A stretch of DNA of 64,000 bases, taken from the NCBI GenBank assembly GCA_036504035.1, contig DASXVV010000004.1:1-64000 (forward strand). The letters are read 5' to 3'. The DNA comes from Candidatus Deferrimicrobiaceae bacterium. Lineage in GTDB: Bacteria; Desulfobacterota; Deferrimicrobia; Deferrimicrobiales; Deferrimicrobiaceae. This document shows, in pieces, positions 1 through 64,000 of this stretch. The translations under genes and the position numbers were made by a program. Each line of letters begins with the position of its first letter. The stretch's first letter is position 1. Under the pieces are notes generated by a model. The model made no database searches. It was not told the origin of the DNA and worked only from the letters and a program-made list of their open reading frames with translations.

Positions 1-1
1 G

Positions 2-2242
2 TGGGCCTGCGCCTGCCTCAAGGATCCGGCCGTCCTCAAGGACGGCAAGGCCACCCTGTCCCTCGACGCGATCGACGGCGAGACCCCCGAGGGCAAGGAG
101 GTCCTGGCCTCCGCCCGCGAGATCCTGCGCCACCTCGGCAAGAAGGACGCCGCCGAGATCACGCTCGAGGACACCGCCGACACCAACAAGGTCTTCGTCG
201 AGACGCGCTTCAACGGCGACGGCATCGTCATCCCCGAGGCCGCCGAGGACGAGGCGGTCAAGCAGGTGGTGCTGGACATCATGGCCTGCTGCGGCGAGAA
301 GACCGACCGCAGCGGCAAGCCGGGCCTCGACCAGGCAGCCGTGGACACGTTCTTCGTCGCCGCCCAGGCCTACGCGGACTGGTGGAAGGAGGGCGAGGCC
401 GCGCCGGCGATCCTGCCGCTCGGCGACGCGACCGTCGCCGCCGGCGACGCCGTCAGGGCGGTCAAGGCCAAGGTGGACGACTACTTCGCCCGCTGCCGCC
501 TGGCCGCGTTCGACGCCCGCGCGATGCAGGCCCTCAACCGCGAGGAGAAGGACTACCTCGCGTTCACGGCCAAGGACCTCACCATCACGCACGACGAGAT
601 CGCGGCCCTGCCGCTGTCGCACATCGAGGCGGACCGGCCGCTGCCCTTCTTCGACGGCCCGAACCCCGCCTGGGCGGCGCGCCTGGCCCAGCTCCACGCC
701 GCCGCCGTCGTCCCGCTGCTCGGCCCGCGCGACCGGCTCACCGAGGCCGACTGGCAGGCGCTGGGCGAGCGCCTCGCCGCGCACGAGGAGTGGCGCGGGC
801 GCAAGGCCGGCGCCGAGGTGGAGAAGCTCGGCAAGGAGCGGGTCCGCGCGATGCTCGGCGGCCCGGCCAAGGACCAGGTCACCGCGCTCGTCGACCAGGA
901 CCAGGCGCTCGAGCCCGAGTACAAGGCCATCGCGAACGTCGAGAAGCTGATCCGCCTGCACCGCGATCTCTACCAGCTCCTCGTCAACTTCGTCTCCTTC
1001 CGCGACTTCTACCGCGGCAAGGGCAAGGCCATCTTCCAGAGCGGCACCCTCTACCTCGACCAGCGGAGCTGCGATCTGTGCGTGAAGGTCGAGGACATGG
1101 CGCGCCACGGCCTGCTCGCGCACCTGTCGCGCACGTTCCTCGCGTACGTCGAGTGCGTGCGCAAGGCGACGAACGAGAAGATGACGGTCGCGGCCTCGTT
1201 CACCGCCGGCGATGCCGACAACCTCATGGTCGGCCGCAACGGCGTCTTCTACGACCGCAAGGGGCAGGACTGGGACGCCACGATCGTGAAGATCGTCGAG
1301 CACCCGATCAGCATCCGCCAGGCGTTCTGGGCGCCGTACACCCGGACCATCCGCTGGATCGAGGAGCAGGTGGCGAAGCGCGCCGGCGCCGCCGACACCG
1401 CGATCCACGCCGGGGTCACCACCCACGGCGAGCACGTGGTCGGGCACGTCCACCCGGGCGCGCCCCCCGCCCCCGTCCCCGCCAAGCCGGGCGTCGGGGC
1501 CGCGCCCGCGGCCGCGCCGGTCAAGCCGAAGTTCGACGTCGGCGTCGTGGCCGCGCTCGGCGTCGCGGTCGGCGGCATCACCGCCGCCCTCGGCGCGCTG
1601 CTGTCGTCGTTCTTCGGCCTCGGCCTGTGGATGCCGCTCGGCCTCGTCGGCCTGATGCTGCTCATCTCGCTGCCGTCGATGATCATCGCCGCGCTCAAGC
1701 TGCGCCAGCGCAACCTCGGGCCGATCCTCGACGCCAACGGCTGGGCGGTGAACGCGAAGGCCAAGATCAACATCCCGTTCGGCACCTCGCTGACCGGGAC
1801 GGCCAAGCTGCCCAAGGGCTCCCGGCGGGACCTCTTCGACCCCTACGCCGAGCACCACAGCCAGCGCAACGCCGTCATCGCGGCGGCGATCATGGTCCTC
1901 CTCGCGGGCCTGTGGACCTGGGGCAAGCTCGACCGCGTGCTGCCGCAGAGGATGCGCGCCGCCGTCGTCCTGCACCGCGAGGAGCCGAAGCCGGAGGTCG
2001 CCAAGAAGACGCCCCCGGCCCCGGCCAAGGCGCCCGCCCCCGCGGCCAAGGCGCCGCCCGCCCCGGTGAAGACGGCCGCTGCGCCCGCGCCGGCCACGCC
2101 GCTACCGCCGGCCGCGTGCGCGCCGCTCGCCGCGGCGGCGGCCGCCGCCTGTGCCGTCCCCGCCACGCCCGCCGCGGCCGCCGCCGGCGCCGCGCCCCCC
2201 GCCACGCCCCCGCCCGCGGGCGTGACCGCGGCCAAGAAGTAG
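2..2242 (+). CDS. Large membrane protein of unknown function, 5' end missing
   Basis: The frame is open from the left edge of the window to the TAG at 2240-2242, so about 746 C-terminal residues are visible and the start lies outside. I do not recognise the family. The visible N-terminal two thirds are soluble-looking and rich in charged residues. A long hydrophobic stretch around 1540-1700 could make two membrane passes, and a further single segment lies at about 1870-1926. From about 1990 the protein is a low-complexity Ala/Pro/Lys tail typical of a periplasmic or linker region. Third positions are almost all G or C, as in the genes up to lon. The stop is followed by 77 bases before the response regulator, so cotranscription is possible. 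Being a real gene is likely from codon bias and membrane segments; function is unknown. Confidence 0.7.
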   Translation, partial: WACACLKDPAVLKDGKATLSLDAIDGETPEGKEVLASAREILRHLGKKDAAEITLEDTADTNKVFVETRFNGDGIVIPEAAEDEAVKQVVLDIMACCGEKTDRSGKPGLDQAAVDTFFVAAQAYADWWKEGEAAPAILPLGDATVAAGDAVRAVKAKVDDYFARCRLAAFDARAMQALNREEKDYLAFTAKDLTITHDEIAALPLSHIEADRPLPFFDGPNPAWAARLAQLHAAAVVPLLGPRDRLTEADWQALGERLAAHEEWRGRKAGAEVEKLGKERVRAMLGGPAKDQVTALVDQDQALEPEYKAIANVEKLIRLHRDLYQLLVNFVSFRDFYRGKGKAIFQSGTLYLDQRSCDLCVKVEDMARHGLLAHLSRTFLAYVECVRKATNEKMTVAASFTAGDADNLMVGRNGVFYDRKGQDWDATIVKIVEHPISIRQAFWAPYTRTIRWIEEQVAKRAGAADTAIHAGVTTHGEHVVGHVHPGAPPAPVPAKPGVGAAPAAAPVKPKFDVGVVAALGVAVGGITAALGALLSSFFGLGLWMPLGLVGLMLLISLPSMIIAALKLRQRNLGPILDANGWAVNAKAKINIPFGTSLTGTAKLPKGSRRDLFDPYAEHHSQRNAVIAAAIMVLLAGLWTWGKLDRVLPQRMRAAVVLHREEPKPEVAKKTPPAPAKAPAPAAKAPPAPVKTAAAPAPATPLPPAACAPLAAAAAAACAVPATPAAAAAGAAPPATPPPAGVTAAKK

Positions 2243-2319
2243 CCCGCCGCCGCCGGCCACTCGACTCGCGTTGTGGCGCTGGACTCCATTTCACCATCGC
2301 TGTATCTTTAGGCCGTCCC

Positions 2320-2775
2320 ATGGTCGCCACCGAGCCCAGCCGGGTCCTCCTCGTCGAGGACAACCCGGACCACACCTACCTCGCCTCGCTCGTGATGGGC
2401 GGCGCGAGCGTCGCCCACGAGGTCGTCTGCGCGGCCGACGGTCAGGACGCCATCGACCGGCTGCGCGGCGGCGGGCCGCACGCGGGCCACCCGCTCCGTC
2501 CCGACCTGGTGCTCCTGGACATCAAGCTGCCCCGTCTCGACGGGTTCGCCGTGCTGCGGATCATCCGCGAGGATCCGGGGCTCATGGCGATCCCGGTCGT
2601 GCTGCTGACCACCTCCGGCAACCCCAGCGACATCGAGCGCGCGATCGCGCTCGGCGCCAGCGACTACATCATCAAGCCCATCGGCCTCAACGAGTTCGAG
2701 CGCAAGCTGCACGCCGTCCTGAGCTACTGGCTCAGCGTCAGTGACCTCGGGCGCGGGCGCCGCCCGCCGCAGTAA
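2320..2775 (+). CDS. Single-domain response regulator (CheY/Rcp1-like)
   Basis: A 151-aa stand-alone receiver domain. The acidic pair is in VEDN (residues 12-15), the phosphoacceptor Asp is about residue 67 in LLLDIKLP, the switch Thr lies in LLTTSG, and the conserved Lys is about residue 119 in IIKPIG. There is no DNA-binding or enzymatic output domain. The style of the motifs (VEDNPDH, TTSG, a helix rich in ERAIALGASDY) is that of Rcp1-type regulators, which pair with phytochrome-like kinases. It lies 52 bases upstream of a hybrid kinase whose second transmitter has the matching SHDLQAPL H-box, so it is probably the final acceptor of that relay. ATG at 2320 was chosen because homology starts right after it, although the frame is open far upstream; no good Shine-Dalgarno sequence is visible. 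Confidence 0.88.
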   Translation: MVATEPSRVLLVEDNPDHTYLASLVMGGASVAHEVVCAADGQDAIDRLRGGGPHAGHPLRPDLVLLDIKLPRLDGFAVLRIIREDPGLMAIPVVLLTTSGNPSDIERAIALGASDYIIKPIGLNEFERKLHAVLSYWLSVSDLGRGRRPPQ

Positions 2776-2827
2776 CGAAGTGCCAGGCGGCGCCGGGGGG
2801 CGCCGTCGCGGGGATAGGTCTCGGGGG

Positions 2828-5512
2828 ATGAAGACCGCCGACATCGAGATCACGAAGCTGCTGCGGTTCGAGCCCGCCGCGGGGCGCATCTCCCTGGGCG
2901 GACGGCGGCTGCTGCTCTTCGACGCCGCGGCCACCGGGGCCATGCGCGAGCAGCTCATCAAGACGCTCGGCGAGGCGGTCGCGCGCGGCATCCTCATGCG
3001 CTGGGGTTACCAGACGGGGCTGCAGGACGCCCGCAGCCTGGGCGAGCAGTTCGCCTGGGACTCGGAGCGCGAGTGGATGCTCTCGGGCCCGCTGATGCAC
3101 GAGTGGGAGGGCATCTGCGCCGTCGAGACGACGGAGCTGCGCTTCGACCGCGCGCAGGGCGCGCTCTCGATGACCGGGGTGTGGCGCAACTCCTACGAGG
3201 CCGAGCAGCACGTCAAGAGCTTCGGCCACGCCGAGGATCCGGTGTGCTGGACGCTGACCGGCTACGCCGCGGGCTGGACCACCGGGGTCATGGGCGCGCC
3301 CATGATCGCCGTCGAGACCGCCTGCGTCGGCCGCGGCGATCCGGCCTGCGGCTTCGCCATCCGGCCACGGGGCGAGTGGGGCGAGGAGGCGGCCGCCGCC
3401 ATCGCCGCGCTCGCCGAGGAGCAGCCGATCCAGCGGCTCGAGGACCGCGTCGACGCGGCGCGCCGCGCCCTGAAGGAGAAGAACGTCCAGCTCGAGCGGG
3501 TGGCGAGCGAGCTGGCCGAGTCGAACCAGCGGCTGCGCGAGCTCGACCGGCTCAAGACCGAGTTCTTCGCCAACATCTCGCACGAGTTCCGCACCCCGCT
3601 CACGCTCAACCTCGGCCCGCTCGAGGAGATGCTGGCCGAGCCGCGCCCGCCCAAGGACCAGGCGCGGCTCGACCTCATGCACCGCAACGCGCTGCGCCTG
3701 CTGCGCCTCGTCAACAACCTCCTCGACTTCGCGCAGATCGAGGCCGGCAAGATGCGCGCGGTGTACCGGCGCGTGAACCTGCGGGCGACCACGAAGGACC
3801 TGTGCGCCTCGTTCGAGTCGTCGTTCATCGCGCGCGGCCTGACGCTCACGTTCGCGGACGGGGCCGACGACGTGGTCGGCTACGTCGACCTCGAGATGTG
3901 GGAGAAGATCGTCTCGAACCTGCTCGCGAACGCGCTCAAGTTCACGGCCAAGGGCGGCGTCACCCTGCAGCTCGCGACGGCGCCCGGGCGCCTCGTCCTC
4001 GAGGTCGCCGACACCGGGCCCGGCATCGCGTCCGAGGAGTTGCCGCACATCTTCACGCGCTTCCACCGCGCCGAGCAGATCGGCGGCCGCAGCCACGAGG
4101 GCGTGGGGCTCGGGCTGCCGCTCGTGAGCGAGCTGTGCAAGCTGCACGGCGGCGAGGTCACCGTCGACAGCCGCCTGGGCGCGGGCGCCACCTTCCGCGT
4201 CGCGCTCCCGGCGGGCCGGGACCACCTGCCGGCCGACCGCGTGCTCGAGGAGCCGGTCGCCGCGGACGCGCTCCTCTCGCCGCAGCCGCTCGACGCCGCC
4301 GCGGCCGCGGCGAGCGCGGTGCCGACCCCGGTGCGGCAGGCCCCCACCTCGCCGCGGGAGCGCATCCTCATCGTCGAGGACAACGCCGACCTGCGCGCCT
4401 ACCTCGCCGGCCTCCTCGGCGCGCGCTTCGAGGTCGAGGTCGCCGGCGACGGCGCCGAGGCGCTCGCGTGCGCCCGCGCGAACCCGCCTTCGCTCGTGCT
4501 CACCGACGTGATGATGCCGGGCCTCGACGGCTTCGGCCTGCTCGAGCGGCTCAAGTTCGACCCGCTCACGGCCTCGGTCGCGGTGGTGATGCTGACGGCG
4601 CGCGCGGAGCTCGGCGAGAAGCTGCGCGGCCTCGAGATCGGCGCCGACGACTACGTGCTCAAGCCCTTCAACCCGCGCGAGCTCCTCGCGCGGATCACGG
4701 CCCAGGTGAGCCTGCGGCGGGCCCAGCGCCAGCTCGAGCACTACGCGACCGAGCTCGAGCGCCTGGTCGAGGAGCAGGTGGGCGAGATCCGCCGCCAGAA
4801 CCGCACCCTCGAGGACGCGCAGCACGAGATGGAGGACTTCCTCTTCATCGCGTCGCACGACCTGCAGGCGCCGCTCGTCACGATCGCCGGCTACGCCCAC
4901 CTGCTGCAGACGCGGCTGCAGAGCCACCTCGGCGCCGTCGAGGTGCGCGCCGCCGAGCGCATCCAGCTCGCGGTCAAGGCGATGCAGGCGCTCATCGACA
5001 GCCTCCTCGCGCTCGCCCGGGTGCGCCACCGCGAGCCCGAGCGCCGCCGCGTCGATCTGCGCGAGCTCCTCGCCACGGTGATCGTTCAGCTCGGCGCCAA
5101 GATCGACGAGACCGGCGCCAAGCTCGAGGTGCAACGCGTGCCCCACGTCGCCCACGGCGACGCCACGCAGCTGAGCCAGATCCTGCGCAACCTCGTCGAG
5201 AACGCCATCAAGTACCGCGACGAGGCGCGGCCGCTGAAGATCGACATCGGCGCCGCGGACGAGGAGGGCGCCCTGACGCTGTGGGTGCGCGACAACGGCG
5301 TCGGCATCGCGCCCGAGCACCACCACCTCATCTTCCGCCCCCTCGCGCGCCTCGAGCAGGTGCGCCAGGTCGGCGGCACCGGCATGGGCCTCTACATCGT
5401 GCGCAAGATCGCCGAGGCCCAGGGCGGCAAGGCCTGGGTCGAGAGCCAGCTCGGCCTGGGCTCGACGTTCTACGTGCGCCTGCCCCGAGTGCCGGAGCGG
5501 ACCACGCGGTAG
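2828..5512 (+). CDS. Tandem hybrid sensor kinase: XylR_N/V4R sensor, HK, REC, second HK
   Basis: An 894-aa cytoplasmic kinase with no membrane segment. Residues 1-180 look like the XylR_N plus 4-vinyl-reductase (V4R) ligand-binding module of aromatic-compound regulators, with Cys140, Cys166 and Cys174 in the pattern of V4R zinc or ligand sites. A coiled coil (200-240) leads to HisKA with His252 in FANISHEFRTPLT and an HATPase with N, G1 and G2 boxes. A receiver follows with Asp560 in LTDVMMPGLDGF, then another coiled coil, a second HisKA with His677 in IASHDLQAPL, and a second HATPase ending near residue 890. HK-REC-HK order allows an internal relay. ATG 2828 was preferred to the upstream in-frame start at 2741 because the upstream 29 residues are Gly/Arg-rich and overlap the previous stop. 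The Rcp1-like regulator just upstream is the likely partner. Confidence 0.9.
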   Translation: MKTADIEITKLLRFEPAAGRISLGGRRLLLFDAAATGAMREQLIKTLGEAVARGILMRWGYQTGLQDARSLGEQFAWDSEREWMLSGPLMHEWEGICAVETTELRFDRAQGALSMTGVWRNSYEAEQHVKSFGHAEDPVCWTLTGYAAGWTTGVMGAPMIAVETACVGRGDPACGFAIRPRGEWGEEAAAAIAALAEEQPIQRLEDRVDAARRALKEKNVQLERVASELAESNQRLRELDRLKTEFFANISHEFRTPLTLNLGPLEEMLAEPRPPKDQARLDLMHRNALRLLRLVNNLLDFAQIEAGKMRAVYRRVNLRATTKDLCASFESSFIARGLTLTFADGADDVVGYVDLEMWEKIVSNLLANALKFTAKGGVTLQLATAPGRLVLEVADTGPGIASEELPHIFTRFHRAEQIGGRSHEGVGLGLPLVSELCKLHGGEVTVDSRLGAGATFRVALPAGRDHLPADRVLEEPVAADALLSPQPLDAAAAAASAVPTPVRQAPTSPRERILIVEDNADLRAYLAGLLGARFEVEVAGDGAEALACARANPPSLVLTDVMMPGLDGFGLLERLKFDPLTASVAVVMLTARAELGEKLRGLEIGADDYVLKPFNPRELLARITAQVSLRRAQRQLEHYATELERLVEEQVGEIRRQNRTLEDAQHEMEDFLFIASHDLQAPLVTIAGYAHLLQTRLQSHLGAVEVRAAERIQLAVKAMQALIDSLLALARVRHREPERRRVDLRELLATVIVQLGAKIDETGAKLEVQRVPHVAHGDATQLSQILRNLVENAIKYRDEARPLKIDIGAADEEGALTLWVRDNGVGIAPEHHHLIFRPLARLEQVRQVGGTGMGLYIVRKIAEAQGGKAWVESQLGLGSTFYVRLPRVPERTTR

Positions 5513-5530
5513 GGCGCGGCTCTCAGGACA

Positions 5531-5555
5531 ACAGGGAGACGGGGAGGCGGGGAGA
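5531..5555 (+). repeat. Left arm of 25-bp imperfect inverted repeat flanking GxxExxY gene
   Basis: This purine-rich 25-mer matches the reverse complement of 5935-5959 at 23 of 25 positions. It lies just beyond the stop codon of the minus-strand GxxExxY gene. The unit is a GGAGAC/GGGGAG-type tandem word. Confidence 0.75.
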
Positions 5556-5559
5556 ACGG

Positions 5560-5964
5560 CTAGGGTTTGAGGCGCAGACGCCGGAGGCCGTGCTTGAGCA
5601 CGGGGACGCGGAAGTTGACCAGCAGTGCGACCTCGAGCCCGGTGAGACGCAGGTACGTGAGGGCCTGGGCTTCGTGGATGGGCGCGAGAGCCTCGACGGC
5701 CTTGATCTCGACGATCACGCGATCCGCAACAACGAGGTCGAGGCGGTAGCCGCATTCGAGCGCGAGGCCCTTGTACGTGAGGGGGACGGCGCGTTGCCGC
5801 TCAAATGACATCCCGCGCAGCGACAACTCGTGGCAGAGGCAGGCCTCGTACGCGGATTCGAGAAGACCGGGGCCGAGGTGTCGATGCACCTCGATGCACG
5901 CCCCGATCACGGGCTCCGACAAATCCCAGAGAGGTCTCCCCGTCTCCTCGTCTCCCTGTTTCAT
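5560..5964 (-). CDS. GxxExxY family protein
   Basis: A 134-aa protein of the GxxExxY family (family name from the motif G-x-x-E-x-x-Y, here in [12 protein letters not shown]). These proteins have a PD-(D/E)XK nuclease-like core; here the candidate catalytic residues are the Asp in [11 protein letters not shown] and the Glu-x-Lys in [11 protein letters not shown]. Family members are often scattered, multi-copy and embedded in repeats. The biological role is not established. The first ten or so codons (QGDEETGR) are encoded by one arm of the flanking inverted repeat, and family homology begins only at about residue 14, so the N-terminus is probably repeat-derived. The stop codon is 4 bases from the other arm. 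It is the only minus-strand gene in the first 23 kb, which fits insertion as a unit. Confidence 0.85.
5935..5959 (-). repeat. Right arm of 25-bp imperfect inverted repeat, inside the GxxExxY start
   Basis: Partner of 5531-5555 with two mismatches. It covers codons 2-10 of the GxxExxY gene, so the repeat supplies both coding sequence and probably part of the translation start region. Confidence 0.75.
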
Positions 5965-6115
5965 GTCCGGACTATCGGCCGCCCCTCCTCGCGGTTGCGC
6001 CGGGAGCCCTGGCGCGACCGCGCATCTGCGCTACCCTTCAGTGTCCGCGCGGCGCTCCCCCGGTGAGCGCCAAAGAGTTTGCGGCGTCCCGCGGACGGAC
6101 GCAGAATCCGAGCCG

Positions 6116-8649
<2,534 letters not shown>

Positions 8650-8653
<4 letters not shown>

Positions 8654-9681
8654 GCGGGAGCCCTCGTTCCCGGCGCACGCTCCGAGACGCCGGGGAATTC
8701 GGATTCATCGACGCGATCCGCCGCGCGTACGGAGGGGCCGAGCGGCCCGGCGAGCTGGGCATCGGCGACGACGCCGCGCTGCTGCCGGTGCATGGGCGCA
8801 TGGTGCTTTCCACCGACATGCTCGTCGAGGGGACCCACTTTTCCCTCGGCTATTTCCGGCCCGGCGAGATCGGCGTCCGGGCGCTCTCGTCCAACCTTTC
8901 CGACCTGGCAGCCATGGGCGCCAGGCCCGTCGCTTATCTCGTGGCGATCGCCGCGCCGCCCGACACGCCGCTCGATTTCCTCCGTTCTCTTTACCGCGGC
9001 ATGGCGCTGGCCGCCGCGCCGGCCGGCATGCGGCTCGTCGGCGGCGACACCGTGCGCGGCGACCGGCTCACGCTGTCGGTCACGGTCGTGGGCGAGACCG
9101 CGCCGGGCAAGGCGCTGCTCCGGACCGGCGCCCGCCCGGGCGACCTCGTCGTCGTCACGGGCGAGCCCGGCTGGTCGCGCCTCGGGCTGGCGCTTTTGTT
9201 TCGCGGCCGTCCCGCCCGAGCGGGCGGATGGCGACGCGAGGCGATGCGGCGGCACCTGACCCCCGAGGCGCGTTGGCGGGAAGGAATCGCCGCTGCGGGC
9301 TCCGGCGCGGTCTCCGCCATGATCGACGTCAGCGACGGCGTGCTGGCCGACCTCGGGCACCTGGCCGAAACCGGACCGATCGGCGCGCAGCTCGACGCCG
9401 CGGCGTTCCCGATGTCGATGCGCTTCCTTCTCGCAGCCGAGACGCTGGGGGAGGACCCGATGGCGGCGTTCCTTTCCGGCGGCGAGGATTACGAATTGCT
9501 GATGGCAGTGCCCCCCAAGAAGCTCGACCGGCTGCGCCGGGCGCTCGCGCCCTTCCGCTGCGGGCTGGCCCCGATCGGCCGCTTCACCGAGGCGCCCGGT
9601 GTCGTCGTTGTCACGCCCGACGGAAGCCGGCTCTCCGGAACGGCGCTTCCGACCGGTTTCCGACACTTCGAGCCGCGCTGA
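8650..9681 (+). CDS. thiL: Thiamine-monophosphate kinase
   Basis: A 343-aa ThiL, which phosphorylates thiamine monophosphate to the active cofactor thiamine diphosphate using ATP. The AIRS/ThiL N-terminal motifs are clear: GIGDDAA at residues 37-43 and [11 protein letters not shown] at 54-64 (Mg and substrate binding), followed by [12 protein letters not shown] and GGDT. The C-terminal half contains [10 protein letters not shown] and SGGEDYELL. The length is normal for the family. GTG at 8650 overlaps the lon stop as GTGA. Codon use here (TTT, CTT and TTG present) differs from the very strict G/C-ending codons of lon. Confidence 0.95.
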
Positions 9682-9691
9682 AACGGCTGTC

Positions 9692-10942
9692 ATGGAATTC
9701 GTCCTCATTCCGCTGCTCCTGATCGTCTCCGCCTTCTTCGCCGCGTCCGAGACCGCCTTCTTCGCGCTGCGCCGCGTCGACCTGCTCCGCTGGAAGGAAG
9801 AGGGAAATCGCGTCGGCGGGCTCATCGAGAAGATGCTCGCGGCCCCGAGCTCCCTCATCACCACCATCTTCATCGGGAACGAGATCGCCAACGTCTCGAT
9901 CTCCTCGCTGATCACGGGGCTGGTCCTCCCGCTCTACCCGCGGTACGGCAAGCTCATCGCGACCGCCGTGGGGATGCTGCTCATTCTGGTCGTGGGCGAC
10001 ATCGGGCCCAAGTCGATCGTCTGGCCCCGCGCCGGCGCCTTCTCCCTGGTCGCCGTGCGCCCGTTCCGCGCGTTCGCCCGGGTCGTGGCGCCCGTCCGCT
10101 TCGTGCTCGAAGGGCTGGCCAGGGGCATCCTTGCGCTGCTCGGCGGCGGGACGCTCTCGTCGACCTGGGGCGTGTTGTCCGAGCGCGAGTTCCGGGCGCT
10201 GGTCGACGTGGGCGAGGAGGAAGGGACGCTCGAGCCCGGCGAGAAGACGCTCATCCACAACATCTTCGAGCTGACCGAGCAGCGCGCGGGAGAGGTCATG
10301 ACGCCGCTGGCCGACGTGTTCATGGTGCCCGCGGGGATGCCCTACGCCGAGCTTCTGGCGCAGGTCAACCGCTACCGCCGGTCGCGCATCCCTGTTTACG
10401 AGGGGGATCGGCAGAACGTGGTCGGGATCCTCTACGTCAAGGAGCTGCTCCCCGCCGTCGCCGAAGGGGCGCCCGACGTCGACTGGAGACCGCTCGCGAC
10501 CCCGCCCTTCGTCGTCCCGGCCTCGAAGAAGCTGCCGCTCCTGCTGCGGCAGTTCCAGCAACGCAAGATCCACATGGCGCTGGTCGTCGACGAGTTCGGC
10601 GAGATCGTCGGCATCATCACGCTTGAAGACGTCCTCGAGGAGCTGTTCGGCGAGATCATGGAGGAACACGACCGCGAGGAGCGCGAGGTGACGCCGGGGC
10701 CCGGGGGATCCCACCGGGTGCTGGGCAAGATGCCGATCCACCGGTTCAACGCGCGGTTCGGCACCGGCCTTCCCGACGAAGAGTGGGACACGGTCGCCGG
10801 GCTGCTCCTCCACGCCTTTGGGCGGGTGCCTTCGCGCGGCGACGCGATCGTCCTGGGGGGCTTGCGCTTCGGCATCGAACGGCTCAAGGGCATCCGGATC
10901 GTCGAAGTGTCGGTCACGCCAGTGACCGGGGGAAAGGAGTAA
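9692..10942 (+). CDS. CNNM/CorC-type membrane protein with CBS pair (first of two)
   Basis: A 416-aa inner-membrane protein of the CNNM/HlyC-CorC family. An N-terminal DUF21 transmembrane domain covers about residues 1-150, with the small-residue helix start SAFFAASETAFFAL. Two CBS domains follow (about 200-255 and 265-325, with EVMTPLADVFMVP and VVDEFGEIVGIITLEDV) and a CorC_HlyC domain at about 340-412. Characterised relatives export or regulate Mg2+ and other divalent cations; nucleotide binding by the CBS pair controls transport. It starts 10 bases after thiL and is followed 3 bases later by a paralogue, so the two may work as a heteromer. The transported ion cannot be told from sequence. 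Confidence 0.93.
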   Translation: MEFVLIPLLLIVSAFFAASETAFFALRRVDLLRWKEEGNRVGGLIEKMLAAPSSLITTIFIGNEIANVSISSLITGLVLPLYPRYGKLIATAVGMLLILVVGDIGPKSIVWPRAGAFSLVAVRPFRAFARVVAPVRFVLEGLARGILALLGGGTLSSTWGVLSEREFRALVDVGEEEGTLEPGEKTLIHNIFELTEQRAGEVMTPLADVFMVPAGMPYAELLAQVNRYRRSRIPVYEGDRQNVVGILYVKELLPAVAEGAPDVDWRPLATPPFVVPASKKLPLLLRQFQQRKIHMALVVDEFGEIVGIITLEDVLEELFGEIMEEHDREEREVTPGPGGSHRVLGKMPIHRFNARFGTGLPDEEWDTVAGLLLHAFGRVPSRGDAIVLGGLRFGIERLKGIRIVEVSVTPVTGGKE

Positions 10943-10945
10943 ACG

Positions 10946-12187
10946 GTGGAGCTCGCGCTGGCCATCATGGCCTGCCTCCTGATGGAGGGGATCTTCACCG
11001 GGGCCGAGATGGTGCTCATCTCGGCCGACCGGAACAAGCTGATGGAGCGCGCCCGCCGCGGCGACGGCGGCGCCGTCATCGCGCTCGAGCTGCTCGGCCG
11101 CCCCGACAAGGCGATCGCGACCACGCTGACCGGCACCAACATCTTCGTCGTCCTCAGCACGGTCCTGACCACTTCCCGGCTCCTTCCCGCGTTGGGCCCG
11201 CGCGCCTCGCTCGCCGCGATCGCCATCGTCACGCCGCTCGTCATCCTGCTGGGCGAGATCGTCCCGAAAAGCTTCGCCGTGCCCCGGGCCGACCGGCTGG
11301 CGGGAAGCGCGGCCCGCTTCATCCGGGTCGCCGGATATCCCCTCTACCCGATCGTGGCCGTCGTCTCGTTCCTGGGCCGCCTGTTCGCGAAGCCGTTCGG
11401 GGGGACCGAGCCGATCCACGGCGCGGTCACGCGGGAGGACCTCCGGCTGATCCTCAAGATGAGCCGCGCGGGCTCCGACGTCGAGCCGCACGAGCGGACG
11501 ATGGTGCGCCGCGTGTTCCACTTCGGAGAGCTGATCGTGGGGGACATCCACCGGGCGCTTCCCCAGGTCGCCGCGCTTCCCGAGACTGCGACCTGCCGCG
11601 ACGCCGCGCTGCTGGCGGCGCGAAGCGGCTATTCCCGCTATCCCGTCTACCGGGATCGACTCGACCATATCGTCGGGTTCCTGCACGTGCTCGACACCGT
11701 GGGAAAGAACCCGGGCGAGCCCGTGCAGCCTCTCCTGCGCAAGGCGCTCTTCGTCCCCGAGCTGATGCACGTCGACGATCTGATGGCGGCGTTCCGCAAG
11801 GCGGCCACCTCGTTCGCCGTCGTGGTCGACGAGTTCGGCGGCGTGACCGGGATCGTCACTGCCGAGGACGTGGTCGAGGAAGTGGTCGGCGAGATCGAGG
11901 ACGAGTACGACCGCGGGCGCGAGACGCCGCGCAAGGTGGGCGAGGGTTCCTTCCTCGTCTCGGCCCGGACCGAGCTTGCGCGTCTCGAGGAGTCGGTCGG
12001 CATCCGTCCGCCTCACGGCGATTACACGACGCTGGGCGGATTGTTGATAGACCTGGCCGGGAAGATCCCCGCGGCGGGCGAATCGTACCGGATTCCCGGC
12101 GCGGTTCTCACCGTGGTCCGCGCTTCCGACCGGGCGGTGACGCAGGTGCGCATCAGGATCGAAACGACGAAGGAGGATTCGCGATGA
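10946..12187 (+). CDS. CNNM/CorC-type membrane protein with CBS pair (second of two)
   Basis: A 413-aa paralogue of the preceding gene with the same order: DUF21 membrane domain (LLMEGIFTGAEMVLISADRNKL at the start of helix one), two CBS domains (second one with VVVDEFGGVTGIVTAEDV) and a CorC_HlyC domain. The start is GTG at 10946, preceded by AAGGAG at about 10934. The stop overlaps the ATG of larB as ATGA, so it is translationally coupled to the nickel-pincer cofactor genes. Divalent metal transport or efflux is the family role; a link to Lar metal chemistry is only an inference from coupling. Confidence 0.92.
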   Translation: MELALAIMACLLMEGIFTGAEMVLISADRNKLMERARRGDGGAVIALELLGRPDKAIATTLTGTNIFVVLSTVLTTSRLLPALGPRASLAAIAIVTPLVILLGEIVPKSFAVPRADRLAGSAARFIRVAGYPLYPIVAVVSFLGRLFAKPFGGTEPIHGAVTREDLRLILKMSRAGSDVEPHERTMVRRVFHFGELIVGDIHRALPQVAALPETATCRDAALLAARSGYSRYPVYRDRLDHIVGFLHVLDTVGKNPGEPVQPLLRKALFVPELMHVDDLMAAFRKAATSFAVVVDEFGGVTGIVTAEDVVEEVVGEIEDEYDRGRETPRKVGEGSFLVSARTELARLEESVGIRPPHGDYTTLGGLLIDLAGKIPAAGESYRIPGAVLTVVRASDRAVTQVRIRIETTKEDSR

Positions 12188-12933
12188 CCCCGGAAAAACT
12201 CAAGACGCTTCTCAAGGACGTGGCCGCGGGCAAGAAGAGCCCCGACGACGCCTACGAGAACCTGAGCACGATGCACTACGAAAGCCTCGGCGACGCGCAC
12301 GTCGACCACCATAGGGCGATCCGGCAGGGGATGCCGGAAACGATCTTCGGCGAGGGCAAATCGTCGGCGCAGATCCTCTCCATCGCGCGGGCGATGCGCA
12401 AGGCCGGCTCCGACGTGCTGATCACCCGGATCGACGAGGCGAACGGGAAGGTGATCCGCAAGCATTTCCGCGAGGCCGTGATCCACCCGAAGGCGCGCTG
12501 CGCGGTGATCCGCTCGAAAGAGCCGGAAATGGTGGGCAAGGGGACCGTGCTTGTCATCACCGCAGGCACCTCCGACGTGCCGGTCGCCGAGGAGGCGGCG
12601 CTTACCGCCGAGTTCATGGGCAACAAGGTCGAGCGGCTCTTCGATGTCGGGGTCGCCGGCATCCACCGGCTGCTGATGCAGAAGAAGGCGCTGACCGGGG
12701 CGCGCGTCATCGTCGTCGTCGCGGGCATGGAAGGCGCGCTGGCCTCGGTCGTCGGCGGCCTGACCGACAAGCCGGTCATCGCGGTGCCGACCAGCATCGG
12801 ATACGGCGCGTCGTTCGGCGGCATCGCCGCGCTGCTCGGCATGCTCAACTCGTGTTCGCCGACCGTCTCGGTCGTCAACATCGACAACGGCTTCGGCGCC
12901 GGCGTCTACGCGTCGGTCATCAACCGGCTTTAG
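12184..12933 (+). CDS. larB: LarB, pyridinium-3,5-bis(carboxylate) mononucleotide synthase
   Basis: A 249-aa LarB. In the known pathway LarB carboxylates and hydrolyses nicotinic acid adenine dinucleotide to make the P2CMN precursor of the nickel-pincer nucleotide of lactate racemase and related enzymes. It has a PurE-like core: ITAGTSD at residues 125-131, GVAGIHR at 156-162 and VPTSIGYGAS at 201-210, all typical. The length is normal. It is directly followed by larC, 14 bases downstream; larE and larA are not in the window. It overlaps the upstream CNNM gene by 4 bases. Confidence 0.95.
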   Translation: MTPEKLKTLLKDVAAGKKSPDDAYENLSTMHYESLGDAHVDHHRAIRQGMPETIFGEGKSSAQILSIARAMRKAGSDVLITRIDEANGKVIRKHFREAVIHPKARCAVIRSKEPEMVGKGTVLVITAGTSDVPVAEEAALTAEFMGNKVERLFDVGVAGIHRLLMQKKALTGARVIVVVAGMEGALASVVGGLTDKPVIAVPTSIGYGASFGGIAALLGMLNSCSPTVSVVNIDNGFGAGVYASVINRL

Positions 12934-12947
12934 GAGGCGAGGGAGCC

Positions 12948-14132
12948 ATGTCCGGCAACATCCTTTATTTCGACTGCTTCACCGGCATCGCGGGCGACAT
13001 GACGTGCGCCGCGCTGCTGTCGCTCACCGGCGCCGAGAAGGAGCTGCGCAAGGGCTTGAAGGGGCTGCCTGTTTCCGGCTATGCGCTCAAGGTCGACCGG
13101 GCATCGTCGTGCGGGATCGCCGGGCTGCGCGTCGACGTCAACGTGTCGGCCAAGAAGGCGCACGCGCGGCACCTGCCAGAGATCGTCGACCTGCTCCGGA
13201 AGTCGGCGCTGCCTCCGGGGGCGAAGGCGCGGGCCGAACGCGCATTCGACCTGTTGGGCACGGCCGAGGCCGCGGTGCACGGCACGACGAAGGACAAGGT
13301 GCATTTCCACGAGGTCGGCGCGGTCGACGCGATCGTCGACATCGCCTCGGGCTGCTTCCTGTTCGACCTTCTCGGCAATCCGCGGGCGTTCTGCTCGGCG
13401 CTGCCCGGCGGGTCGGGCGAGGCGTGGTCCGAGCACGGCAAGATCCCGGTGCCGGGGCCCGCGACGCTGGCGCTCCTGACCGGCGCGAAGTGGCGCCTCG
13501 GCGAGGGCGAGGGCGAGCTGGTGACGCCGACCGGCGCGGCGCTGCTGCGCGCCTTCGAGGCGTCGTTCGAAAAGCCGCCCGAGATGACGGTGCGGCGCGT
13601 GGGCACCGGCCTCGGCCACAAGGAATTCCCCGGCCGGCCCAACTGCCTGCGGGTGGTCGAAGGCGAGACGACCGGCGCGGGGCCGGGGCGCGACCGGGTG
13701 CTCGAGATCGAGGCGAACATCGACGACATGAATCCGCAGCGCTTCGAGCTGCTGATGGCGCGCGCTTTCGAGGCGGGCGCGCTCGATGTGGCCATCCTGC
13801 CCGCGACGATGAAAAAGGGGCGGCCGGGCTGGCTGTTGCGCATCCTGTGCCCCGAGGAGGATCTCGAGATCGTCTCTGCGGCGGTCTTCTCGCTGTCCAC
13901 CTCGATCGGGCTGCGCTACCACGCCTGCGACCGGCTGACGCTGTCGCGGACGGTCGTGATGGTCGAGACGGCCTATGGCCCCCTCCGGGTCAAGGAGATC
14001 GCGCTGCCGGACGGGACACGTCGCGGGGCGCCCGAGTACGACGACGTGAAAAAGATCGTGCAGTCGGGCAAGGCGTCTTTCGAGGAGGCGGCCCGGGCCG
14101 CGGAAGAGGGCTGGCGGAAGCTTCGACGGTAG
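12948..14132 (+). CDS. larC: LarC, nickel insertase of the pincer nucleotide cofactor
   Basis: A 394-aa LarC, the CTP-dependent cyclometallase that inserts nickel into the pyridinium-3,5-bisthiocarboxylate mononucleotide. Motifs include FDCFTGIAGDM at residues 8-18, HFHEVGAVDAIVDI at 119-132, VPGPATLALL near 168 and EANIDDMNP at 255-263. In some lactobacilli larC is split by a programmed frameshift near the last region; here it is one uninterrupted frame. A strong Shine-Dalgarno TAGGAGG lies ahead of ATG 12948. It is the last gene of the lon-thiL-CNNM-lar run. Confidence 0.95.
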   Translation: MSGNILYFDCFTGIAGDMTCAALLSLTGAEKELRKGLKGLPVSGYALKVDRASSCGIAGLRVDVNVSAKKAHARHLPEIVDLLRKSALPPGAKARAERAFDLLGTAEAAVHGTTKDKVHFHEVGAVDAIVDIASGCFLFDLLGNPRAFCSALPGGSGEAWSEHGKIPVPGPATLALLTGAKWRLGEGEGELVTPTGAALLRAFEASFEKPPEMTVRRVGTGLGHKEFPGRPNCLRVVEGETTGAGPGRDRVLEIEANIDDMNPQRFELLMARAFEAGALDVAILPATMKKGRPGWLLRILCPEEDLEIVSAAVFSLSTSIGLRYHACDRLTLSRTVVMVETAYGPLRVKEIALPDGTRRGAPEYDDVKKIVQSGKASFEEAARAAEEGWRKLRR

Positions 14133-14457
14133 CGTCGCCGCAGCTTCGCACGTCGACTCCCAAGGTGGATTGGGAATAATATTTCCCGAGTTCGGTTGTT
14201 AATTACCGTATGCCGCACCTTCCTCCCGTTCGGCGCAAGGCCTCCTTCTGCGCCAAGTCGTTTGATTCCCGGTTACTTGCGACCCCGCCCCTTTCCTGCC
14301 ATATCCCCCGGCGCATAAATTGCTTGCGCTCCAAAGAATCAGCCGTTCTTGCCCGGCCGGTCCGGGGGGAGGTCGCTGCATGGAATAGCGATGCCAGACG
14401 CGCGCAGACCTTATCTCTGAAATCATCGATCGATCGTAAGGAAAGAGAGGTTCCTCG
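14133..14457 (+). other. 325-bp intergenic region upstream of the DUF2589 operon
   Basis: No convincing gene. It begins with a small hairpin (CCCAA at 14159-14163 pairing with TTGGG at 14170-14174) running into an AT-rich tract, possibly a weak larC terminator. A second short palindromic tract GGGAA...TTCCC follows at 14172-14187. A -24/-12 type promoter candidate lies at 14308-14324. The short open frame at 14210-14503 has poor codon bias and no ribosome site. Confidence 0.5.
14308..14324 (+). promoter_or_regulatory. Candidate sigma-54 (-24/-12) promoter of the DUF2589 operon
   Basis: CCGGCGC ... TTGCT with the invariant GG at 14310-14311 and GC at 14322-14323, exactly ten bases apart as sigma-54 requires. 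The -12 part is a good match; the -24 part is weaker (CGGCGC against TGGCAC). The predicted transcript would have a leader of about 120 bases. Confidence 0.5.
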
Positions 14458-15045
14458 ATGTCCATTGGCCAGGAACTGTCGTCCATCGATTTCCAGTCCA
14501 TGATCGGCGGCCCGCTCAACGCCGTCATCAAGGCGCAGGCGCAATCGGCCCAGACCTCGGTCGACTTCATCAAGAGCGTCGGGTTCAACGCGGCCGATGC
14601 CGCGACCGACCCGGGCAAGCCGACGATGGTCACCTTCACGTACGACAAGCCCATCGAGACGAAGGACGCCGCCGGCGTCATCACGGTCACGCCCACCCCC
14701 TTCCGGCTGACCGTGCCCATTCTCACGATGCTGCCCATCCCCTACATCCGGGTCGAAGAGGTCACGATCGACTTCAACGCGAAGATCAATTCCGTCGTCG
14801 AGTCGACGACCACCTCCTCCTCCGAGCTCAATGCCTCGCTGGCGGTCAAGGGCGGGTGGGGCCCGGTCTCCGCGGAATTGAAATGCAGCTACAGCACCAA
14901 GAAATCGACCTCGGCGACCGACAAGACCGAGCGTACCTACAGCCTGATCATCCACGTCCGCGCCGTCCAGGACGAGCTGCCGGCGGGCCTTGAGAAGCTG
15001 CTGGGCGTCCTCGAGAACAGCATCAAGGAAGTCAAGGCGGCCTGA
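14458..15045 (+). CDS. DUF2589 family protein
   Basis: A 195-aa soluble protein that I assign to DUF2589 from its N-terminal pattern ELSSIDFQSMIGGPL followed by an Ala/Gln-rich helix and VDFIKSVGF. DUF2589 has no established function. The rest is predominantly beta-strand-like, with the stretch IPYIRVEEVTID at residues 94-105, a Ser/Thr-rich turn, and a strand-rich end in TYSLIIHVRAVQ. No signal peptide or membrane segment is seen, so it is probably cytoplasmic. It is the first gene of a three-gene cluster, separated from the next gene by 80 bases containing a strong hairpin. A GGAAAGAGAGG ribosome site precedes the ATG. The second gene shares the IPxIR motif. Confidence 0.85.
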   Translation: MSIGQELSSIDFQSMIGGPLNAVIKAQAQSAQTSVDFIKSVGFNAADAATDPGKPTMVTFTYDKPIETKDAAGVITVTPTPFRLTVPILTMLPIPYIRVEEVTIDFNAKINSVVESTTTSSSELNASLAVKGGWGPVSAELKCSYSTKKSTSATDKTERTYSLIIHVRAVQDELPAGLEKLLGVLENSIKEVKAA

Positions 15046-15060
15046 TCGCCGATTGACCGG

Positions 15061-15098
15061 CGGGCAAGGGCGATCCTCCGAACGATCGCCCTTGCCTG
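15061..15098 (+). terminator. Strong intergenic hairpin between DUF2589 gene and partner
   Basis: A perfect 13-bp stem (15063-15075 with 15084-15096), extendable by a G-U and a C-G pair, with an 8-base loop. No U-run follows, so it is more likely an mRNA-stabilising, processing or partial-termination element than a full terminator. Confidence 0.5.
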
Positions 15099-15125
15099 CA
15101 AGCAGAATCGAAAAGGAGGCAACGC

Positions 15126-15803
15126 GTGGCGGATCTCGGGGAGCTGATGGGGGCGATGATGGCCGGATTGATCCGCGCGCGTCGGGTTGCCGACGAGCAG
15201 ACGGCGTCGCTGGCGGAATACTACAAGGACAATCCGCTGCTCGAGGGGCTGTCGATCCCGCGCATCCGGATTCCCGAGATGACGATCGACCTGCCGCTGC
15301 TGATCGAGGATTCCACGTCGGCCCAGGCCGGAGAGATGGAAGCGCCCGCCAAGATCGCGGCCGCGGTCGAGGCCCAGATGAAGGCAACGCTGGCGAAGAA
15401 CAACATCCGCATCGCCCCGGCGTTCAACAAGCCGTTCCTCGAGGCCGTCAAGGGCCGGCTGGCGTCGCTGAAGGATGCGGGCGGGCCGGTCACGAAGGAA
15501 TCGGTGGTGCGCGGCGTCCAGGAGGCGTTCGCCGATACGCTGGCCGGCACGGGCACGACGCTCGGCACGCCCGAGAAGGAGGCCATCGCGAAGGAGCTCC
15601 GGCTCCGCGTCGCGGCCATAAGCCTGGTCAAGGAGCCGGTGATGCCGGGCATCCAGGCCAACATCCGGACGGCCGACGTCAAGGAGCGCGCCTCTGCCCA
15701 GAACGTGGTCCGTCTCAAGATCACCCTCAAGGAAGAGGGGCTCGAATGGGCGACCCAAGCGAGCGACACGGGCGGCGTGATCCGCACGCTCCAGCCCGAA
15801 TAG
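15126..15803 (+). CDS. Unknown protein, DUF2589-like partner
   Basis: A 225-aa soluble protein starting at GTG 15126 behind a consensus AAGGAGG. I do not recognise a named family. The N-terminus is helical (LGELMGAMMAGLIRARR) and is followed by IPRIRIPEMTID at residues 44-55, which lines up with IPYIRVEEVTID of the preceding DUF2589 protein; both are preceded by a helix rich in small and polar residues. This suggests a divergent relative or a common binding partner. The middle is helical and Ala/Lys-rich, and the C-terminus has a strand-rich VVRLKITLKEEGLEW. No signal peptide, membrane helix or catalytic motif is evident. Confidence 0.75.
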   Translation: MADLGELMGAMMAGLIRARRVADEQTASLAEYYKDNPLLEGLSIPRIRIPEMTIDLPLLIEDSTSAQAGEMEAPAKIAAAVEAQMKATLAKNNIRIAPAFNKPFLEAVKGRLASLKDAGGPVTKESVVRGVQEAFADTLAGTGTTLGTPEKEAIAKELRLRVAAISLVKEPVMPGIQANIRTADVKERASAQNVVRLKITLKEEGLEWATQASDTGGVIRTLQPE

Positions 15804-15834
15804 CGCCCCTTCCCCTGAAAAAGGAGGCCGGCCG

Positions 15835-16407
15835 ATGCAATGCATTCTGCGGGAAAAGCTGGTGGCGCAGGCGGTGCTCCTGTCGGCCGTCAGCCAGGTC
15901 TACCGCACCGAGAGCAACCGCTTCGTCGAGGCCTACCTCGCCTGGCTGGAGGCGGCCGAGAAGGATCTGGCCGGCCTGCGTGCGCCGATCGGCATCCTGC
16001 TGCAGTCCGAGAAAAGCGCGCTGATCTCGGTGCTCGACGGCTACGTGCCGGGACACGTCCAGCCCGGGCGGAACCTCCGGAAAATAATGAAGGCCGCGGC
16101 CGCCCAGTCGCTCGAACGGATCTCCCGCGAGATCTTTTCGAAGGTCGAGCACATCGACCAGGAGCTCGGGCAGCAAAGCGAAAAGATGTGCCACGCCGTC
16201 GCGGTCCTGTTGTCCAAGTCGCCCGAGATCGTCCCGCTGCTCGATCCGGCCCAGCCGGGGATCGACAAGGTCTGGCATCTGCTCGGCGCGACGCCCGAGA
16301 CCGCGTCGATGTATCACTACTTCAGCGCGAAGCTCGCCGTATCCGACCGGAACTACCTCCTCGGCGACATCCTCCAGAAGATCGTCGCCAACCGGGTCCC
16401 TGCCTGA
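15835..16407 (+). CDS. Unknown all-helical cytoplasmic protein, third gene of DUF2589 operon
   Basis: A 190-aa protein with no recognised domain. It appears entirely alpha-helical: an N-terminal amphipathic run (residues 1-60) with Trp and Tyr residues, a central Lys/Ala-rich helix, and a region reading QELGQQSEKMCHAVAVLL. There is no export signal. A consensus AAGGAGG lies before ATG 15835, 31 bases after the previous stop, so it is cotranscribed with the two upstream genes. It could be an adaptor or assembly factor for the DUF2589 pair, but that is inference from position only. Confidence 0.72.
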   Translation: MQCILREKLVAQAVLLSAVSQVYRTESNRFVEAYLAWLEAAEKDLAGLRAPIGILLQSEKSALISVLDGYVPGHVQPGRNLRKIMKAAAAQSLERISREIFSKVEHIDQELGQQSEKMCHAVAVLLSKSPEIVPLLDPAQPGIDKVWHLLGATPETASMYHYFSAKLAVSDRNYLLGDILQKIVANRVPA

Positions 16408-16433
16408 GCCGAAGTCCGATGCTCGGGCGGTCT

Positions 16434-16498
16434 AATTATTTACTGAATAATTCGATTATTTGAGGAAACGAATGGCCAGGCACGGACCCCGATCGGGG
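16434..16498 (+). other. AT-rich inverted repeat and GC palindrome in the gap before the cytochrome
   Basis: AATTATT (16434-16440) and AATAATT (16446-16452) form a 7-bp inverted repeat in a strikingly AT-rich patch. A perfect 12-bp palindrome CCCCGATCGGGG lies at 16487-16498. These may be an operator or activator site for the downstream sigma-54-like promoter, or a terminator of the upstream operon; neither can be decided by eye. Confidence 0.35.
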
Positions 16499-16548
16499 AT
16501 AAAGTGTCAATCCGCTGGATTTCCGGAGGGTTTTTCAGGGCATTCGTG

Positions 16549-16565
16549 AGGCATGACGGTTGCAA
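16549..16565 (+). promoter_or_regulatory. Candidate sigma-54 (-24/-12) promoter of the multiheme cytochrome gene
   Basis: AGGCAT...TTGCA with GG at 16550-16551 and GC at 16562-16563, exactly ten bases apart. The -12 element is a full match and the -24 element a good one. Transcription would start about 16575, giving a leader of roughly 29 bases that contains the AAGGAGG of the cytochrome gene. Confidence 0.6.
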
Positions 16566-16603
16566 AGATTCTGTATCCGATCAGGCTGCCCAAGGAGGAC
16601 GCG

Positions 16604-18253
16604 ATGAATCCACGCATGGCATCACGAATGGCCGCGCTCTTGACCACGATGGCTTTCCTGTTTTCAGGGTGTGTGGAGGACACCGTTCCGATCGACACGT
16701 CGCACGCGGTCGTCGCCTGGAACGACCTGGGCATGCATTGCATGGACAACGACTATTCCGTGTTCGCCATCCTGCCCCCCTACAACAACCTGCACGCCCA
16801 GGTCGTCAACCGGTCGACCGGCAAGGAGGTCACCTCCGGGATCTCGGTCACCTACCAGGCCACAAAGGATACGCGGAGTTCCATCAACACCACCAGCGTG
16901 GGCAAGACCAACTTCTGGAGCTACGTCGGCGACCTGTTCGGGGTGACGCTGCCGCCGGATACGGGCCTGGCAGGCAACCGGACTCCGAGCCGCTCCCCGG
17001 CCGCGATGGCCTACGACAACGTGAAGGGGTTCTGGAAGGCCGACGGAATCCCCATCGTGTGCACCGATGACGCGGGCCAGACGGACTACTACCCGATGGT
17101 GAAAGTGGTTGTGAAAAACGGGCGGGGCGAGACCATCGCAACGACGAAAACCGTGCTCCCGGTCAGCAACGAGATGACGTGCAAGGGGTGCCACTCCTCC
17201 AACGTGGGCGGCGCCGTGGATGCCCTTCCGGCGGCGGGATGGGCCTTCGACCCCAACCTCGAAAAAGACTGGAAGCTGAATATCCTCCGGATCCACGACG
17301 ACCGGAATTTCGCCGATCCCGCCCGCGCGGCCGTATACGCGGGTGTGCTTTCGGCGAATGGATTCGACGGGACGGGGCTCGAGAACACCGTCAGGCTATC
17401 CGGGAAGCCGGTCCTTTGCGCACAATGCCATCGCTCGAATGCCCTGGGAACAGCCGGAGCCGTAGGCGTCAAGCCGCTGACTGCGGCGATGCACACCCAC
17501 CACGCGCCCGTGATGCAGGACTCCACGGGCATGCCGCTCGACGACGGGACCGACCGTACGGCGTGCTACTGCTGCCACCCCGGTTCCATCACGCAATGTC
17601 TGCGCGGGACGATGGGAAATGCCGTGGACGCCTCGGGGAACCCGTTGATCCAGTGCCAGAGTTGCCACGGGAACATGTCCGCCGTCGGGGCGTCCACGCG
17701 GCAAGGTTGGCTCGACATGCCCGACTGCCGGTACTGCCACTACCAGTCGTCCGCCAAGGGAAGCTACGTGCGCGACAACACGGTCTTCGACGCGGCCGGA
17801 GGATACCGGCAAGCGACGGGAATCTTCGGAAGCCCCGGGCTTTATAAGGTTTCCGCCGGGCACGGCCGGATCCAGTGCGAGGGATGCCACGGCCCCACGC
17901 ACGCCGAGTATGCGTGCTCCGAGGCGAACGATAATGTCCAGAGCACCGCGCTTCAGGGATATGCCGGAAAGATCACGGAATGCGAGGTCTGCCACGTCCG
18001 AGTTCCACTCACGAAGAACGGCGGTCCCCACGGCGTTCACACCCTGGGAGAGAGCTGGGTCGCGCTGCACGGTCCTTTCGTGAAGAGCGATCCCGCATAC
18101 TGCGCGACTTGTCATGGCGCCGATTTCCGGGGAACGTTCCTTTCGAAGGTTCCGGTCGGGAGATTCTTCAACCAAGGGCCATTGGGGCGAATCACCCTCG
18201 CGCGGGGGCATTTGGTGAGCTGCTTCGATTGCCACTCCCGGCGGACCTGGTAA
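16604..18253 (+). CDS. Nonaheme c-type cytochrome lipoprotein
   Basis: A 549-aa exported protein with a lipoprotein signal: hydrophobic segment MAALLTTMAFLFSGC with the lipobox Cys at residue 23. Nine CxxCH heme-attachment motifs are visible (CKGCH, CAQCH, CYCCH, CQSCH, CRYCH, CEGCH, CEVCH, CATCH, CFDCH), all in the C-terminal two thirds. The N-terminal domain begins AWNDLGMHCMDNDYSVF, a block I associate with multiheme proteins of metal-respiring and related bacteria. It likely sits in the periplasm or on the outer membrane and carries electrons. ATG 16604 is chosen over the upstream ATG at 16553 because it has AAGGAGG, sets up the lipoprotein signal correctly, and the upstream ATG falls inside the -24/-12 promoter. 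Confidence 0.92.
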   Translation: MNPRMASRMAALLTTMAFLFSGCVEDTVPIDTSHAVVAWNDLGMHCMDNDYSVFAILPPYNNLHAQVVNRSTGKEVTSGISVTYQATKDTRSSINTTSVGKTNFWSYVGDLFGVTLPPDTGLAGNRTPSRSPAAMAYDNVKGFWKADGIPIVCTDDAGQTDYYPMVKVVVKNGRGETIATTKTVLPVSNEMTCKGCHSSNVGGAVDALPAAGWAFDPNLEKDWKLNILRIHDDRNFADPARAAVYAGVLSANGFDGTGLENTVRLSGKPVLCAQCHRSNALGTAGAVGVKPLTAAMHTHHAPVMQDSTGMPLDDGTDRTACYCCHPGSITQCLRGTMGNAVDASGNPLIQCQSCHGNMSAVGASTRQGWLDMPDCRYCHYQSSAKGSYVRDNTVFDAAGGYRQATGIFGSPGLYKVSAGHGRIQCEGCHGPTHAEYACSEANDNVQSTALQGYAGKITECEVCHVRVPLTKNGGPHGVHTLGESWVALHGPFVKSDPAYCATCHGADFRGTFLSKVPVGRFFNQGPLGRITLARGHLVSCFDCHSRRTW

Positions 18254-18275
18254 CGGCGTCGCCGTACCGGGCGCA

Positions 18276-18305
18276 TTGACCCGTCCGCGGAGAAAGTGAT
18301 GTAAT
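18276..18305 (+). promoter_or_regulatory. Candidate sigma-70 promoter of radA
   Basis: TTGACC at 18276-18281, an 18-base spacer, and TGTAAT at 18300-18305, 28 bases before the radA start. Confidence 0.5.
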
Positions 18306-18333
18306 CGCCTATCCCCTCCGGAAACGAGGTCTC

Positions 18334-19704
18334 TTGGCCAAGGCAAAGACAGAGTACGCCTGCACGCAGTGCGGCACCGTTTCGCCCAAGTGGGTGGGGC
18401 AGTGCCCGGGGTGCGGGCAGTGGAGCACGATGGTCGAGGAAACCGTCGCGGCGGCGCCGAAATACACCGGGCGCTCGTTCGAGGATTTCCCCGTCTCGAA
18501 GCCGGTAAAGCTGTCCGAGGTGTCCGAGAGCGCGTCGGCGCGCACCGGTAGCGGCATCGTCGAGTTCGACCGAGTGATGGGGGGCGGCGTGGTCCCCGCG
18601 TCGGCGACGCTGATCGGCGGCGATCCCGGCATCGGGAAGTCGACGCTCCTGCTGCAGGTCGCGAAGGGGCTGGCGTCCGCGGGCAAGCCGATCCTCTACG
18701 CGTCGGGCGAGGAGTCCGAGGCGCAGATCAAGATGCGGGCGGCGCGGATGGGGATCGACGGCGGGTCGATCTACCTGATGGCCGAGACGTCGCTCGAGCG
18801 GATCGTGCAGGCGACGGGCGACCTCGCTCCCGCGGCGCTGGTCGTCGACTCGATCCAGACCGTCTTCACGGGCGAGCTGCCGGGGGCGCCCGGCTCGGTC
18901 GGTCAGGTGCGCGAGTGCGCGGGGCGGCTGGTGTTCTTCGGCAAGAAGGCGGGCATCTCGGTCTTCCTCGTCGGGCACGTGACGAAGGAAGGGGCGATCG
19001 CGGGGCCGCGGGTGCTCGAGCACCTCGTCGACACGGTGCTCTACTTCGAGGGGGAAAAAGGCCACCCGTACCGGATCCTCAAGGCGGTGAAGAATCGCTT
19101 CGGCTCGACCAACGAGATCGGCGTCTTCGAGATGCGGACGACCGGCCTCTCGGAGGTCGCCGACCCGTCGGGCATGTTTCTCTCCGAGCGCAACGGCGAC
19201 ACGTCGGGCACCACCGTCTTCCCGGCCATCGAAGGGACGCGGCCGCTGCTGGTCGAGGTGCAGGCGCTCGCCTCCCAAAGCTACCTCGCGATGCCGCGCC
19301 GCACGGTGCTCGGCGCCGACACCAACCGGGTGATCCTTTTGTGCGCGATCCTCGAGAAGAAGGCGGGGCTGGCGCTTTACAACCAGGATATTTTCGTCAA
19401 CGTCGCGGGCGGCATCAAGATCGACGAGCCGGCGGCGGATCTCGCGCTGCTGTGCGCCGTCGCGGCCTCCTTCCGGGACCAGACGATCCCCGCGGGCACG
19501 GCGATCTTCGGCGAGGTGGGGCTGGGCGGCGAGGTGCGGGCGGTGTCGCAGGCCGAGAGCCGGCTGAACGAGGCGTCGAAGATGGGATTCACCCGGGCGA
19601 TCCTGCCGGCGAGCAACGCCGAGCGGCTGGGCACGAAGTTTCCGCTGACGCTTGCGCCAGTCCACGACATCCGCGAGGCGCTGGCGGCGGCCTGGAAGAA
19701 GTAG
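18334..19704 (+). CDS. radA: DNA repair protein RadA
   Basis: A 456-aa RadA (Sms), a RecA-related ATPase that promotes branch migration during recombinational repair. The N-terminal C4 zinc finger is complete (CTQCG and CPGCG within the first 30 residues). The RecA-like core has Walker A GGDPGIGKST near residue 90 and the RadA-specific KNRFG motif. The C-terminus is a Lon-protease-like domain (ILPASNAERLG) lacking the catalytic Ser. The start is TTG at 18334 with a GGAAACGAGG region upstream; it places the zinc finger at the usual distance from the N-terminus. Confidence 0.96.
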   Translation: MAKAKTEYACTQCGTVSPKWVGQCPGCGQWSTMVEETVAAAPKYTGRSFEDFPVSKPVKLSEVSESASARTGSGIVEFDRVMGGGVVPASATLIGGDPGIGKSTLLLQVAKGLASAGKPILYASGEESEAQIKMRAARMGIDGGSIYLMAETSLERIVQATGDLAPAALVVDSIQTVFTGELPGAPGSVGQVRECAGRLVFFGKKAGISVFLVGHVTKEGAIAGPRVLEHLVDTVLYFEGEKGHPYRILKAVKNRFGSTNEIGVFEMRTTGLSEVADPSGMFLSERNGDTSGTTVFPAIEGTRPLLVEVQALASQSYLAMPRRTVLGADTNRVILLCAILEKKAGLALYNQDIFVNVAGGIKIDEPAADLALLCAVAASFRDQTIPAGTAIFGEVGLGGEVRAVSQAESRLNEASKMGFTRAILPASNAERLGTKFPLTLAPVHDIREALAAAWKK

Positions 19705-19738
19705 CCTCAAGACCAGAACGACAACAAGGGAGCAGACG

Positions 19739-22700
19739 ATGATGCCACGCTCGTCGCACCGGCTCGCCCTCGCGCTTTTCCTCCTCATGATCGTCGCATC
19801 CCGGGGTGTTCTTGCCGGCGGAACTTCCCCCTTGTCCCCGGCGGAGTGGCAGGACGGGAAGAAGGCGCTGTACGTCGCCCTTCTCAAAGGGAAAATAAAC
19901 GATGTCCTGATCGTTCCCTTCCAGCCGGAGGAGAACGGGATCGACCTGCCGGGCCGGGCGCTCATGACGAGATACCTGGACGACCGGCTGCGACGGACGA
20001 CCGGCTTCCGGATCCCCGACCCGACGCTGGTGGCTAGGGCGCTTGGCGAAAACGCCAGGACGTTTCCCGACGTGGAGGTTTACAGGCTCGCAAACGATCT
20101 GGGCATCCGGTTCCTCATTCGGGGCTTCGTCGGGCACAATCTCAAGGAGACAATGTCGGTCAAGCTACTCGTCCAGGAACGGAAGGCGGGAACGCCACTG
20201 GCTCCGGAGACGCCGGTCGCTCGCCTCGAGTGGACCGGGCTTTCCTTCTCGGATGAACGGCCGCCGGAGGAGGCATTCCTCGGGCTGATCGACAACGTCG
20301 TCGCGAAGTTTCCGATCACGCAGACCCGGAAGTCGGAAACGAAACGGTTCGGGATGGTGGGGCCGATCGCGCTACCCTCGACGATCCCGGAACTGGCGGA
20401 AGCGAAGTCCGTTTCTCCCGCAGAGAACGCGTGGCGTCTCCAGGCGCTCGCCCTGCTGTTCCCCGAGGATGCCCCCGAACGGGAACAGCTGTTCGAGCGG
20501 TCGCTCGTGGCCCTTGTGTCGGTTGCGCCTGAATCGCCGGATTACCGTCTCCTGAAAAGCCGCGCCCTGTTTTACCTTGCCCGCAGGCCGGCGGCTGTCG
20601 CGGCGCTCGGCTTCCCTGAAACCGCGGATGAAACGTATTTTTCCGCCTATCTCGACGCGGACCTCCCGACGGCACGGAAAGCGATGGAAAGAATCGGTTC
20701 ACCGCTGGCAAGGGTCATGGCGGAGATCGAGGTGAACGACCTCGACTGGGCATTCGACCAAAATCTTCCCGAACGAGCTCGATACCCGGCGCTCACGAAG
20801 GAGATTCCGGCCTGGGAAATGGTCATGACCTGCCGCCTCCTGGAAAGGGACGGATGGACGGTGCCGTCGAACCTGCTCGTGAAGGACCGGATGGACCAGG
20901 AGTTTCCCGCACCCGGCGCGAAGGCGAAGGAGCTTGCGGCCGGGATGCTGATCCTCGCCGAATCTCCGGGCAAGGGGGAGGACGTGCTGCTGTCCGCCCA
21001 TCGTCATTACCGGAAAGTCATGGAACTGGAAGGAAAGCAGCTGTATTCCGGGGACGATTCGGCGAGTCCTTCCCGGCGCGACGCCCTTGAACTGCTGACG
21101 GCGATCGGGGAGCGGAACGTCGTCAAAGAGATCAATCTGCGGGGGAATATTCAGGCTCTGCCCGAGAAGGCAATCGAGGAACTCGATTTCGTGGACGGCG
21201 TGTACAACGGGTATCCGGAGCTTTTGCTGCTTCGGGCGCAATCGGAGAAGCGGATCTCCGAGACACGGCAGCAGGACGGACGATCAAGCCTGCTAGCGGC
21301 CGCGAGGGAACATGCCGCCGAGGCGTTTTATCGCTCCGCGGGGCAAACCGGCGTCGCGAGGAGGTCCCAGGAATTTCTCGAGGAGCAGAAAGCGGACATG
21401 ACCCTTTTGGCAGGCTATGATCGCGATTATCCCAGGCGATGGGACTGGAACTACTCCGGGCCCGGCGACCGCCTTGCACTCCGCAAGGAGGCGTTGACGG
21501 GACGCAATGCGTCGTCGCTGCCTGACGGCTCCTACCCGGCGCTGAAGAACGGGGAACTCGGGCTGCTGTACACCCACGCCGGGTTTTCCTGGTTCACCTG
21601 GCTCGTCGAGAATCTGCCTGCGAACCCCGCGAGCCGGAGCGCGGTCGACGCGTTCGTCGCGGCGAACGGCCGCCGGTTTGCCGGCCATCGGGGCCAGGCT
21701 TCTTTCCGGGCGAAACGGGACCTGGGGAAGGGCGAGCCGCAGGCTGCCGTCCGGATCTACAAGGAGGCGATCGATGCGTCTCCGAGGGTCTGGCAACCCT
21801 ATGCCGACTTCGGGAAAATGCTGATGGCGGGAGGGGAGGTCGACAACGCCTTCGAACTGTACCGGTCGTATCCGCTATTCGGAGACACTGGGAACGATCC
21901 CGGGCCAAACAAGGTCGGGCTTTCCAACCAGGCCTGCGAAGTGGGTCAGGAATTCTTCTGGGCCGGATACCCCGACAAGGCGATCCCGTTCTTCAAGGCC
22001 TCGGCCGGCTACAAGACCGGCTCGGGCGCCGGCATGGTTGCGGCCGCCCGGGTTGCCACCATCGAAATGGATTTTCCGCGGGCGGCGGCTTACGCCCTCG
22101 AGTCCTTCAAGCGATACAACAACGCGTATTCGTTGCGTGACTACCTGGGACTGCTCCACCTGTTCGGATACGGGAAACAGGTCTGGCCTCTGTTCGATAC
22201 GGTCGTATCCAAGGGGTTGAATCCGCCGGTCTGGTACTCCGCATTCATCGGCCACCGGCTCGATGGGAGTCGCGACGACGAAATCCTGACTTGGTACGGT
22301 CGGCCCGAAATCCGCAACGTCGAGGGAAACGGGATCGGATCCCCCATGATGCTCGAACTGTTCGTCGACCGTCCGGTCGACGAACAACTTGTCGCGAAGA
22401 TTCGCGAGGCGGAAGTGAATCGTCCCGCCACCGGGGTGGAAGATCGCTACGTCGCCGAGGCTCCGGGCCGCGTCTCGGACCTGGCCGGAATCTACTGGCG
22501 TGTGAAGAGCGGCAACGTGGGCGACGTGATGCCCGCCGCGCGATCGATCGAATTCATGCAGCGGCAACCCGACCTGATCGGGCCCATCCTGCCTTATATG
22601 GTGTGGGGCAGCGTGAAGAGCGGGATCGGCCCGTCGTATGCCCAGTTCGCCGAGAGGTACCGGGAAAAGTCGCCCTTCGACTACGAGCTGGCAAAAGCCG

Positions 22701-23110
22701 CGATCGCGGCCGGAACCGGAAACCACGATGAGGCAGTGCGTCGCCTGAAGGCGGCCAGCTTCCGTATTCCCCGGGAGGCGCAGCCGATCCCTCCCTGGTA
22801 CCGTCTCGTCGAGTGGGCGGAATGGTTCTATGCCGACAGCAAGCGGCCCGAGTATCGGGAACTCGCACTCGACTGGGCGAAGCGGCACCAGCGGATCCAG
22901 CCGATGTATGCGTGGGCCTACGCCGTGGAGGCCCGGTATGCGGAGGAAGGGCCCGCTCGCACGAGGGCGCTGGCGATGGCGTTGCACCTGGATCGGCGAT
23001 CGGAGCGGATCACGGCCATTCCGGAAGCCGAGAAGGAGAAGGCGCGGGAGTGGCTAAAGGCGAACAACCCCTTCAAGATGCCTTCCGCGAAGTCGGGGCA
23101 GGGGCTATAG
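19739..23110 (+). CDS. Large exported protein with CsgG/FlgO-like N-terminus and TPR-like repeats
   Basis: A 1123-aa protein with a cleavable signal peptide (Arg/His n-region, core LALALFLLMIVAS, cleavage after about residue 28). I cannot name it. The first 130 mature residues (VLIVPFQPEENGIDLPG, DDRLRRTTGFRIPDP, LGIRFLIRGFVG) resemble the nucleotide-binding-like fold of CsgG/FlgO/TolB-type lipoprotein domains, though there is no lipobox. The rest is helical with Trp/Tyr-rich stretches and intervals suggesting TPR- or Sel1-like repeats, for example around 21720-21870. It is probably periplasmic. It starts 34 bases after radA and ends by overlapping rlmE tail to tail by 6 bases. Codon use is a little more relaxed than in its neighbours. 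Confidence 0.75.
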   Translation: MMPRSSHRLALALFLLMIVASRGVLAGGTSPLSPAEWQDGKKALYVALLKGKINDVLIVPFQPEENGIDLPGRALMTRYLDDRLRRTTGFRIPDPTLVARALGENARTFPDVEVYRLANDLGIRFLIRGFVGHNLKETMSVKLLVQERKAGTPLAPETPVARLEWTGLSFSDERPPEEAFLGLIDNVVAKFPITQTRKSETKRFGMVGPIALPSTIPELAEAKSVSPAENAWRLQALALLFPEDAPEREQLFERSLVALVSVAPESPDYRLLKSRALFYLARRPAAVAALGFPETADETYFSAYLDADLPTARKAMERIGSPLARVMAEIEVNDLDWAFDQNLPERARYPALTKEIPAWEMVMTCRLLERDGWTVPSNLLVKDRMDQEFPAPGAKAKELAAGMLILAESPGKGEDVLLSAHRHYRKVMELEGKQLYSGDDSASPSRRDALELLTAIGERNVVKEINLRGNIQALPEKAIEELDFVDGVYNGYPELLLLRAQSEKRISETRQQDGRSSLLAAAREHAAEAFYRSAGQTGVARRSQEFLEEQKADMTLLAGYDRDYPRRWDWNYSGPGDRLALRKEALTGRNASSLPDGSYPALKNGELGLLYTHAGFSWFTWLVENLPANPASRSAVDAFVAANGRRFAGHRGQASFRAKRDLGKGEPQAAVRIYKEAIDASPRVWQPYADFGKMLMAGGEVDNAFELYRSYPLFGDTGNDPGPNKVGLSNQACEVGQEFFWAGYPDKAIPFFKASAGYKTGSGAGMVAAARVATIEMDFPRAAAYALESFKRYNNAYSLRDYLGLLHLFGYGKQVWPLFDTVVSKGLNPPVWYSAFIGHRLDGSRDDEILTWYGRPEIRNVEGNGIGSPMMLELFVDRPVDEQLVAKIREAEVNRPATGVEDRYVAEAPGRVSDLAGIYWRVKSGNVGDVMPAARSIEFMQRQPDLIGPILPYMVWGSVKSGIGPSYAQFAERYREKSPFDYELAKAAIAAGTGNHDEAVRRLKAASFRIPREAQPIPPWYRLVEWAEWFYADSKRPEYRELALDWAKRHQRIQPMYAWAYAVEARYAEEGPARTRALAMALHLDRRSERITAIPEAEKEKAREWLKANNPFKMPSAKSGQGL

Positions 23111-23707
23111 GGGGCGGTATCCCTTGAACCCCTTCCCTATCAGGTAGAGCTCGAACGATTCCTTGCGGGTGGCCTCTGGGCGGATGCGGCGCACCTTGTC
23201 GAAGTGGGGTTGCAGCTCCTTGAAGACGAGGTCGGACTCGTTGCCCGTGAAGATCTTGGCAAGGAAGGCGCCGCCCGGCTTGAGCGTCTCCCTGGCGAAT
23301 CCGAAGATGATGCGGACGAGGTCGGCCGAGCGCGCCTGGTCGGTGAAGGCGCTTCCGGTCGTGTTGGGCGCGGCGTCGGAGAGCACGAGGTCGGCCTTGC
23401 GGCCCAGGAACCCGATCACCTCGGCGGGGAGGGCGGGCTCCTCGAGCGACTGGTGGTAGAAGCGGAAGTTGTCGCCGCCCAGCGGGTCCATCGCCAGAAT
23501 GTCGACCGCCGCGACCTTGCCCTTGGCGCCGACCATCTGCAGCAGGAGCTGGCTCCAGCCGCCGGGCGCCGCCCCCGCGTCGACGACGAGGTCGCCGGGC
23601 TTCACGATCTTTTCGGCCACGACGATCTGCTGCAGCTTGTAGGCCGCCCGCGACCGGTACCCTTCCTGCTTGGCCTTGAGGTAGTAGCTGTCCTTGCGCT
23701 TGTACAT
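23105..23707 (-). CDS. rlmE: 23S rRNA 2'-O-methyltransferase RlmE (FtsJ/RrmJ)
   Basis: A roughly 200-aa RlmE, which methylates the 2'-O of U2552 in 23S rRNA late in ribosome assembly. The SAM-binding motif DAGAAPGGWSQ, the conserved DLVLSDAAPNTTG (catalytic Asp) and the Lys/Glu of the KDKE tetrad (LAKIFTGNE and KESFELYLI) are all present. The family N-terminus (SRAAYKL) begins about 20 residues in. Two starts are possible: 23716 (MTTMYK) and 23707 (MYKRKD). I prefer 23707 because a TATCAT box seven bases upstream would make it near-leaderless; neither start has a Shine-Dalgarno site. It diverges from the prenyl synthase. Confidence 0.94.
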   Translation of the reverse strand: MYKRKDSYYLKAKQEGYRSRAAYKLQQIVVAEKIVKPGDLVVDAGAAPGGWSQLLLQMVGAKGKVAAVDILAMDPLGGDNFRFYHQSLEEPALPAEVIGFLGRKADLVLSDAAPNTTGSAFTDQARSADLVRIIFGFARETLKPGGAFLAKIFTGNESDLVFKELQPHFDKVRRIRPEATRKESFELYLIGKGFKGYRPL

Positions 23708-23739
23708 GGTCGTCATGATAACGCAACCGGGGCGCGAAG

Positions 23740-23769
23740 TTGACAGCCGGAGGCCTAAGACGCTAGATT
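23740..23769 (+). promoter_or_regulatory. Sigma-70 promoter of the polyprenyl synthase gene
   Basis: A perfect -35 TTGACA (23740-23745), an 18-base spacer and TAGATT (23764-23769). The ATG is only ten bases after the -10, so the message would be nearly leaderless. Confidence 0.65.
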
Positions 23770-23779
23770 CAAATTACCC

Positions 23780-24769
23780 ATGGCGCGCGCAATCACCGAT
23801 ATCGACGACGTTTTCCATCACATCAGCGCCGACCTCAAGAAGGTCGAGAAGGCGCTCGTCGCCTTCCTGAAGTCTCCCGTCCCCATCATCCCGGTCGTCG
23901 GGAAGCACATCACGCTGTCCGGCGGTAAGCGTTTCCGGCCGGCGTCGCTGCTGCTGGTGGCGGAGGCGTGCGGCTACAAGGGGCCCCGGCGCACCGTCCT
24001 GTCGGTCGTCACCGAGTACATGCACACCGCAACGCTGCTGCACGACGACGTCGTCGACGGCGGCACCGTCCGGCGCGGGAAGCCGTCGGCCAACGTGGTA
24101 TACGGCAATTCCGTCAGCGTCCTCGTGGGCGACTTCCTCTTCGCCCGCGCCTCGCAGCTCATGACCGAGGACGGCGACCTCGACGTTCTCGGCATCTACG
24201 CCCGCACGCTGGTGTCGCTCACCGAGGGCGAGGTGCTCCAGCTCATGAAATCGAAAGATCCCGCCATCTCCGAGAAAGACTACCTGCGCGTCGTCTTCCA
24301 CAAGACGGCCTCGCTCATCGCCGCCGCTACCGAGACGGGCGCCGTGCTCGCGGGCGCCGACGCCGCGCTTCGCCGGAAGATGTTCGAGTACGGCTCATCG
24401 GTCGGCATCGCCTTCCAGCTCATGGACGACATCCTCGACTACACCGGCACCGAGAAGGATCTTGGCAAGAGGCCGTACGCCGACCTGCGCGAAGGGAAGG
24501 TCACGCTGCCGCTGATCCAGGCGCTTCGCGTGGCGTCCGACAGCGATCGCGCGCATGCGGCTGCAATCTTGTCGGGCCGGTCGGTGGGCGAAGGGGACAT
24601 CCGCTCCCTGGCCGACCTGGTCGCCGCGAACGGCGGCATCGAATACACCGAAAAGTTGGCGCGCCAGTACGTCGCGCGCGGTAAGCGTCAGCTCGCCGGC
24701 CTCCCCGACTCGCCCGCCCGCACCGCACTCGAAGTCCTCTCCGACTACATCGTCTCCCGCACGAATTAA
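23780..24769 (+). CDS. Long-chain trans-polyprenyl diphosphate synthase
   Basis: A 329-aa class I isoprenyl transferase that condenses isopentenyl diphosphate onto an allylic primer to make the side chain of quinones. The first Asp-rich motif DDVVD lies in TATLLHDDVVDGG, the second is QLMDDILDYTG, and the basic GGKRFRP motif is near residue 50. A small residue (Ala) five positions before the first motif suggests a long product, as in IspB/HepT-type enzymes. With mqnE/mqnC in the same window, a menaquinone tail is the likely use. The start has no Shine-Dalgarno site and lies just after a strong promoter. Confidence 0.94.
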   Translation: MARAITDIDDVFHHISADLKKVEKALVAFLKSPVPIIPVVGKHITLSGGKRFRPASLLLVAEACGYKGPRRTVLSVVTEYMHTATLLHDDVVDGGTVRRGKPSANVVYGNSVSVLVGDFLFARASQLMTEDGDLDVLGIYARTLVSLTEGEVLQLMKSKDPAISEKDYLRVVFHKTASLIAAATETGAVLAGADAALRRKMFEYGSSVGIAFQLMDDILDYTGTEKDLGKRPYADLREGKVTLPLIQALRVASDSDRAHAAAILSGRSVGEGDIRSLADLVAANGGIEYTEKLARQYVARGKRQLAGLPDSPARTALEVLSDYIVSRTN

Positions 24770-24869
24770 TCTGCTCGGGGCATAGGCCCCCGTCCGTGGA
24801 CGCTCCGGGGCCGCTACGCGCCGGGGGGCGAAACCGCGCGCGGATGATGGAAACGCGCGACGAATAAGC

Positions 24870-24875
24870 CATAAT
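24870..24875 (+). promoter_or_regulatory. Candidate -10 box giving a leaderless transcript
   Basis: CATAAT ends six bases before ATG 24882, so initiation at the usual distance would fall on the start codon itself. No convincing -35 hexamer and no Shine-Dalgarno site are seen. Confidence 0.4.
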
Positions 24876-24881
24876 GGCGGT

Positions 24882-26573
24882 ATGAACAACGGGAACGGGC
24901 ATGCCCGCGGGGGCGCGACGTGGACGGTGCCGGCGGATGTCGCGCCGGGCGCGACGCTGCTCGACGCGCTGCGCGACGAGGGAATCGTCGTGCCCGCCGA
25001 TTGCGGCGGGGTCGGCACGTGCGGGCTCTGTGCGGTCCGGGTAGTCCCCGCGTCGGAGCCGTCGGCTGCCGACTTGGACCATATCGATTCGCCCCGGATC
25101 GCGCAGGGGTGGCGATTGGCATGCGGCGTGGCCGCGCGGCCCGGGATGGTTGCGCATCTGCCGGAGGATGCGACCCGGGTCCCGGCTTCCGCCCGCGAAA
25201 AGAAGGGGCGTCGTTCCTCCGGCGAAAGGGCCGATTCCCCGGCGGCGGCCCCTCCCGCCCCGAAGAGGAGCGGCATCGCCCTCGCCGTCGACCTGGGTAC
25301 GACGACGGTCGCCGCGGCGCTCGTGTCGCTTCCGGGCGGCGAGATTCTGGCGGAAGCCTCCGCACCCAATACGCAAAGGCCATACGGCGGCGACGTCGTC
25401 TCCCGGATCGAATACGGGTCGCGCGGGCCGGCCGAGCTTGGCCGACTGCGCGACGCCGCGGTCGAAAGCCTCCGCGCCGCGGCCGCGGCCGCCTGCCGCG
25501 CGGCCGGCGTGCGGCAGACGCAGATCGACGGCGGCGCGATCGCCTGCAATCCCACGATGGCGCACCTGCTCCTGGGAGCGAACCCTGCGCCGCTTGGCCG
25601 CGCGCCGTTCCGGCTGGCCGTCGAGGGGACGCTCATCCTCGCCGGTAAGCGGATCGGTTTCCCCGGCGCCCCCGACGCGCTCGTGACGCTCCTGCCCGCG
25701 GTCTCCGCGACGCTGGGCGGAGACGCCGTCGGCGGCGCCGTCGCGCTCGGATTCGACCGGGTGGGCCACGACCCTCGCCTGCTCGTCGACGTCGGCACCA
25801 ACACCGAGATCGTGCTGGCGATCCCGGGGCGAAAGCGGGTCCTTGCCGCTTCGGCCGCGTCGGGTGGCGCCTTCGAGGGCGCCGCGATCGCCTGCGGCAT
25901 GCGGGCCGAGGCCGGTGCGGTGACTGCCGCCGGCTGGTCGGGCGACGACCTGACATTGACGGTCGTTGGCGGCGGTGCGGCGCGCGGGATTTCCGGCTCC
26001 GGACTGCTCGACCTGGTCGCCCTGCTGCTCCGGTTCGGGATCGTCGACCCGTCGGGCCGCCTGCTCGGCCGCGACGCGCTGTTCGGCTCGGCGCCGCCCG
26101 CGCTCCTGGGCCGCCTTCTTCCCGGGCGGGACGGCGACATCCGGTTCCTCGTGTCGCGTGCACCCGGCCGCACGGTCACCCTCTCGTCCGCCGACCTCCG
26201 GCAGCTCCAGCTCGCGAAGGGGGCGGTCCGCGCGGCGCTCGACCTTATGCTGGAAGAAGCGGGAATTTCCCCGCGCGACGTCGCCGAGGTCGCGGTCGCG
26301 GGAGCCTTCGGCGCGGGCATCGCGGAGGAGAGCGCGGTCGCGACGGGGCTGTTCCCGGAAGATTTTCGGGGGAAGTTTACGCAAGGCGGGAACGCCTCGC
26401 TCCGGGCCGCGGTCGAGACGCTGCGCGACGGGCGGTTCGCCGGACGCGTCGACGCCTTCGCCCGACGGATCCGTCCGCTGTCGCTGCCCGACCTGCCGGA
26501 ATTTCCCGCCCGTTTCCTGGCCGCGATGGAATTTGCGCGCGATTCTCAAGTTTTTCCGCCCTTCCGCCGATAA
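24882..26573 (+). CDS. Ferredoxin/ASKHA protein, corrinoid activator type (RACE, DUF4445)
   Basis: A 563-aa protein. Residues 1-100 form a plant-type 2Fe-2S domain with Cys41, Cys47, Cys50 and a fourth Cys near 86 (in RLACGVA). After a linker, an ASKHA-type ATPase core starts at about residue 133 with the phosphate-binding AVDLGTTTVAAAL and continues with DVGTNTEIVL and GISGSGLLDL. This is the architecture of RACo-like reductive activators of corrinoid enzymes, which use ATP to re-reduce inactive cob(II)alamin. No corrinoid methyltransferase is adjacent, so the target is unknown. It is about 110 bases downstream of the prenyl synthase, with its own candidate promoter. Confidence 0.88.
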   Translation: MNNGNGHARGGATWTVPADVAPGATLLDALRDEGIVVPADCGGVGTCGLCAVRVVPASEPSAADLDHIDSPRIAQGWRLACGVAARPGMVAHLPEDATRVPASAREKKGRRSSGERADSPAAAPPAPKRSGIALAVDLGTTTVAAALVSLPGGEILAEASAPNTQRPYGGDVVSRIEYGSRGPAELGRLRDAAVESLRAAAAAACRAAGVRQTQIDGGAIACNPTMAHLLLGANPAPLGRAPFRLAVEGTLILAGKRIGFPGAPDALVTLLPAVSATLGGDAVGGAVALGFDRVGHDPRLLVDVGTNTEIVLAIPGRKRVLAASAASGGAFEGAAIACGMRAEAGAVTAAGWSGDDLTLTVVGGGAARGISGSGLLDLVALLLRFGIVDPSGRLLGRDALFGSAPPALLGRLLPGRDGDIRFLVSRAPGRTVTLSSADLRQLQLAKGAVRAALDLMLEEAGISPRDVAEVAVAGAFGAGIAEESAVATGLFPEDFRGKFTQGGNASLRAAVETLRDGRFAGRVDAFARRIRPLSLPDLPEFPARFLAAMEFARDSQVFPPFRR

Positions 26574-26627
26574 GTCCCTTGTTCTGATGTATCATTCGTC
26601 GCAGTACGCCCAAGGAGGAAAGACTAG

Positions 26628-27206
26628 ATGAAGAAGGGTAACAACAGCGGTTTCACTTTGGTCGAAGTCGTGGTCGTCGTCGCGGTCATCGCCATCCTGG
26701 CCGCGGTCCTCACGCCGTACATCACGAAATACATCGACGATTCCAAGATCGCCAAGGCCAAGAACGAGGTGCAGGTCATCTCGGCTTCGCTCGCCAACCT
26801 CTACAAGGATACGGGTCGATGGCCGACCTCGCAGGCGGCGCCGAATGCGGCCTACCTCGCCTGGACCACGACCGCGCCGACCACCTTCCCTGGCATGCTG
26901 ACGGGTGCCTGGGCCACCGCCGCCAACACCGGAAATCTCGCGAATCACCTGGTGACGAACGGCCCCCCGGTGAACTACCCGGCAACCGGCGACATGATGT
27001 GGAGGGGACCTTACGCCACGACCATTCCCCTCGACCCGTGGGGCCATCCTTACCTCGTTTATGTACCGGCGGCGGGTGCCGTCAATCCTCCGCCCCCGAT
27101 CTGGGTGCTTTCCGCAGGTCCCAACGGCATCGTCAACAATGCAGCCAACGCCCCGGCGCTGGTCAATGCCGCGAACAACGACGACATCGGGATCCGAATC
27201 CGATAA
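26628..27206 (+). CDS. GspG-like type II/IV pseudopilin
   Basis: A 192-aa prepilin with a 7-8 residue basic leader MKKGNNSG followed by FTLVEVVVVVAVIAILAAV. The prepilin peptidase would cut before Phe9, with the required Glu at mature position 5. The C-terminal region has the GspG-like block PLDPWGHPYLVY. It is the first gene of the pilus-like operon, and a consensus AAGGAGG precedes the ATG. It may be the major pseudopilin. The central part is Ala/Thr/Pro-rich and without family hits that I can recognise. Confidence 0.92.
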   Translation: MKKGNNSGFTLVEVVVVVAVIAILAAVLTPYITKYIDDSKIAKAKNEVQVISASLANLYKDTGRWPTSQAAPNAAYLAWTTTAPTTFPGMLTGAWATAANTGNLANHLVTNGPPVNYPATGDMMWRGPYATTIPLDPWGHPYLVYVPAAGAVNPPPPIWVLSAGPNGIVNNAANAPALVNAANNDDIGIRIR

Positions 27207-27298
27207 GGACCTGCAGTTGATCTTTGCGAAACCCGAAATAGCCGGAGACGCAGCCCGCGCCTTCGGCTATTTCCATTTCATGCCTTCCGGAGGCGTCC

Positions 27299-29002
27299 GT
27301 GGCTGATCCCGCCCCGGCCGCCAAGCCGTCCGGCGGGGCCGCGCCCCGCAAGTTCCTCGGCGAGCGGCTCATCGACGCGGGCCTGCTCACGCAGGACCAG
27401 CTCGAGCTGGGGCTGCGCGAGCAGAAGCGCACCGGCGACCGGATCGGCGAGATCCTCATCAACCTGGGGTTCGTCACCCAGGAGCTGATCTCGTCGGTGC
27501 TCGCCTCCGAGGCGGGCGTCACCTTCGTTGCGCTCGACAACTACCTCATCGAGCCCAAGGCGCTCAAGTGCGTGCCCGAGGCGATGGCGCGCCGCTTCAA
27601 GATCGTCCCCATCCTGCTCGAGCCGCCCAAGCTGACGATCGCCATGGCCAACGTCTTCGACGTCCTCGCGATCGACGAGGTGCAGCGCGCGACCGGATTC
27701 GTGGTCGACGTCGTGTCCACGACCGAGTCGAACATCCTTTCCGCCATCGAGCAGTACTACGTCGGCGGGGGCTCGCTCGAAGAGATCATCCAGAAGTCGG
27801 TCCGGCAGGTCGAGGCGGGCCGCGTCTCCGAGTCCGACCTGGCCGCGGGCGCCCCGATCATCCGGCTGGTCGACCAGCTCTTCCTCACCGCGGTGCAGGA
27901 AGGCGGCACCGACATCCATTTCGAGCCCGAGGAGCGCGTCTTCCGCATCCGCTTCCGCGTCGACGGCAAGCTGCGCCCGGGTCCCTCGCTTCCCAAGGAG
28001 TTGCAGCCCGCGGTCACGGCGCGCGTGAAGATCCTTTCCGGACTCAACATCGCCGAGACGCGGCTCCCGCAGGACGGCAAGATCAACTTCTACGTCGGCA
28101 AGCGCAAGATCGACCTGCGCGTCTCGACGCTGCCGACCGTCCACGGCGAGAACATGGTGCTGCGCGTCCTCGACAAGAGCAAGGTCGTCATCGGCCTCGA
28201 GTCGCTCGGCTTCTCCGAGCGCAACAACGCCGTCTTCCGCACGGCGCTCGACAGCCGCAACGGCATCATCCTGGTATGCGGACCCACCGGCTCGGGCAAG
28301 ACGACGACGCTTTACTCGGCGCTCTCCTACATCAACGGTCTCGACCGCAGCATCATCACGCTCGAGGACCCGGTCGAGTACGAGCTGCCGATCATCCGCC
28401 AGTGCCAGATCAACCTGAAGGCGGGGCTCACCTTTGCGGCGGGGCTGCGCTCGATCCTGCGGCATGACCCCGACGTCATCCTGGTCGGCGAGATGCGCGA
28501 CGGCGAGACGGCCGAGCTGGCGATCCGCTCTGCGCTGACCGGCCACCTCGTGTTTTCGACGCTGCACACCAACGACGCCTCGGGCGCCATCCCGCGCCTC
28601 GTCAACATGGGCCAGGAACCGTTCCTCGTCGCTTCGTCGCTGCGCGCGGTCATCGGGCAGCTGCTGATGCGGACCACCTGCTCGCAGTGCCGCGTCCCCT
28701 ATGTCCCGACGGCCGAGGCGATCGAGCGGGCGCAGCTTTCCTCCGAGGAGCTCGCCTCCGCTGCATTCCTCACCGGCGAGGGGTGCGAGGTGTGCGGGAA
28801 GACGGGCTACAAGGGGCGCGTGGGCATCCACGAGATCCTCGAGATCTCGCCCGAGATTACGCGGATCGTCATGCAGCGGTGCAACAGCGCCGAGATCCAG
28901 GACATCGCCGTGGCCGAGGGAATGATCACCATGCGGCGCGACGCCGTCGCGAAGGCGCTCGCCGGCAAGACCACGCTCGAAGAAGCGTTGAGGACGTCGT
29001 AG
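27299..29002 (+). CDS. Type IV pilus/type II secretion assembly ATPase (GspE/PilB/MshE-like)
   Basis: A 567-aa hexameric ATPase that powers pilin polymerisation at the inner membrane. The N-terminal region (about residues 18-75) has two repeated blocks resembling MshEN (LGERLIDAGLLTQDQL and IGEILINLGFVTQELI), a domain that can bind c-di-GMP. The catalytic core has Walker A GPTGSGKTTT with Lys334, an Asp box and Walker B LVGEMRDGETAELA, and a tetracysteine zinc site (CSQC and CEVC). The start is GTG at 27299, preceded by GGAGG at 27289-27293. The first MshEN block begins FLG rather than RLG, so c-di-GMP binding is uncertain. Confidence 0.95.
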   Translation: MADPAPAAKPSGGAAPRKFLGERLIDAGLLTQDQLELGLREQKRTGDRIGEILINLGFVTQELISSVLASEAGVTFVALDNYLIEPKALKCVPEAMARRFKIVPILLEPPKLTIAMANVFDVLAIDEVQRATGFVVDVVSTTESNILSAIEQYYVGGGSLEEIIQKSVRQVEAGRVSESDLAAGAPIIRLVDQLFLTAVQEGGTDIHFEPEERVFRIRFRVDGKLRPGPSLPKELQPAVTARVKILSGLNIAETRLPQDGKINFYVGKRKIDLRVSTLPTVHGENMVLRVLDKSKVVIGLESLGFSERNNAVFRTALDSRNGIILVCGPTGSGKTTTLYSALSYINGLDRSIITLEDPVEYELPIIRQCQINLKAGLTFAAGLRSILRHDPDVILVGEMRDGETAELAIRSALTGHLVFSTLHTNDASGAIPRLVNMGQEPFLVASSLRAVIGQLLMRTTCSQCRVPYVPTAEAIERAQLSSEELASAAFLTGEGCEVCGKTGYKGRVGIHEILEISPEITRIVMQRCNSAEIQDIAVAEGMITMRRDAVAKALAGKTTLEEALRTS

Positions 29003-29005
29003 GCC

Positions 29006-30211
29006 ATGCCGAGATACGCATACGAGGCGGTCGACGACTACGGCAAGCGGGTGCAGGGCGCGCTCATGGCGGCCGACGAGAATGCGCTCCGGAACGCGCT
29101 CGCAGGGATGTCCCTTTACCTCGTCAAGGCGACCGAGCGGGCGGGCGGGGGCGCGTCGAGCCTGTTCCGGAAAAAGATCAAGCGCGACGACCTCATCCAG
29201 TTCACCTTCCACTTCAAGACGCTGATCGGCGCGGGCATCCCGCTGGTCTCGGCGCTGGGCGACCTCGCCGAGCAGACCGAGAACCCCGAGCTTCGCGACG
29301 TGCTCCAGGACATCCGGCGCAACCTGCAGTCGGGCGCCACACTGTCCGACTCGTTCGCGCTCCATCCCAATGTGTTTCCCGAGATCTTCGGCAACATCCT
29401 CCGGGCGGGCGAGACGACCGGGAACCTCGACTCGGTGCTCGACGACCTCACCAAGTTCCTCACCTGGCAGGAGGAGCTCTCGGGCACGATCAAGCAGGCG
29501 ACCTATTACCCGGCCACGCTTCTTTCCGCCGTCGGGATGCTCATCTTCGTCCTCTTCTCGTTCGTCTTCCCGCGCTTCCTGATGATCTTCAAGGGGGCCA
29601 ACATCGAGCTGCCCGCGCCCACCCGGGTCGTCATCGCGATCAGCGTCTTCTTCCGCGACTACGGCGTCTTCCTGGTCGTGGGCGTCGTCGCCGTCATCTT
29701 CGCCTACCGCTTCTACCGGAAGACCGAGAAGGGGCGTCTCGTCACCGATCGATGGAAGCTCAAGATGCCGCTGATGGGGCACGTGATCCGCGCCATCGAG
29801 ATCAGCCAGTTCTGCCATTACCTCGCGTCGCTCTTCCGCGCGGGCGTCGAGATGACGCATGCCCTCTGGATCGTCGAGAAGCTGGTCGGCAACAAGGTCA
29901 TCGCCCAGGTCATCCACGAAGCGCGCGAAGATCTCATGGCGGGCGGCAGCCTCTCGGCCTCGCTGCGCAAGTCGGGCGAGTTCCCGCCGATGGTGCTTCG
30001 CATGGTGTCCGCCGGGGAGAGCACGGGAAACCTCGACGGCTGCCTCGAGAACGTCTCCGAGTTCTACGACCGCGAAGTGCCCAAGCTGCTCAAGAAGACG
30101 TTCGCGGTGATGGAGCCGCTCATCATCCTCGTGCTGGCCGTCGTCGTCCTGGGCGCCGCCCTCGCCTTTTTCCTGGCGCTCTACAAGATGGTCGGGTCGC
30201 TGTCGAAATGA
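29006..30211 (+). CDS. Inner-membrane platform protein (GspF/PilC-like)
   Basis: A 401-aa polytopic protein that couples the assembly ATPase to pilin extraction. Two T2SSF domains are separated by membrane segments: the first contains FTFHFKTLIGAGIPLVSAL and ILRAGETTGNLD, the second FCHYLASLFRAGVEMTHAL and MVSAGESTGNLD, followed by a final hydrophobic helix near residue 380. The repeat of the xGExTGxLD motif is diagnostic. It starts 3 bases after the ATPase gene. Confidence 0.95.
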   Translation: MPRYAYEAVDDYGKRVQGALMAADENALRNALAGMSLYLVKATERAGGGASSLFRKKIKRDDLIQFTFHFKTLIGAGIPLVSALGDLAEQTENPELRDVLQDIRRNLQSGATLSDSFALHPNVFPEIFGNILRAGETTGNLDSVLDDLTKFLTWQEELSGTIKQATYYPATLLSAVGMLIFVLFSFVFPRFLMIFKGANIELPAPTRVVIAISVFFRDYGVFLVVGVVAVIFAYRFYRKTEKGRLVTDRWKLKMPLMGHVIRAIEISQFCHYLASLFRAGVEMTHALWIVEKLVGNKVIAQVIHEAREDLMAGGSLSASLRKSGEFPPMVLRMVSAGESTGNLDGCLENVSEFYDREVPKLLKKTFAVMEPLIILVLAVVVLGAALAFFLALYKMVGSLSK

Positions 30212-30231
30212 CGATGCGGGAAGGGACCGCC

Positions 30232-31032
30232 ATGAGCAAATCCCGGGCGGGATTCACGCTCGTCGAGATCGTCGTCGTGATCGCGGTCATCTCGATCCTG
30301 GCCTCGATGGCGGTGCCGTTCGCGGCGAAGATGATCGATTCCGCGCGGGAGGAGAGCACGAGGAAGCGGATGCTCGACATCGACAAGGCGATCCTGGGAG
30401 ACCCCGCGACGGGGACGTTCGGTTTCGTCGGCGATATGGGCCGGCTGCCCAACGGCGCCAACCCCGTCCAACAGCTCGGTTCGGGGACGGGGATGCCCGG
30501 CACTTCGAACGGCCAGCTCGGCGTCCGGTACGGCTACAACGGGCCCTACATCAACTCGGGCTTCAGCGCGGCGAGCTACTACACCGACGCCTGGGGCCGG
30601 AACTTCGACTACAACTTCCCGAACGTCGGCCAGATCCGCAGCCGCGGGGCCGATGGCGTGGCGGGAACCGCGCCGAACTTCGGCGACGACATCATCTACC
30701 CCCCCAACCAGGTCAACATCAACGGCCGCCTGACGGTCAACGTCTACGTCTGGGACAACACGCAGTTCGTCCCCAACCCGACGCTCACGACCTATCCGGG
30801 CACGACGGGGTGGGTCCGCGTCTATTTCTCCAACAACGGCGTACAGTCCGCGATGCCGCTCTCGCTCTCGCCCACGCTCGCCGCGCCCCCGTTCGTGTTC
30901 ACCGTCCCGGCGGGCGCCCACGCGGTCCTGGGAAGCATCACCCTCCCGGCGAAACCTGCGGCCACCGGACAGGCGGTCGCGGCCGTGCCGTCCAACAACC
31001 AGCAGACCGTGCTGAACCTCTACCTGCGGTGA
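30232..31032 (+). CDS. Second pseudopilin of the operon
   Basis: A 266-aa prepilin with leader MSKSRAG followed by FTLVEIVVVIAVISILASMAV and Glu5 of the mature form. ATG 30232 gives the shortest typical leader and has GGAAGGGA upstream. Two in-frame upstream ATGs (30208, 30214) exist; the first overlaps the GspF stop as ATGA and would give a 15-residue leader, still cleavable. The mature part is longer than a usual minor pseudopilin and rich in Gly/Asn/Tyr, with a C-terminal block that looks beta-sandwich-like. Role as minor pilin or tip component is inferred from position. Confidence 0.9.
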   Translation: MSKSRAGFTLVEIVVVIAVISILASMAVPFAAKMIDSAREESTRKRMLDIDKAILGDPATGTFGFVGDMGRLPNGANPVQQLGSGTGMPGTSNGQLGVRYGYNGPYINSGFSAASYYTDAWGRNFDYNFPNVGQIRSRGADGVAGTAPNFGDDIIYPPNQVNINGRLTVNVYVWDNTQFVPNPTLTTYPGTTGWVRVYFSNNGVQSAMPLSLSPTLAAPPFVFTVPAGAHAVLGSITLPAKPAATGQAVAAVPSNNQQTVLNLYLR

Positions 31033-31036
31033 CCCG

Positions 31037-32647
31037 ATGATCCCGACGATAATCCCGACCAAGGGACGCATGCTGTCGATCGAGTTCGGCGCCCGGGAGA
31101 TCCGGGTGGTCGAGTTCGTCCCCAACACCCGGCCGGTCCAGGTGACCAACGTCGCGGCCACCGAAAGGCCCAGCGGCGAACCTAACGTCATCGGGAAGTT
31201 CCTCAAGGAATTCCTCGAGTCGAAGGGCTTCGTCGCGAAGCGGGTGCTCATCAGCTATTCCGGTCCCGTCATCGAGCACCGCATCTACGCGATCCCCCCG
31301 GTGGCTCCCGAGAGCCGCGAGGAGCTGCTGCGCGGGAAGGTGGCCCAGGAGGTCAGCACGCCGGTCGGCGAGCTTCGCGTTGCCGGCGAATTCCTCGGCA
31401 AGGTGGTCGAGCAGGGCGTCGAGCGGCACGAGATCCTGACCGCCTTCGTCCCCGAGTTCGAGGTCAAGCGGCTGATCTACATGCTGGTCGAGGCGGGCGT
31501 CTCGCCGGCCCGCGTGGCGACCGTCCCGCTCGCGCTCGCGGCGCTGCATCCCTCCGAGGCGAAGGACAACCTCGCCGGGTTCCTGCACGCCGAGAGCAAC
31601 CATTGCACCATCGGCGTCTCCAACGCGGGAAAGCTGCGCTTCGCGCGCGAGTTCCCCGTCGAGATGCCGACCGGGGGGGGGAGCGCGCCGCCTCCTCCCG
31701 AGATGCCCGAATACGGAAACCTCGACCTCGGGGGCGATTCCCCCGTGGCGGCGACCCCCTCGATCCAGGAGGTGCCCACCCTTGCCGAGACGCCCGAGGA
31801 CGAGGCGATCGCCGAGCGACTCGTCACCGAACTGACCCGGTCGCTGCTCTATTACCGCCAGCTCTCGCGCGGCGGCGCGATCACGAAACTCTACTGGAGC
31901 GGCATCCCGCCCACGCCGACGATCGAGCGGCTGATCGGCGAGCGGCTCAAGTTCAAGATCGAGCCGCACCCGGCCGGGAACGCCTCGACCGGCCTCGACC
32001 GGTTCGAGGCCTCGCCCGCCGAGTTCGGCGTTCCCGTCGGCCTGGCGGTCGCCATGCAGTCGGCCGAGCAGATCAACCTGCTGCCCGAGGAATACCTGCG
32101 CCGGCGGAAGCGGCGCAAGAGTTACGCGGCGCTCGTGGTGGCCGGGGTGCTGTTCCTCGCCGCCAACGTGGGCCTCTTCATGGGGTTCCGCAACGCGCAG
32201 AACCGATACCGGGCCATCCTCTCCGATTCCGATGCGGGCCAGGCGCGCAATGCCGGGATGGAAGCGGACTATATCCGCTGGTCCGCGCTGCGCGGGACGA
32301 TCCACGAGATCGCGAAGGCCGAGAAAACGCTTGCGACGCCGTTCACCCGCTGGAACGGGCTGTTTGCGTCGCTCGGCGCGGCCGCCCCGAAAGAGGTGAC
32401 CTTCACGCAGATGTCGCTCGACCGGTTCGAGGGCGGATACAAGGGGACGCTGCACGGGCTCTCGCGCGGGAAGGATCCGGCCCAGGTCCAGGAGCGGCTC
32501 GGCGTGTTTCTCCACGGTCTGGAAGGGCGTGCCCCGATGCTCGGGATGACGTACGCGCCGGTCGAGATCCGGCCGGTCCGCAAGGAAGAGGGGCGGGGGT
32601 ACGAGCAGGAATTTCTCGTCACCTTCACGCTCGTGCGAGAGGATTAG
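31037..32647 (+). CDS. PilM-PilN (GspL-like) fusion protein
   Basis: A 536-aa protein. The N-terminal 350 residues are actin-like, as in PilM/GspL (MLSIEFGAREIRVVEF at the start, later LYWSGIPPTPTIERL). A Pro/Gly-rich insertion lies near residue 210. Then come INLLPEEYLRR, the hallmark of PilN, a single membrane helix (about 360-385) and a periplasmic domain. Fusing the two makes a GspL-type architecture. It would sit at the inner membrane and link the ATPase to PilO/PilP. It starts 4 bases after the pseudopilin stop. Confidence 0.9.
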   Translation: MIPTIIPTKGRMLSIEFGAREIRVVEFVPNTRPVQVTNVAATERPSGEPNVIGKFLKEFLESKGFVAKRVLISYSGPVIEHRIYAIPPVAPESREELLRGKVAQEVSTPVGELRVAGEFLGKVVEQGVERHEILTAFVPEFEVKRLIYMLVEAGVSPARVATVPLALAALHPSEAKDNLAGFLHAESNHCTIGVSNAGKLRFAREFPVEMPTGGGSAPPPPEMPEYGNLDLGGDSPVAATPSIQEVPTLAETPEDEAIAERLVTELTRSLLYYRQLSRGGAITKLYWSGIPPTPTIERLIGERLKFKIEPHPAGNASTGLDRFEASPAEFGVPVGLAVAMQSAEQINLLPEEYLRRRKRRKSYAALVVAGVLFLAANVGLFMGFRNAQNRYRAILSDSDAGQARNAGMEADYIRWSALRGTIHEIAKAEKTLATPFTRWNGLFASLGAAAPKEVTFTQMSLDRFEGGYKGTLHGLSRGKDPAQVQERLGVFLHGLEGRAPMLGMTYAPVEIRPVRKEEGRGYEQEFLVTFTLVRED

Positions 32648-32651
32648 GGCG

Positions 32652-33248
32652 ATGAAGCTGCTCGACGGGCTGAAGAAAAAGGAGATCGGCTACCTGCTGT
32701 TGGGGCTGGCGGCGGCCTGCATCATCGCCTGGGTCCTCGTGTACGCGCCCGCGATCCGGGAACTCAAGCGGCTAAAGGCCGAGGTGGCCGTCCGGCAGGA
32801 TGCGATGGCCGAGTCGATGCGGCAATGGTCCGACATGCGCCGCTCGAAGGGGGGCGAGACGCAAGGGTGGGAAGCGTCCGTCCGGCGCTGGGACGAGCGG
32901 GTACCCGGCACCCCGATGGCCGACGCGCTGATGGCCGAGATCAGCGCGCAGGCGGTGCGGCACGGGCTGACCGTGTTCCGGCTGACGCTGCCGGCCGAGG
33001 GCGCGGAAGAGAACGCCATGGCCGGCGTGCCGGCGGGCGGCGACCCGGCGCAGGACAACGTCGACCGGCCGGTCGAGCAGAAATACGAGATCGTTTTCCG
33101 CTCCTCCTACCGGGATCTCGCCGGTTTCCTGGACGAGCTGCCCCACCTTCGGCGGCTGATCACGCTTCGCGCGCTCCAGGTCCGGGAGGACGAAGGGGCG
33201 ATGGAATCGAAGTTGTCGATCTCGGCCTGGCATCGAGGCAAACCTTGA
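32652..33248 (+). CDS. PilO-like inner-membrane alignment protein
   Basis: A 198-aa bitopic protein: short cytoplasmic start, one membrane helix (YLLLGLAAACIIAWVLVYA, about residues 14-32), a coiled coil, and a periplasmic ferredoxin-like domain ending KLSISAWHR. The position directly after the PilM-PilN fusion and before a PilP-like gene identifies it as PilO/GspM. Its TGA overlaps the TTG start of the next gene. Confidence 0.85.
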   Translation: MKLLDGLKKKEIGYLLLGLAAACIIAWVLVYAPAIRELKRLKAEVAVRQDAMAESMRQWSDMRRSKGGETQGWEASVRRWDERVPGTPMADALMAEISAQAVRHGLTVFRLTLPAEGAEENAMAGVPAGGDPAQDNVDRPVEQKYEIVFRSSYRDLAGFLDELPHLRRLITLRALQVREDEGAMESKLSISAWHRGKP

Positions 33249-33889
33249 AGCCGATCCGGGAGCTGATGCAGGACAAGCGGGTGGCCGCCGGGCTAGCGGG
33301 CCTCGCGCTCCTGTTCGTGGCTTATCGGTTCTCGACGACGGGGAAGCGCCCGGCCGTGCCCGCCGTGGCCGACAACGGGGCGACCGCCGCCGCGGCCTCC
33401 CCCGCTCCCGGGGACAACGCGGCCAGTCCGAACGGCGCCTATGCTCCGCCCACTGCCGACAACACGGCGGCATCCGTCCCTCGGGGCGACGTGGCCTGGA
33501 ACTGGGAGCGGAACCCGTTCATCGGCCCTCCGAAAAAAGGGAGCGGCGCCGGCCCCGAGGCGTTCCCGACAATCGTGATCCCGGGCTTCGGGAAGAATGC
33601 ACATCCCATCTCCCCCCCGCCGGCCGCGGACCCGGCCATCGCGACACGCACGGAACCCGGGATCGGGAACGCCGAAGGGACGATGCCGGAACTGCGCGGC
33701 ACCGTGCTCTCCGGGGATCGGAAGATGGCCGTCTTCGGCACGCACCTCGTGCCCGCAGGCGAGCAGGTCGACGGGTGGACGGTCGACCGGGTGACGGCCT
33801 ACGACGTATCGATCCGCAAGGGGGGCGAGCGTCGCACGCTCGCAGTGTTCAAGCCGGCAAGCGCCAGGGAAGAGGGAGGAAAACCGTGA
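33245..33889 (+). CDS. PilP/GspC-like protein
   Basis: A 214-aa protein with an N-terminal membrane anchor (VAAGLAGLALLFVAYRF), a Pro/Ala-rich linker and a C-terminal HR-like domain: RNPFIGPP, MPELRGTVLSGDRKMAVFG, VDGWTVDRVTAYDVSI. PilP/GspC proteins connect the inner-membrane subcomplex to the secretin. The start is assigned to TTG 33245, overlapping the previous stop as TTGA; no in-frame ATG lies before the membrane segment. Its stop overlaps the GTG of the secretin gene. Confidence 0.8.
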   Translation: MKPIRELMQDKRVAAGLAGLALLFVAYRFSTTGKRPAVPAVADNGATAAAASPAPGDNAASPNGAYAPPTADNTAASVPRGDVAWNWERNPFIGPPKKGSGAGPEAFPTIVIPGFGKNAHPISPPPAADPAIATRTEPGIGNAEGTMPELRGTVLSGDRKMAVFGTHLVPAGEQVDGWTVDRVTAYDVSIRKGGERRTLAVFKPASAREEGGKP

Positions 33890-35538
33890 AGATTCTGCCG
33901 ATCGCCGGCATCTTGATCGCTTTGGGGGTGGCCGGCTGCGCGAAGCCGCAGACGGTGCGCCGGGAGCCCCCGCCCCGCGTGACGGTCGCGCGGGAGGCCG
34001 CGCCCGAGGCGCGCGTCGAGGTTCCCCTTCCCGAGTCGCCGGTGGAAGCGGTCGAATCCGAGAAGGAAGGCCCATCCGATTTCCGCAAGGCATCGCGCCG
34101 CTACACGCTGGTGCTCAACGGCACCGAGGCGCGCGAGCTGTTCCTGTCGCTGGCGAAGGAGAACGACCTCAACATCGTCTTGTCGCCCGAGGTGACGGGG
34201 ACGGTGACGCTCGACATCAAGGAGGCGACCGCCCCCGAAATCATCGAGGAGGCGTGCCTGATACTTGGCTGCCGCGCCGAATTCTCCGGGAAGACCGTCC
34301 GCATCCTTCCCGAGAAACGGGTCACGCGGCTGTTCCGGCTCGATTACGTCCTCACCTCCCGCGTGGGCACCGGAATGATCTCGGCGTCGACCTCGACGGG
34401 AAGCAGCAGCGGCGGCAGCAGCGGGGGAAGCAGCTCTTCCGGCGGCAGCGGGGGAGGCGGCGGCGAAAGCCAGAGCACGAACAGCATCCAGACCGAAGAG
34501 AAGGTCGACTTCTGGGGCGGCCTATCTGAGGAGCTGACGACGCTCCTGTCGGGCGGCGATGCGAAGGTCGTCGTGAACCGCGCGGCCGGCACCGTGATGG
34601 TGAGCGACTTTCCGGCCAACATAGAACGGATCGGGAGCTACCTCAACGTGCTCGAGTCGCGTTCCCGCACGGGAGTCATGATCGAGGCGAAAATCCTCGA
34701 GGTGACGCTCGACGACAAGACGCAGTACGGCATCGACTGGTCGGCGGCGCCCGGGCTCGACCGCGTAAACCTCGCAGGCTCGCTGGGCGGCGGGAACGTG
34801 TTCAGCCAGTCGCTATCGACGCTCGCGTCCGGAACCCAGCCCACCTTCCAGTTCGGGATCGCGGGGAGCCGCTTCACGGCCATGCTCAACGCGATGGCGT
34901 CATCGGGGCAGCTCAACGTGCTGTCGACGCCGAAGATCTCGACGCTCAACAACCAGAAGGCGATCATCCGGATCGGCCGCCAGGACGTCTTCTTCCGTGC
35001 GACCGTCACGCCGGCGACCACGACGTCGGCTGCGGTCATCACCTACAATCCCGATACGATCACCGAGGGAATCATCCTCAGCGTGACGCCGCAGATCGGC
35101 CGGGGCGGCAACGTGATGCTCTCGATCCACCCGTCGATCACGGCCAAGGTGGGCGAGGCGAAGGCGCCCGACGGCAACACGGCGCCCGTCGTCGACGTGC
35201 GCGAGACCAACACCCTGGTCAACGTGGCCGACGGCCAGAGCGTCTTCATCGGGGGGCTGATGCAGGAGACGACGCAGGAGGTCGTCACCTCGGTCCCGCT
35301 GCTGGGCGACATCCCGTGGATGGGCGCGCTTTTCCGGAACACGAGCCACAGCAAGAAGAAGACGGAGCTGGTCATCCTGATCACGCCGCACGTGGTCCCG
35401 CCGGCCGATATGGCCGCCACCGGCCGGAAGGAGCTCGAGTCGATCCGGCACCACGATCGCGGGTACCACGTCGGGGGCAAGCCCTGGATCTACGGGACCG
35501 GGGGCGAGCTGCTCGGAATCTCCCCCTGGGAAGAGTAG
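33886..35538 (+). CDS. Secretin, MshL/PilQ type (outer-membrane lipoprotein)
   Basis: A 550-aa secretin that forms the outer-membrane channel for the pilus. A GTG start behind GGGAGG gives a lipoprotein signal with Cys at about residue 18 (IALGVAGC). A short STN-like domain and N domain follow, then a striking Ser/Gly-only linker (about 34390-34480) before the secretin domain. The latter ends with LVNVADGQSVFIGGL and VPLLGDIPWMGALF, the hallmark motifs, and KKTELVILITPHVV. MshL-type short secretins have this layout. Confidence 0.94.
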   Translation: MKILPIAGILIALGVAGCAKPQTVRREPPPRVTVAREAAPEARVEVPLPESPVEAVESEKEGPSDFRKASRRYTLVLNGTEARELFLSLAKENDLNIVLSPEVTGTVTLDIKEATAPEIIEEACLILGCRAEFSGKTVRILPEKRVTRLFRLDYVLTSRVGTGMISASTSTGSSSGGSSGGSSSSGGSGGGGGESQSTNSIQTEEKVDFWGGLSEELTTLLSGGDAKVVVNRAAGTVMVSDFPANIERIGSYLNVLESRSRTGVMIEAKILEVTLDDKTQYGIDWSAAPGLDRVNLAGSLGGGNVFSQSLSTLASGTQPTFQFGIAGSRFTAMLNAMASSGQLNVLSTPKISTLNNQKAIIRIGRQDVFFRATVTPATTTSAAVITYNPDTITEGIILSVTPQIGRGGNVMLSIHPSITAKVGEAKAPDGNTAPVVDVRETNTLVNVADGQSVFIGGLMQETTQEVVTSVPLLGDIPWMGALFRNTSHSKKKTELVILITPHVVPPADMAATGRKELESIRHHDRGYHVGGKPWIYGTGGELLGISPWEE

Positions 35539-35548
35539 GCCGAATCCG

Positions 35549-36451
35549 ATGTACGAGAGCGCGTTCGGGCTGACCGAAAAACCGTTTTCCCTGACGCCCG
35601 ACCCGGACTACCTGTTCCTGTCCGAGAGCCACCAGCAGGCGCTCGACCACCTGCTGTTCGGGCTCGAAAGCGGCGACGGCTTCATCGTGGTCACGGGCGA
35701 GGTGGGCGTCGGAAAGACGACCGTCTGCCGGGCGCTGCTCCGGCGGCTGTCCGACCGGTACGTCACGTCGATCGTCCTCAACCCGATGCTGACCGAGAAG
35801 GAGCTGATCCGCGGCATCCTCGAGGATTTCGGGGCCGAATGCGGCGGCGGGGGGACGAAGAAAGACCATCTCGACGCGCTCGACCGGTTCCTGCTGGCGT
35901 CGGCCGAGGCGGGAAAGCGGCCGGTGCTGATCATCGACGAGGCGCAGGACTTGACGCCCTCGCTGCTCGAGCAGGTGCGGCTCCTTTCCAACCTCGAGAC
36001 CGAAAAGCGGAAGCTGATCCAGATCGTCCTCATCGGGCAGCGGGAGCTGAAGGAGAAGCTGGCGATGGACGCGTTGAGGCAGCTCGACCAGCGGGTGACC
36101 GTCCGGGCGCAGATCCGGCCGCTCGACCGGAAGGCGATGCGGCGCTACGTCGACCACCGGCTTTCCGTGGCGGGCGCCGGCGGGCGGCAGCTGGTGACGG
36201 ATGGCGCCGAAGGGGCGCTCTTCCGCTGCTCGGGCGGCGTGCCGCGCGTGGTCAACATGCTGTGCGACCGCGCCTTCCTGTCGGCGAGTCTTCGCAACGG
36301 GGCGGCGATCGACGCCGCGGACGTGCGCCGCGCCGCCGACTCGGTCTTCGATCGCGGATGGCGGATGCGCCGGATGCTCCGGATGTTCCCGAAGGCGGCG
36401 GCCGTGCTGGCCGCGCTTGCCGTCGCCGCGAAGACGGGGAGGGGGGCATGA
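35549..36451 (+). CDS. ExeA/MshM-type AAA ATPase
   Basis: A 300-aa GspA/MshM-like ATPase. The N-terminus MYESAFGLTEKPFSLTPDP is diagnostic of the ExeA family. Walker A GEVGVGKTT has Lys56; Walker B is LIIDEAQDL near residue 128. The C-terminal region carries sensor and lid helices (CSGGVPRVVNML), then a weak hydrophobic stretch that may anchor it. ExeA relatives help the secretin cross peptidoglycan. It begins 10 bases after the secretin and its stop overlaps the next start. Confidence 0.92.
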   Translation: MYESAFGLTEKPFSLTPDPDYLFLSESHQQALDHLLFGLESGDGFIVVTGEVGVGKTTVCRALLRRLSDRYVTSIVLNPMLTEKELIRGILEDFGAECGGGGTKKDHLDALDRFLLASAEAGKRPVLIIDEAQDLTPSLLEQVRLLSNLETEKRKLIQIVLIGQRELKEKLAMDALRQLDQRVTVRAQIRPLDRKAMRRYVDHRLSVAGAGGRQLVTDGAEGALFRCSGGVPRVVNMLCDRAFLSASLRNGAAIDAADVRRAADSVFDRGWRMRRMLRMFPKAAAVLAALAVAAKTGRGA

Positions 36452-37698
36452 GCCTCCTCCAGGACGCCCTCCGGAAGCTTCAGAAAGAGGAACGGATCCA
36501 GCGCGCGCCCGAGCTTCCGCCGCCGACGCCGCTCGACCCGGCCCCTTCGGCGCTCCCCGCCCCGCCCGCCCTGTCGGGCCGCCGAACGCTTTGGCTCGTG
36601 CTCGGCGCCCTGGGCTTGACGCTCGCGGCCGCCAGCGCCGTGCTGGTCGTCGCCCTTCCGTCGAAGAGCACGCTCAAGCCCATGGCACGACGCGAGGCGC
36701 CCGTTGTCGTCCCCGCGGCGTCCGCGGTTCCCGCTTCACCTGTCGACAATGCGGCGGCGGCGGCGCAGACGTCCGCCCCGCCCGCTTCCCGGGCGGACAA
36801 CGTCCCCGTCGCGCCGTTGCCCGAGTCGCCGGCAGCTGCGCCCGAGCCCGAGCCGAAGACGATGGCGAAGGTCCGATCCGCGCGCAATCCGGCCCCGCAT
36901 CGGGCGGTCCGCGTATCCCCTTCCGGAAAGGGCGCCCGCGGGGAAGCCGCCGCGCCCGCCGCGATGCCCCCCGTCGCGTCAGCTCCGGCCGTGACCGCGA
37001 AGGCCCAGGCGGTCCCGTTCGCATCGCCGGCGACCGCGGCCCCTGTCGCGCCGGATGCCGCACCCGCGGCGGCGGTTCGGGAGCGCGTCTCGCCGGCCCC
37101 GTCCGTACAGGATCGCGCCTGGACGGTGGCGCGTTTCAACGAAGGGATCGCTGCCCAGCGGCGCGGCGACTGGGCCGGGGCCGAGGCCGCATTTGCCGAA
37201 GTCGCGGCGCGCGAGCCGTCGCTGGTCGAGGCCTGGAACGGCACCGGGGTGGCGCGGATGCGCCAGAAGAAGACGGAAGGGGCGAAATCGGCGTTCGCGC
37301 GTGCGATTGCACTCGATCCGGCGTATGCGCCCGCCCTGGTCAACGCAGGCCTCCTGTCGATGCAGGCCGAGGGGAAGACCGAGGAGGCCGCGCGCTATTT
37401 CTCCCGTGCCGCGGTTGCCGACCCGGCGTCTCCGGCGCCGCGGGTCAACCTGGCGATCGCGCAGATGCGGCTCGGGCAGTTGCCCGAGGCGGCGGAGACG
37501 CTTGCCGCGGCCCGACGCCGCTTCCCCGGGAACCCCGACTTGCTCTACAATCTGGGCGCCGTCTACGAGCGGTCGGGCGACCGGCCCCGCGCCGTCGCCG
37601 CCTGGAAAGCGTTCCTCAAGGCAGCGGGCGGGCATAGCCCCGCCCTGGAAACGGCGGTCCGGGGACGCCTGGCCGATTGGAACGAACCATCGCACTAG
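36448..37698 (+). CDS. MshN/GspB-like protein with TPR repeats
   Basis: A 416-aa protein beginning MSLLQDALRKLQKE, a short cytoplasmic motif common to MshN- and GspB-like proteins encoded after ExeA. A membrane helix lies at about 46-68, followed by a long Pro/Ala-rich linker and, from about residue 215, four to five TPR units (WNGTGVARMRQKK, ALVNAGLLSMQAEG, LLYNLGAVYERSGD). It probably reaches through the periplasm to the peptidoglycan or secretin. Confidence 0.88.
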   Translation: MSLLQDALRKLQKEERIQRAPELPPPTPLDPAPSALPAPPALSGRRTLWLVLGALGLTLAAASAVLVVALPSKSTLKPMARREAPVVVPAASAVPASPVDNAAAAAQTSAPPASRADNVPVAPLPESPAAAPEPEPKTMAKVRSARNPAPHRAVRVSPSGKGARGEAAAPAAMPPVASAPAVTAKAQAVPFASPATAAPVAPDAAPAAAVRERVSPAPSVQDRAWTVARFNEGIAAQRRGDWAGAEAAFAEVAAREPSLVEAWNGTGVARMRQKKTEGAKSAFARAIALDPAYAPALVNAGLLSMQAEGKTEEAARYFSRAAVADPASPAPRVNLAIAQMRLGQLPEAAETLAAARRRFPGNPDLLYNLGAVYERSGDRPRAVAAWKAFLKAAGGHSPALETAVRGRLADWNEPSH

Positions 37699-37741
37699 GG
37701 CGGCCCGATCGCAGGGGCAGCCAATTTCGGAGAGAGGCATC

Positions 37742-38569
37742 ATGTCGACAAGAGACGAAGCGACTGCAACCATTCTGAACGCGCTGGCAACCGGCCCGAT
37801 CCCGTCGGCGGTCCCGGCGGATTGCGATTACGCCGAGGAGCTGTCCCGGCTCGTCGCCGCCATTTCCGGGACCCGGCGTGTCATCCTGGCGCTCGGCAGC
37901 GGCGATTTTTCCACCCCGGTCGACGGGACCGGGCCGCTCGCCGAGGCGCTGGCTTCCCTCCGGACGTCCATGCTTCGCGTCCTCAGGCAGACGAAGCAGG
38001 CCGCGGCCGGCGATTACAGCCAACAGGTCGAGGCCATGGGGGAGTTCTCCCACGTCTTCAACGGGGTGGTCCAGCGGCTCAAGGAAGTGAACGACGAGCT
38101 GGTCCACGTCGGGAACCACGATAGCCTGACCGGGCTCTACAACCGGACCTTCTTCGACGCCGAGTACGACCGGATGTCGCGCGGCCGGACGTTCCCTATC
38201 AGCTTCATCGTGGCAGACATCAACGGCCTCAAGCTGGCAAACGACCGGCGGGGGAACGCGGTCGGCGACGAGCTGATCACCCGGGCCGGCGAGCTGCTCC
38301 GCCGGCAGGTCCGGGCCGACGACGTTCTCGCACGGGTCGGCGGCGACGAGTTCGTCATGCTCCTGCCCCATGCCGACGCGGCGGCGGCCGAGATGATTCT
38401 CAATCGGATCCGCACGGCCATGGCAAAGGAGGAGGCGGCCGGCGAGGACCTTCCCGTCTCGCTCTCGCTGGGATCGGGGACCGCGCCGAAGCCCGAGCGG
38501 ATGGCCGACGCCCTCAAGGAAGCCGACGACCGGATGACGCTCGACAAGGCCGCCCATTACCTGAAATAG
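37742..38569 (+). CDS. Diguanylate cyclase (GGDEF domain) at the end of the pilus operon
   Basis: A 275-aa cytoplasmic protein making c-di-GMP. The N-terminal half is helical and HAMP-like (LRTSMLRVLRQTKQAAAGDYSQQV), with no membrane segment. The GGDEF domain begins at about residue 125 (DSLTGLYNRTFF) and has an intact active site RVGGDEFVML near residue 200. An inhibitory I-site RADD sits exactly five residues before GGDEF, so product feedback is expected. It lies 43 bases after the TPR gene and could feed c-di-GMP to the operon's own MshEN-containing ATPase. Confidence 0.93.
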   Translation: MSTRDEATATILNALATGPIPSAVPADCDYAEELSRLVAAISGTRRVILALGSGDFSTPVDGTGPLAEALASLRTSMLRVLRQTKQAAAGDYSQQVEAMGEFSHVFNGVVQRLKEVNDELVHVGNHDSLTGLYNRTFFDAEYDRMSRGRTFPISFIVADINGLKLANDRRGNAVGDELITRAGELLRRQVRADDVLARVGGDEFVMLLPHADAAAAEMILNRIRTAMAKEEAAGEDLPVSLSLGSGTAPKPERMADALKEADDRMTLDKAAHYLK

Positions 38570-38592
38570 AGGGGCGCCCCTCCCGGCCGGGC

Positions 38593-38621
38593 TTGACGTG
38601 CGGGGGGCGTCCGGTCAGAAT
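38593..38621 (+). promoter_or_regulatory. Promoter of the btuFCD leader
   Basis: TTGACG (38593-38598), a 17-base spacer and CAGAAT (38616-38621). Predicted initiation about 38628, just where the riboswitch structure starts. A 14-bp perfect palindrome (38569-38582) sits between the cyclase stop and this promoter. Confidence 0.55.
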
Positions 38622-38626
38622 GGTGG

Positions 38627-38886
38627 GACGGAAGTTCCCGTCGGGTGGTTGCCGCGTGCCGAAATCGGTCGGCCCGGGCGCCACTGGGAAGATGGTGAGA
38701 ATCCATCGCTGCCCCGCAACTGTAACCGGCGACGAAATCCACACCGCTCCGCATCGAAGATTTTCACGAGGAGCGAGCCACCGGGCGCCATGCCGCTCCG
38801 GGAAGGCGTGGAAAGTAGGCCGCGACCCTGCAATCTTTGCGGGGCCGCCGAAACCGGAAGCCAGGAGACCGGCCCGACGCGGAGTT
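38627..38886 (+). promoter_or_regulatory. Cobalamin riboswitch 1 (upstream of btuFCD)
   Basis: The conserved core is present: GGTGAGAATCCATCGCTGCC followed by CCGCAACTGTAA at 38694-38725, and the distal element GCCAGGAGACCGGCC at 38860-38874. This is the adenosylcobalamin-type aptamer layout with the usual roughly 150-base middle. It controls the first gene of the B12 transporter, and the intergenic gap of 441 bases is essentially all leader RNA. Confidence 0.9.
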
Positions 38887-38965
38887 TTCCCGAGCTACCT
38901 TTCGTGGGAGAAGGGTCGGGAAACGCAGGGCGCGTCGCCATCGTTCGCATCGCCTGCTTTGTGAT

Positions 38966-39007
38966 CCCCCCTCCTTTTCCCCGTCGGGAACCAGGGCGGG
39001 GGTTTTT
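38966..39007 (+). terminator. Candidate expression-platform terminator of riboswitch 1
   Basis: A C-run (38966-38971) can pair with a G-run (38998-39002) that is followed directly by TTTTT, just before the TTG start of btuF. The same G-run is the only Shine-Dalgarno-like sequence, so the stem could block both transcription and translation. Confidence 0.5.
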
Positions 39008-39010
39008 CGT

Positions 39011-39997
39011 TTGAAGGCATCGTCAATCCATCGCGGAAGCAGGGACCGGATCCGGCGCACGGTGCTCGCGCTCCGGTTACCGCTGGTTCTCCTGCCGCTG
39101 CTCCTCGCGCTGTTCTCCCTGCAATCGGACGCGTTCTATCCCGTCCGTTCCCGCACCGACCCGTTTCCCCTGGCCATGAAAGACGCCCGGGGCGCTGTTG
39201 TCCGCCTCCCGGCCGCGCCGCGCCGCGTCGTGTCGATCGCGCCCAGCTTGACCGAGATCGTCTTCCTGCTCGGGAAATCGTCGTCGTTGGTCGGCACGAC
39301 CCGCTACTGCAACTTCCCGCCCGCCGCGGCGAAACTGCCGAAGGTGGGCGGCATCTCCGACCCCGACGTGGAGCGGATCGTGGCCGCATCTCCGGATCTC
39401 GTGCTTTGCACCACGGACGGCAACCCGAAAGACAAGGTCGAAGCGATAGAGGGTTTGCACATCCCGGCCTACTGCGTCGCCCCGCAGAACCTCGAAGGGA
39501 TCTTCGACACGGTCGAGCGCGTCGGCGCGCTGCTGGGCGTTCCCGCGGAAGGAAAGCGGCAGGCGACGCTCCTGCGCCGCCGCGCCGGGCGGGCGAGCCG
39601 CCCGGGATCGAGGACGTCGCCGCGAGTGCTGTTCGTGGTCTCCACCAGCCCCGTCATCGCGGCCGGCGGCGGCACGTTCATGGACGAGCTGATCCGCGTC
39701 TCGGGGGGCGTCAACGCGGCGGGCGGTTTCGCGACCCGGTACCCGCGCCTATCGACGGAAGACCTGCTTTCCGCCGCGCCCGACCTGATCCTCGTCGCGT
39801 CGATGGTCGGCGTCGATCGCTTTTCGCCCGAGGTGACGCGCTGGAAGCAGGTGCCCGCGTTCCGGGACGGGGCGGTCGACTACGTCGACGGCGATATCGT
39901 CACGCGGCCGGGCCCGCGGATGGTCGACGCGCTCGAGACGGTCTCGCGCCGCCTCGACCGCTGGCGGGCCGCGCATACGCCCGGGAGGAGGCGCTGA
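39011..39997 (+). CDS. btuF: Cobalamin ABC transporter periplasmic binding protein (BtuF-like)
   Basis: A 328-aa periplasmic binding protein of the helical-backbone class. The start is TTG at 39011: it gives a basic n-region, the hydrophobic core LPLVLLPLLLALFSL and a cleavage site near SDA. The mature protein has RRVVSIAPSLTEIVFLLG, a motif shared by BtuF and siderophore-binding proteins, and TRYCNFPP. A later start at GTG 39062 would remove the basic n-region. Two cobalamin riboswitches in this locus and adjacent BtuC/BtuD/BtuB argue for B12 rather than siderophores. Its stop overlaps btuC by one base. Confidence 0.9.
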   Translation: MKASSIHRGSRDRIRRTVLALRLPLVLLPLLLALFSLQSDAFYPVRSRTDPFPLAMKDARGAVVRLPAAPRRVVSIAPSLTEIVFLLGKSSSLVGTTRYCNFPPAAAKLPKVGGISDPDVERIVAASPDLVLCTTDGNPKDKVEAIEGLHIPAYCVAPQNLEGIFDTVERVGALLGVPAEGKRQATLLRRRAGRASRPGSRTSPRVLFVVSTSPVIAAGGGTFMDELIRVSGGVNAAGGFATRYPRLSTEDLLSAAPDLILVASMVGVDRFSPEVTRWKQVPAFRDGAVDYVDGDIVTRPGPRMVDALETVSRRLDRWRAAHTPGRRR

Positions 39998-40980
39998 TGC
40001 GGCCGGTCGTCGTCTACCCGCTGCTGGGCGCGGCGTTCGCCGGCGCGATGGCGCTGTCGGTCGCGACCGGCTCGACCCATATCGCGCCCGCCGACGTCCT
40101 CGGGGCGCTGGCCGGAGGCGGCGCCGACACCGCCGCGCGGGTCGTGCGCGAGCTGCGGCTCCCGCGGGCGCTTCTGGGCGCCATGGTGGGGGGCGCGCTC
40201 TCCGTCTCCGGCGTCGCGTTCCAGGCGTTGCTGCGCAACCCGCTGGCCGACCCGTACATTCTGGGCGTCTCGGGCGGCGCCGCGGTCGGGGCGCTGCTCG
40301 CCTCGCTGTTCGTCACATCGGCGTTCCTGCCGCTGCCCGCCTGCGCCTTTCTGGGGGCGGCGCTCGCCGCGACGGCGGTCTTCCTGCTGGCGCGCCGCGG
40401 TGGCGGCGTATCGCGCGAGCGGCTCGTCCTCATGGGCGTCGTGGTCGGCGCCTTCCTCAACGCGCTCATCATGATGATGGTGACGATGGCGCCGCCGGGC
40501 CGGATCCCCGGGGCGATCTACTGGCTGATGGGCGACCTTGGGCAGGGGACGCTCTCGCGTGTCGGCCTGCTCGCGCCTTACGTCGCGGTTGGCCTTATCG
40601 TGCTGCTGCTGCTTTCGCGCGGTCTTGACCTGCTGCTGCTTGGCGACGAGGCCGCGTTCCAGGCAGGGCTGCCCGTCGAGCGGATCAAGACGGTGCTCTA
40701 CCTCACTGCATCGCTTTTGGCGGGCTCCGTCGTCGCGGTCTCGGGGCTGATCGGTTTCATCGGCCTGATCGTCCCGCACGGGGCGCGGGCGCTGGTCGGC
40801 TCGTCGCACCGGCGGCTCCTGCCTGCCGCGCTGCTGCTGGGCGCCGCATTCCTGCTGGTCGCCGACGTCGCCGCGCGCACGCTGTCGCCCTCGGGGGAGC
40901 TGCCGGTGGGGGCGGTCACCGCGCTGGTCGGCGCCCCGTTCTTCCTTGTGCTGCTGCGACGGAAGGGGACCGGCGCATGA
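39997..40980 (+). CDS. btuC: Cobalamin ABC transporter permease (BtuC-like)
   Basis: A 327-aa FecCD-family permease with about ten membrane helices. The family motifs are clear: LRLPRALLGAMVGGALSVSG, FQALLRNPLADPYILGVS and the cytoplasmic coupling loop SGLIGFIGLIVPHGAR. It forms the inner-membrane channel with BtuD. It starts one base into the btuF stop and overlaps btuD by 4 bases. Confidence 0.95.
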   Translation: MRPVVVYPLLGAAFAGAMALSVATGSTHIAPADVLGALAGGGADTAARVVRELRLPRALLGAMVGGALSVSGVAFQALLRNPLADPYILGVSGGAAVGALLASLFVTSAFLPLPACAFLGAALAATAVFLLARRGGGVSRERLVLMGVVVGAFLNALIMMMVTMAPPGRIPGAIYWLMGDLGQGTLSRVGLLAPYVAVGLIVLLLLSRGLDLLLLGDEAAFQAGLPVERIKTVLYLTASLLAGSVVAVSGLIGFIGLIVPHGARALVGSSHRRLLPAALLLGAAFLLVADVAARTLSPSGELPVGAVTALVGAPFFLVLLRRKGTGA

Positions 40981-41783
40981 GCGGGCCGGCGCTGTCGGCG
41001 CGCGCCGTGTCGTTTCGATACGGCGGCCGGGCGGTACTGTCGGATGTCTCCTTCGCGATGACGGCGGGAGAGGTCGTCATCCTGCTCGGCCCCAACGGGG
41101 CGGGGAAAAGCACGCTGCTGCGGCTGCTCTCCGGGACGCTGTCGCCCGCCTCGGGCGAGATCGCGCTGTTCGGGCGCGCGCCGGCCGATTACTCCCGTCG
41201 GGAGATGGCGCGGCGCCTGTCGGTCGTCGGCCAGGACCCGCCGGTCGATTTCCCGATGTCGGTCGCGGAATACGTGGCGCTCGGCCGTTACCCGCATCTC
41301 GGCCTGTTCGGCGGCGAGGGCGTCGGCGACCGGGAAAAGGTTTCGCAGGCGCTTTCGGCCTCCGGATTGTCCGACCTCGCAGGGCGGCCCCTGTCGGCGC
41401 TGTCGGCGGGCGAGCGGCAACGCGCCGCAGTCGCCCGGGCGATCGCGCAGGACGCCCGGGTCATGCTGTTCGACGAGCCGACCGCGTTCCTCGACATCCG
41501 CCACCGGGTGCTGTTCCACGAGATCGTCGAGCGGCTCGCGGGCGAAGGCGGTATCGGTGCGCTGGTCGCATCGCACGACCTCTCGCTTTCGGCCGAGTAC
41601 GGCGACCGGATCGTGCTTTTGGCCGGGGGCGCCGTGATGGCCGACGGCAGGCCCGAGGACGTGCTGACGCCCGAAAACGTTTACGCGGCGTACGGCGTCG
41701 AGGTCGTGTGCGACCGGAACCCGGCGACGGGCGCAGTCCGCATCACGCCGGTCCGGCGCAGCCGGGCAAGGCAGGACGGGTAG
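40977..41783 (+). CDS. btuD: Cobalamin ABC transporter ATPase (BtuD-like)
   Basis: A 268-aa ABC ATPase. Walker A GPNGAGKST is at about residues 38-46, the Q-loop at VVGQDPP, the signature LSAGERQR near 140, Walker B VMLFDEP and the H-loop ASHDL. It energises BtuC. ATG 40977 overlaps the btuC stop as ATGA. Confidence 0.95.
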   Translation: MSGPALSARAVSFRYGGRAVLSDVSFAMTAGEVVILLGPNGAGKSTLLRLLSGTLSPASGEIALFGRAPADYSRREMARRLSVVGQDPPVDFPMSVAEYVALGRYPHLGLFGGEGVGDREKVSQALSASGLSDLAGRPLSALSAGERQRAAVARAIAQDARVMLFDEPTAFLDIRHRVLFHEIVERLAGEGGIGALVASHDLSLSAEYGDRIVLLAGGAVMADGRPEDVLTPENVYAAYGVEVVCDRNPATGAVRITPVRRSRARQDG

Positions 41784-41789
41784 GAACAG

Positions 41790-41990
41790 GAAGCAGGCAG
41801 GAAGGAAGCACCACGAGGGCGGAAGCCGGGGAAGGCCGTGAGAGGCGGCCGCTGCCCCCGCAACCGTAACGGGAACGAACACCGCGGCAGGCCCGCCACG
41901 CGCAGGCCGAAACCACTGGGAGGAGAGCTCCCGGGAAGGCGCGGCAAGTAGGCAAGGAAACGATGCCCGGAGCCGGTAGATCCGGACCGC
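41790..41990 (+). promoter_or_regulatory. Cobalamin riboswitch 2 (between btuD and btuB)
   Basis: The core motif is GGCCGTGAGAGGCGGCC followed by GCTGCCCCCGCAACCGTAA at 41833-41869, and the distal element GCCCGGAGCCGG lies at 41964-41975. No promoter could be seen between btuD and this aptamer, so it may act on read-through from btuFCD as well as on its own transcript. A Shine-Dalgarno GAGGAGG follows at 42016-42022. Confidence 0.9.
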
Positions 41991-42026
41991 CCCATTACAT
42001 TCCCCTTTCGAGGGCGAGGAGGAGCA

Positions 42027-43979
42027 ATGAATCACGGAATCGGAAACAGGGCGCCGGGCATCCTGCGGTGGGCGGCGGCAAGCGGCGTGGCCGTCGCGAT
42101 GCTGCTGGCGGGCACGGGTCCGGCCGCATGGGCTGACGACGAAACGGTGACGACGATCGACCCGGTCCAGGTGACGGCGACGCGCATCCCGAAGAAGGTG
42201 AGCGAGCAGGCGTCGTCGGTCAGCGTGGTGACGCGCGAGGAGATCGAGCTGGGCAACCAGCCGCTGGTCGGCGATGCCATGCAGGGCCTTCCCGGCGTCG
42301 AGGTACGGCGGAAGGGGACGCCCGGCAACCAGGAAGACATCAAGATCCGCGGCGGTTCGGGCAAGAATACGCTCGTCCTGATCGACGGCTTCCCGGTCAA
42401 CAGCCCGACGTTCGGTGCCTTCGATATCGGCTCGCTGCCGGCGGACGCCTTCGAACGGGTCGAGGTGATGCGGGGGGCGCAGGGCGCGCTGTACGGGTCC
42501 AGCGCCATGAGCGGCGTCGTGAATTTCGTTCCCCGGAAGGGGGACGAGGGGCGCGAGGGGGGCGGGGGGATTTCCGGCGGCAGCTACAACTCCCTCAAAT
42601 GGAACGGTTACGGGCAGGGGGGCGACGCCGACCGGAACTTTCATCTCGGTCTTTCCGGCTTCAACAGCGACGGGCAGTTCCGGAACGACGACGTCCGGTC
42701 GGTGTCGTTCCTTGGCACCGGCGAGACCACGGTCGGCCAACGGAACCGGCTGCACGCCATCGTTCTCTCGACCGACACGAACAAGGGGATCGCGATCGAC
42801 GGGACGCAGCCGCTCGACATCAACCACCTCCAGGACCGCCGCAGCTTCCTGGCCGGGTTGCGCTGGGAGACGCAGCTGTCGAAGGTCCTCTCGATCACCG
42901 CGTACGGAAGCCAGTTCGACGAGTTCTTCCACGAGAAGGACCCGGTCGACCCCGGGGAGGTGTCGCCCTGGGGTGGTCCCCCCTTCGCCTTCGAAGAGAC
43001 CACCAAGACCCGGAAGCAGTCCGGCGGGCTGACGGGGCACCTGGCGGCGGGACCGTATTCCGACACCTTCCTCGGCGCCGAATATGCCAAGGACCGCGCG
43101 GGCGATTCCACCTTTTCCAATTTCGGCGACAGCGTGAAGGGCGACGCGACGATCAACCGGTCCGTCTACCTGCAGGAGGAGCTCCACTTCGCGAAGCGGG
43201 CCGGGCTGAGCGCAGGCGCACGGCTCGACAAGAACAGCGAGGCGGGCACCCAGTTCAACCCGAAGGCGGCGGCGTACTGCAACCTCGACGCGATCGGCAC
43301 CCGGCTTCGGGCCGGCGTGGGGCGGGGATTCCGCACGCCCGGTTTCATGGACAAGGACGTGACGTTCGGTGGAAACCCGGATCTCAAGCCGGAGACGACG
43401 GTCTCGCATGAGGCGGGGATCGACGTCCGCCTTCCGGGAAGGCTCGGCCAGCTCTCGGCGACCTGGTTCTACCAGAACTTCCACGGTCGGTTCCAGACCG
43501 GGCCGGCCTCGGCCGCGCACCCGTTCGGGCAGCTCGAGAACATCGGCCGGTCGTATGCGCGGGGGATCGAGACGTCGGTCGCATTGCGCCCGATGAAGGA
43601 GATCGAGGCGACGCTCGGCTATACGCTCACCGATTCGTGGGACTCGACCAACCAGGTCCGGCTGCAGGGGATTCCAAGGCATCGCGGGACCGCTTCGCTG
43701 CTCCTGCGCCCGATCGACCCGTGGGAGACCCGGATCGACTGGCAGGCCGAGAGCAACATGCTCGACTTCGGGCCGGCCGACCTGGTTCCCACGGTGCGCG
43801 GCGGCTATGCCCGGGTCGACCTTTCCACCCGTTACACCTGGACCGTGGCGAACGCGGCGATCCGGGAAGTGGCGCTGACGGGGGAGGTGCGCGACCTGAC
43901 GAACCGGCAGTTCGAGGAGCGGCGGAACTACCCGGTGACCGGGACCACCTTCATGGTGGGGACCCAGATCCGGATGTAG
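42027..43979 (+). CDS. btuB: TonB-dependent outer-membrane receptor (BtuB-like)
   Basis: A 650-aa receptor. The signal peptide (core VAVAMLLAGTGPAAWA) is followed by a TonB-box-like TIDPVQVTAT. The plug domain has GDAMQGLPGVEVRR, IRGGSGKNTLVLIDG and VEVMRGAQGALYGSSAMSG. The 22-stranded barrel region ends in an aromatic-rich strand GTTFMVGTQIRM. Riboswitch control and adjacency to btuFCD make vitamin B12 the likely ligand. ATG 42027 has a strong GAGGAGG. Confidence 0.93.
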   Translation: MNHGIGNRAPGILRWAAASGVAVAMLLAGTGPAAWADDETVTTIDPVQVTATRIPKKVSEQASSVSVVTREEIELGNQPLVGDAMQGLPGVEVRRKGTPGNQEDIKIRGGSGKNTLVLIDGFPVNSPTFGAFDIGSLPADAFERVEVMRGAQGALYGSSAMSGVVNFVPRKGDEGREGGGGISGGSYNSLKWNGYGQGGDADRNFHLGLSGFNSDGQFRNDDVRSVSFLGTGETTVGQRNRLHAIVLSTDTNKGIAIDGTQPLDINHLQDRRSFLAGLRWETQLSKVLSITAYGSQFDEFFHEKDPVDPGEVSPWGGPPFAFEETTKTRKQSGGLTGHLAAGPYSDTFLGAEYAKDRAGDSTFSNFGDSVKGDATINRSVYLQEELHFAKRAGLSAGARLDKNSEAGTQFNPKAAAYCNLDAIGTRLRAGVGRGFRTPGFMDKDVTFGGNPDLKPETTVSHEAGIDVRLPGRLGQLSATWFYQNFHGRFQTGPASAAHPFGQLENIGRSYARGIETSVALRPMKEIEATLGYTLTDSWDSTNQVRLQGIPRHRGTASLLLRPIDPWETRIDWQAESNMLDFGPADLVPTVRGGYARVDLSTRYTWTVANAAIREVALTGEVRDLTNRQFEERRNYPVTGTTFMVGTQIRM

Positions 43980-43986
43980 GGAAAAA

Positions 43987-44015
43987 CCCGGGGGTGGCGC
44001 ACCGCCGCCCCCGGG
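43987..44015. terminator. Hairpin between btuB and tonB
   Basis: An 8-bp perfect GC stem (43987-43994 with 44008-44015) plus four or five inner pairs. On the plus strand no U-run follows; on the minus strand the stem is followed by TTTTT. It may attenuate read-through into tonB. Confidence 0.45.
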
Positions 44016-44060
44016 GAATCATCCAAAACAGATCGGCGACGAAAAGGAAACGATCGGGGC

Positions 44061-44999
44061 ATGGACAGCGGGAACACAGGGGTTATCGGTCGGACCGGGG
44101 CGTTTCCCTCGGCCGGGGCGAAGGCGGGGGGGCAAAAGGCGCTTGCGGCGTCACCGATTCGGCGCGCCCTGGGGTTATCGGCCTTGGCGCACCTGCTGGC
44201 CGTCGGCGGGTTTCTCGTCGTCGCCGCTGCGGGTCCTCGCGCGCCCGCGTTCGTCGAGGTGTCGCTGGTCGCGCCGCCCCGGGAGACCCTGCTGCCGGCG
44301 GCCGTTTCCGGGGGCGCCGGCAACCGGTCGCCGCACGCGGCATCCGCCCGACCGGCACCCCGCCCCGCCACGGATCCGGGTCGGGCACAGGGCCGATTGC
44401 AAGGGAGGGCGTTGCCGGCGTCTGGTCTGCCTGCCCAAATCTCGCCGGCAGCCGCACCCGTTCAATCGCCCGCGCCGCCGCTGACGGCGCCCTCGCGGCC
44501 GACGACATCCGGCGCGGCCGCACACCCGGCATTGCCGTCCGTCGCCGGAGGCATCCCGGGGGGCATCGGCATCCCGGACGGCGGTGTACGCCTGTCCGGT
44601 CCTGCGCCGACGGGGTCCGCATCGGGCGCCGGCCGCGAAGGCGCCGGCTTCGCTTCACCGGGCTACGCCGGCCGCAGCGGGTCCGGCGTTTCGGGCTCCG
44701 GCGCCCTTTCCGGGGACGGGACGGGTCATGTCCCGCCCGCCCCACGCGCCCTGCGCGACCGGATCCAGTCGCGCGTCGCTTACCCGGCTGAGTCGATCCG
44801 CCGGGAGGAGGAGGGCGAAGTGCTGCTGCGCGTGCTCGTCGGGCGCGAAGGCGATCCCCGAGAGATCCGTGTCGTCCGGAGCAGCGGCGTCCGTCGTCTC
44901 GACGAGGCCGCAAGGCGGGGCGTCGGCGGCGCTGCCCCGTTGCCCTCATCGCCCGGCTGGTACGAAGTCCCCGTCCGCTTCTCCCTGCGCATCGACTGA
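44061..44999 (+). CDS. tonB: TonB-like energy transducer
   Basis: A 312-aa protein with a single N-terminal membrane anchor (ALGLSALAHLLAVGGFLVVA), a long Pro/Ala/Gly-rich periplasmic linker and a C-terminal TonB domain: RVAYPAESIRREEEGEVLLR, VVRSSGVRRLDEAARRGV and YEVPVRFSLRID. It would transmit proton-motive force to the BtuB-like receptor. No exbB or exbD is in this window, so it must share those elsewhere. It lies 81 bases after btuB. Confidence 0.92.
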   Translation: MDSGNTGVIGRTGAFPSAGAKAGGQKALAASPIRRALGLSALAHLLAVGGFLVVAAAGPRAPAFVEVSLVAPPRETLLPAAVSGGAGNRSPHAASARPAPRPATDPGRAQGRLQGRALPASGLPAQISPAAAPVQSPAPPLTAPSRPTTSGAAAHPALPSVAGGIPGGIGIPDGGVRLSGPAPTGSASGAGREGAGFASPGYAGRSGSGVSGSGALSGDGTGHVPPAPRALRDRIQSRVAYPAESIRREEEGEVLLRVLVGREGDPREIRVVRSSGVRRLDEAARRGVGGAAPLPSSPGWYEVPVRFSLRID

Positions 45000-45015
45000 T
45001 CCCACCCTGACGGGC

Positions 45016-45021
45016 TATAAT
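45016..45021 (+). promoter_or_regulatory. Consensus TATAAT just before the methyltransferase start
   Basis: A perfect -10 nine bases before ATG 45031; a weak TCGACT lies 18 bases upstream, overlapping the tonB end. The transcript would be leaderless or nearly so, and no Shine-Dalgarno site is present. Confidence 0.5.
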
Positions 45022-45030
45022 CCGTTCACT

Positions 45031-45969
45031 ATGCGAAGACAGTACATCGAAGTCCCCGTATCCATCCGTTGTCGCGGCCTGTCCGCCAAGTACATGCGCC
45101 TCAAGGGGAACATCCTGGGGCCGCTCTACTGGCTCGCGGCGCTCCTGGCCGGCGGCCCGGGACTCGCGTTCCACCTGAAGTGCTCCTGGCTGGGGCTCGT
45201 CGCGTTCGTCACCCGGTGCATGAAGCGCGGCAGCTACAACCTGATGTTCTTCCCGATGGATTCGACGCGCTATTTCGAGTTCGACGAGGGGTGGAAACGA
45301 CTCGGCCGCCTGCCGTTCAGGCGATATCTCGATGTTTCCTCCCCCCGCCTCCTGCCCTTCATGCTCCTGCGGGCAAACCGGCAGGCCACGGCCGAGTTCA
45401 TCAATCCCGATCCGAACGACATCCGCGATACGGAGAAGTTCTTCAACGAATTCGGCATCGCCGGGCGCTGCAGATTCAACGGCTGCACGATCGCCCAGGC
45501 CGACTTCGAGCCTGCCTCGTTCGATCTGGTCACGTGCATCTCGGTCCTCGAGCACATCCCCTCCGACCGCGAGGCGGTCGAGCAGATGTGGTCGCTTCTC
45601 GCGCCCGGGGGAAGGCTCGTCCTGACCGTGCCGTGCATGAAGCTGCCGCTCGAGCAATACATCAGCCACAACCAGTACGGCGTCCTGGGCGCCGACAGCG
45701 AAGGGTACACCTTCTGGCAGCGCTTCTACGACGGCGAACTGCTCGAGAAGAACGTCTTCTCGGTCACCGGCCGGCCGGAGCACGCCGTCTTCTTCGGGGA
45801 GAAGAGCTACGGGCTCTTCTTCCGGAACGCGACGATGAAACGGTTGTTCGGCGCCCGGTACCCGTTCTGGCGGGAACCCTGGATGATGGCGACCGAATAC
45901 CGTTATTTCCAGACCATCGGGGAGATGCCCGGCGAAGGCGTCGCCTATCTCGAGTTCGTCAAGAAATGA
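45031..45969 (+). CDS. SAM-dependent methyltransferase (class I), membrane-associated
   Basis: A 312-aa protein with a hydrophobic segment near residues 27-48 (NILGPLYWLAALLAGGPG) before a class I methyltransferase-like core. The recognisable part is FDLVTCISVLEHIPSDREAV and LLAPGGRLVLTVPCM (motifs around strands 4 and 5). The usual glycine-rich motif I is not obvious, so the SAM site may be atypical. It overlaps the next gene, a glycosyltransferase, as ATGA, suggesting a glycan- or polysaccharide-modifying pair. Substrate unknown. Confidence 0.78.
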   Translation: MRRQYIEVPVSIRCRGLSAKYMRLKGNILGPLYWLAALLAGGPGLAFHLKCSWLGLVAFVTRCMKRGSYNLMFFPMDSTRYFEFDEGWKRLGRLPFRRYLDVSSPRLLPFMLLRANRQATAEFINPDPNDIRDTEKFFNEFGIAGRCRFNGCTIAQADFEPASFDLVTCISVLEHIPSDREAVEQMWSLLAPGGRLVLTVPCMKLPLEQYISHNQYGVLGADSEGYTFWQRFYDGELLEKNVFSVTGRPEHAVFFGEKSYGLFFRNATMKRLFGARYPFWREPWMMATEYRYFQTIGEMPGEGVAYLEFVKK

Positions 45970-46976
45970 CCGCGCCGCGCCTTTCGATCTGCATCGCGAC
46001 CTATAACCGGGCCGCGTTCATCGGGGAGACGCTCGACAGCATCCTCTGCCAGATCACCGACGAAGTGGAAATCGTCGTCGTCGACGGCGCCTCGACCGAC
46101 GACACCCGGGAGGTCGTCGAGCGCCATGGCGCCGGCTATCCCGGCCTGCGCTACATCCGTCTTCCTCAAAAGGGGGGGGTCGACCAGGATTTCTGCAAGG
46201 CCGTCGAGCTGGCCCGCGGCGAATACTGCTGGCTGTTCTCCGACGACGATCTGTTCAAGACGGGCGCGCTGGCGCGGGTGCTGGCGGAGCTTGCGGGCGA
46301 TCCCAGCCTCCTGATCGTCAACGCCGACGTCATGAACCGCGACTTCACCTTCGACATCCAGCCGTCCATGCTCGAAAACGCGGTCGACGAGCGTTATCCG
46401 CCCGGCGATCTCGAAGGGCTGTTTTCCAGGATCGTCCCCAGCATCTCGTTCATCGGGTGCGTCGTGATCCGACGTTCGGTCTGGATGGCGCGCGAGCATG
46501 CCCGTTACTTCGGCACCGAATTCATCCATGTCGGCGTCATCTTCCAGGAGCCGCTTCCCGGGACGGCGCGCGTCCTCGCGAAGCCTCTGGTCACGATCCG
46601 TTACGGGAACGCCCAGTGGTCGACCCGCTCGTTCGAGATCTGGATGCAGAAATGGCCGCGCGTGATCTGGTCGCTCGAGCGGATCTCCGACGCGGCCAAG
46701 CGGAAGCGCGTGAAGCCCGAGCCGTGGCGGCGGCTTTCGACGCTCCGCCTCTACCGGGCGCTGGGCTCCTACTCGCCCGAGGCGTACGAAAGGATCATCG
46801 CGCCCAGCGGCGCGTCCCGCCTCTGGAAATTGGCGGCCTATGCGATCGCCCGCCTGCCGCAGCCCGCCTGGAACGCCTGCATGCTCTGGTACCTGAAGAC
46901 GTTCAAGAACAAGCCCAGCAAGAAGATGACGATCTACGACCTCTCGCTCAGCCGGGAAAGCCTCCTCCGGAAGTAG
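45966..46976 (+). CDS. Family 2 glycosyltransferase
   Basis: A 336-aa GT-A fold transferase. The N-terminus LSICIATYNRAAFIGETLDS and VVVDGASTDDT are the family-2 nucleotide-sugar motifs, and the metal-binding DxD is in LFSDDDLFKTGA. The C-terminal part is basic and contains amphipathic helices, consistent with peripheral membrane attachment. Relatives transfer sugars in O-antigen or exopolysaccharide synthesis; the sugar cannot be predicted. Coupled to the upstream methyltransferase and convergent with parC. Confidence 0.9.
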   Translation: MTAPRLSICIATYNRAAFIGETLDSILCQITDEVEIVVVDGASTDDTREVVERHGAGYPGLRYIRLPQKGGVDQDFCKAVELARGEYCWLFSDDDLFKTGALARVLAELAGDPSLLIVNADVMNRDFTFDIQPSMLENAVDERYPPGDLEGLFSRIVPSISFIGCVVIRRSVWMAREHARYFGTEFIHVGVIFQEPLPGTARVLAKPLVTIRYGNAQWSTRSFEIWMQKWPRVIWSLERISDAAKRKRVKPEPWRRLSTLRLYRALGSYSPEAYERIIAPSGASRLWKLAAYAIARLPQPAWNACMLWYLKTFKNKPSKKMTIYDLSLSRESLLRK

Positions 46977-46991
46977 CCGGGGCTTGTTGCT

Positions 46992-49292
46992 TTACAGCCG
47001 GTTGACCGCCACGTTCTTCGGCAGGAGCCGCCCGCGGGCGCCCCGGGTCCGGATGTACTCTTCCTCGAGCTGTGCCCGGGTCATCGTCACGCCGTTCCCG
47101 CGCACCGCGGGCAGCATCACTTCCTTCGAATACGCGACCAGCCGGAGCATCTCCTCGCCCGGCTTGAGCGCGATCAGCTTGCACCCCTGCCCCTTCGGGT
47201 ATTCGAGCACCTCGGCGAGCGGGAAGACAAGGGCGTTGCCCGCGCTCGACGCCGCGAACACCCGGTCTTCCTTCGGGCCCAGCAACACCGGCGGCAGCAT
47301 CTCGCCGTCCTTCACGGTGACGATCGCCTTGCCCGCCTTGACCCGACCCGTCAAGTTCCCGATCTCGGTGACGAACCCGTAGCCGATCGTGCTCGACAGC
47401 AGCACCCGGTCCTTCTCGTGGGCCAGGAAGGCGGCGATGATCCGGGCGCCCGGATACAGGTCGATCAATGAGGCGACCGGGACGCCGTCGCCCCGCCCGC
47501 CGGGGACCGCGCCGGCCGAGATCGTGTAAGCGCGTCCCTGGCTGTCCATGAGCACGATCGAATTCGCGGTGCTGGTCTCGAGCGTCGTGTGCAGCCCGTC
47601 GCCGTCCTTGAAGCCCATGCCGGACACCTCGAGGCCGTGTCCCTGGCGCGACCGGAGCCACCCCTTCTGCGAAAGTACGATGGTGACGGGGTCGTCGCTC
47701 ACCGTCTCCTCGAAGACCGCCGGGGCCGCCTCCTCGATCACCGTGCGCCGCGGAGAGCCGAACTTCGCCGCGTCCGCCGCGAGTTCCGCGCCGATCCGCT
47801 TGAGGAGCGTCTTGCGGTCGGCGAGCATCTTCGCCAGATCCTTGCGCTCGTCGCGCAGCGTCCCCAGCTCCTTGTCGATCGCGATCGAATCGAGCCGGGT
47901 GAGCTGCCGCAGCCGCATGTCCAGAACCTTGTCGGCCTGGATCTCCGAGAGCGTCCAGCGGTTCATCAGCCGCTGCTTCGCCTCGACGTCGGAGTCGGAG
48001 GCCCGGATCATCCGGATCACCTCGTCGATGTCGAGCAAAATCTTCGCGAACCCCTCGAGGATGTGGATCCGGGCGTCGACTTTCTCTAGCCGCGACTTCG
48101 TACGGCGGATCACCGTGTCGGTGCGGTAGGCACACCAGTCGCGCAGGATCTCGAGAAGCCCCATCTGGCGCGGGAAGCCGTCGAGGGAGACCACGCACTG
48201 GTTGACCTTCACGCGCGACTCGAGGCTGGTCACGCTGCACAGGTAGCCCATCAGCTCGTGGGGATCCTGCCGGCGCGACTTCGGGCAGATCTCGATCTGG
48301 ACCGGCGGCGTTCCCTGCCCCGCGGAGTTGTTGACCGCGGAAACGCGCCCGAGCATCTCGGCCTTCGCGGCCTTCTGCTCGGGGGAGAGCTGGTTGTCTC
48401 CCGGCTTCTTCCCCTTCTTCGGCGTCGGGTTCGACAGCTCCTCGAACTCGCCGAGCACCTTGTCCGGCGAGATCTTCGGCGGCAGCTCGAAGACGACGAT
48501 CCGCCACCCGTCGTGATCCTTCTTCACCTCCCACCGGCAGCGCACGGTGAGCATCCCGCGGCCGGTGCGGTAGATCTCCTCGATCTCGGACCGCGGCGTG
48601 ATGACCTGGCCGCCGGTCGCGAAGTCGGGCCCCGGGATGTGCTTCAGAAGATCCGGAAGCGTCGCATCGGAATTCTGGAGCAGCGCCCCGGCGGCGGCGC
48701 ACACCTCGGCGAGATTGTGCCCCGGGATGTCGGACGCCATTCCGACGGCGATGCCCATCTGGTCGTTCATCAGGATCGTGGGGACGCGCGAGGGCATGCT
48801 GACCGGCTCGCTGTCGTTGCCGTCGTAGTTGGGGCGGAAGTCGACCGTTCCCATCTCCAGCTCGGAGAGGAGCAGTTGGGCGATATCGGTGAGGCGGCAC
48901 TCGGTGTAGCGCATCGCGGCCGCGGGGTCGCCGTCGATCGAGCCCCAGTTTCCCTGCCCGTCGACCAGCGGGTGGCGCATGTTGAAGTTCTGCGACAGGA
49001 GCACCATCGCCTCGTAGACGCTCGCGTCGCCGTGCGGGTGGTACTTGCCGATGACGTCGCCGACCACGCGCGCCGCCTTCTTGTGCGGCCCCTTGGGGCC
49101 CAGGTTCAGCTGATGCATCGCGTAGAGGATGCGCCGGTGGACCGGCTTGAGGCCGTCGCGCACGTCGGGGATCGCCCGCATCATCAGGGTGGAGACCGCG
49201 TAGCTCATGTACCAGCGCGACATCCCCTCGTCGGCGGGGATGAAGTCGCGCCAGGGCAGAAGCTGCGCGGGGGCGTTCGTGTCGGCGCTCAT
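46992..49292 (-). CDS. parC: DNA topoisomerase IV subunit A
   Basis: A 766-aa type IIA topoisomerase subunit that cuts and rejoins DNA to unlink daughter chromosomes. The winged-helix region has [32 protein letters not shown], and the catalytic Tyr129 in [11 protein letters not shown]. The C-terminal beta-pinwheel lacks a clear GyrA box, which with the partner type favours ParC over GyrA. Position 90, equivalent to the quinolone-contact Ser of GyrA (Ser83), is Ala; position 94 keeps Glu. ATG is immediately next to the parE stop with no gap. Confidence 0.93.
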
Positions 49293-51269
49293 TTAGATAT
49301 CGGCCTCCGTTCCGAGATTGCCTTCGCTTTCGATCCAGCTGCGCCGGTCGGAGGCGCGCTTCGAGGACAGGCACTTGTCGATCGTCGAGTACGTCTCGTC
49401 CTCGCGCCCCTGCATGATCTTGATCGGCAGCAGCCGGCGGGTGTCCGGGTTCATCGTGGTCTCCCAGAGCTGCTCGGGGTTCATCTCTCCCAACCCCTTG
49501 AAGCGCTGGATCTTGACCTTCTCGAGATCGATCCCCTCTTCGTCGGCCTGCGCTTTCGCCGCCTCGAGCTCTTCCTCGTCGAGGCAGTAGAGAATGCGCC
49601 GGGCCTTGTTCTTGCCGTGCGCCGGGAGGTCGACCCGGTAGAGCGGCGCCTCGGCGACGAAGATATGCCCGTGCTCGACCAGCGCGGGCAGGTGGCGCAC
49701 GAAGAACCCTTCCAGCAGGCTGCGGATGTGGGCGCCGTCGACGTCGGCGTCGGTCATGATGATGATCTTGCCGTAGCGCAGGCTCGACAGGTCGGGCTTG
49801 TCGCCCCGCTTGTGCGGGTCGATGCCGACGGAGACGATGATGTTGTGGATCGCCTCGCAGGCGAGCACTTCGTTCGTGGTCACCTCCCACGTGTTGAGCA
49901 CCTTGCCCCGCAGCGGCAAAATCGCCTGGCAGTCGCGGTCGCGCGCCATCTTTGCGGAGCCGCCGGCCGAATCGCCCTCGACGATGAACAGCTCGGTGCG
50001 CTCGGGATCGTCCTCCTTGCAGTCGGCGAGCTTGCCCGGCAGCGTCCCCAGCGTTCCCTGCTTCTTCTTCTCGACCTTCTTCGCCTGGCGCATCCGGGTA
50101 TTGGCCGCGTCGACGGCGAGCGCAGCGATCACCTTGCCGTGTTCCGGATGATCGTTCAGCCACAGCTGGAAACGGTCGCGGAAGACCGACGAGATCATGG
50201 CGGGCGCCCCGCGGGACGAGAGCCGCTCCTTGGTCTGCCCGTCGAACTGCGGGTTCTTGATGCGGGCGGAGAAGATGTAGCAGCACTTCCCCCAGACGTC
50301 GTCCGGCACGATCTTGACGTTGCGCGGCAGCATGTCGTGGTGCTCGGCGAAGGCGCGGATCGATTCGCAGACGGCCGACCTCAGCCCGTTGACGTGGGTG
50401 CCTCCCTGGACCGTCGGGATCAGGTTGACGAAGCTCTCTCCGAGCCCGGCTCCGTCGTTGATCCAGCAAAGCGCCCAGTCGGCGCCTTCGCCGACCGCGT
50501 GCTCCTCGCTGTCGCGCTCGGTCCAGTGGCGGCTGCCGACGAAGATCGGGGCGGCCATCTCGTGGTCGCCGACCAGTTCCCGCAGGTAGTCGGTCATTCC
50601 CTCGACGTACTTCCACGACTTCTCGTCGGCGAAGAGTCCGCCCTCGACCCGCAGCGTGGTCGTGATGCCGGGCAGCAGCATCGCCTTGGTGCGCAGCAGG
50701 TGCTCGAGCGAGGGGACGTGGATCTCGGGGCTGTCGAAATATTTGCCGTTGGGGCGGAACCGGACGATCGTGCCCGTCTTCCCCTTCGGGACGGGGGTGT
50801 CCGTCGTGTACAGCTTCTTCACGAGTTCGCCGTCCTCGAACATGATCCGGTATTCGGCGCCGTCCCGGTGGACGGTGGCTTCCAGCCGCGTGGAAAGGGC
50901 GTTGGTCACCGAGACGCCGACGCCGTGGAGGCCGCCCGAGAAGCCGTAGTTGCGCTTGTCGAACTTGCCGCCCGCGTGCAGCACCGAGAAGACGAGCTGG
51001 ATGCCGGGCACCTTCTTGACCGGGTGGATGTCGACGGGGATGCCGCGGCCGTCGTCGGAGACCGTGATCGTCCCGTCGGCGAGCAAGGTCACCGCGATGG
51101 TCTTCGCGAAGCCGGCGAGGCACTCGTCGGCGGCGTTGTCGATCACTTCCTGGAGGATGTGGTTCGGGGTATTGGTCCGGGTATACATCCCGGGGTGGCG
51201 TCGGACCGGTTCGAGCCCCTCGAGGGTCTGGATCGACTCGGCGTCATAGGTCTGGGGCGTGCGCGACAA
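49293..51269 (-). CDS. parE: DNA topoisomerase IV subunit B
   Basis: A 658-aa GHKL ATPase subunit of topoisomerase IV. The ATPase domain has VIDNAADECLAGFA, SDDGRGIPVDIHP and GLHGVGVSVTNALS; the TOPRIM domain has EGDSAGGSA, LPLRGKVLNTW and MTDADVDGAHIRSLL. The length and lack of a GyrB insertion favour ParE. The start is TTG at 51269, supported by GGAGG eight bases upstream. Operon parE-parC on the minus strand, divergent from dksA. Confidence 0.94.
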   Translation of the reverse strand: MSRTPQTYDAESIQTLEGLEPVRRHPGMYTRTNTPNHILQEVIDNAADECLAGFAKTIAVTLLADGTITVSDDGRGIPVDIHPVKKVPGIQLVFSVLHAGGKFDKRNYGFSGGLHGVGVSVTNALSTRLEATVHRDGAEYRIMFEDGELVKKLYTTDTPVPKGKTGTIVRFRPNGKYFDSPEIHVPSLEHLLRTKAMLLPGITTTLRVEGGLFADEKSWKYVEGMTDYLRELVGDHEMAAPIFVGSRHWTERDSEEHAVGEGADWALCWINDGAGLGESFVNLIPTVQGGTHVNGLRSAVCESIRAFAEHHDMLPRNVKIVPDDVWGKCCYIFSARIKNPQFDGQTKERLSSRGAPAMISSVFRDRFQLWLNDHPEHGKVIAALAVDAANTRMRQAKKVEKKKQGTLGTLPGKLADCKEDDPERTELFIVEGDSAGGSAKMARDRDCQAILPLRGKVLNTWEVTTNEVLACEAIHNIIVSVGIDPHKRGDKPDLSSLRYGKIIIMTDADVDGAHIRSLLEGFFVRHLPALVEHGHIFVAEAPLYRVDLPAHGKNKARRILYCLDEEELEAAKAQADEEGIDLEKVKIQRFKGLGEMNPEQLWETTMNPDTRRLLPIKIMQGREDETYSTIDKCLSSKRASDRRSWIESEGNLGTEADI

Positions 51270-51375
51270 GCGGGTACCTCCGTTCTGGATGCTTCCGTAA
51301 CCGTTGCAGGGGAAGGGAACGAGACCCTTATGTTACCCGACCTCGCGCCGCGATGCACGCCCGGGGCCCTCCGCC

Positions 51376-51405
51376 TTTACTCGGCGGTGGGTTTGGGGGT
51401 ATTTT
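51376..51405 (+). promoter_or_regulatory. Candidate promoter of dksA
   Basis: TTTACT (51376-51381), 18-base spacer, TATTTT (51400-51405), in a locally T-rich patch of otherwise GC-rich DNA, 36 bases before the ATG. Confidence 0.4.
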
Positions 51406-51441
51406 ATAGGGCAGAGTCTTGTCACGGGGGCAGCAGCGAGC

Positions 51442-51798
51442 ATGGAGCAGAGCGTGATCGAGAAGTGCCGGGAAGCGTTGCAGCGGCAGATGAGCGAACT
51501 GATGGAGGATGCGGGCAAGACCGTCTCCGACATGACGCTGGGGCCGGAAGACAACTTCCCCGACCCGACCGACCGCGCCGCCCTCGAGTCCGACCGCAAC
51601 TTCACGCTTCGGCTGCGCGACCGGGAGCGCAAACTGGTCGCCAAGATCAAGGAGGCGATCAAGCGGATCGAGAACGGCACCTTCGGCATCTGCGAGACCT
51701 GCGGCGGCGAGATCGAGGTGAAGCGCATGCTCGCCCGCCCGGTCACCACCGAGTGCATCGACTGCAAGACCGCCGCCGAGGAAGAAGAAGTCCGGTAG
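51442..51798 (+). CDS. dksA: DksA/TraR-type RNA polymerase-binding protein
   Basis: A 118-aa DksA-like protein that inserts into the RNA polymerase secondary channel and, with ppGpp, resets transcription. The coiled coil contains the tip acidic region (DNFPDPTDRAALESD), and the C4 zinc finger is CETC...CIDC at the C-terminus. It is shorter than E. coli DksA but typical of delta-type homologues. ATG 51442 was chosen because the upstream open frame is not conserved. Confidence 0.93.
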   Translation: MEQSVIEKCREALQRQMSELMEDAGKTVSDMTLGPEDNFPDPTDRAALESDRNFTLRLRDRERKLVAKIKEAIKRIENGTFGICETCGGEIEVKRMLARPVTTECIDCKTAAEEEEVR

Positions 51799-51827
51799 CC
51801 CCGCCCGTCTGATTCCCCGGAGGTCTC

Positions 51828-52823
51828 ATGACCGAACTTCGAAAAGACCCGATCGTGGGACGCTGGGTCATCATCTCGACGGAACGCGCCAACCGCCCCC
51901 ACGACATCTCCGAGCAACCGTCCCTCAAGCGTGACGGGGTCTGCCCCCTTTGCCCGGGCAGCGAGCGGATGACGCCGCCCGAGATCCTCGCATTCCGCCC
52001 CAACGGGGCTCCCAACGACTCCAACTGGACCGTCCGCGTCGTTCCCAACAAGTTCCCCGCGCTGCGCATCGAAGGCGACCTGGGCAAGGCGGCCGACGGG
52101 CTCTACGACCGGATGAACGGCGTGGGCGCCCACGAGGTCGTGATCGAGAGCGAGCGGCACGACGTCGACCTCTACGACCTGCCGCCCCGGCAGTTCGAAG
52201 ATGTTCTCTGGGCCTACCGGGAGCGGCTGATCGACCTCAAGAAAGACAAGCGTTTCAAGTCGGTCATCATCTTCAAGAACCACGGCTCCGCGGCCGGGGC
52301 GTCGCTGGCCCACAGCCACTCGCAGCTCATCGCCCTGCCGATCGTCCCCAAGCGGGTCATCGAGGAGATGACCGGCTGCAAGAACTACTTCAAGTTCCGC
52401 GACCGGTGCATCTTCTGCGACATCACGATGCAGGAGATGGACCAGAAAAGCCGCATCGTCGAGGAGAACGGCGAGTTCGTCGCCTACGCGCCCTACGCCC
52501 CCCGCTTCCCGTTCGAGACCTGGATCGTTCCCAAGCGCCACCAGTGCGCCTTCGAGATGATCGAGTCCGACCAGATCCGATCGCTGGCCGCGATCTTCCG
52601 CCGGACGCTGCGCCGCCTCAACCTCGCCCTCGAGAACCCGCCCTTCAACTACATCGTCCACAGCGCCGCTTTCCAGGAGGGCGCCGCCGATTATTACCAC
52701 TGGCATATCGAGATCATGCCCAAGCTGACCAAGGTCGCCGGCTTCGAGTGGGGATCGGGATTCTATATCAACCCGACGCCGCCCGAAGAAGCGGCCAAGT
52801 TCCTGCGCGAATTGCCCGAGTAG
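51828..52823 (+). CDS. galT: Galactose-1-phosphate uridylyltransferase
   Basis: A 331-aa GalT of the HIT superfamily, exchanging UMP between UDP-glucose and galactose-1-phosphate (or ADP-type variants). The N-terminus LRKDPIVGRWVIIS, zinc pair CPLC and CIFC, catalytic region GASLAHSHSQLIALP (second His as nucleophile) and HWHIEIMP are typical. The active-site sequence reads HSHSQ rather than HPHGQ, seen in bacterial variants. Just upstream of glgA, so a role in sugar nucleotide or glycogen metabolism is likely. Confidence 0.92.
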   Translation: MTELRKDPIVGRWVIISTERANRPHDISEQPSLKRDGVCPLCPGSERMTPPEILAFRPNGAPNDSNWTVRVVPNKFPALRIEGDLGKAADGLYDRMNGVGAHEVVIESERHDVDLYDLPPRQFEDVLWAYRERLIDLKKDKRFKSVIIFKNHGSAAGASLAHSHSQLIALPIVPKRVIEEMTGCKNYFKFRDRCIFCDITMQEMDQKSRIVEENGEFVAYAPYAPRFPFETWIVPKRHQCAFEMIESDQIRSLAAIFRRTLRRLNLALENPPFNYIVHSAAFQEGAADYYHWHIEIMPKLTKVAGFEWGSGFYINPTPPEEAAKFLRELPE

Positions 52824-52830
52824 GGGGGTC

Positions 52831-54291
52831 ATGAAGGTCCTGATCGTATCCTCCGAGGCTGTCCCGTTCGCCAAGACCGGCGGCCTGGCCGACGTCTGCG
52901 GCGCGCTCCCGCGGGCGCTGCGCCGGATCGGCATCGAGGCCGATCTCGCGCTGCCGTTCTACGGATGCATCGACCCGGCCCGCTTCGGGACCCGGCCCGC
53001 GGGGCCGTCGTTCCCCGTTCCGCTCGCCCAGCACGACGAAAACGGCTCCGTCTCGGAAGTCGACGGGGGCGAGGGGGTTCGCGTCTTCCTGGTCCGGAAC
53101 GACCGATTCTTCGACCGGGAGTTCCTTTACGGCACCAAGGACGGCGACTACGTCGACAACTGCGAGCGGTTCACCTTCTTCTGCCGCGCCCTGATGGAAT
53201 GGATGCGCCGCACCGGCCGCCATTACGACGTCATCCACAGCAACGACTGGCAGGCCGCCCTCATCCCCGCCTACCTCAAGACGCGCTATGCCGGCGACCC
53301 GGCGTTCCGCGGCACCGGATCGCTCTTCACCATCCACAACCTCGGCTACCAGGGTATCTTCTGGAATCACGCGCTGCCGGTGACGGGGCTCGGATGGGAT
53401 CTGTTCACGCCGCAGGGCGTCGAGTTCTACGGCAATCTCAACTTGATGAAGGCCGGGCTCAACTTCGCCGACCTGCTCTCCACCGTCAGCCCGACCTATG
53501 CGCGTGAAGTTCAGACGGTCGAATACGGCTACGGGCTCGAAGGGGTGCTCCACGAACGGCGCGAATCGCTCGTCGGCATCCTCAACGGCGTCGACTACGA
53601 CGAATGGAACCCTTCGACCGACCGCTTCATCGGCGCGCCCTTTTCGGCCGCCGACCTGTCCGGCAAGCGCGTCTGCCGCGCCGAGCTCCTCCGCGAGTTC
53701 GGCATGCCCATCGACGTCGAGGAGCCGGTGGCCGGCTTCGTGGGGCGGCTCAACGAGCAAAAAGGGGTCGACCTCATCGAGCAGGCGGGCGAGTGGATCG
53801 CCAACAGCCCCATGCGGCTCGTCGTGCTCGGCGCGGGCGAACGACGGTATGAAGATTCGCTGACCGACCTGGCCAACCGCTTCCCGGGCCGGATCGCGGT
53901 CCGGCTCGCCTACGACAACCGGCTGGCGCACATGATCGAGGCGGGCTCCGACCTCTACCTCATGCCCTCCCGCTACGAGCCGTGCGGGCTCAACCAGATC
54001 TACAGCCTCCGCTACGGGACCATCCCGATCGTCCGCGTCACCGGCGGGCTGGCCGACACGGTCGTCGACGCCGACGCGTTCCCCGACGCCGGGACCGGCT
54101 TCTCCTTCTCCGGTTACGCGGCGGCCGAGCTCATCGGGGCGATCCGGCGCGCGCTCGACGCGTTCCGGGATCCCGTCCGGCGCGAGTCCATCATCCGCCG
54201 CGGCATGGGGCTCGACTTCTCCTGGGACGCGTCCGCCCGCGCCTATGCCGTTCTTTACGAAAGGGTGGCGGCCCTGGCCGCCCCGAAGTGA
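52831..54291 (+). CDS. glgA: Glycogen synthase
   Basis: A 486-aa GT5 starch/glycogen synthase that extends alpha-1,4-glucan from ADP-glucose (or UDP-glucose). The N-terminal KTGGLADV motif (residues 15-22) binds the donor; later YDVIHSNDWQAAL, FTIHNLGYQG, GFVGRLNEQKGVD and MPSRYEPCGLNQ are all present. It starts 7 bases after galT and its stop overlaps the next GTG start. Confidence 0.95.
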   Translation: MKVLIVSSEAVPFAKTGGLADVCGALPRALRRIGIEADLALPFYGCIDPARFGTRPAGPSFPVPLAQHDENGSVSEVDGGEGVRVFLVRNDRFFDREFLYGTKDGDYVDNCERFTFFCRALMEWMRRTGRHYDVIHSNDWQAALIPAYLKTRYAGDPAFRGTGSLFTIHNLGYQGIFWNHALPVTGLGWDLFTPQGVEFYGNLNLMKAGLNFADLLSTVSPTYAREVQTVEYGYGLEGVLHERRESLVGILNGVDYDEWNPSTDRFIGAPFSAADLSGKRVCRAELLREFGMPIDVEEPVAGFVGRLNEQKGVDLIEQAGEWIANSPMRLVVLGAGERRYEDSLTDLANRFPGRIAVRLAYDNRLAHMIEAGSDLYLMPSRYEPCGLNQIYSLRYGTIPIVRVTGGLADTVVDADAFPDAGTGFSFSGYAAAELIGAIRRALDAFRDPVRRESIIRRGMGLDFSWDASARAYAVLYERVAALAAPK

Positions 54292-56765
54292 AGACCGGAA
54301 GCGAGCGCCCCGCCTTCCTGCTCTCCCGCGTGATCGAGATCTGCAACTCGAACGTGCAGATCGAAAACCGCCTCAAGCACGTCTGCGACTTCCTCTGCAA
54401 GGAGACGTTCGCCGACTGCGTCTGCATCTACGGGCGCGAACAGCGCACCGGCCTCCTCTATCCCTGGGTTTCCTCCTGCATGCAGGTCAACGAATGCAGC
54501 CGGATTCCATTTCGCCTGCGTCCGGGGGAAGGGGTCGCGGGCAAGGCGGCGCAGAAGCGGGCGCCGATCTTCTTCCAGGACGTCCGGAAGATTCCCCCGT
54601 CGCTGGCCGACCCGCGCGAGCTGCGCGATTTCACCTCGATCCTCTCGATCCCCGTGACGGACGACGTTTACCTCTACGGCGTGATGAACCTCTCGTCCGC
54701 CGTCCCGGCGCAATATTCCGAGGAAGAAGCGTCGCTCATGCGCACCGTGGCCGTCGAGGTGGCGGGCGCGATCCGCAACAGCCGGCTCTACCACGACGCC
54801 CGCAAGCGCGTGTCAGAGCTGGTCACGCTCAACGAGATCGGGCGGGCGATCACCTCCACCTTCCAGGTGCGCGACCTGCTGGGATACATCGCCAAGACCA
54901 CGTCCCGCCTGCTCCAGGCCGACGGCTGCACCATCCGGCTGGCCGACCCCGGCGCGAAGGGACATCTCAAGGTGATGGTCGACGAGGGTTACATGCGCTC
55001 GGGCATCCGGAAGGAGCTGCGGGAGCAGGGGCGGCGGCTCGCCGATCACATCGCCCGCGACCTCAAGCCGATCCTTATCAACGGCCCCGAGGATTCCCCT
55101 GCGTGGGGGACGCTTTCCCGGGAGGGGATCTCCTCGTACCTGGGGCTGCCGATCCTTTCCAAGGGGAAGGCGCTCGGCGTCATCAGCTATTACTCCTATT
55201 CGGCGACGCTCACCTTCGACATGGAAGTGGTCAACCTGATGCAGACCGTCTGCAGTCAGCTCGCCAACATGATCGAGAACGCGACCATGTACCGGGAGGC
55301 GCAGCAGCTCGCCCAGGCGAACCAGGACAAGGTGCAGCGGCTGTCCACGCTTTACGACGTGGCGCGGGCGCTCATGTCCACCGTCAAGACCGAGCCGCTG
55401 CTTCAGGTCATGCTCTACGCCCTCACCTCGCCGACTGGGCTCAACTTCAGCCGCGCCATCCTCTTCCTGCTGTCCGAGGACGGCGAGCAGCTCGACGGGC
55501 GGATGGGGATGGGACCGCGCGACCGGCGCGAGGCGCGCCGGCTGGCGAAGATCCACGCCTCGCTTCCGGCCGGCGTCGAGGGCCCCGGGGAGGAGACGCT
55601 CCGAAAGATGCTGTGGCCCGACATCGGGCAGATCCGCATCCCGGTGACGACCGAAGGGTGCCTCGTCGCCCAGGCGGTCACAGAGCAGAAGGCGGTCCGC
55701 ACCGAGACCGGCTGCGGGCGCGCCGATACGGACGTGATCGAGGGGTTCTGCGCCGCCCACGCGTCCGCCTACGCGACCGTGCCGCTGGTCGCCAAGGGGC
55801 AGGCGCGCGGCGCGATCTACGTCGACAACCGGTTCCGGGAGCGCGAGATTACCGACGAGGACATCCAGGTCCTGACGATGTTCGCCTCCGAGGCTTCGCT
55901 GGCGATGGAGAACGCCGAGCTCTACGAGAACCTCGAGACGGCGCTCCACCAGGTCCGGGCCACGCAGGACAAGCTGCTCCAGAGCGAGAAGCTGGCGGCG
56001 CTCGGCGAGATGGCCGCCAAGATCGCCCACGAGATCAAGAACCCGCTCACCGTCATCGGCGGCTTCGCGGGCCGCATCGTCCGGAAGGGAAAGTCGGGCG
56101 AGATGGACACGGCGACGGCGACCCGCTACTCCCGGATCATCCAGAAGGAGGTGCAGCGGCTCGAGCGGATCCTCCAGGAGACGCTCTACTTCTCCCGCGA
56201 GATGGCGCCCAACGTCCGCAGCGTCGACGTCAACACCGAGATCCGGGAAGTGCTCCTCATGTATCGCGAGGAGCTCGAGGAGTCGCGCATCACAACGGTG
56301 GCCGACTTCGCCGAGATGCTGCCCATCATCTCGGTCGACCCCGACCAGTTCCGGCAGGTGCTCTGGAACCTGATCGGCAACGCGGTTCAGGTGATGGAGC
56401 ACGGGGGGATGCTCAAGCTGGCGACGCGCGCCTCGTTCCCCGAGGAGGGCGACGGCATTGTCATTTTGATCGGCGACACGGGGGGCGGCATCCCGCACGA
56501 CGTGGTCCACAACATCTTCAACCCCTTCTTCACGACCAAGTCCAAGGGCACCGGGCTCGGTCTCCCGATCGTTCACGCCATCGTCGAGCGTCACGGCGGC
56601 ACGATCCACCTCGACAACCACGAAGGGGTCGGCGTCACCTTCTCGATCTACCTGCCCCGGTTCCCGAAGGAGATCGGGGCGACCGGGCGCCTGCTCGACC
56701 AGATCCGGAAGGGCGGAATCAACGAAAACGGGAACGGCGCCCGGGGAAATCCGCAGGGGGCGTGA
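54288..56765 (+). CDS. Cytoplasmic sensor histidine kinase with three GAF domains
   Basis: An 825-aa kinase without membrane segments. Three GAF-like modules precede the kinase: about residues 15-165 (with several Cys: CNSN, CDFLC, CVCIYG), 180-345 and 370-545. HisKA has His581 in KIAHEIKNPLTVIGGFAGR; the HATPase boxes are NLIGNAVQVM, GDTGGGIP and GTGLGLPIV. The Cys-rich first GAF could hold a metal or redox center, but this is speculative. GTG 54288 overlaps the glgA stop. No receiver or regulator gene is adjacent, so the partner is elsewhere. Confidence 0.9.
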   Translation: MKTGSERPAFLLSRVIEICNSNVQIENRLKHVCDFLCKETFADCVCIYGREQRTGLLYPWVSSCMQVNECSRIPFRLRPGEGVAGKAAQKRAPIFFQDVRKIPPSLADPRELRDFTSILSIPVTDDVYLYGVMNLSSAVPAQYSEEEASLMRTVAVEVAGAIRNSRLYHDARKRVSELVTLNEIGRAITSTFQVRDLLGYIAKTTSRLLQADGCTIRLADPGAKGHLKVMVDEGYMRSGIRKELREQGRRLADHIARDLKPILINGPEDSPAWGTLSREGISSYLGLPILSKGKALGVISYYSYSATLTFDMEVVNLMQTVCSQLANMIENATMYREAQQLAQANQDKVQRLSTLYDVARALMSTVKTEPLLQVMLYALTSPTGLNFSRAILFLLSEDGEQLDGRMGMGPRDRREARRLAKIHASLPAGVEGPGEETLRKMLWPDIGQIRIPVTTEGCLVAQAVTEQKAVRTETGCGRADTDVIEGFCAAHASAYATVPLVAKGQARGAIYVDNRFREREITDEDIQVLTMFASEASLAMENAELYENLETALHQVRATQDKLLQSEKLAALGEMAAKIAHEIKNPLTVIGGFAGRIVRKGKSGEMDTATATRYSRIIQKEVQRLERILQETLYFSREMAPNVRSVDVNTEIREVLLMYREELEESRITTVADFAEMLPIISVDPDQFRQVLWNLIGNAVQVMEHGGMLKLATRASFPEEGDGIVILIGDTGGGIPHDVVHNIFNPFFTTKSKGTGLGLPIVHAIVERHGGTIHLDNHEGVGVTFSIYLPRFPKEIGATGRLLDQIRKGGINENGNGARGNPQGA

Positions 56766-56785
56766 CCCGGCCCGCCGCATCGCGG

Positions 56786-56791
56786 TATAAT
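56786..56791 (+). promoter_or_regulatory. TATAAT box upstream of mqnE
   Basis: Consensus -10 at 56786-56791, 33 bases before the mqnE ATG, with a weak -35-like GTGACC near 56762. It suggests that the menaquinone genes can be transcribed apart from the kinase. Confidence 0.45.
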
Positions 56792-56824
56792 AAGCGGATT
56801 CCCAGAAAGGCGGCAAAGACGGGC

Positions 56825-57925
56825 ATGGACACGGCACTGAGGAATATCCGCAGCAAGGTCGAGGACGGGACGCGGCTGACCGAGGACGACGCGCTGGCGC
56901 TCTACCGGTCGCGCGATCTCATCTCGATCGGCGAGATGGCGAACCTGGCCAATCGCAGGATCAACGGGGACAAGGTTTACTTCATCGTCAACCGGCACGT
57001 CAATCCGACCAACATCTGCGTCAACCGGTGCAAGTTCTGCGCGTTCAGCAAGAGCAAGGACGAGCCGCTGGCCTACACGATGACGATGGACGAGATCCTG
57101 GCGCGCTCCGACGAGGCCGAGGCGCAGAAGGCGACCGAGATCCACATCGTCGGCGGGCTCCACCCCGACCTGACGTTTGATTTTTACCTCGACATGCTCC
57201 GGGCGCTGCGCGCGCGGCACCCCGCGATGCACATCCAGGCGTTCACGGCGGTCGAGATCGACTATTTCGCGCAGATCACCGGGCTGCCGCTCGGCGAAGT
57301 CATCGCGCGGTTGAAGGAAGCGGGGCTCGGCAGTCTTCCGGGCGGCGGCGCCGAGATCTTCGCGCCCGCGGTGCGCAACGAGATCTGCCCCGAGAAGATC
57401 CCCGGCAGCCGATGGCTCGAGGTGATGGAGGCGGTGCACCGGGCCGGGCTCAAGAGCAACGCGACGATGCTCTACGGCCACGTCGAGTCGCTCGAGTCGC
57501 GCGTCGACCACATGCGGCAGTTGCGCGAGCTCCAGGACAAGACCGGCGGATTCCAGGCGTTCATCCCGCTCGCCTTCCATCCCAAGAACACCGAGATCGC
57601 CAAGGGCTACACGACCGGCGTCGAAGACCTGATGGCGCTGGCGGTCGGGCGGCTCTACCTCGACAACTTCGCCCATGTGAAGGCCTTCTGGATCAACGTG
57701 GGCGCGAAGCTCGCCCAGGTCTCGCTCCACTTCGGCGTCGACGACATCGACGGCACCGTGGTCGAGGAGAAGATCTCCCACGCGGCAGGCGCCCAGACGG
57801 GCCAGGAAATGACCGTAGACGCCCTGGTGACGATGATCCGGCAGGCGGGCCGCATCCCGGTCGAGCGCGACACGCTCTACAACGTCGTGCGCACGTTCCA
57901 GGCTGCGGAGGGCCTTCGGGCGTGA
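56825..57925 (+). CDS. mqnE: Aminofutalosine synthase MqnE
   Basis: A 366-aa radical SAM enzyme that joins a SAM-derived adenosyl radical to carboxyvinyl-oxybenzoate to make aminodeoxyfutalosine, the first dedicated step of futalosine menaquinone synthesis. The 4Fe-4S motif is C65-x3-C69-x2-C72 in CVNRCKFCAF. IVGGLHPDL and GGGAEIF are family signatures. The next gene, mqnC, overlaps it and catalyses a later step. Confidence 0.95.
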   Translation: MDTALRNIRSKVEDGTRLTEDDALALYRSRDLISIGEMANLANRRINGDKVYFIVNRHVNPTNICVNRCKFCAFSKSKDEPLAYTMTMDEILARSDEAEAQKATEIHIVGGLHPDLTFDFYLDMLRALRARHPAMHIQAFTAVEIDYFAQITGLPLGEVIARLKEAGLGSLPGGGAEIFAPAVRNEICPEKIPGSRWLEVMEAVHRAGLKSNATMLYGHVESLESRVDHMRQLRELQDKTGGFQAFIPLAFHPKNTEIAKGYTTGVEDLMALAVGRLYLDNFAHVKAFWINVGAKLAQVSLHFGVDDIDGTVVEEKISHAAGAQTGQEMTVDALVTMIRQAGRIPVERDTLYNVVRTFQAAEGLRA

Positions 57926-59004
57926 GCTGGGAAGCCACGCTTTCCGAGGTCCTCGAGGGCCGGCGTCCGACCGAGGTCGAGGCGGTCTGGCTGCTCCAGG
58001 ACGCCCCGCTGTTCGCGCTCGGGAAGGCGGCCGACGCGGTGCGCCGGAGGCTCCATCCCGAAGGCGTCGTCACCTACGTCGTCGACCGCAACATCAACTA
58101 CACCAATATCTGCACCTGCGGATGCGCCTTCTGCGCCTTCTATCGCGACAAGGACGCCTCCGACGCTTATGTGCTGACCGAGGCCGAGCTCGACCGCAAG
58201 ATCGTCGAGACGATCGAGGCCGGCGGCACCCGCATCCTGCTCCAGGGCGGGCTGCACCCCGATTGGGGGATGCCCGAGGCCGAGGCGCTCGTCCGCGCGG
58301 TCAAGAAGCATTCGATCCGCTGCCACGGCTTTTCGCCGCCCGAGATCACCCACTTCGCGAAGCAGTCCGGCGTGAGCATCGCCGAGGCGGTCGCGCGCCT
58401 GAAGGCGGCCGGGCTCGATTCGATCCCCGGCGGGGGCGCCGAGATCCTCGACGACGAGGTGCGCGCCGTCATCAGCCCCAAGAAGATCGGCTGGTCCCAG
58501 TGGGCCGAGGTCATGCGCGAGGCGCACCGGCAGGGGCTGAAAAGCTCGGCCACGATGATGTTCGGAAGCGTCGAGACCGCCGAGTCGGTCGTCCGGCATA
58601 TCCTGCGCATCCGCGACCTGCAGGAAGAAACGGGCGGTTTCACCGGTTTCATCCCCTGGACCTTCCAGCCCGGAAATACGGCGCTCTTCACCGACCCGCG
58701 CTTCGGCGGCGGCGCGGGGGCCGGGTACAACCACGCGACCGGCTACCTCAAGGTGCTGGCGCTGTCGCGGCTGCTGCTCCCCAACGTGCCGACCGTGCAG
58801 GTCTCGTGGGTAACGATGGGCGCCAAGGTGGCGCAGGTGGGGCTGTTCTTCGGGGCCGACGACTTCGGCAGCACGATGATGGAGGAAAACGTCGTGGCCT
58901 CCGCCGGGGTGTCGTTCCGCATGACCGAGCACGAGATCATCGAGACCATCCGTGACGCGGGCTTCCGCCCGTCACGCCGGGAGGACCGTCCATGCTCGAC
59001 CTGA
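57922..59004 (+). CDS. mqnC: Dehypoxanthine futalosine cyclase MqnC
   Basis: A 360-aa radical SAM enzyme making cyclic dehypoxanthine futalosine. The cluster motif is C64-x3-C68-x2-C71 in [11 protein letters not shown]; an extra Cys66 lies within it. [11 protein letters not shown] and [10 protein letters not shown] are typical. GTG start overlapping the mqnE stop as GTGA. The 3' end overlaps serS by 13 bases. Confidence 0.95.
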
Positions 59005-60269
59005 AATTTGTCCGCGAGAACATCGAGGTGGTCGAGGAGGCGCTCAGGAAGCGCCATTCCGATCTGTCGCTGGCCGGCTTCCGGGCGCTCGACGAGAAGC
59101 GGCGGGCGATGCTCTCCGCCGTCGAGGGGCTGCGCGCCGAGCGCAACGCGGCGTCCGAGGAGATCGGGCGGCTGCGGCGCGGGAAGCAGGACGCCACGGC
59201 GCTGATGGAGCGGATGAAGACGGTGTCAGCGCAGATCAAGGAAGCCGAGGCCGGCCTGCCCGAGATCGAGGCAGAGATGGAATCGCTGCTGCTCAACATC
59301 CCCAATATCCCCGACGCCTCCGTGCCCGAGGGCGCGAACGAGGGCGACAACCCGGTGATCCGCACGTGGGGGACGCCGCGCGTCTTCGACTTCCCGGTGA
59401 AGGACCACGTCGACATCGGCGAGGCGCTCGACATCATCGATTTCGAGCGGGCCGTCAAGATCACGGGCGGGCGTTTCTGCCTGCTCAAGGGGGCCGGGGC
59501 GCGGCTCGAGCGTGCGCTGGTCAACTTCATGCTCGACCTCCACACGGGCGAGCACGGCTACACCGAGGTGCTTCCCCCGTTCATGGCCAATTCGGCGTCG
59601 TTTCTCGGCACCGGCCAGCTCCCGAAATTCGAGGACGACCTCTTCAAGATCGCCGACACCGACTACTACCTGGTGCCCACCGCCGAGGTCCCGGTGACCA
59701 ACATCGTCCGGGACGAGATCCTCGACGAGGCTTCCATGCCGCTCCGGATGACGGCCTACACGCCCTGCTTCCGCAAGGAGGCGGGTTCCTACGGCAAGGA
59801 TGTCCGCGGGATGATCCGGCAGCACCAGTTCAACAAGGTCGAGATGGTCGCCATCGCGAAGCCCGAGGAGGCGTTCGGCGAGCTCGAGCGGCTGACGGGC
59901 CACGCCGAGGAGGTCCTCAAGCGGCTCGGCCTGCCTTATCGCGTGATCACGCTGTGCACCGGCGACATGGGCTTTTCGTCTGCCAAGACCTACGACATCG
60001 AAGTGTGGCTGCCGTCCCAGGGGCGCTACCGCGAGATCTCCTCGTGCAGCTGCTTTTCCGATTTCCAGGCCCGGCGGGCGAAGATCCGCTTCCGTGACGC
60101 CGCCACGGGCAAGACCCGCCTGGCGAACACGCTCAACGGCTCCGGCCTGGCCGTCGGCCGCACCTCGGTGGCGATCCTCGAGAATTACCAGCAGCAGGAC
60201 GGCTCCGTGACGGTTCCCGAGGCGTTGCGCCCCTACATGGGGGGACTCGAGCGGATCGTCCCGCGATAA
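58992..60269 (+). CDS. serS: Seryl-tRNA synthetase
   Basis: A 425-aa class II synthetase. An N-terminal antiparallel coiled coil (residues 30-100) recognises the tRNA-Ser long arm. Class II motif 2 is around [21 protein letters not shown] and motif 3 around [20 protein letters not shown]. The length and order are normal. Its start lies inside mqnC, so translation is coupled. Confidence 0.96.
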
Positions 60270-60319
60270 CATTTTGCGCGTCGGGGGGGCTGCATCTGAT
60301 ACAATTTTGATCCTGTTCA

Positions 60320-60348
60320 TTGCAATTTCGCGTCTTATTCCCTAGATA
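60320..60348 (+). promoter_or_regulatory. Promoter of the ferritin-like gene
   Basis: TTGCAA (60320-60325), a 17-base spacer, TAGATA (60343-60348) in a locally AT-rich stretch; initiation about 28 bases before ATG 60383. Confidence 0.55.
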
Positions 60349-60382
60349 ACGCCAGTACAACAAAACCAGGGGGGTCGTCGCC

Positions 60383-60913
60383 ATGAGCCAGGTTCCCGAG
60401 ATCGTCTACATCGTCCATCAGGCCATCGATCACGAGAAGGAAGCGATCAGCCTCTACCTTGAGCTGGCCAAGATCTCCAAGGACAGCAAGGCCAAGAACG
60501 TCCTGATCAACCTGGCTTCCGACGAGGTCGGCCACATGACCCGCCTCGAGGGGTACCTGGCCGAGCTGCTCCAGGGGAAGGCGCTGATCCCGGGGCCCAT
60601 GGTCGCGGGCGAAGCGATGGCTGCCGAGATGACCCGGAGCACGAAGCTCGAGGAATTCGACAAGAAAGAGCTCGAGACCGCCGACGAGATCCGCATCCTC
60701 GAGCTGGCGATCGACAAGGAGATCGGGGCCAACAGGCGCTATCTCGAGATGGCCGAAAAGGCGCACAGCGCAGACGGCAAGGCGATGTTCCTGTCGCTCG
60801 CCAAGGAAGAAGACCTCCACGCCCGGATCCTGCGCGCCGAAGTCGACGCGATCGGGCAGGAAGGGTTCTGGTTCGATCTGCAGGAATTCACGATGGAAAA
60901 ACAGCAGGACTAA
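60383..60913 (+). CDS. Ferritin-like diiron protein (rubrerythrin-type domain)
   Basis: A 176-aa four-helix-bundle protein. The diiron ligands show as Glu in DHEKEAISLYLEL, E-x-x-H in SDEVGHM, Glu in DKEIGANRRYLEM and E-x-x-H in KEEDLHARIL. No rubredoxin domain is attached, so it is a truncated rubrerythrin or related peroxide/iron-handling protein. Start ATG 60383 with a G-rich ribosome site. Cotranscription with greA is possible. Confidence 0.88.
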   Translation: MSQVPEIVYIVHQAIDHEKEAISLYLELAKISKDSKAKNVLINLASDEVGHMTRLEGYLAELLQGKALIPGPMVAGEAMAAEMTRSTKLEEFDKKELETADEIRILELAIDKEIGANRRYLEMAEKAHSADGKAMFLSLAKEEDLHARILRAEVDAIGQEGFWFDLQEFTMEKQQD

Positions 60914-60936
60914 GCTGGGAAGGGCACGGCAAAAAG

Positions 60937-61419
60937 ATGGAAATCATCAGGCAGGCGCGACACCGCCTGGAAGAAGAGCTTCACCGGATCGATCACGAGC
61001 TTCGGGTCGATCTGCCCAAGGAAATCAACGTGGCGCTGGCGCAGGGGGACCTCTCCGAAAACGCCGAGTACGAGGCCGCCAAGGACCGGCAGTCCACGCT
61101 GCAGGCGCGCATGGGCCAGATCCAGAAACGGCTGGCCGACCTGTCGCGCATCGACGTCAAGGGCATCCCGAAGGATCGCGCGGGGCTGGGCAGCGAGGTG
61201 ACGGTCGAGAATCTCGAGACCGGCGACGTGGTGAGCTACACGCTCGTCATCCCCGAGGTCGCCGACGGCAAGCACAACCTCGTCTCGGTCGCCGCGCCGG
61301 TGGGCAAGGCGCTGCTCAACCGGCGGGTGGGAGACACGGTCAACGTCGAGATCCCGAAGGGAAGCTACGAGTTCGAGGTCCAGCGGATCGTCACCACGTT
61401 CGGAGACGTGATGGAATAG
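60937..61419 (+). CDS. greA: Transcript cleavage factor GreA
   Basis: A 160-aa GreA that rescues backtracked RNA polymerase by stimulating transcript cleavage. The coiled-coil tip has GDLSENAEYEAAKDRQ, with the acidic residues required to coordinate Mg2+ in the polymerase. The C-terminal FKBP-like domain has VGKALLNRRVGDTV. Located 23 bases after the ferritin-like gene; a GC-rich hairpin terminator follows. Confidence 0.94.
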   Translation: MEIIRQARHRLEEELHRIDHELRVDLPKEINVALAQGDLSENAEYEAAKDRQSTLQARMGQIQKRLADLSRIDVKGIPKDRAGLGSEVTVENLETGDVVSYTLVIPEVADGKHNLVSVAAPVGKALLNRRVGDTVNVEIPKGSYEFEVQRIVTTFGDVME

Positions 61420-61451
61420 CCTCCGCGATCGCTGCGGCGCCAGGGTTTCAG

Positions 61452-61483
61452 GGGGCGGGCGGCGCGAAAGCGCTTCCCGCCCC
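61452..61483. terminator. Bidirectional terminator between greA and manC
   Basis: GGGGCGGG (61452-61459) pairs with CCCGCCCC (61476-61483), with an inner GCGC-GAAA-GCGC hairpin and CTTTT after it, between convergent genes. Confidence 0.75.
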
Positions 61484-61491
61484 GCATCTTT

Positions 61492-62559
61492 TCAGGCGTG
61501 ATCCGGATACTTCTCCTTCACCCGCTCGACCAGTCCCTTCACCTCTTCCGACCGGCTGCGCGGACACACCAGCACGGCGTCGCCGCTGCGGACCACGACC
61601 ACGTCCTCCATACCCAGCACCGCGACGAGTCCCCGGTCGGAGCGGACCAGGACGTTCCGGCAGTCGACCGCGATCGTGTCGCCGAACAGGACGTTGCCTG
61701 ACGCATCGCGCCCCAGGAACTCGTGGAGCGATCGCCAGGTGCCGATGTCGTTCCAGCCGACCGCCGCGGGGACGACGAGGATCTCGGGCTCGTGCTCGAG
61801 CAGCCCGTGGTCGACGGAGACCGAGGGGATCGACCGATAGGCCTTCCTGAGCGCCCCGCGAAATCCCGGCTTGCCCGCGAGGCGGAAGGCGCCGTCGATT
61901 GCGTCGTGCACGACGGGCAGGTGGTTCGCCAGCCGTTCCCGGAATTCGGGGAGGCGGAAGATGAACAGGCCGCTGTTCCAGTCGAACCGGCCGGAACGGA
62001 GGAAGCGCCGGGCGGTCGCCGCGTCGGGCTTTTCCGCGAATCGGCGGACCCGGTACGCCTCGACGCCCTTTTCTTCCAGCGGCCGCCCCCGTTCGATGTA
62101 ACCGTACCCCGTGGCGGGCGAGGTCGGCGGGATGCCGAGCGTCACGAAGCAGCCGCTCCTGCGCGCCAGGCGCATCGCCTTCCGGATGACCGACCGGAAC
62201 CCCTTGAGATCGGCGATCGCATGGTCGGCGGGCGAAGCGAGCACCACGGCTTCCGGATCGCGCAGCCGGATCGCGGCGGCGGCCAAGGCGACGGCCGGAG
62301 CGGTGTTTTTGCCCTCGGGCTCGAGCAGCAGGTTTTCGGGGGGGATGCCCAGCTTTTCCGGGACGAGGTGCGCCCGGTCCTTCTCTCCCGCGACGACCCA
62401 GACGTTGCCGGCGGGGACGAGCGGCGCGAAGCGGCGGATCGTCTCGACGATCATGGCGCCTTGCCCGGTCAGGTTGAGGAACTGCTTGGCGCGCCTTTCC
62501 CGGCTCTCGGGCCAGAACCGGGTTCCCGACCCGCCCGCCATCACGACCACATGATCCAT
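61492..62559 (-). CDS. manC: Mannose-1-phosphate guanylyltransferase-type nucleotidyltransferase
   Basis: A 355-aa sugar-nucleotidyltransferase making GDP-mannose from GTP and mannose-1-phosphate. The N-terminus VVMAGGSGTRFWPESR and AKQFLNLTG is typical of ManC; EGKNTAPAVAL, FVTLGIPPTSPATGYGYIE and FVEKP-like FAEKPD follow. It lacks the C-terminal isomerase domain of bifunctional forms. ATG 62559 has GGGAGGG upstream. Divergent from the DUF502 gene. Confidence 0.92.
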   Translation of the reverse strand: MDHVVVMAGGSGTRFWPESRERRAKQFLNLTGQGAMIVETIRRFAPLVPAGNVWVVAGEKDRAHLVPEKLGIPPENLLLEPEGKNTAPAVALAAAAIRLRDPEAVVLASPADHAIADLKGFRSVIRKAMRLARRSGCFVTLGIPPTSPATGYGYIERGRPLEEKGVEAYRVRRFAEKPDAATARRFLRSGRFDWNSGLFIFRLPEFRERLANHLPVVHDAIDGAFRLAGKPGFRGALRKAYRSIPSVSVDHGLLEHEPEILVVPAAVGWNDIGTWRSLHEFLGRDASGNVLFGDTIAVDCRNVLVRSDRGLVAVLGMEDVVVVRSGDAVLVCPRSRSEEVKGLVERVKEKYPDHA

Positions 62560-62585
62560 CCATCCCTCCCGTTCCGCAATTGCGC

Positions 62586-62591
62586 TAGAAT
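62586..62591 (+). promoter_or_regulatory. -10 box giving a leaderless DUF502 message
   Basis: TAGAAT ends seven bases before the GTG start, and there is no Shine-Dalgarno site in between. No clear -35 hexamer. Confidence 0.4.
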
Positions 62592-62598
62592 ACATCCC

Positions 62599-63216
62599 GT
62601 GCAGATCAACCTCAAAAAGAGTTTCATCACCGGCATCTTCGTCGTCATCCCGATGGTGCTGTCGATCGGCCTGCTTACCTGGTTCTTCACGCGGGCCGAC
62701 GGCTTCTTCTCGCCCATCATCGACAGCATCCTGCCGCTGGTCACGGGCTATCCCGCCCATATCCCGGGTACCGGCATCATCACCGGCTGCGTCATCATCC
62801 TGATCGTCGGCCTCATCGCCCGCAATGTCGCGGGCGCCAAGCTGCTCGGGGCGTTCGACCGCCTGATCCACCACGTCCCGGTCTTCCGCGCGATCTACTC
62901 CACCATCAAGCAGATGACCGATTCCTTCTCGCCCGACAACACGAGCGCCTTCAAGGAAGTGGTCCTGGCCGAATATCCGAAGGAAAACTCCTACGCGCTG
63001 GGCTTCCGCACGTCCACCGTCGAGGTCGACGGCGAGCGGTTCGCGGTCGTCTTCGTCCCGACCAACAACCTCTATCTCGGTGAAGTGCTGCTCATCCCCG
63101 AGACCCGGCTTCGGCGTCTCGACATGAGCATCGAGCTGGCGCTGCGCTGCCTCGTCTCGGGCGGCACGGCCGCGCCCAGGGTGCTGCGCAGCAGCAGCGT
63201 CCCGCCCAAGGCCTGA
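62599..63216 (+). CDS. DUF502 family membrane protein
   Basis: A 205-aa inner-membrane protein with two transmembrane helices (FITGIFVVIPMVLSIGLLTW and TGCVIILIVGLIAR) and a cytoplasmic C-terminal domain. The DUF502 block around VPVFRAIYSTIKQMTDSF and NNLYLGEVLLIPE is clear. The family has no firm function. The start GTG 62599 is only 8 bases past a -10 box. The stop is one base from the convergent DUF748 stop. Confidence 0.9.
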   Translation: MQINLKKSFITGIFVVIPMVLSIGLLTWFFTRADGFFSPIIDSILPLVTGYPAHIPGTGIITGCVIILIVGLIARNVAGAKLLGAFDRLIHHVPVFRAIYSTIKQMTDSFSPDNTSAFKEVVLAEYPKENSYALGFRTSTVEVDGERFAVVFVPTNNLYLGEVLLIPETRLRRLDMSIELALRCLVSGGTAAPRVLRSSSVPPKA

Positions 63217-63217
63217 A

Positions 63218-64000
63218 TCACTTCAGCACGAATTCGATCCGGCTGTCTCCCTGCTTCTCCTTCTTCGCGGGGGCGAGCGTCTTTGCCTCGACCGTGAAGA
63301 TCCTCCCTGGATCGACCTGCTTCGTCGCGGCGAGATAATCGATCGCCCGCTTCGACCGGTCTTGCGCGAGCTGCCGCAGCTGGTCGTCGGTGATCTCGAT
63401 GTGCGTCAGGATCAGCTTCTCCATCTCGGGCACCGGCAAATCCTTCTGCATCCCGATCAGGTTGCGAGGCTTGGGAAACGATTCGGCCGAGTAGGCCTTG
63501 AGAAGGTATTTCGGATACTCCTCCGCAGTCACCGAGACGTTGTCGGCCGCCTTCGCGTCGCCGCCCTGCTTCGCCATCTCCTTGATCTTCTGCGCCCGCA
63601 CCTTCCGCTCGAACGTCGCCTTCCGCAGCGCGTCCCGGTCGGCCGGCGGATCGCTGTAGCCGACGACGTCGAGCTTGAGCGCGGGCCGTTGCTCCAGCGC
63701 CTTGGCCAGCGCCTTGAGCTTGGTTTCCCCCGCGGCATCGATCGTGTCGAGGCCGGCCGGGAACTCGAGGTAGCTCAGCTCCTCGCCGTTGCCCATCAGC
63801 GCCCCGAGGAGCGCGAAGGGGGAAGTGGCCGCCTTGACGAGCAGGTTCTTGACGATCTGCCAGATGACGCCCCAGACGCTGAATTTCGGATCGTCGAGCG
63901 AGCCGCTGACCGGCAGGTCGAGCCGGATCTCCCCGTTGCGATCCTTGAGCAGCGCGACGGCGAGCCGGACCGGAAGCTTGGTCGCGTCGGGGCTGTCGAC
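63218..64000 (-). CDS. DUF748 family (AsmA-like) protein, 5' end cut by the window edge
   Basis: About 260 C-terminal residues are visible; the gene continues beyond 64000. The visible start reads DLPVSGSLDDPKFSVWGVIW and SPFALLGAL, a block typical of DUF748 proteins, followed by an OmpA-like region (LDVVGYSDPPADRDALRKA) and a terminal DSRIEFVL. Such proteins span the periplasm and are thought to act in envelope lipid or outer-membrane homeostasis. The first part with the membrane anchor is not in the window. Confidence 0.85.
   Translation of the reverse strand, partial: VDSPDATKLPVRLAVALLKDRNGEIRLDLPVSGSLDDPKFSVWGVIWQIVKNLLVKAATSPFALLGALMGNGEELSYLEFPAGLDTIDAAGETKLKALAKALEQRPALKLDVVGYSDPPADRDALRKATFERKVRAQKIKEMAKQGGDAKAADNVSVTAEEYPKYLLKAYSAESFPKPRNLIGMQKDLPVPEMEKLILTHIEITDDQLRQLAQDRSKRAIDYLAATKQVDPGRIFTVEAKTLAPAKKEKQGDSRIEFVLK

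What the first reader, a model, noticed from the sequence alone, without database searches (positions are those of the whole stretch)
14308..16407. Three-gene operon of unknown function headed by DUF2589, behind a sigma-54-like promoter
A DUF2589 protein, a second soluble protein and an all-helical third protein sit in one transcription unit with good ribosome sites, no export signals and no known enzyme motifs. A -24/-12 element with correct GG-N10-GC spacing precedes it. Sigma-54 control and the absence of any known function make this the best candidate for an undescribed system in this window. Direct observation: gene order, spacing, promoter. Inference: that the three work as one complex.
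Basis: partly seen in the sequence, partly recalled or inferred. Interest (0 to 1): 0.72.

Follow-up and report, generated by a model that had tools for sequence, protein, structure and literature searches.

The report
Wandering three-gene operon, possible pore builder
Three adjacent genes of unknown function travel together, in the same order, through very distant bacteria and at least one archaeal genus; the first encodes an exceptionally conserved protein that looks like the mass-produced building block of an oligomer, possibly a pore, and no described system matches the set.

Summary
The operon is real: P1 (DUF2589, 14458-15045), P2 (15126-15803), P3 (15835-16407). It is a self-contained unit: P1-P2-P3 recurs in this order in 21 other loci across several bacterial phyla and in two Methanoperedens genomes (Archaea) between archaeal genes. 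Here it sits in a 4.2 kb insertion between larC and radA, contiguous in five relatives. The sigma-54 claim fails: the site is at chance level and not conserved.

Two new clues bear on mechanism. A covarying RNA hairpin lies between P1 and P2 (11 of 12 pairs with compensatory changes), the arrangement that stabilises gvpA mRNA, so P1 is probably made in excess. DUF2589 proteins carry a flexible Ser/Thr-rich amphipathic beta-hairpin region whose length and composition match the membrane-insertion region of aerolysin-family pore formers, without sequence or fold homology.

Best reading: P1 is the abundant subunit of a cytoplasmic oligomer whose hairpin orders on assembly, possibly as a pore; P2 is a minor, perhaps related subunit; P3 a helical partner. 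The unit is near certain; the mechanism about even odds. The literature searched holds one passing mention of DUF2589.

The parts
14458..15045 (+). P1: DUF2589 protein, 195 aa. Helix 12-42, strands 57-69, 75-87, 101-114 and 157-170, helix 176-187; flexible Ser/Thr-rich amphipathic beta-hairpin at about 109-160
   Evidence: PF11655 2e-27; AF2 model, pLDDT 63, segment 111-159 below 50; mean identity 86% within cluster I; Ser/Thr and alternation analysis
15046..15125 (+). Intercistronic RNA hairpin between P1 and P2 (core GCGGGCAAGGGCGATC...GATCGCCCTTGCCTGC), no following U-run
   Evidence: -38.8 kcal/mol, z -4.3; homologous hairpins in most operons, 11 of 12 pairs with compensatory changes
15126..15803 (+). 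P2: 225 aa, GTG start; N-terminal 70 residues collinear with DUF2589 (helix, then LSIPRIRIPEMTIDL strand), helical-looking middle, conserved C-terminal LKITLKEEGLEW...LQPE
   Evidence: 22-row alignment; weak profile match to DUF2589, pairwise E 0.002, probability 14%; below the Pfam cut-off
15835..16407 (+). P3: 190 aa all-helical protein, no known family or fold
   Evidence: AF2 pLDDT 90.4, pTM 0.78; no PDB fold match at E below 0.4; one copy per genome, at the operon, in 17 genomes
14133..18333 (.). 4.2 kb insertion between larC and radA that holds the operon and a multihaem-cytochrome-like gene (16553-18253)
   Evidence: larC and radA are contiguous in five relatives
14310..14323 (+). GG-N10-GC string proposed as a sigma-54 promoter; not supported
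   Evidence: chance level; not conserved

Best explanation
P1-P2-P3 is a stand-alone, horizontally spread three-gene system that builds a cytoplasmic protein oligomer. Shown: the three genes are one conserved unit under selection, spread across bacterial phyla and into archaea; P1 is by far the most constrained of the three; a covarying RNA hairpin separates P1 from P2 and P3. Inferred: the hairpin protects the P1 part of the mRNA, so that P1 is made in large excess as the main subunit. P1's flexible Ser/Thr-rich amphipathic beta-hairpin becomes ordered only when subunits assemble into a ring or tube, plausibly as a beta-barrel able to enter a membrane. P2 is a minor subunit, perhaps with a reduced DUF2589-like fold, that caps or adapts the oligomer. 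P3 is a helical partner that controls assembly.
For: Unit: same order in 21 other loci, no conserved flanking gene, P3 once per genome and only at the operon, and a P3-first search recovered P1-P2-P3 in two further genomes. Constraint: mean identity P1 0.86 against 0.62 (P2) and 0.63 (P3) in cluster I, while third-codon GC of the genes ranges from 0.22 to 0.92; P1 94% identical to a Desulfuromonad copy with synonymous sites saturated. Stoichiometry: hairpin with 11 of 12 covarying pairs, the arrangement that stabilises gvpA mRNA, whose product is over 95% of the gas vesicle wall (PMC4390858). Hairpin ordering on assembly: residues 111-159 have pLDDT below 50; alternating pattern in 30 of 35 family members; strand-loop-strand length 74.1 +/- 4.6 and Ser+Thr 21-38%, against 75 +/- 8 and 23-44% reported for aerolysin-family insertion regions (PMC4823867). 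Related DUF2589 clusters are linked to cell-wall hydrolases.
Against: No fold match for P1 or P3 in the PDB, so assembly is not supported by structural homology. The P1 model has low confidence (pTM 0.44). Amphipathic strands also occur in ordinary beta-sandwiches. The P2-P1 relation is weak. Four operons (L017, L028, L031, L035) show no significant hairpin in the gap. No expression, protein abundance or microscopy data were available.
Confidence: 0.48

Rival explanations
1. P1 is specifically a membrane beta-pore acting from inside the cell (self-lysis, release or export), working like an aerolysin-type module, with P2 and P3 holding it inactive.
For: Length, Ser/Thr content and alternation of the hairpin region fall in the range published for aerolysin-family insertion regions. 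Other DUF2589 clusters carry a PF11860 muramidase next door in about half of the Bacteroidales loci and in a deltaproteobacterial plasmid, and a lysozyme in Burkholderia.
Against: No sequence or fold match to any pore former. No muramidase found beside the three-gene operon. P1 evolves too slowly for a weapon. No lipid-binding evidence.
Confidence: 0.25
2. P1 forms a soluble tube or filament (tail-tube-like or gas-vesicle-like inclusion) with no membrane role.
For: Extreme constraint on P1 and gvpA-like mRNA layout. The top PDB hits, although not significant, are chains of an extracellular contractile injection particle (PlPVC1).
Against: Those hits are at E 0.4 with TM-score below 0.2, so uninformative. 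No sheath, baseplate or gvp genes near.
Confidence: 0.22
3. A defence or other conflict system spread as a small island.
For: Sporadic distribution (P3 in 3 of 395 genomes of the phylum, own included), insertion at an otherwise closed junction, cross-domain transfer.
Against: No PADLOC or PHROG match. Neighbouring genes are mostly ordinary metabolism. P1 is nearly invariant, unlike arms-race proteins.
Confidence: 0.12
4. A metabolic or stress-response complex of soluble proteins (enzyme or chaperone-like).
For: DUF2589-related genes AF0414-AF0417 of Archaeoglobus are up-regulated on lactate (PMC3949148). Many hosts here are anaerobes or sediment organisms.
Against: No catalytic family found. 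No consistent metabolic neighbour.
Confidence: 0.13
5. Artefact: contaminating contigs or chance ORFs.
For: Most near-identical copies are from metagenome-assembled genomes.
Against: Operon GC ranges from 0.35 to 0.65 and broadly follows the host. Two Methanoperedens genomes carry it at the same site beside archaeal FEN-1. dN/dS well below 1. Isolates also have it (Aquabacterium, Psychromonas).
Confidence: 0.02

Closest known systems
DUF2589 (PF11655) gene clusters of Bacteroidales, cyanobacteria, Vibrio plasmids and Archaeoglobus
   Same: P1 is a true family member. Bacteroidales clusters also hold a P2-like gene after the first DUF2589 gene. All share the Ser/Thr-rich central segment.
   Different: Those clusters have several DUF2589 paralogues, a zinc-ribbon protein and often a muramidase; P3 was absent from the three such genomes tested. 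None has a described function.
gvpA-gvpC gas vesicle operons
   Same: Major subunit gene first, stem-loop after it, minor genes behind (PMC4390858); very high conservation of the first protein (gvpA: own knowledge; P1).
   Different: No sequence similarity; no other gvp genes; P1 is 195 aa with a different secondary structure. Works like, not member.
Aerolysin-family beta-pore-forming proteins
   Same: Flexible, amphipathic, Ser/Thr-rich strand-loop-strand region of the same length and composition (PMC4823867).
   Different: No sequence or fold match, no secretion signal seen, no receptor-binding domain, intracellular, extremely conserved, fixed partner genes.

Membership tests
DUF2589 (PF11655) | P1 scores above the curated cut-off over the whole model | tested here: met
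   96.9 bits against 23, positions 2-153 of 154
DUF2589 (PF11655) | P2 scores above the curated cut-off | tested here: not met
   14.8 bits against 23; profile comparison E 0.002 but probability 14%
Aerolysin family | Amphipathic Ser/Thr-rich insertion region with pre-insertion strands of about 75 residues | tested here: met
   74.1 +/- 4.6 residues, Ser+Thr 21-38%, alternation in 30 of 35 members
Aerolysin family | Sequence or fold homology of the pore-forming module | tested here: not met
   No Pfam hit, no PDB fold hit (low-confidence model)
Aerolysin family | Forms pores in membranes | not testable with these tools
   needs a liposome assay
Gas vesicle (gvp) systems | GvpA family protein | tested here: not met
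   no gas vesicle family among Pfam or NCBIfam hits of P1-P3
Gas vesicle (gvp) systems | Stem-loop after the major subunit gene | tested here: met
   covarying hairpin
Known anti-phage defence systems | Match to a PADLOC model | tested here: not met
   none for P1-P3 at E up to 0.1
Sigma-54 regulated operon | -24/-12 site more frequent than chance and conserved | tested here: not met
Sigma-54 regulated operon | rpoN-dependent transcription start | not testable with these tools
   needs start-site mapping in an rpoN mutant

The most novel reading that the evidence does not exclude
A new class of cytoplasmic beta-assembly shared by bacteria and archaea: P1 oligomerises, inserting a Ser/Thr-rich beta-barrel into the cell's own membrane or forming a tube, with a built-in P1 excess set by an RNA hairpin and two dedicated partner proteins.
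Probability: 0.35. Interest if true: 0.87.

Novelty: categorically new. Interest (0 to 1): 0.7.

Why it matters
A three-gene unit that crosses from bacteria to archaea, keeps its first protein about 80-95% identical within its main cluster while synonymous sites saturate, and has no counterpart in Pfam (beyond a DUF), NCBIfam, PHROGs, PADLOC or the PDB probably does something general and useful for its hosts. The open-access literature searched holds one passing mention of DUF2589. The system is small enough to express whole, so a direct experiment (microscopy, liposomes) could assign a function to a whole family.

Tried and rejected
Sigma-54 control: rejected as unsupported. Phage origin: the only phage record matching P1 is a 4 kb unverified faecal clone with Bacteroidales-like gene content; the viral contig scan with P3 found nothing; PHROGs gave nothing. 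One unnamed BFVD viral model matched P1 (E 9e-7) and was not identified. Plasmid carriage of P3: none found. Rfam: nothing above threshold. Contamination: rejected. Fold identification of P1 and P3: no significant PDB match. A common leader alignment upstream of P1 failed. An alignment of diverse DUF2589 proteins was too loose for collection scans, so a two-row alignment was used; the locus set therefore favours relatives of those two rows.

Full report
WHAT IS THERE. The three genes are at the stated places on the + strand: P1 14458-15045, P2 15126-15803 (GTG start), P3 15835-16407, each behind a ribosome site. P1 is DUF2589 (96.9 bits against a cut-off of 23); P2 has only a sub-threshold DUF2589 match; P3 has none. 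NCBIfam, PADLOC and PHROGs give nothing useful.

ONE UNIT, WIDELY SPREAD. A scan of 84,980 species genomes with a two-row P1 alignment gave 70 loci. In 21 of them P1, P2 and P3 occur in this order on one strand. They come from Gamma- and Betaproteobacteria, Desulfuromonadales, Desulfobacterales and Geobacterales, Bacteroidota, Chlorobiota, Clostridia, a KSB1 bin and two Candidatus Methanoperedens (Archaea). Three close P1 copies lack P2 and P3 in the fetched stretch: two are at contig ends (L021, L037) and one has what reads like a transposase behind P1 (L034). For L034 and L037, P2 was found on another contig of the same genome; for L021 it was not. No flanking gene is shared across the set. 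P3 occurs once per genome, at the operon, in 17 of 17 operon genomes and is absent from three genomes with other DUF2589 clusters. As a check from the other side, a search with P3 alone over 395 genomes of the window's phylum and 300 of a burkholderial order found three new places: two are P1-P2-P3 (L117, L118; P3 of L118 by the profile search) and one is a decayed copy with P3 intact, only the end of P2, and no P1 (L116).

ORIGIN IN THIS GENOME. Only 3 of 119 genomes searched around the host, its own included, have any DUF2589 gene. In two congeners and three family members larC and radA overlap or touch; in the window they are separated by 4.2 kb that holds the operon and a multihaem-cytochrome-like gene. 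This is a clean empty-site comparison. No integrase or transposase was seen among the four genes of the insert. The two Methanoperedens operons lie at the same site, between hexulose-6-phosphate synthase and archaeal flap endonuclease-1, and the operon tree nests them with a Geobacter copy with support 100/98; bin contamination is therefore not the explanation there.

P1 IS UNUSUALLY CONSTRAINED. Within cluster I mean identity is 0.86 for P1, 0.62 for P2 and 0.63 for P3, although operon GC ranges from 0.35 to 0.65 and third-position GC from 0.22 to 0.92. Between the window and a Desulfuromonad, P1 is 94% identical with 85% of synonymous sites different. Between the two Methanoperedens, dN/dS is 0.10, 0.17 and 0.19 for P1, P2 and P3, against 0.07-0.08 for neighbouring housekeeping genes. 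Distances of the three proteins agree overall (Mantel 0.65-0.81), but inside cluster I the P1 distances do not track those of P2 and P3 (Mantel about 0), probably because P1 varies too little.

RNA HAIRPIN BETWEEN P1 AND P2. The P1-P2 gap is 71-86 nt in cluster I and folds into a strong stem-loop in most operons (z down to -6.7; exceptions L017, L028, L031, L035; L022 weak). On an alignment of 12 sequences chosen for having a hairpin, 89.6% of cells pair, 11 of 12 pairs show compensatory changes, the covariation score is 0.518 against 0.255 shuffled, and slid registers fall to about 50% paired; RNAalifold agrees. Choosing hairpin-bearing sequences favours a high paired percentage, so the compensatory changes within one register are the stronger evidence. 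There is no U-run after the stem in the window. In haloarchaeal gas vesicle operons a stem-loop in the same place stabilises the gvpA mRNA, and GvpA makes up over 95% of the wall (PMC4390858). By analogy P1 is made in excess. This is inference.

THE CENTRAL HAIRPIN OF P1. AlphaFold2 gives P1 a moderate-confidence core and leaves 111-159 disordered. That segment is Ser/Thr-rich throughout the family (27-45% against 7-17% elsewhere in the proteins) and shows alternating hydropathy on two strands around a mostly Gly/Trp-rich tip in 30 of 35 members at p below 0.05. Strand 3 through strand 4 measures 74.1 +/- 4.6 residues with 21-38% Ser+Thr; none of 55 control neighbour proteins has a 52-residue window of 33% Ser+Thr, against 24 of 35 DUF2589 proteins. 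Aerolysin-family insertion regions are reported as 75 +/- 8 residues, 23-44% Ser+Thr, amphipathic and flexible (PMC4823867). There is no sequence or fold homology, so this is a resemblance in design, not membership. P3 is a confident all-helical fold without a PDB match.

OTHER DUF2589 CLUSTERS. Bacteroidales clusters have DUF2589, P2-like, DUF2589, zinc ribbon, and in about half of the loci a PF11860 muramidase. The Smac51 plasmid has the same muramidase type, and Burkholderia stagnalis a lysozyme, next to DUF2589 genes. Repeated linkage to cell-wall hydrolases hints at an envelope role; no muramidase was detected beside the three-gene operon.

PROMOTER. The -24/-12 string is at chance frequency and not shared by other operons.

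JUDGEMENT. Shown: real genes, a conserved three-gene unit, horizontal spread including into archaea, extreme constraint on P1, a conserved RNA hairpin. Inferred: P1 excess, oligomeric assembly, hairpin ordering on assembly. Speculative: a membrane pore. 'Categorically new' is chosen because no described system fits; the functional kind is unresolved.

Noticed in passing
window 16553-18253: Multihaem-cytochrome-like gene in the same insertion as the operon; an 84% identical copy lies at another place in a congener (G002:C70).
   Followed up: partly
window 14367-14390; L014, L015, L016, L026, L033 about 97-152 nt upstream of P1: Leaders of five operons hold an extra near-perfect ribosome site (GGAGGTGA), in several followed by a very short ORF such as ATG-AGA-TGA; the window has a similar GGGGAGGT before ATG-GAA-TAG. 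Possibly leader peptides or start-stop elements.
   Followed up: partly
L116 1700-2424 (minus strand): Decayed operon: P3 intact, only the end of P2 left, P1 gone, near ftsZ.
   Followed up: partly
L034 8600-9210: What looks like a transposase gene follows P1 directly in an Anaerolineae bin, while P2 lies on another contig of the same genome; possibly an operon broken by an insertion sequence.
   Followed up: partly
L079 7875-8903: Psychromonas DUF2589 protein has extra residues with SGGSGYT-type repeats inserted in the turn of the first beta-hairpin.
   Followed up: no
L050 12109-15080: Porphyromonas DUF2589 domains fused to leucine-rich-like, Ig-like and DUF6734 domains, as if one assembly domain carried varied cargo.
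   Followed up: no
L006 7484-7738; L009 8914-9189; L010 8833-9108; L012 8933-9196: A conserved 84-91 residue protein without any family follows DUF2589 in a distinct cluster type (Vibrio plasmids, Smac51 plasmid, G089).
   Followed up: no
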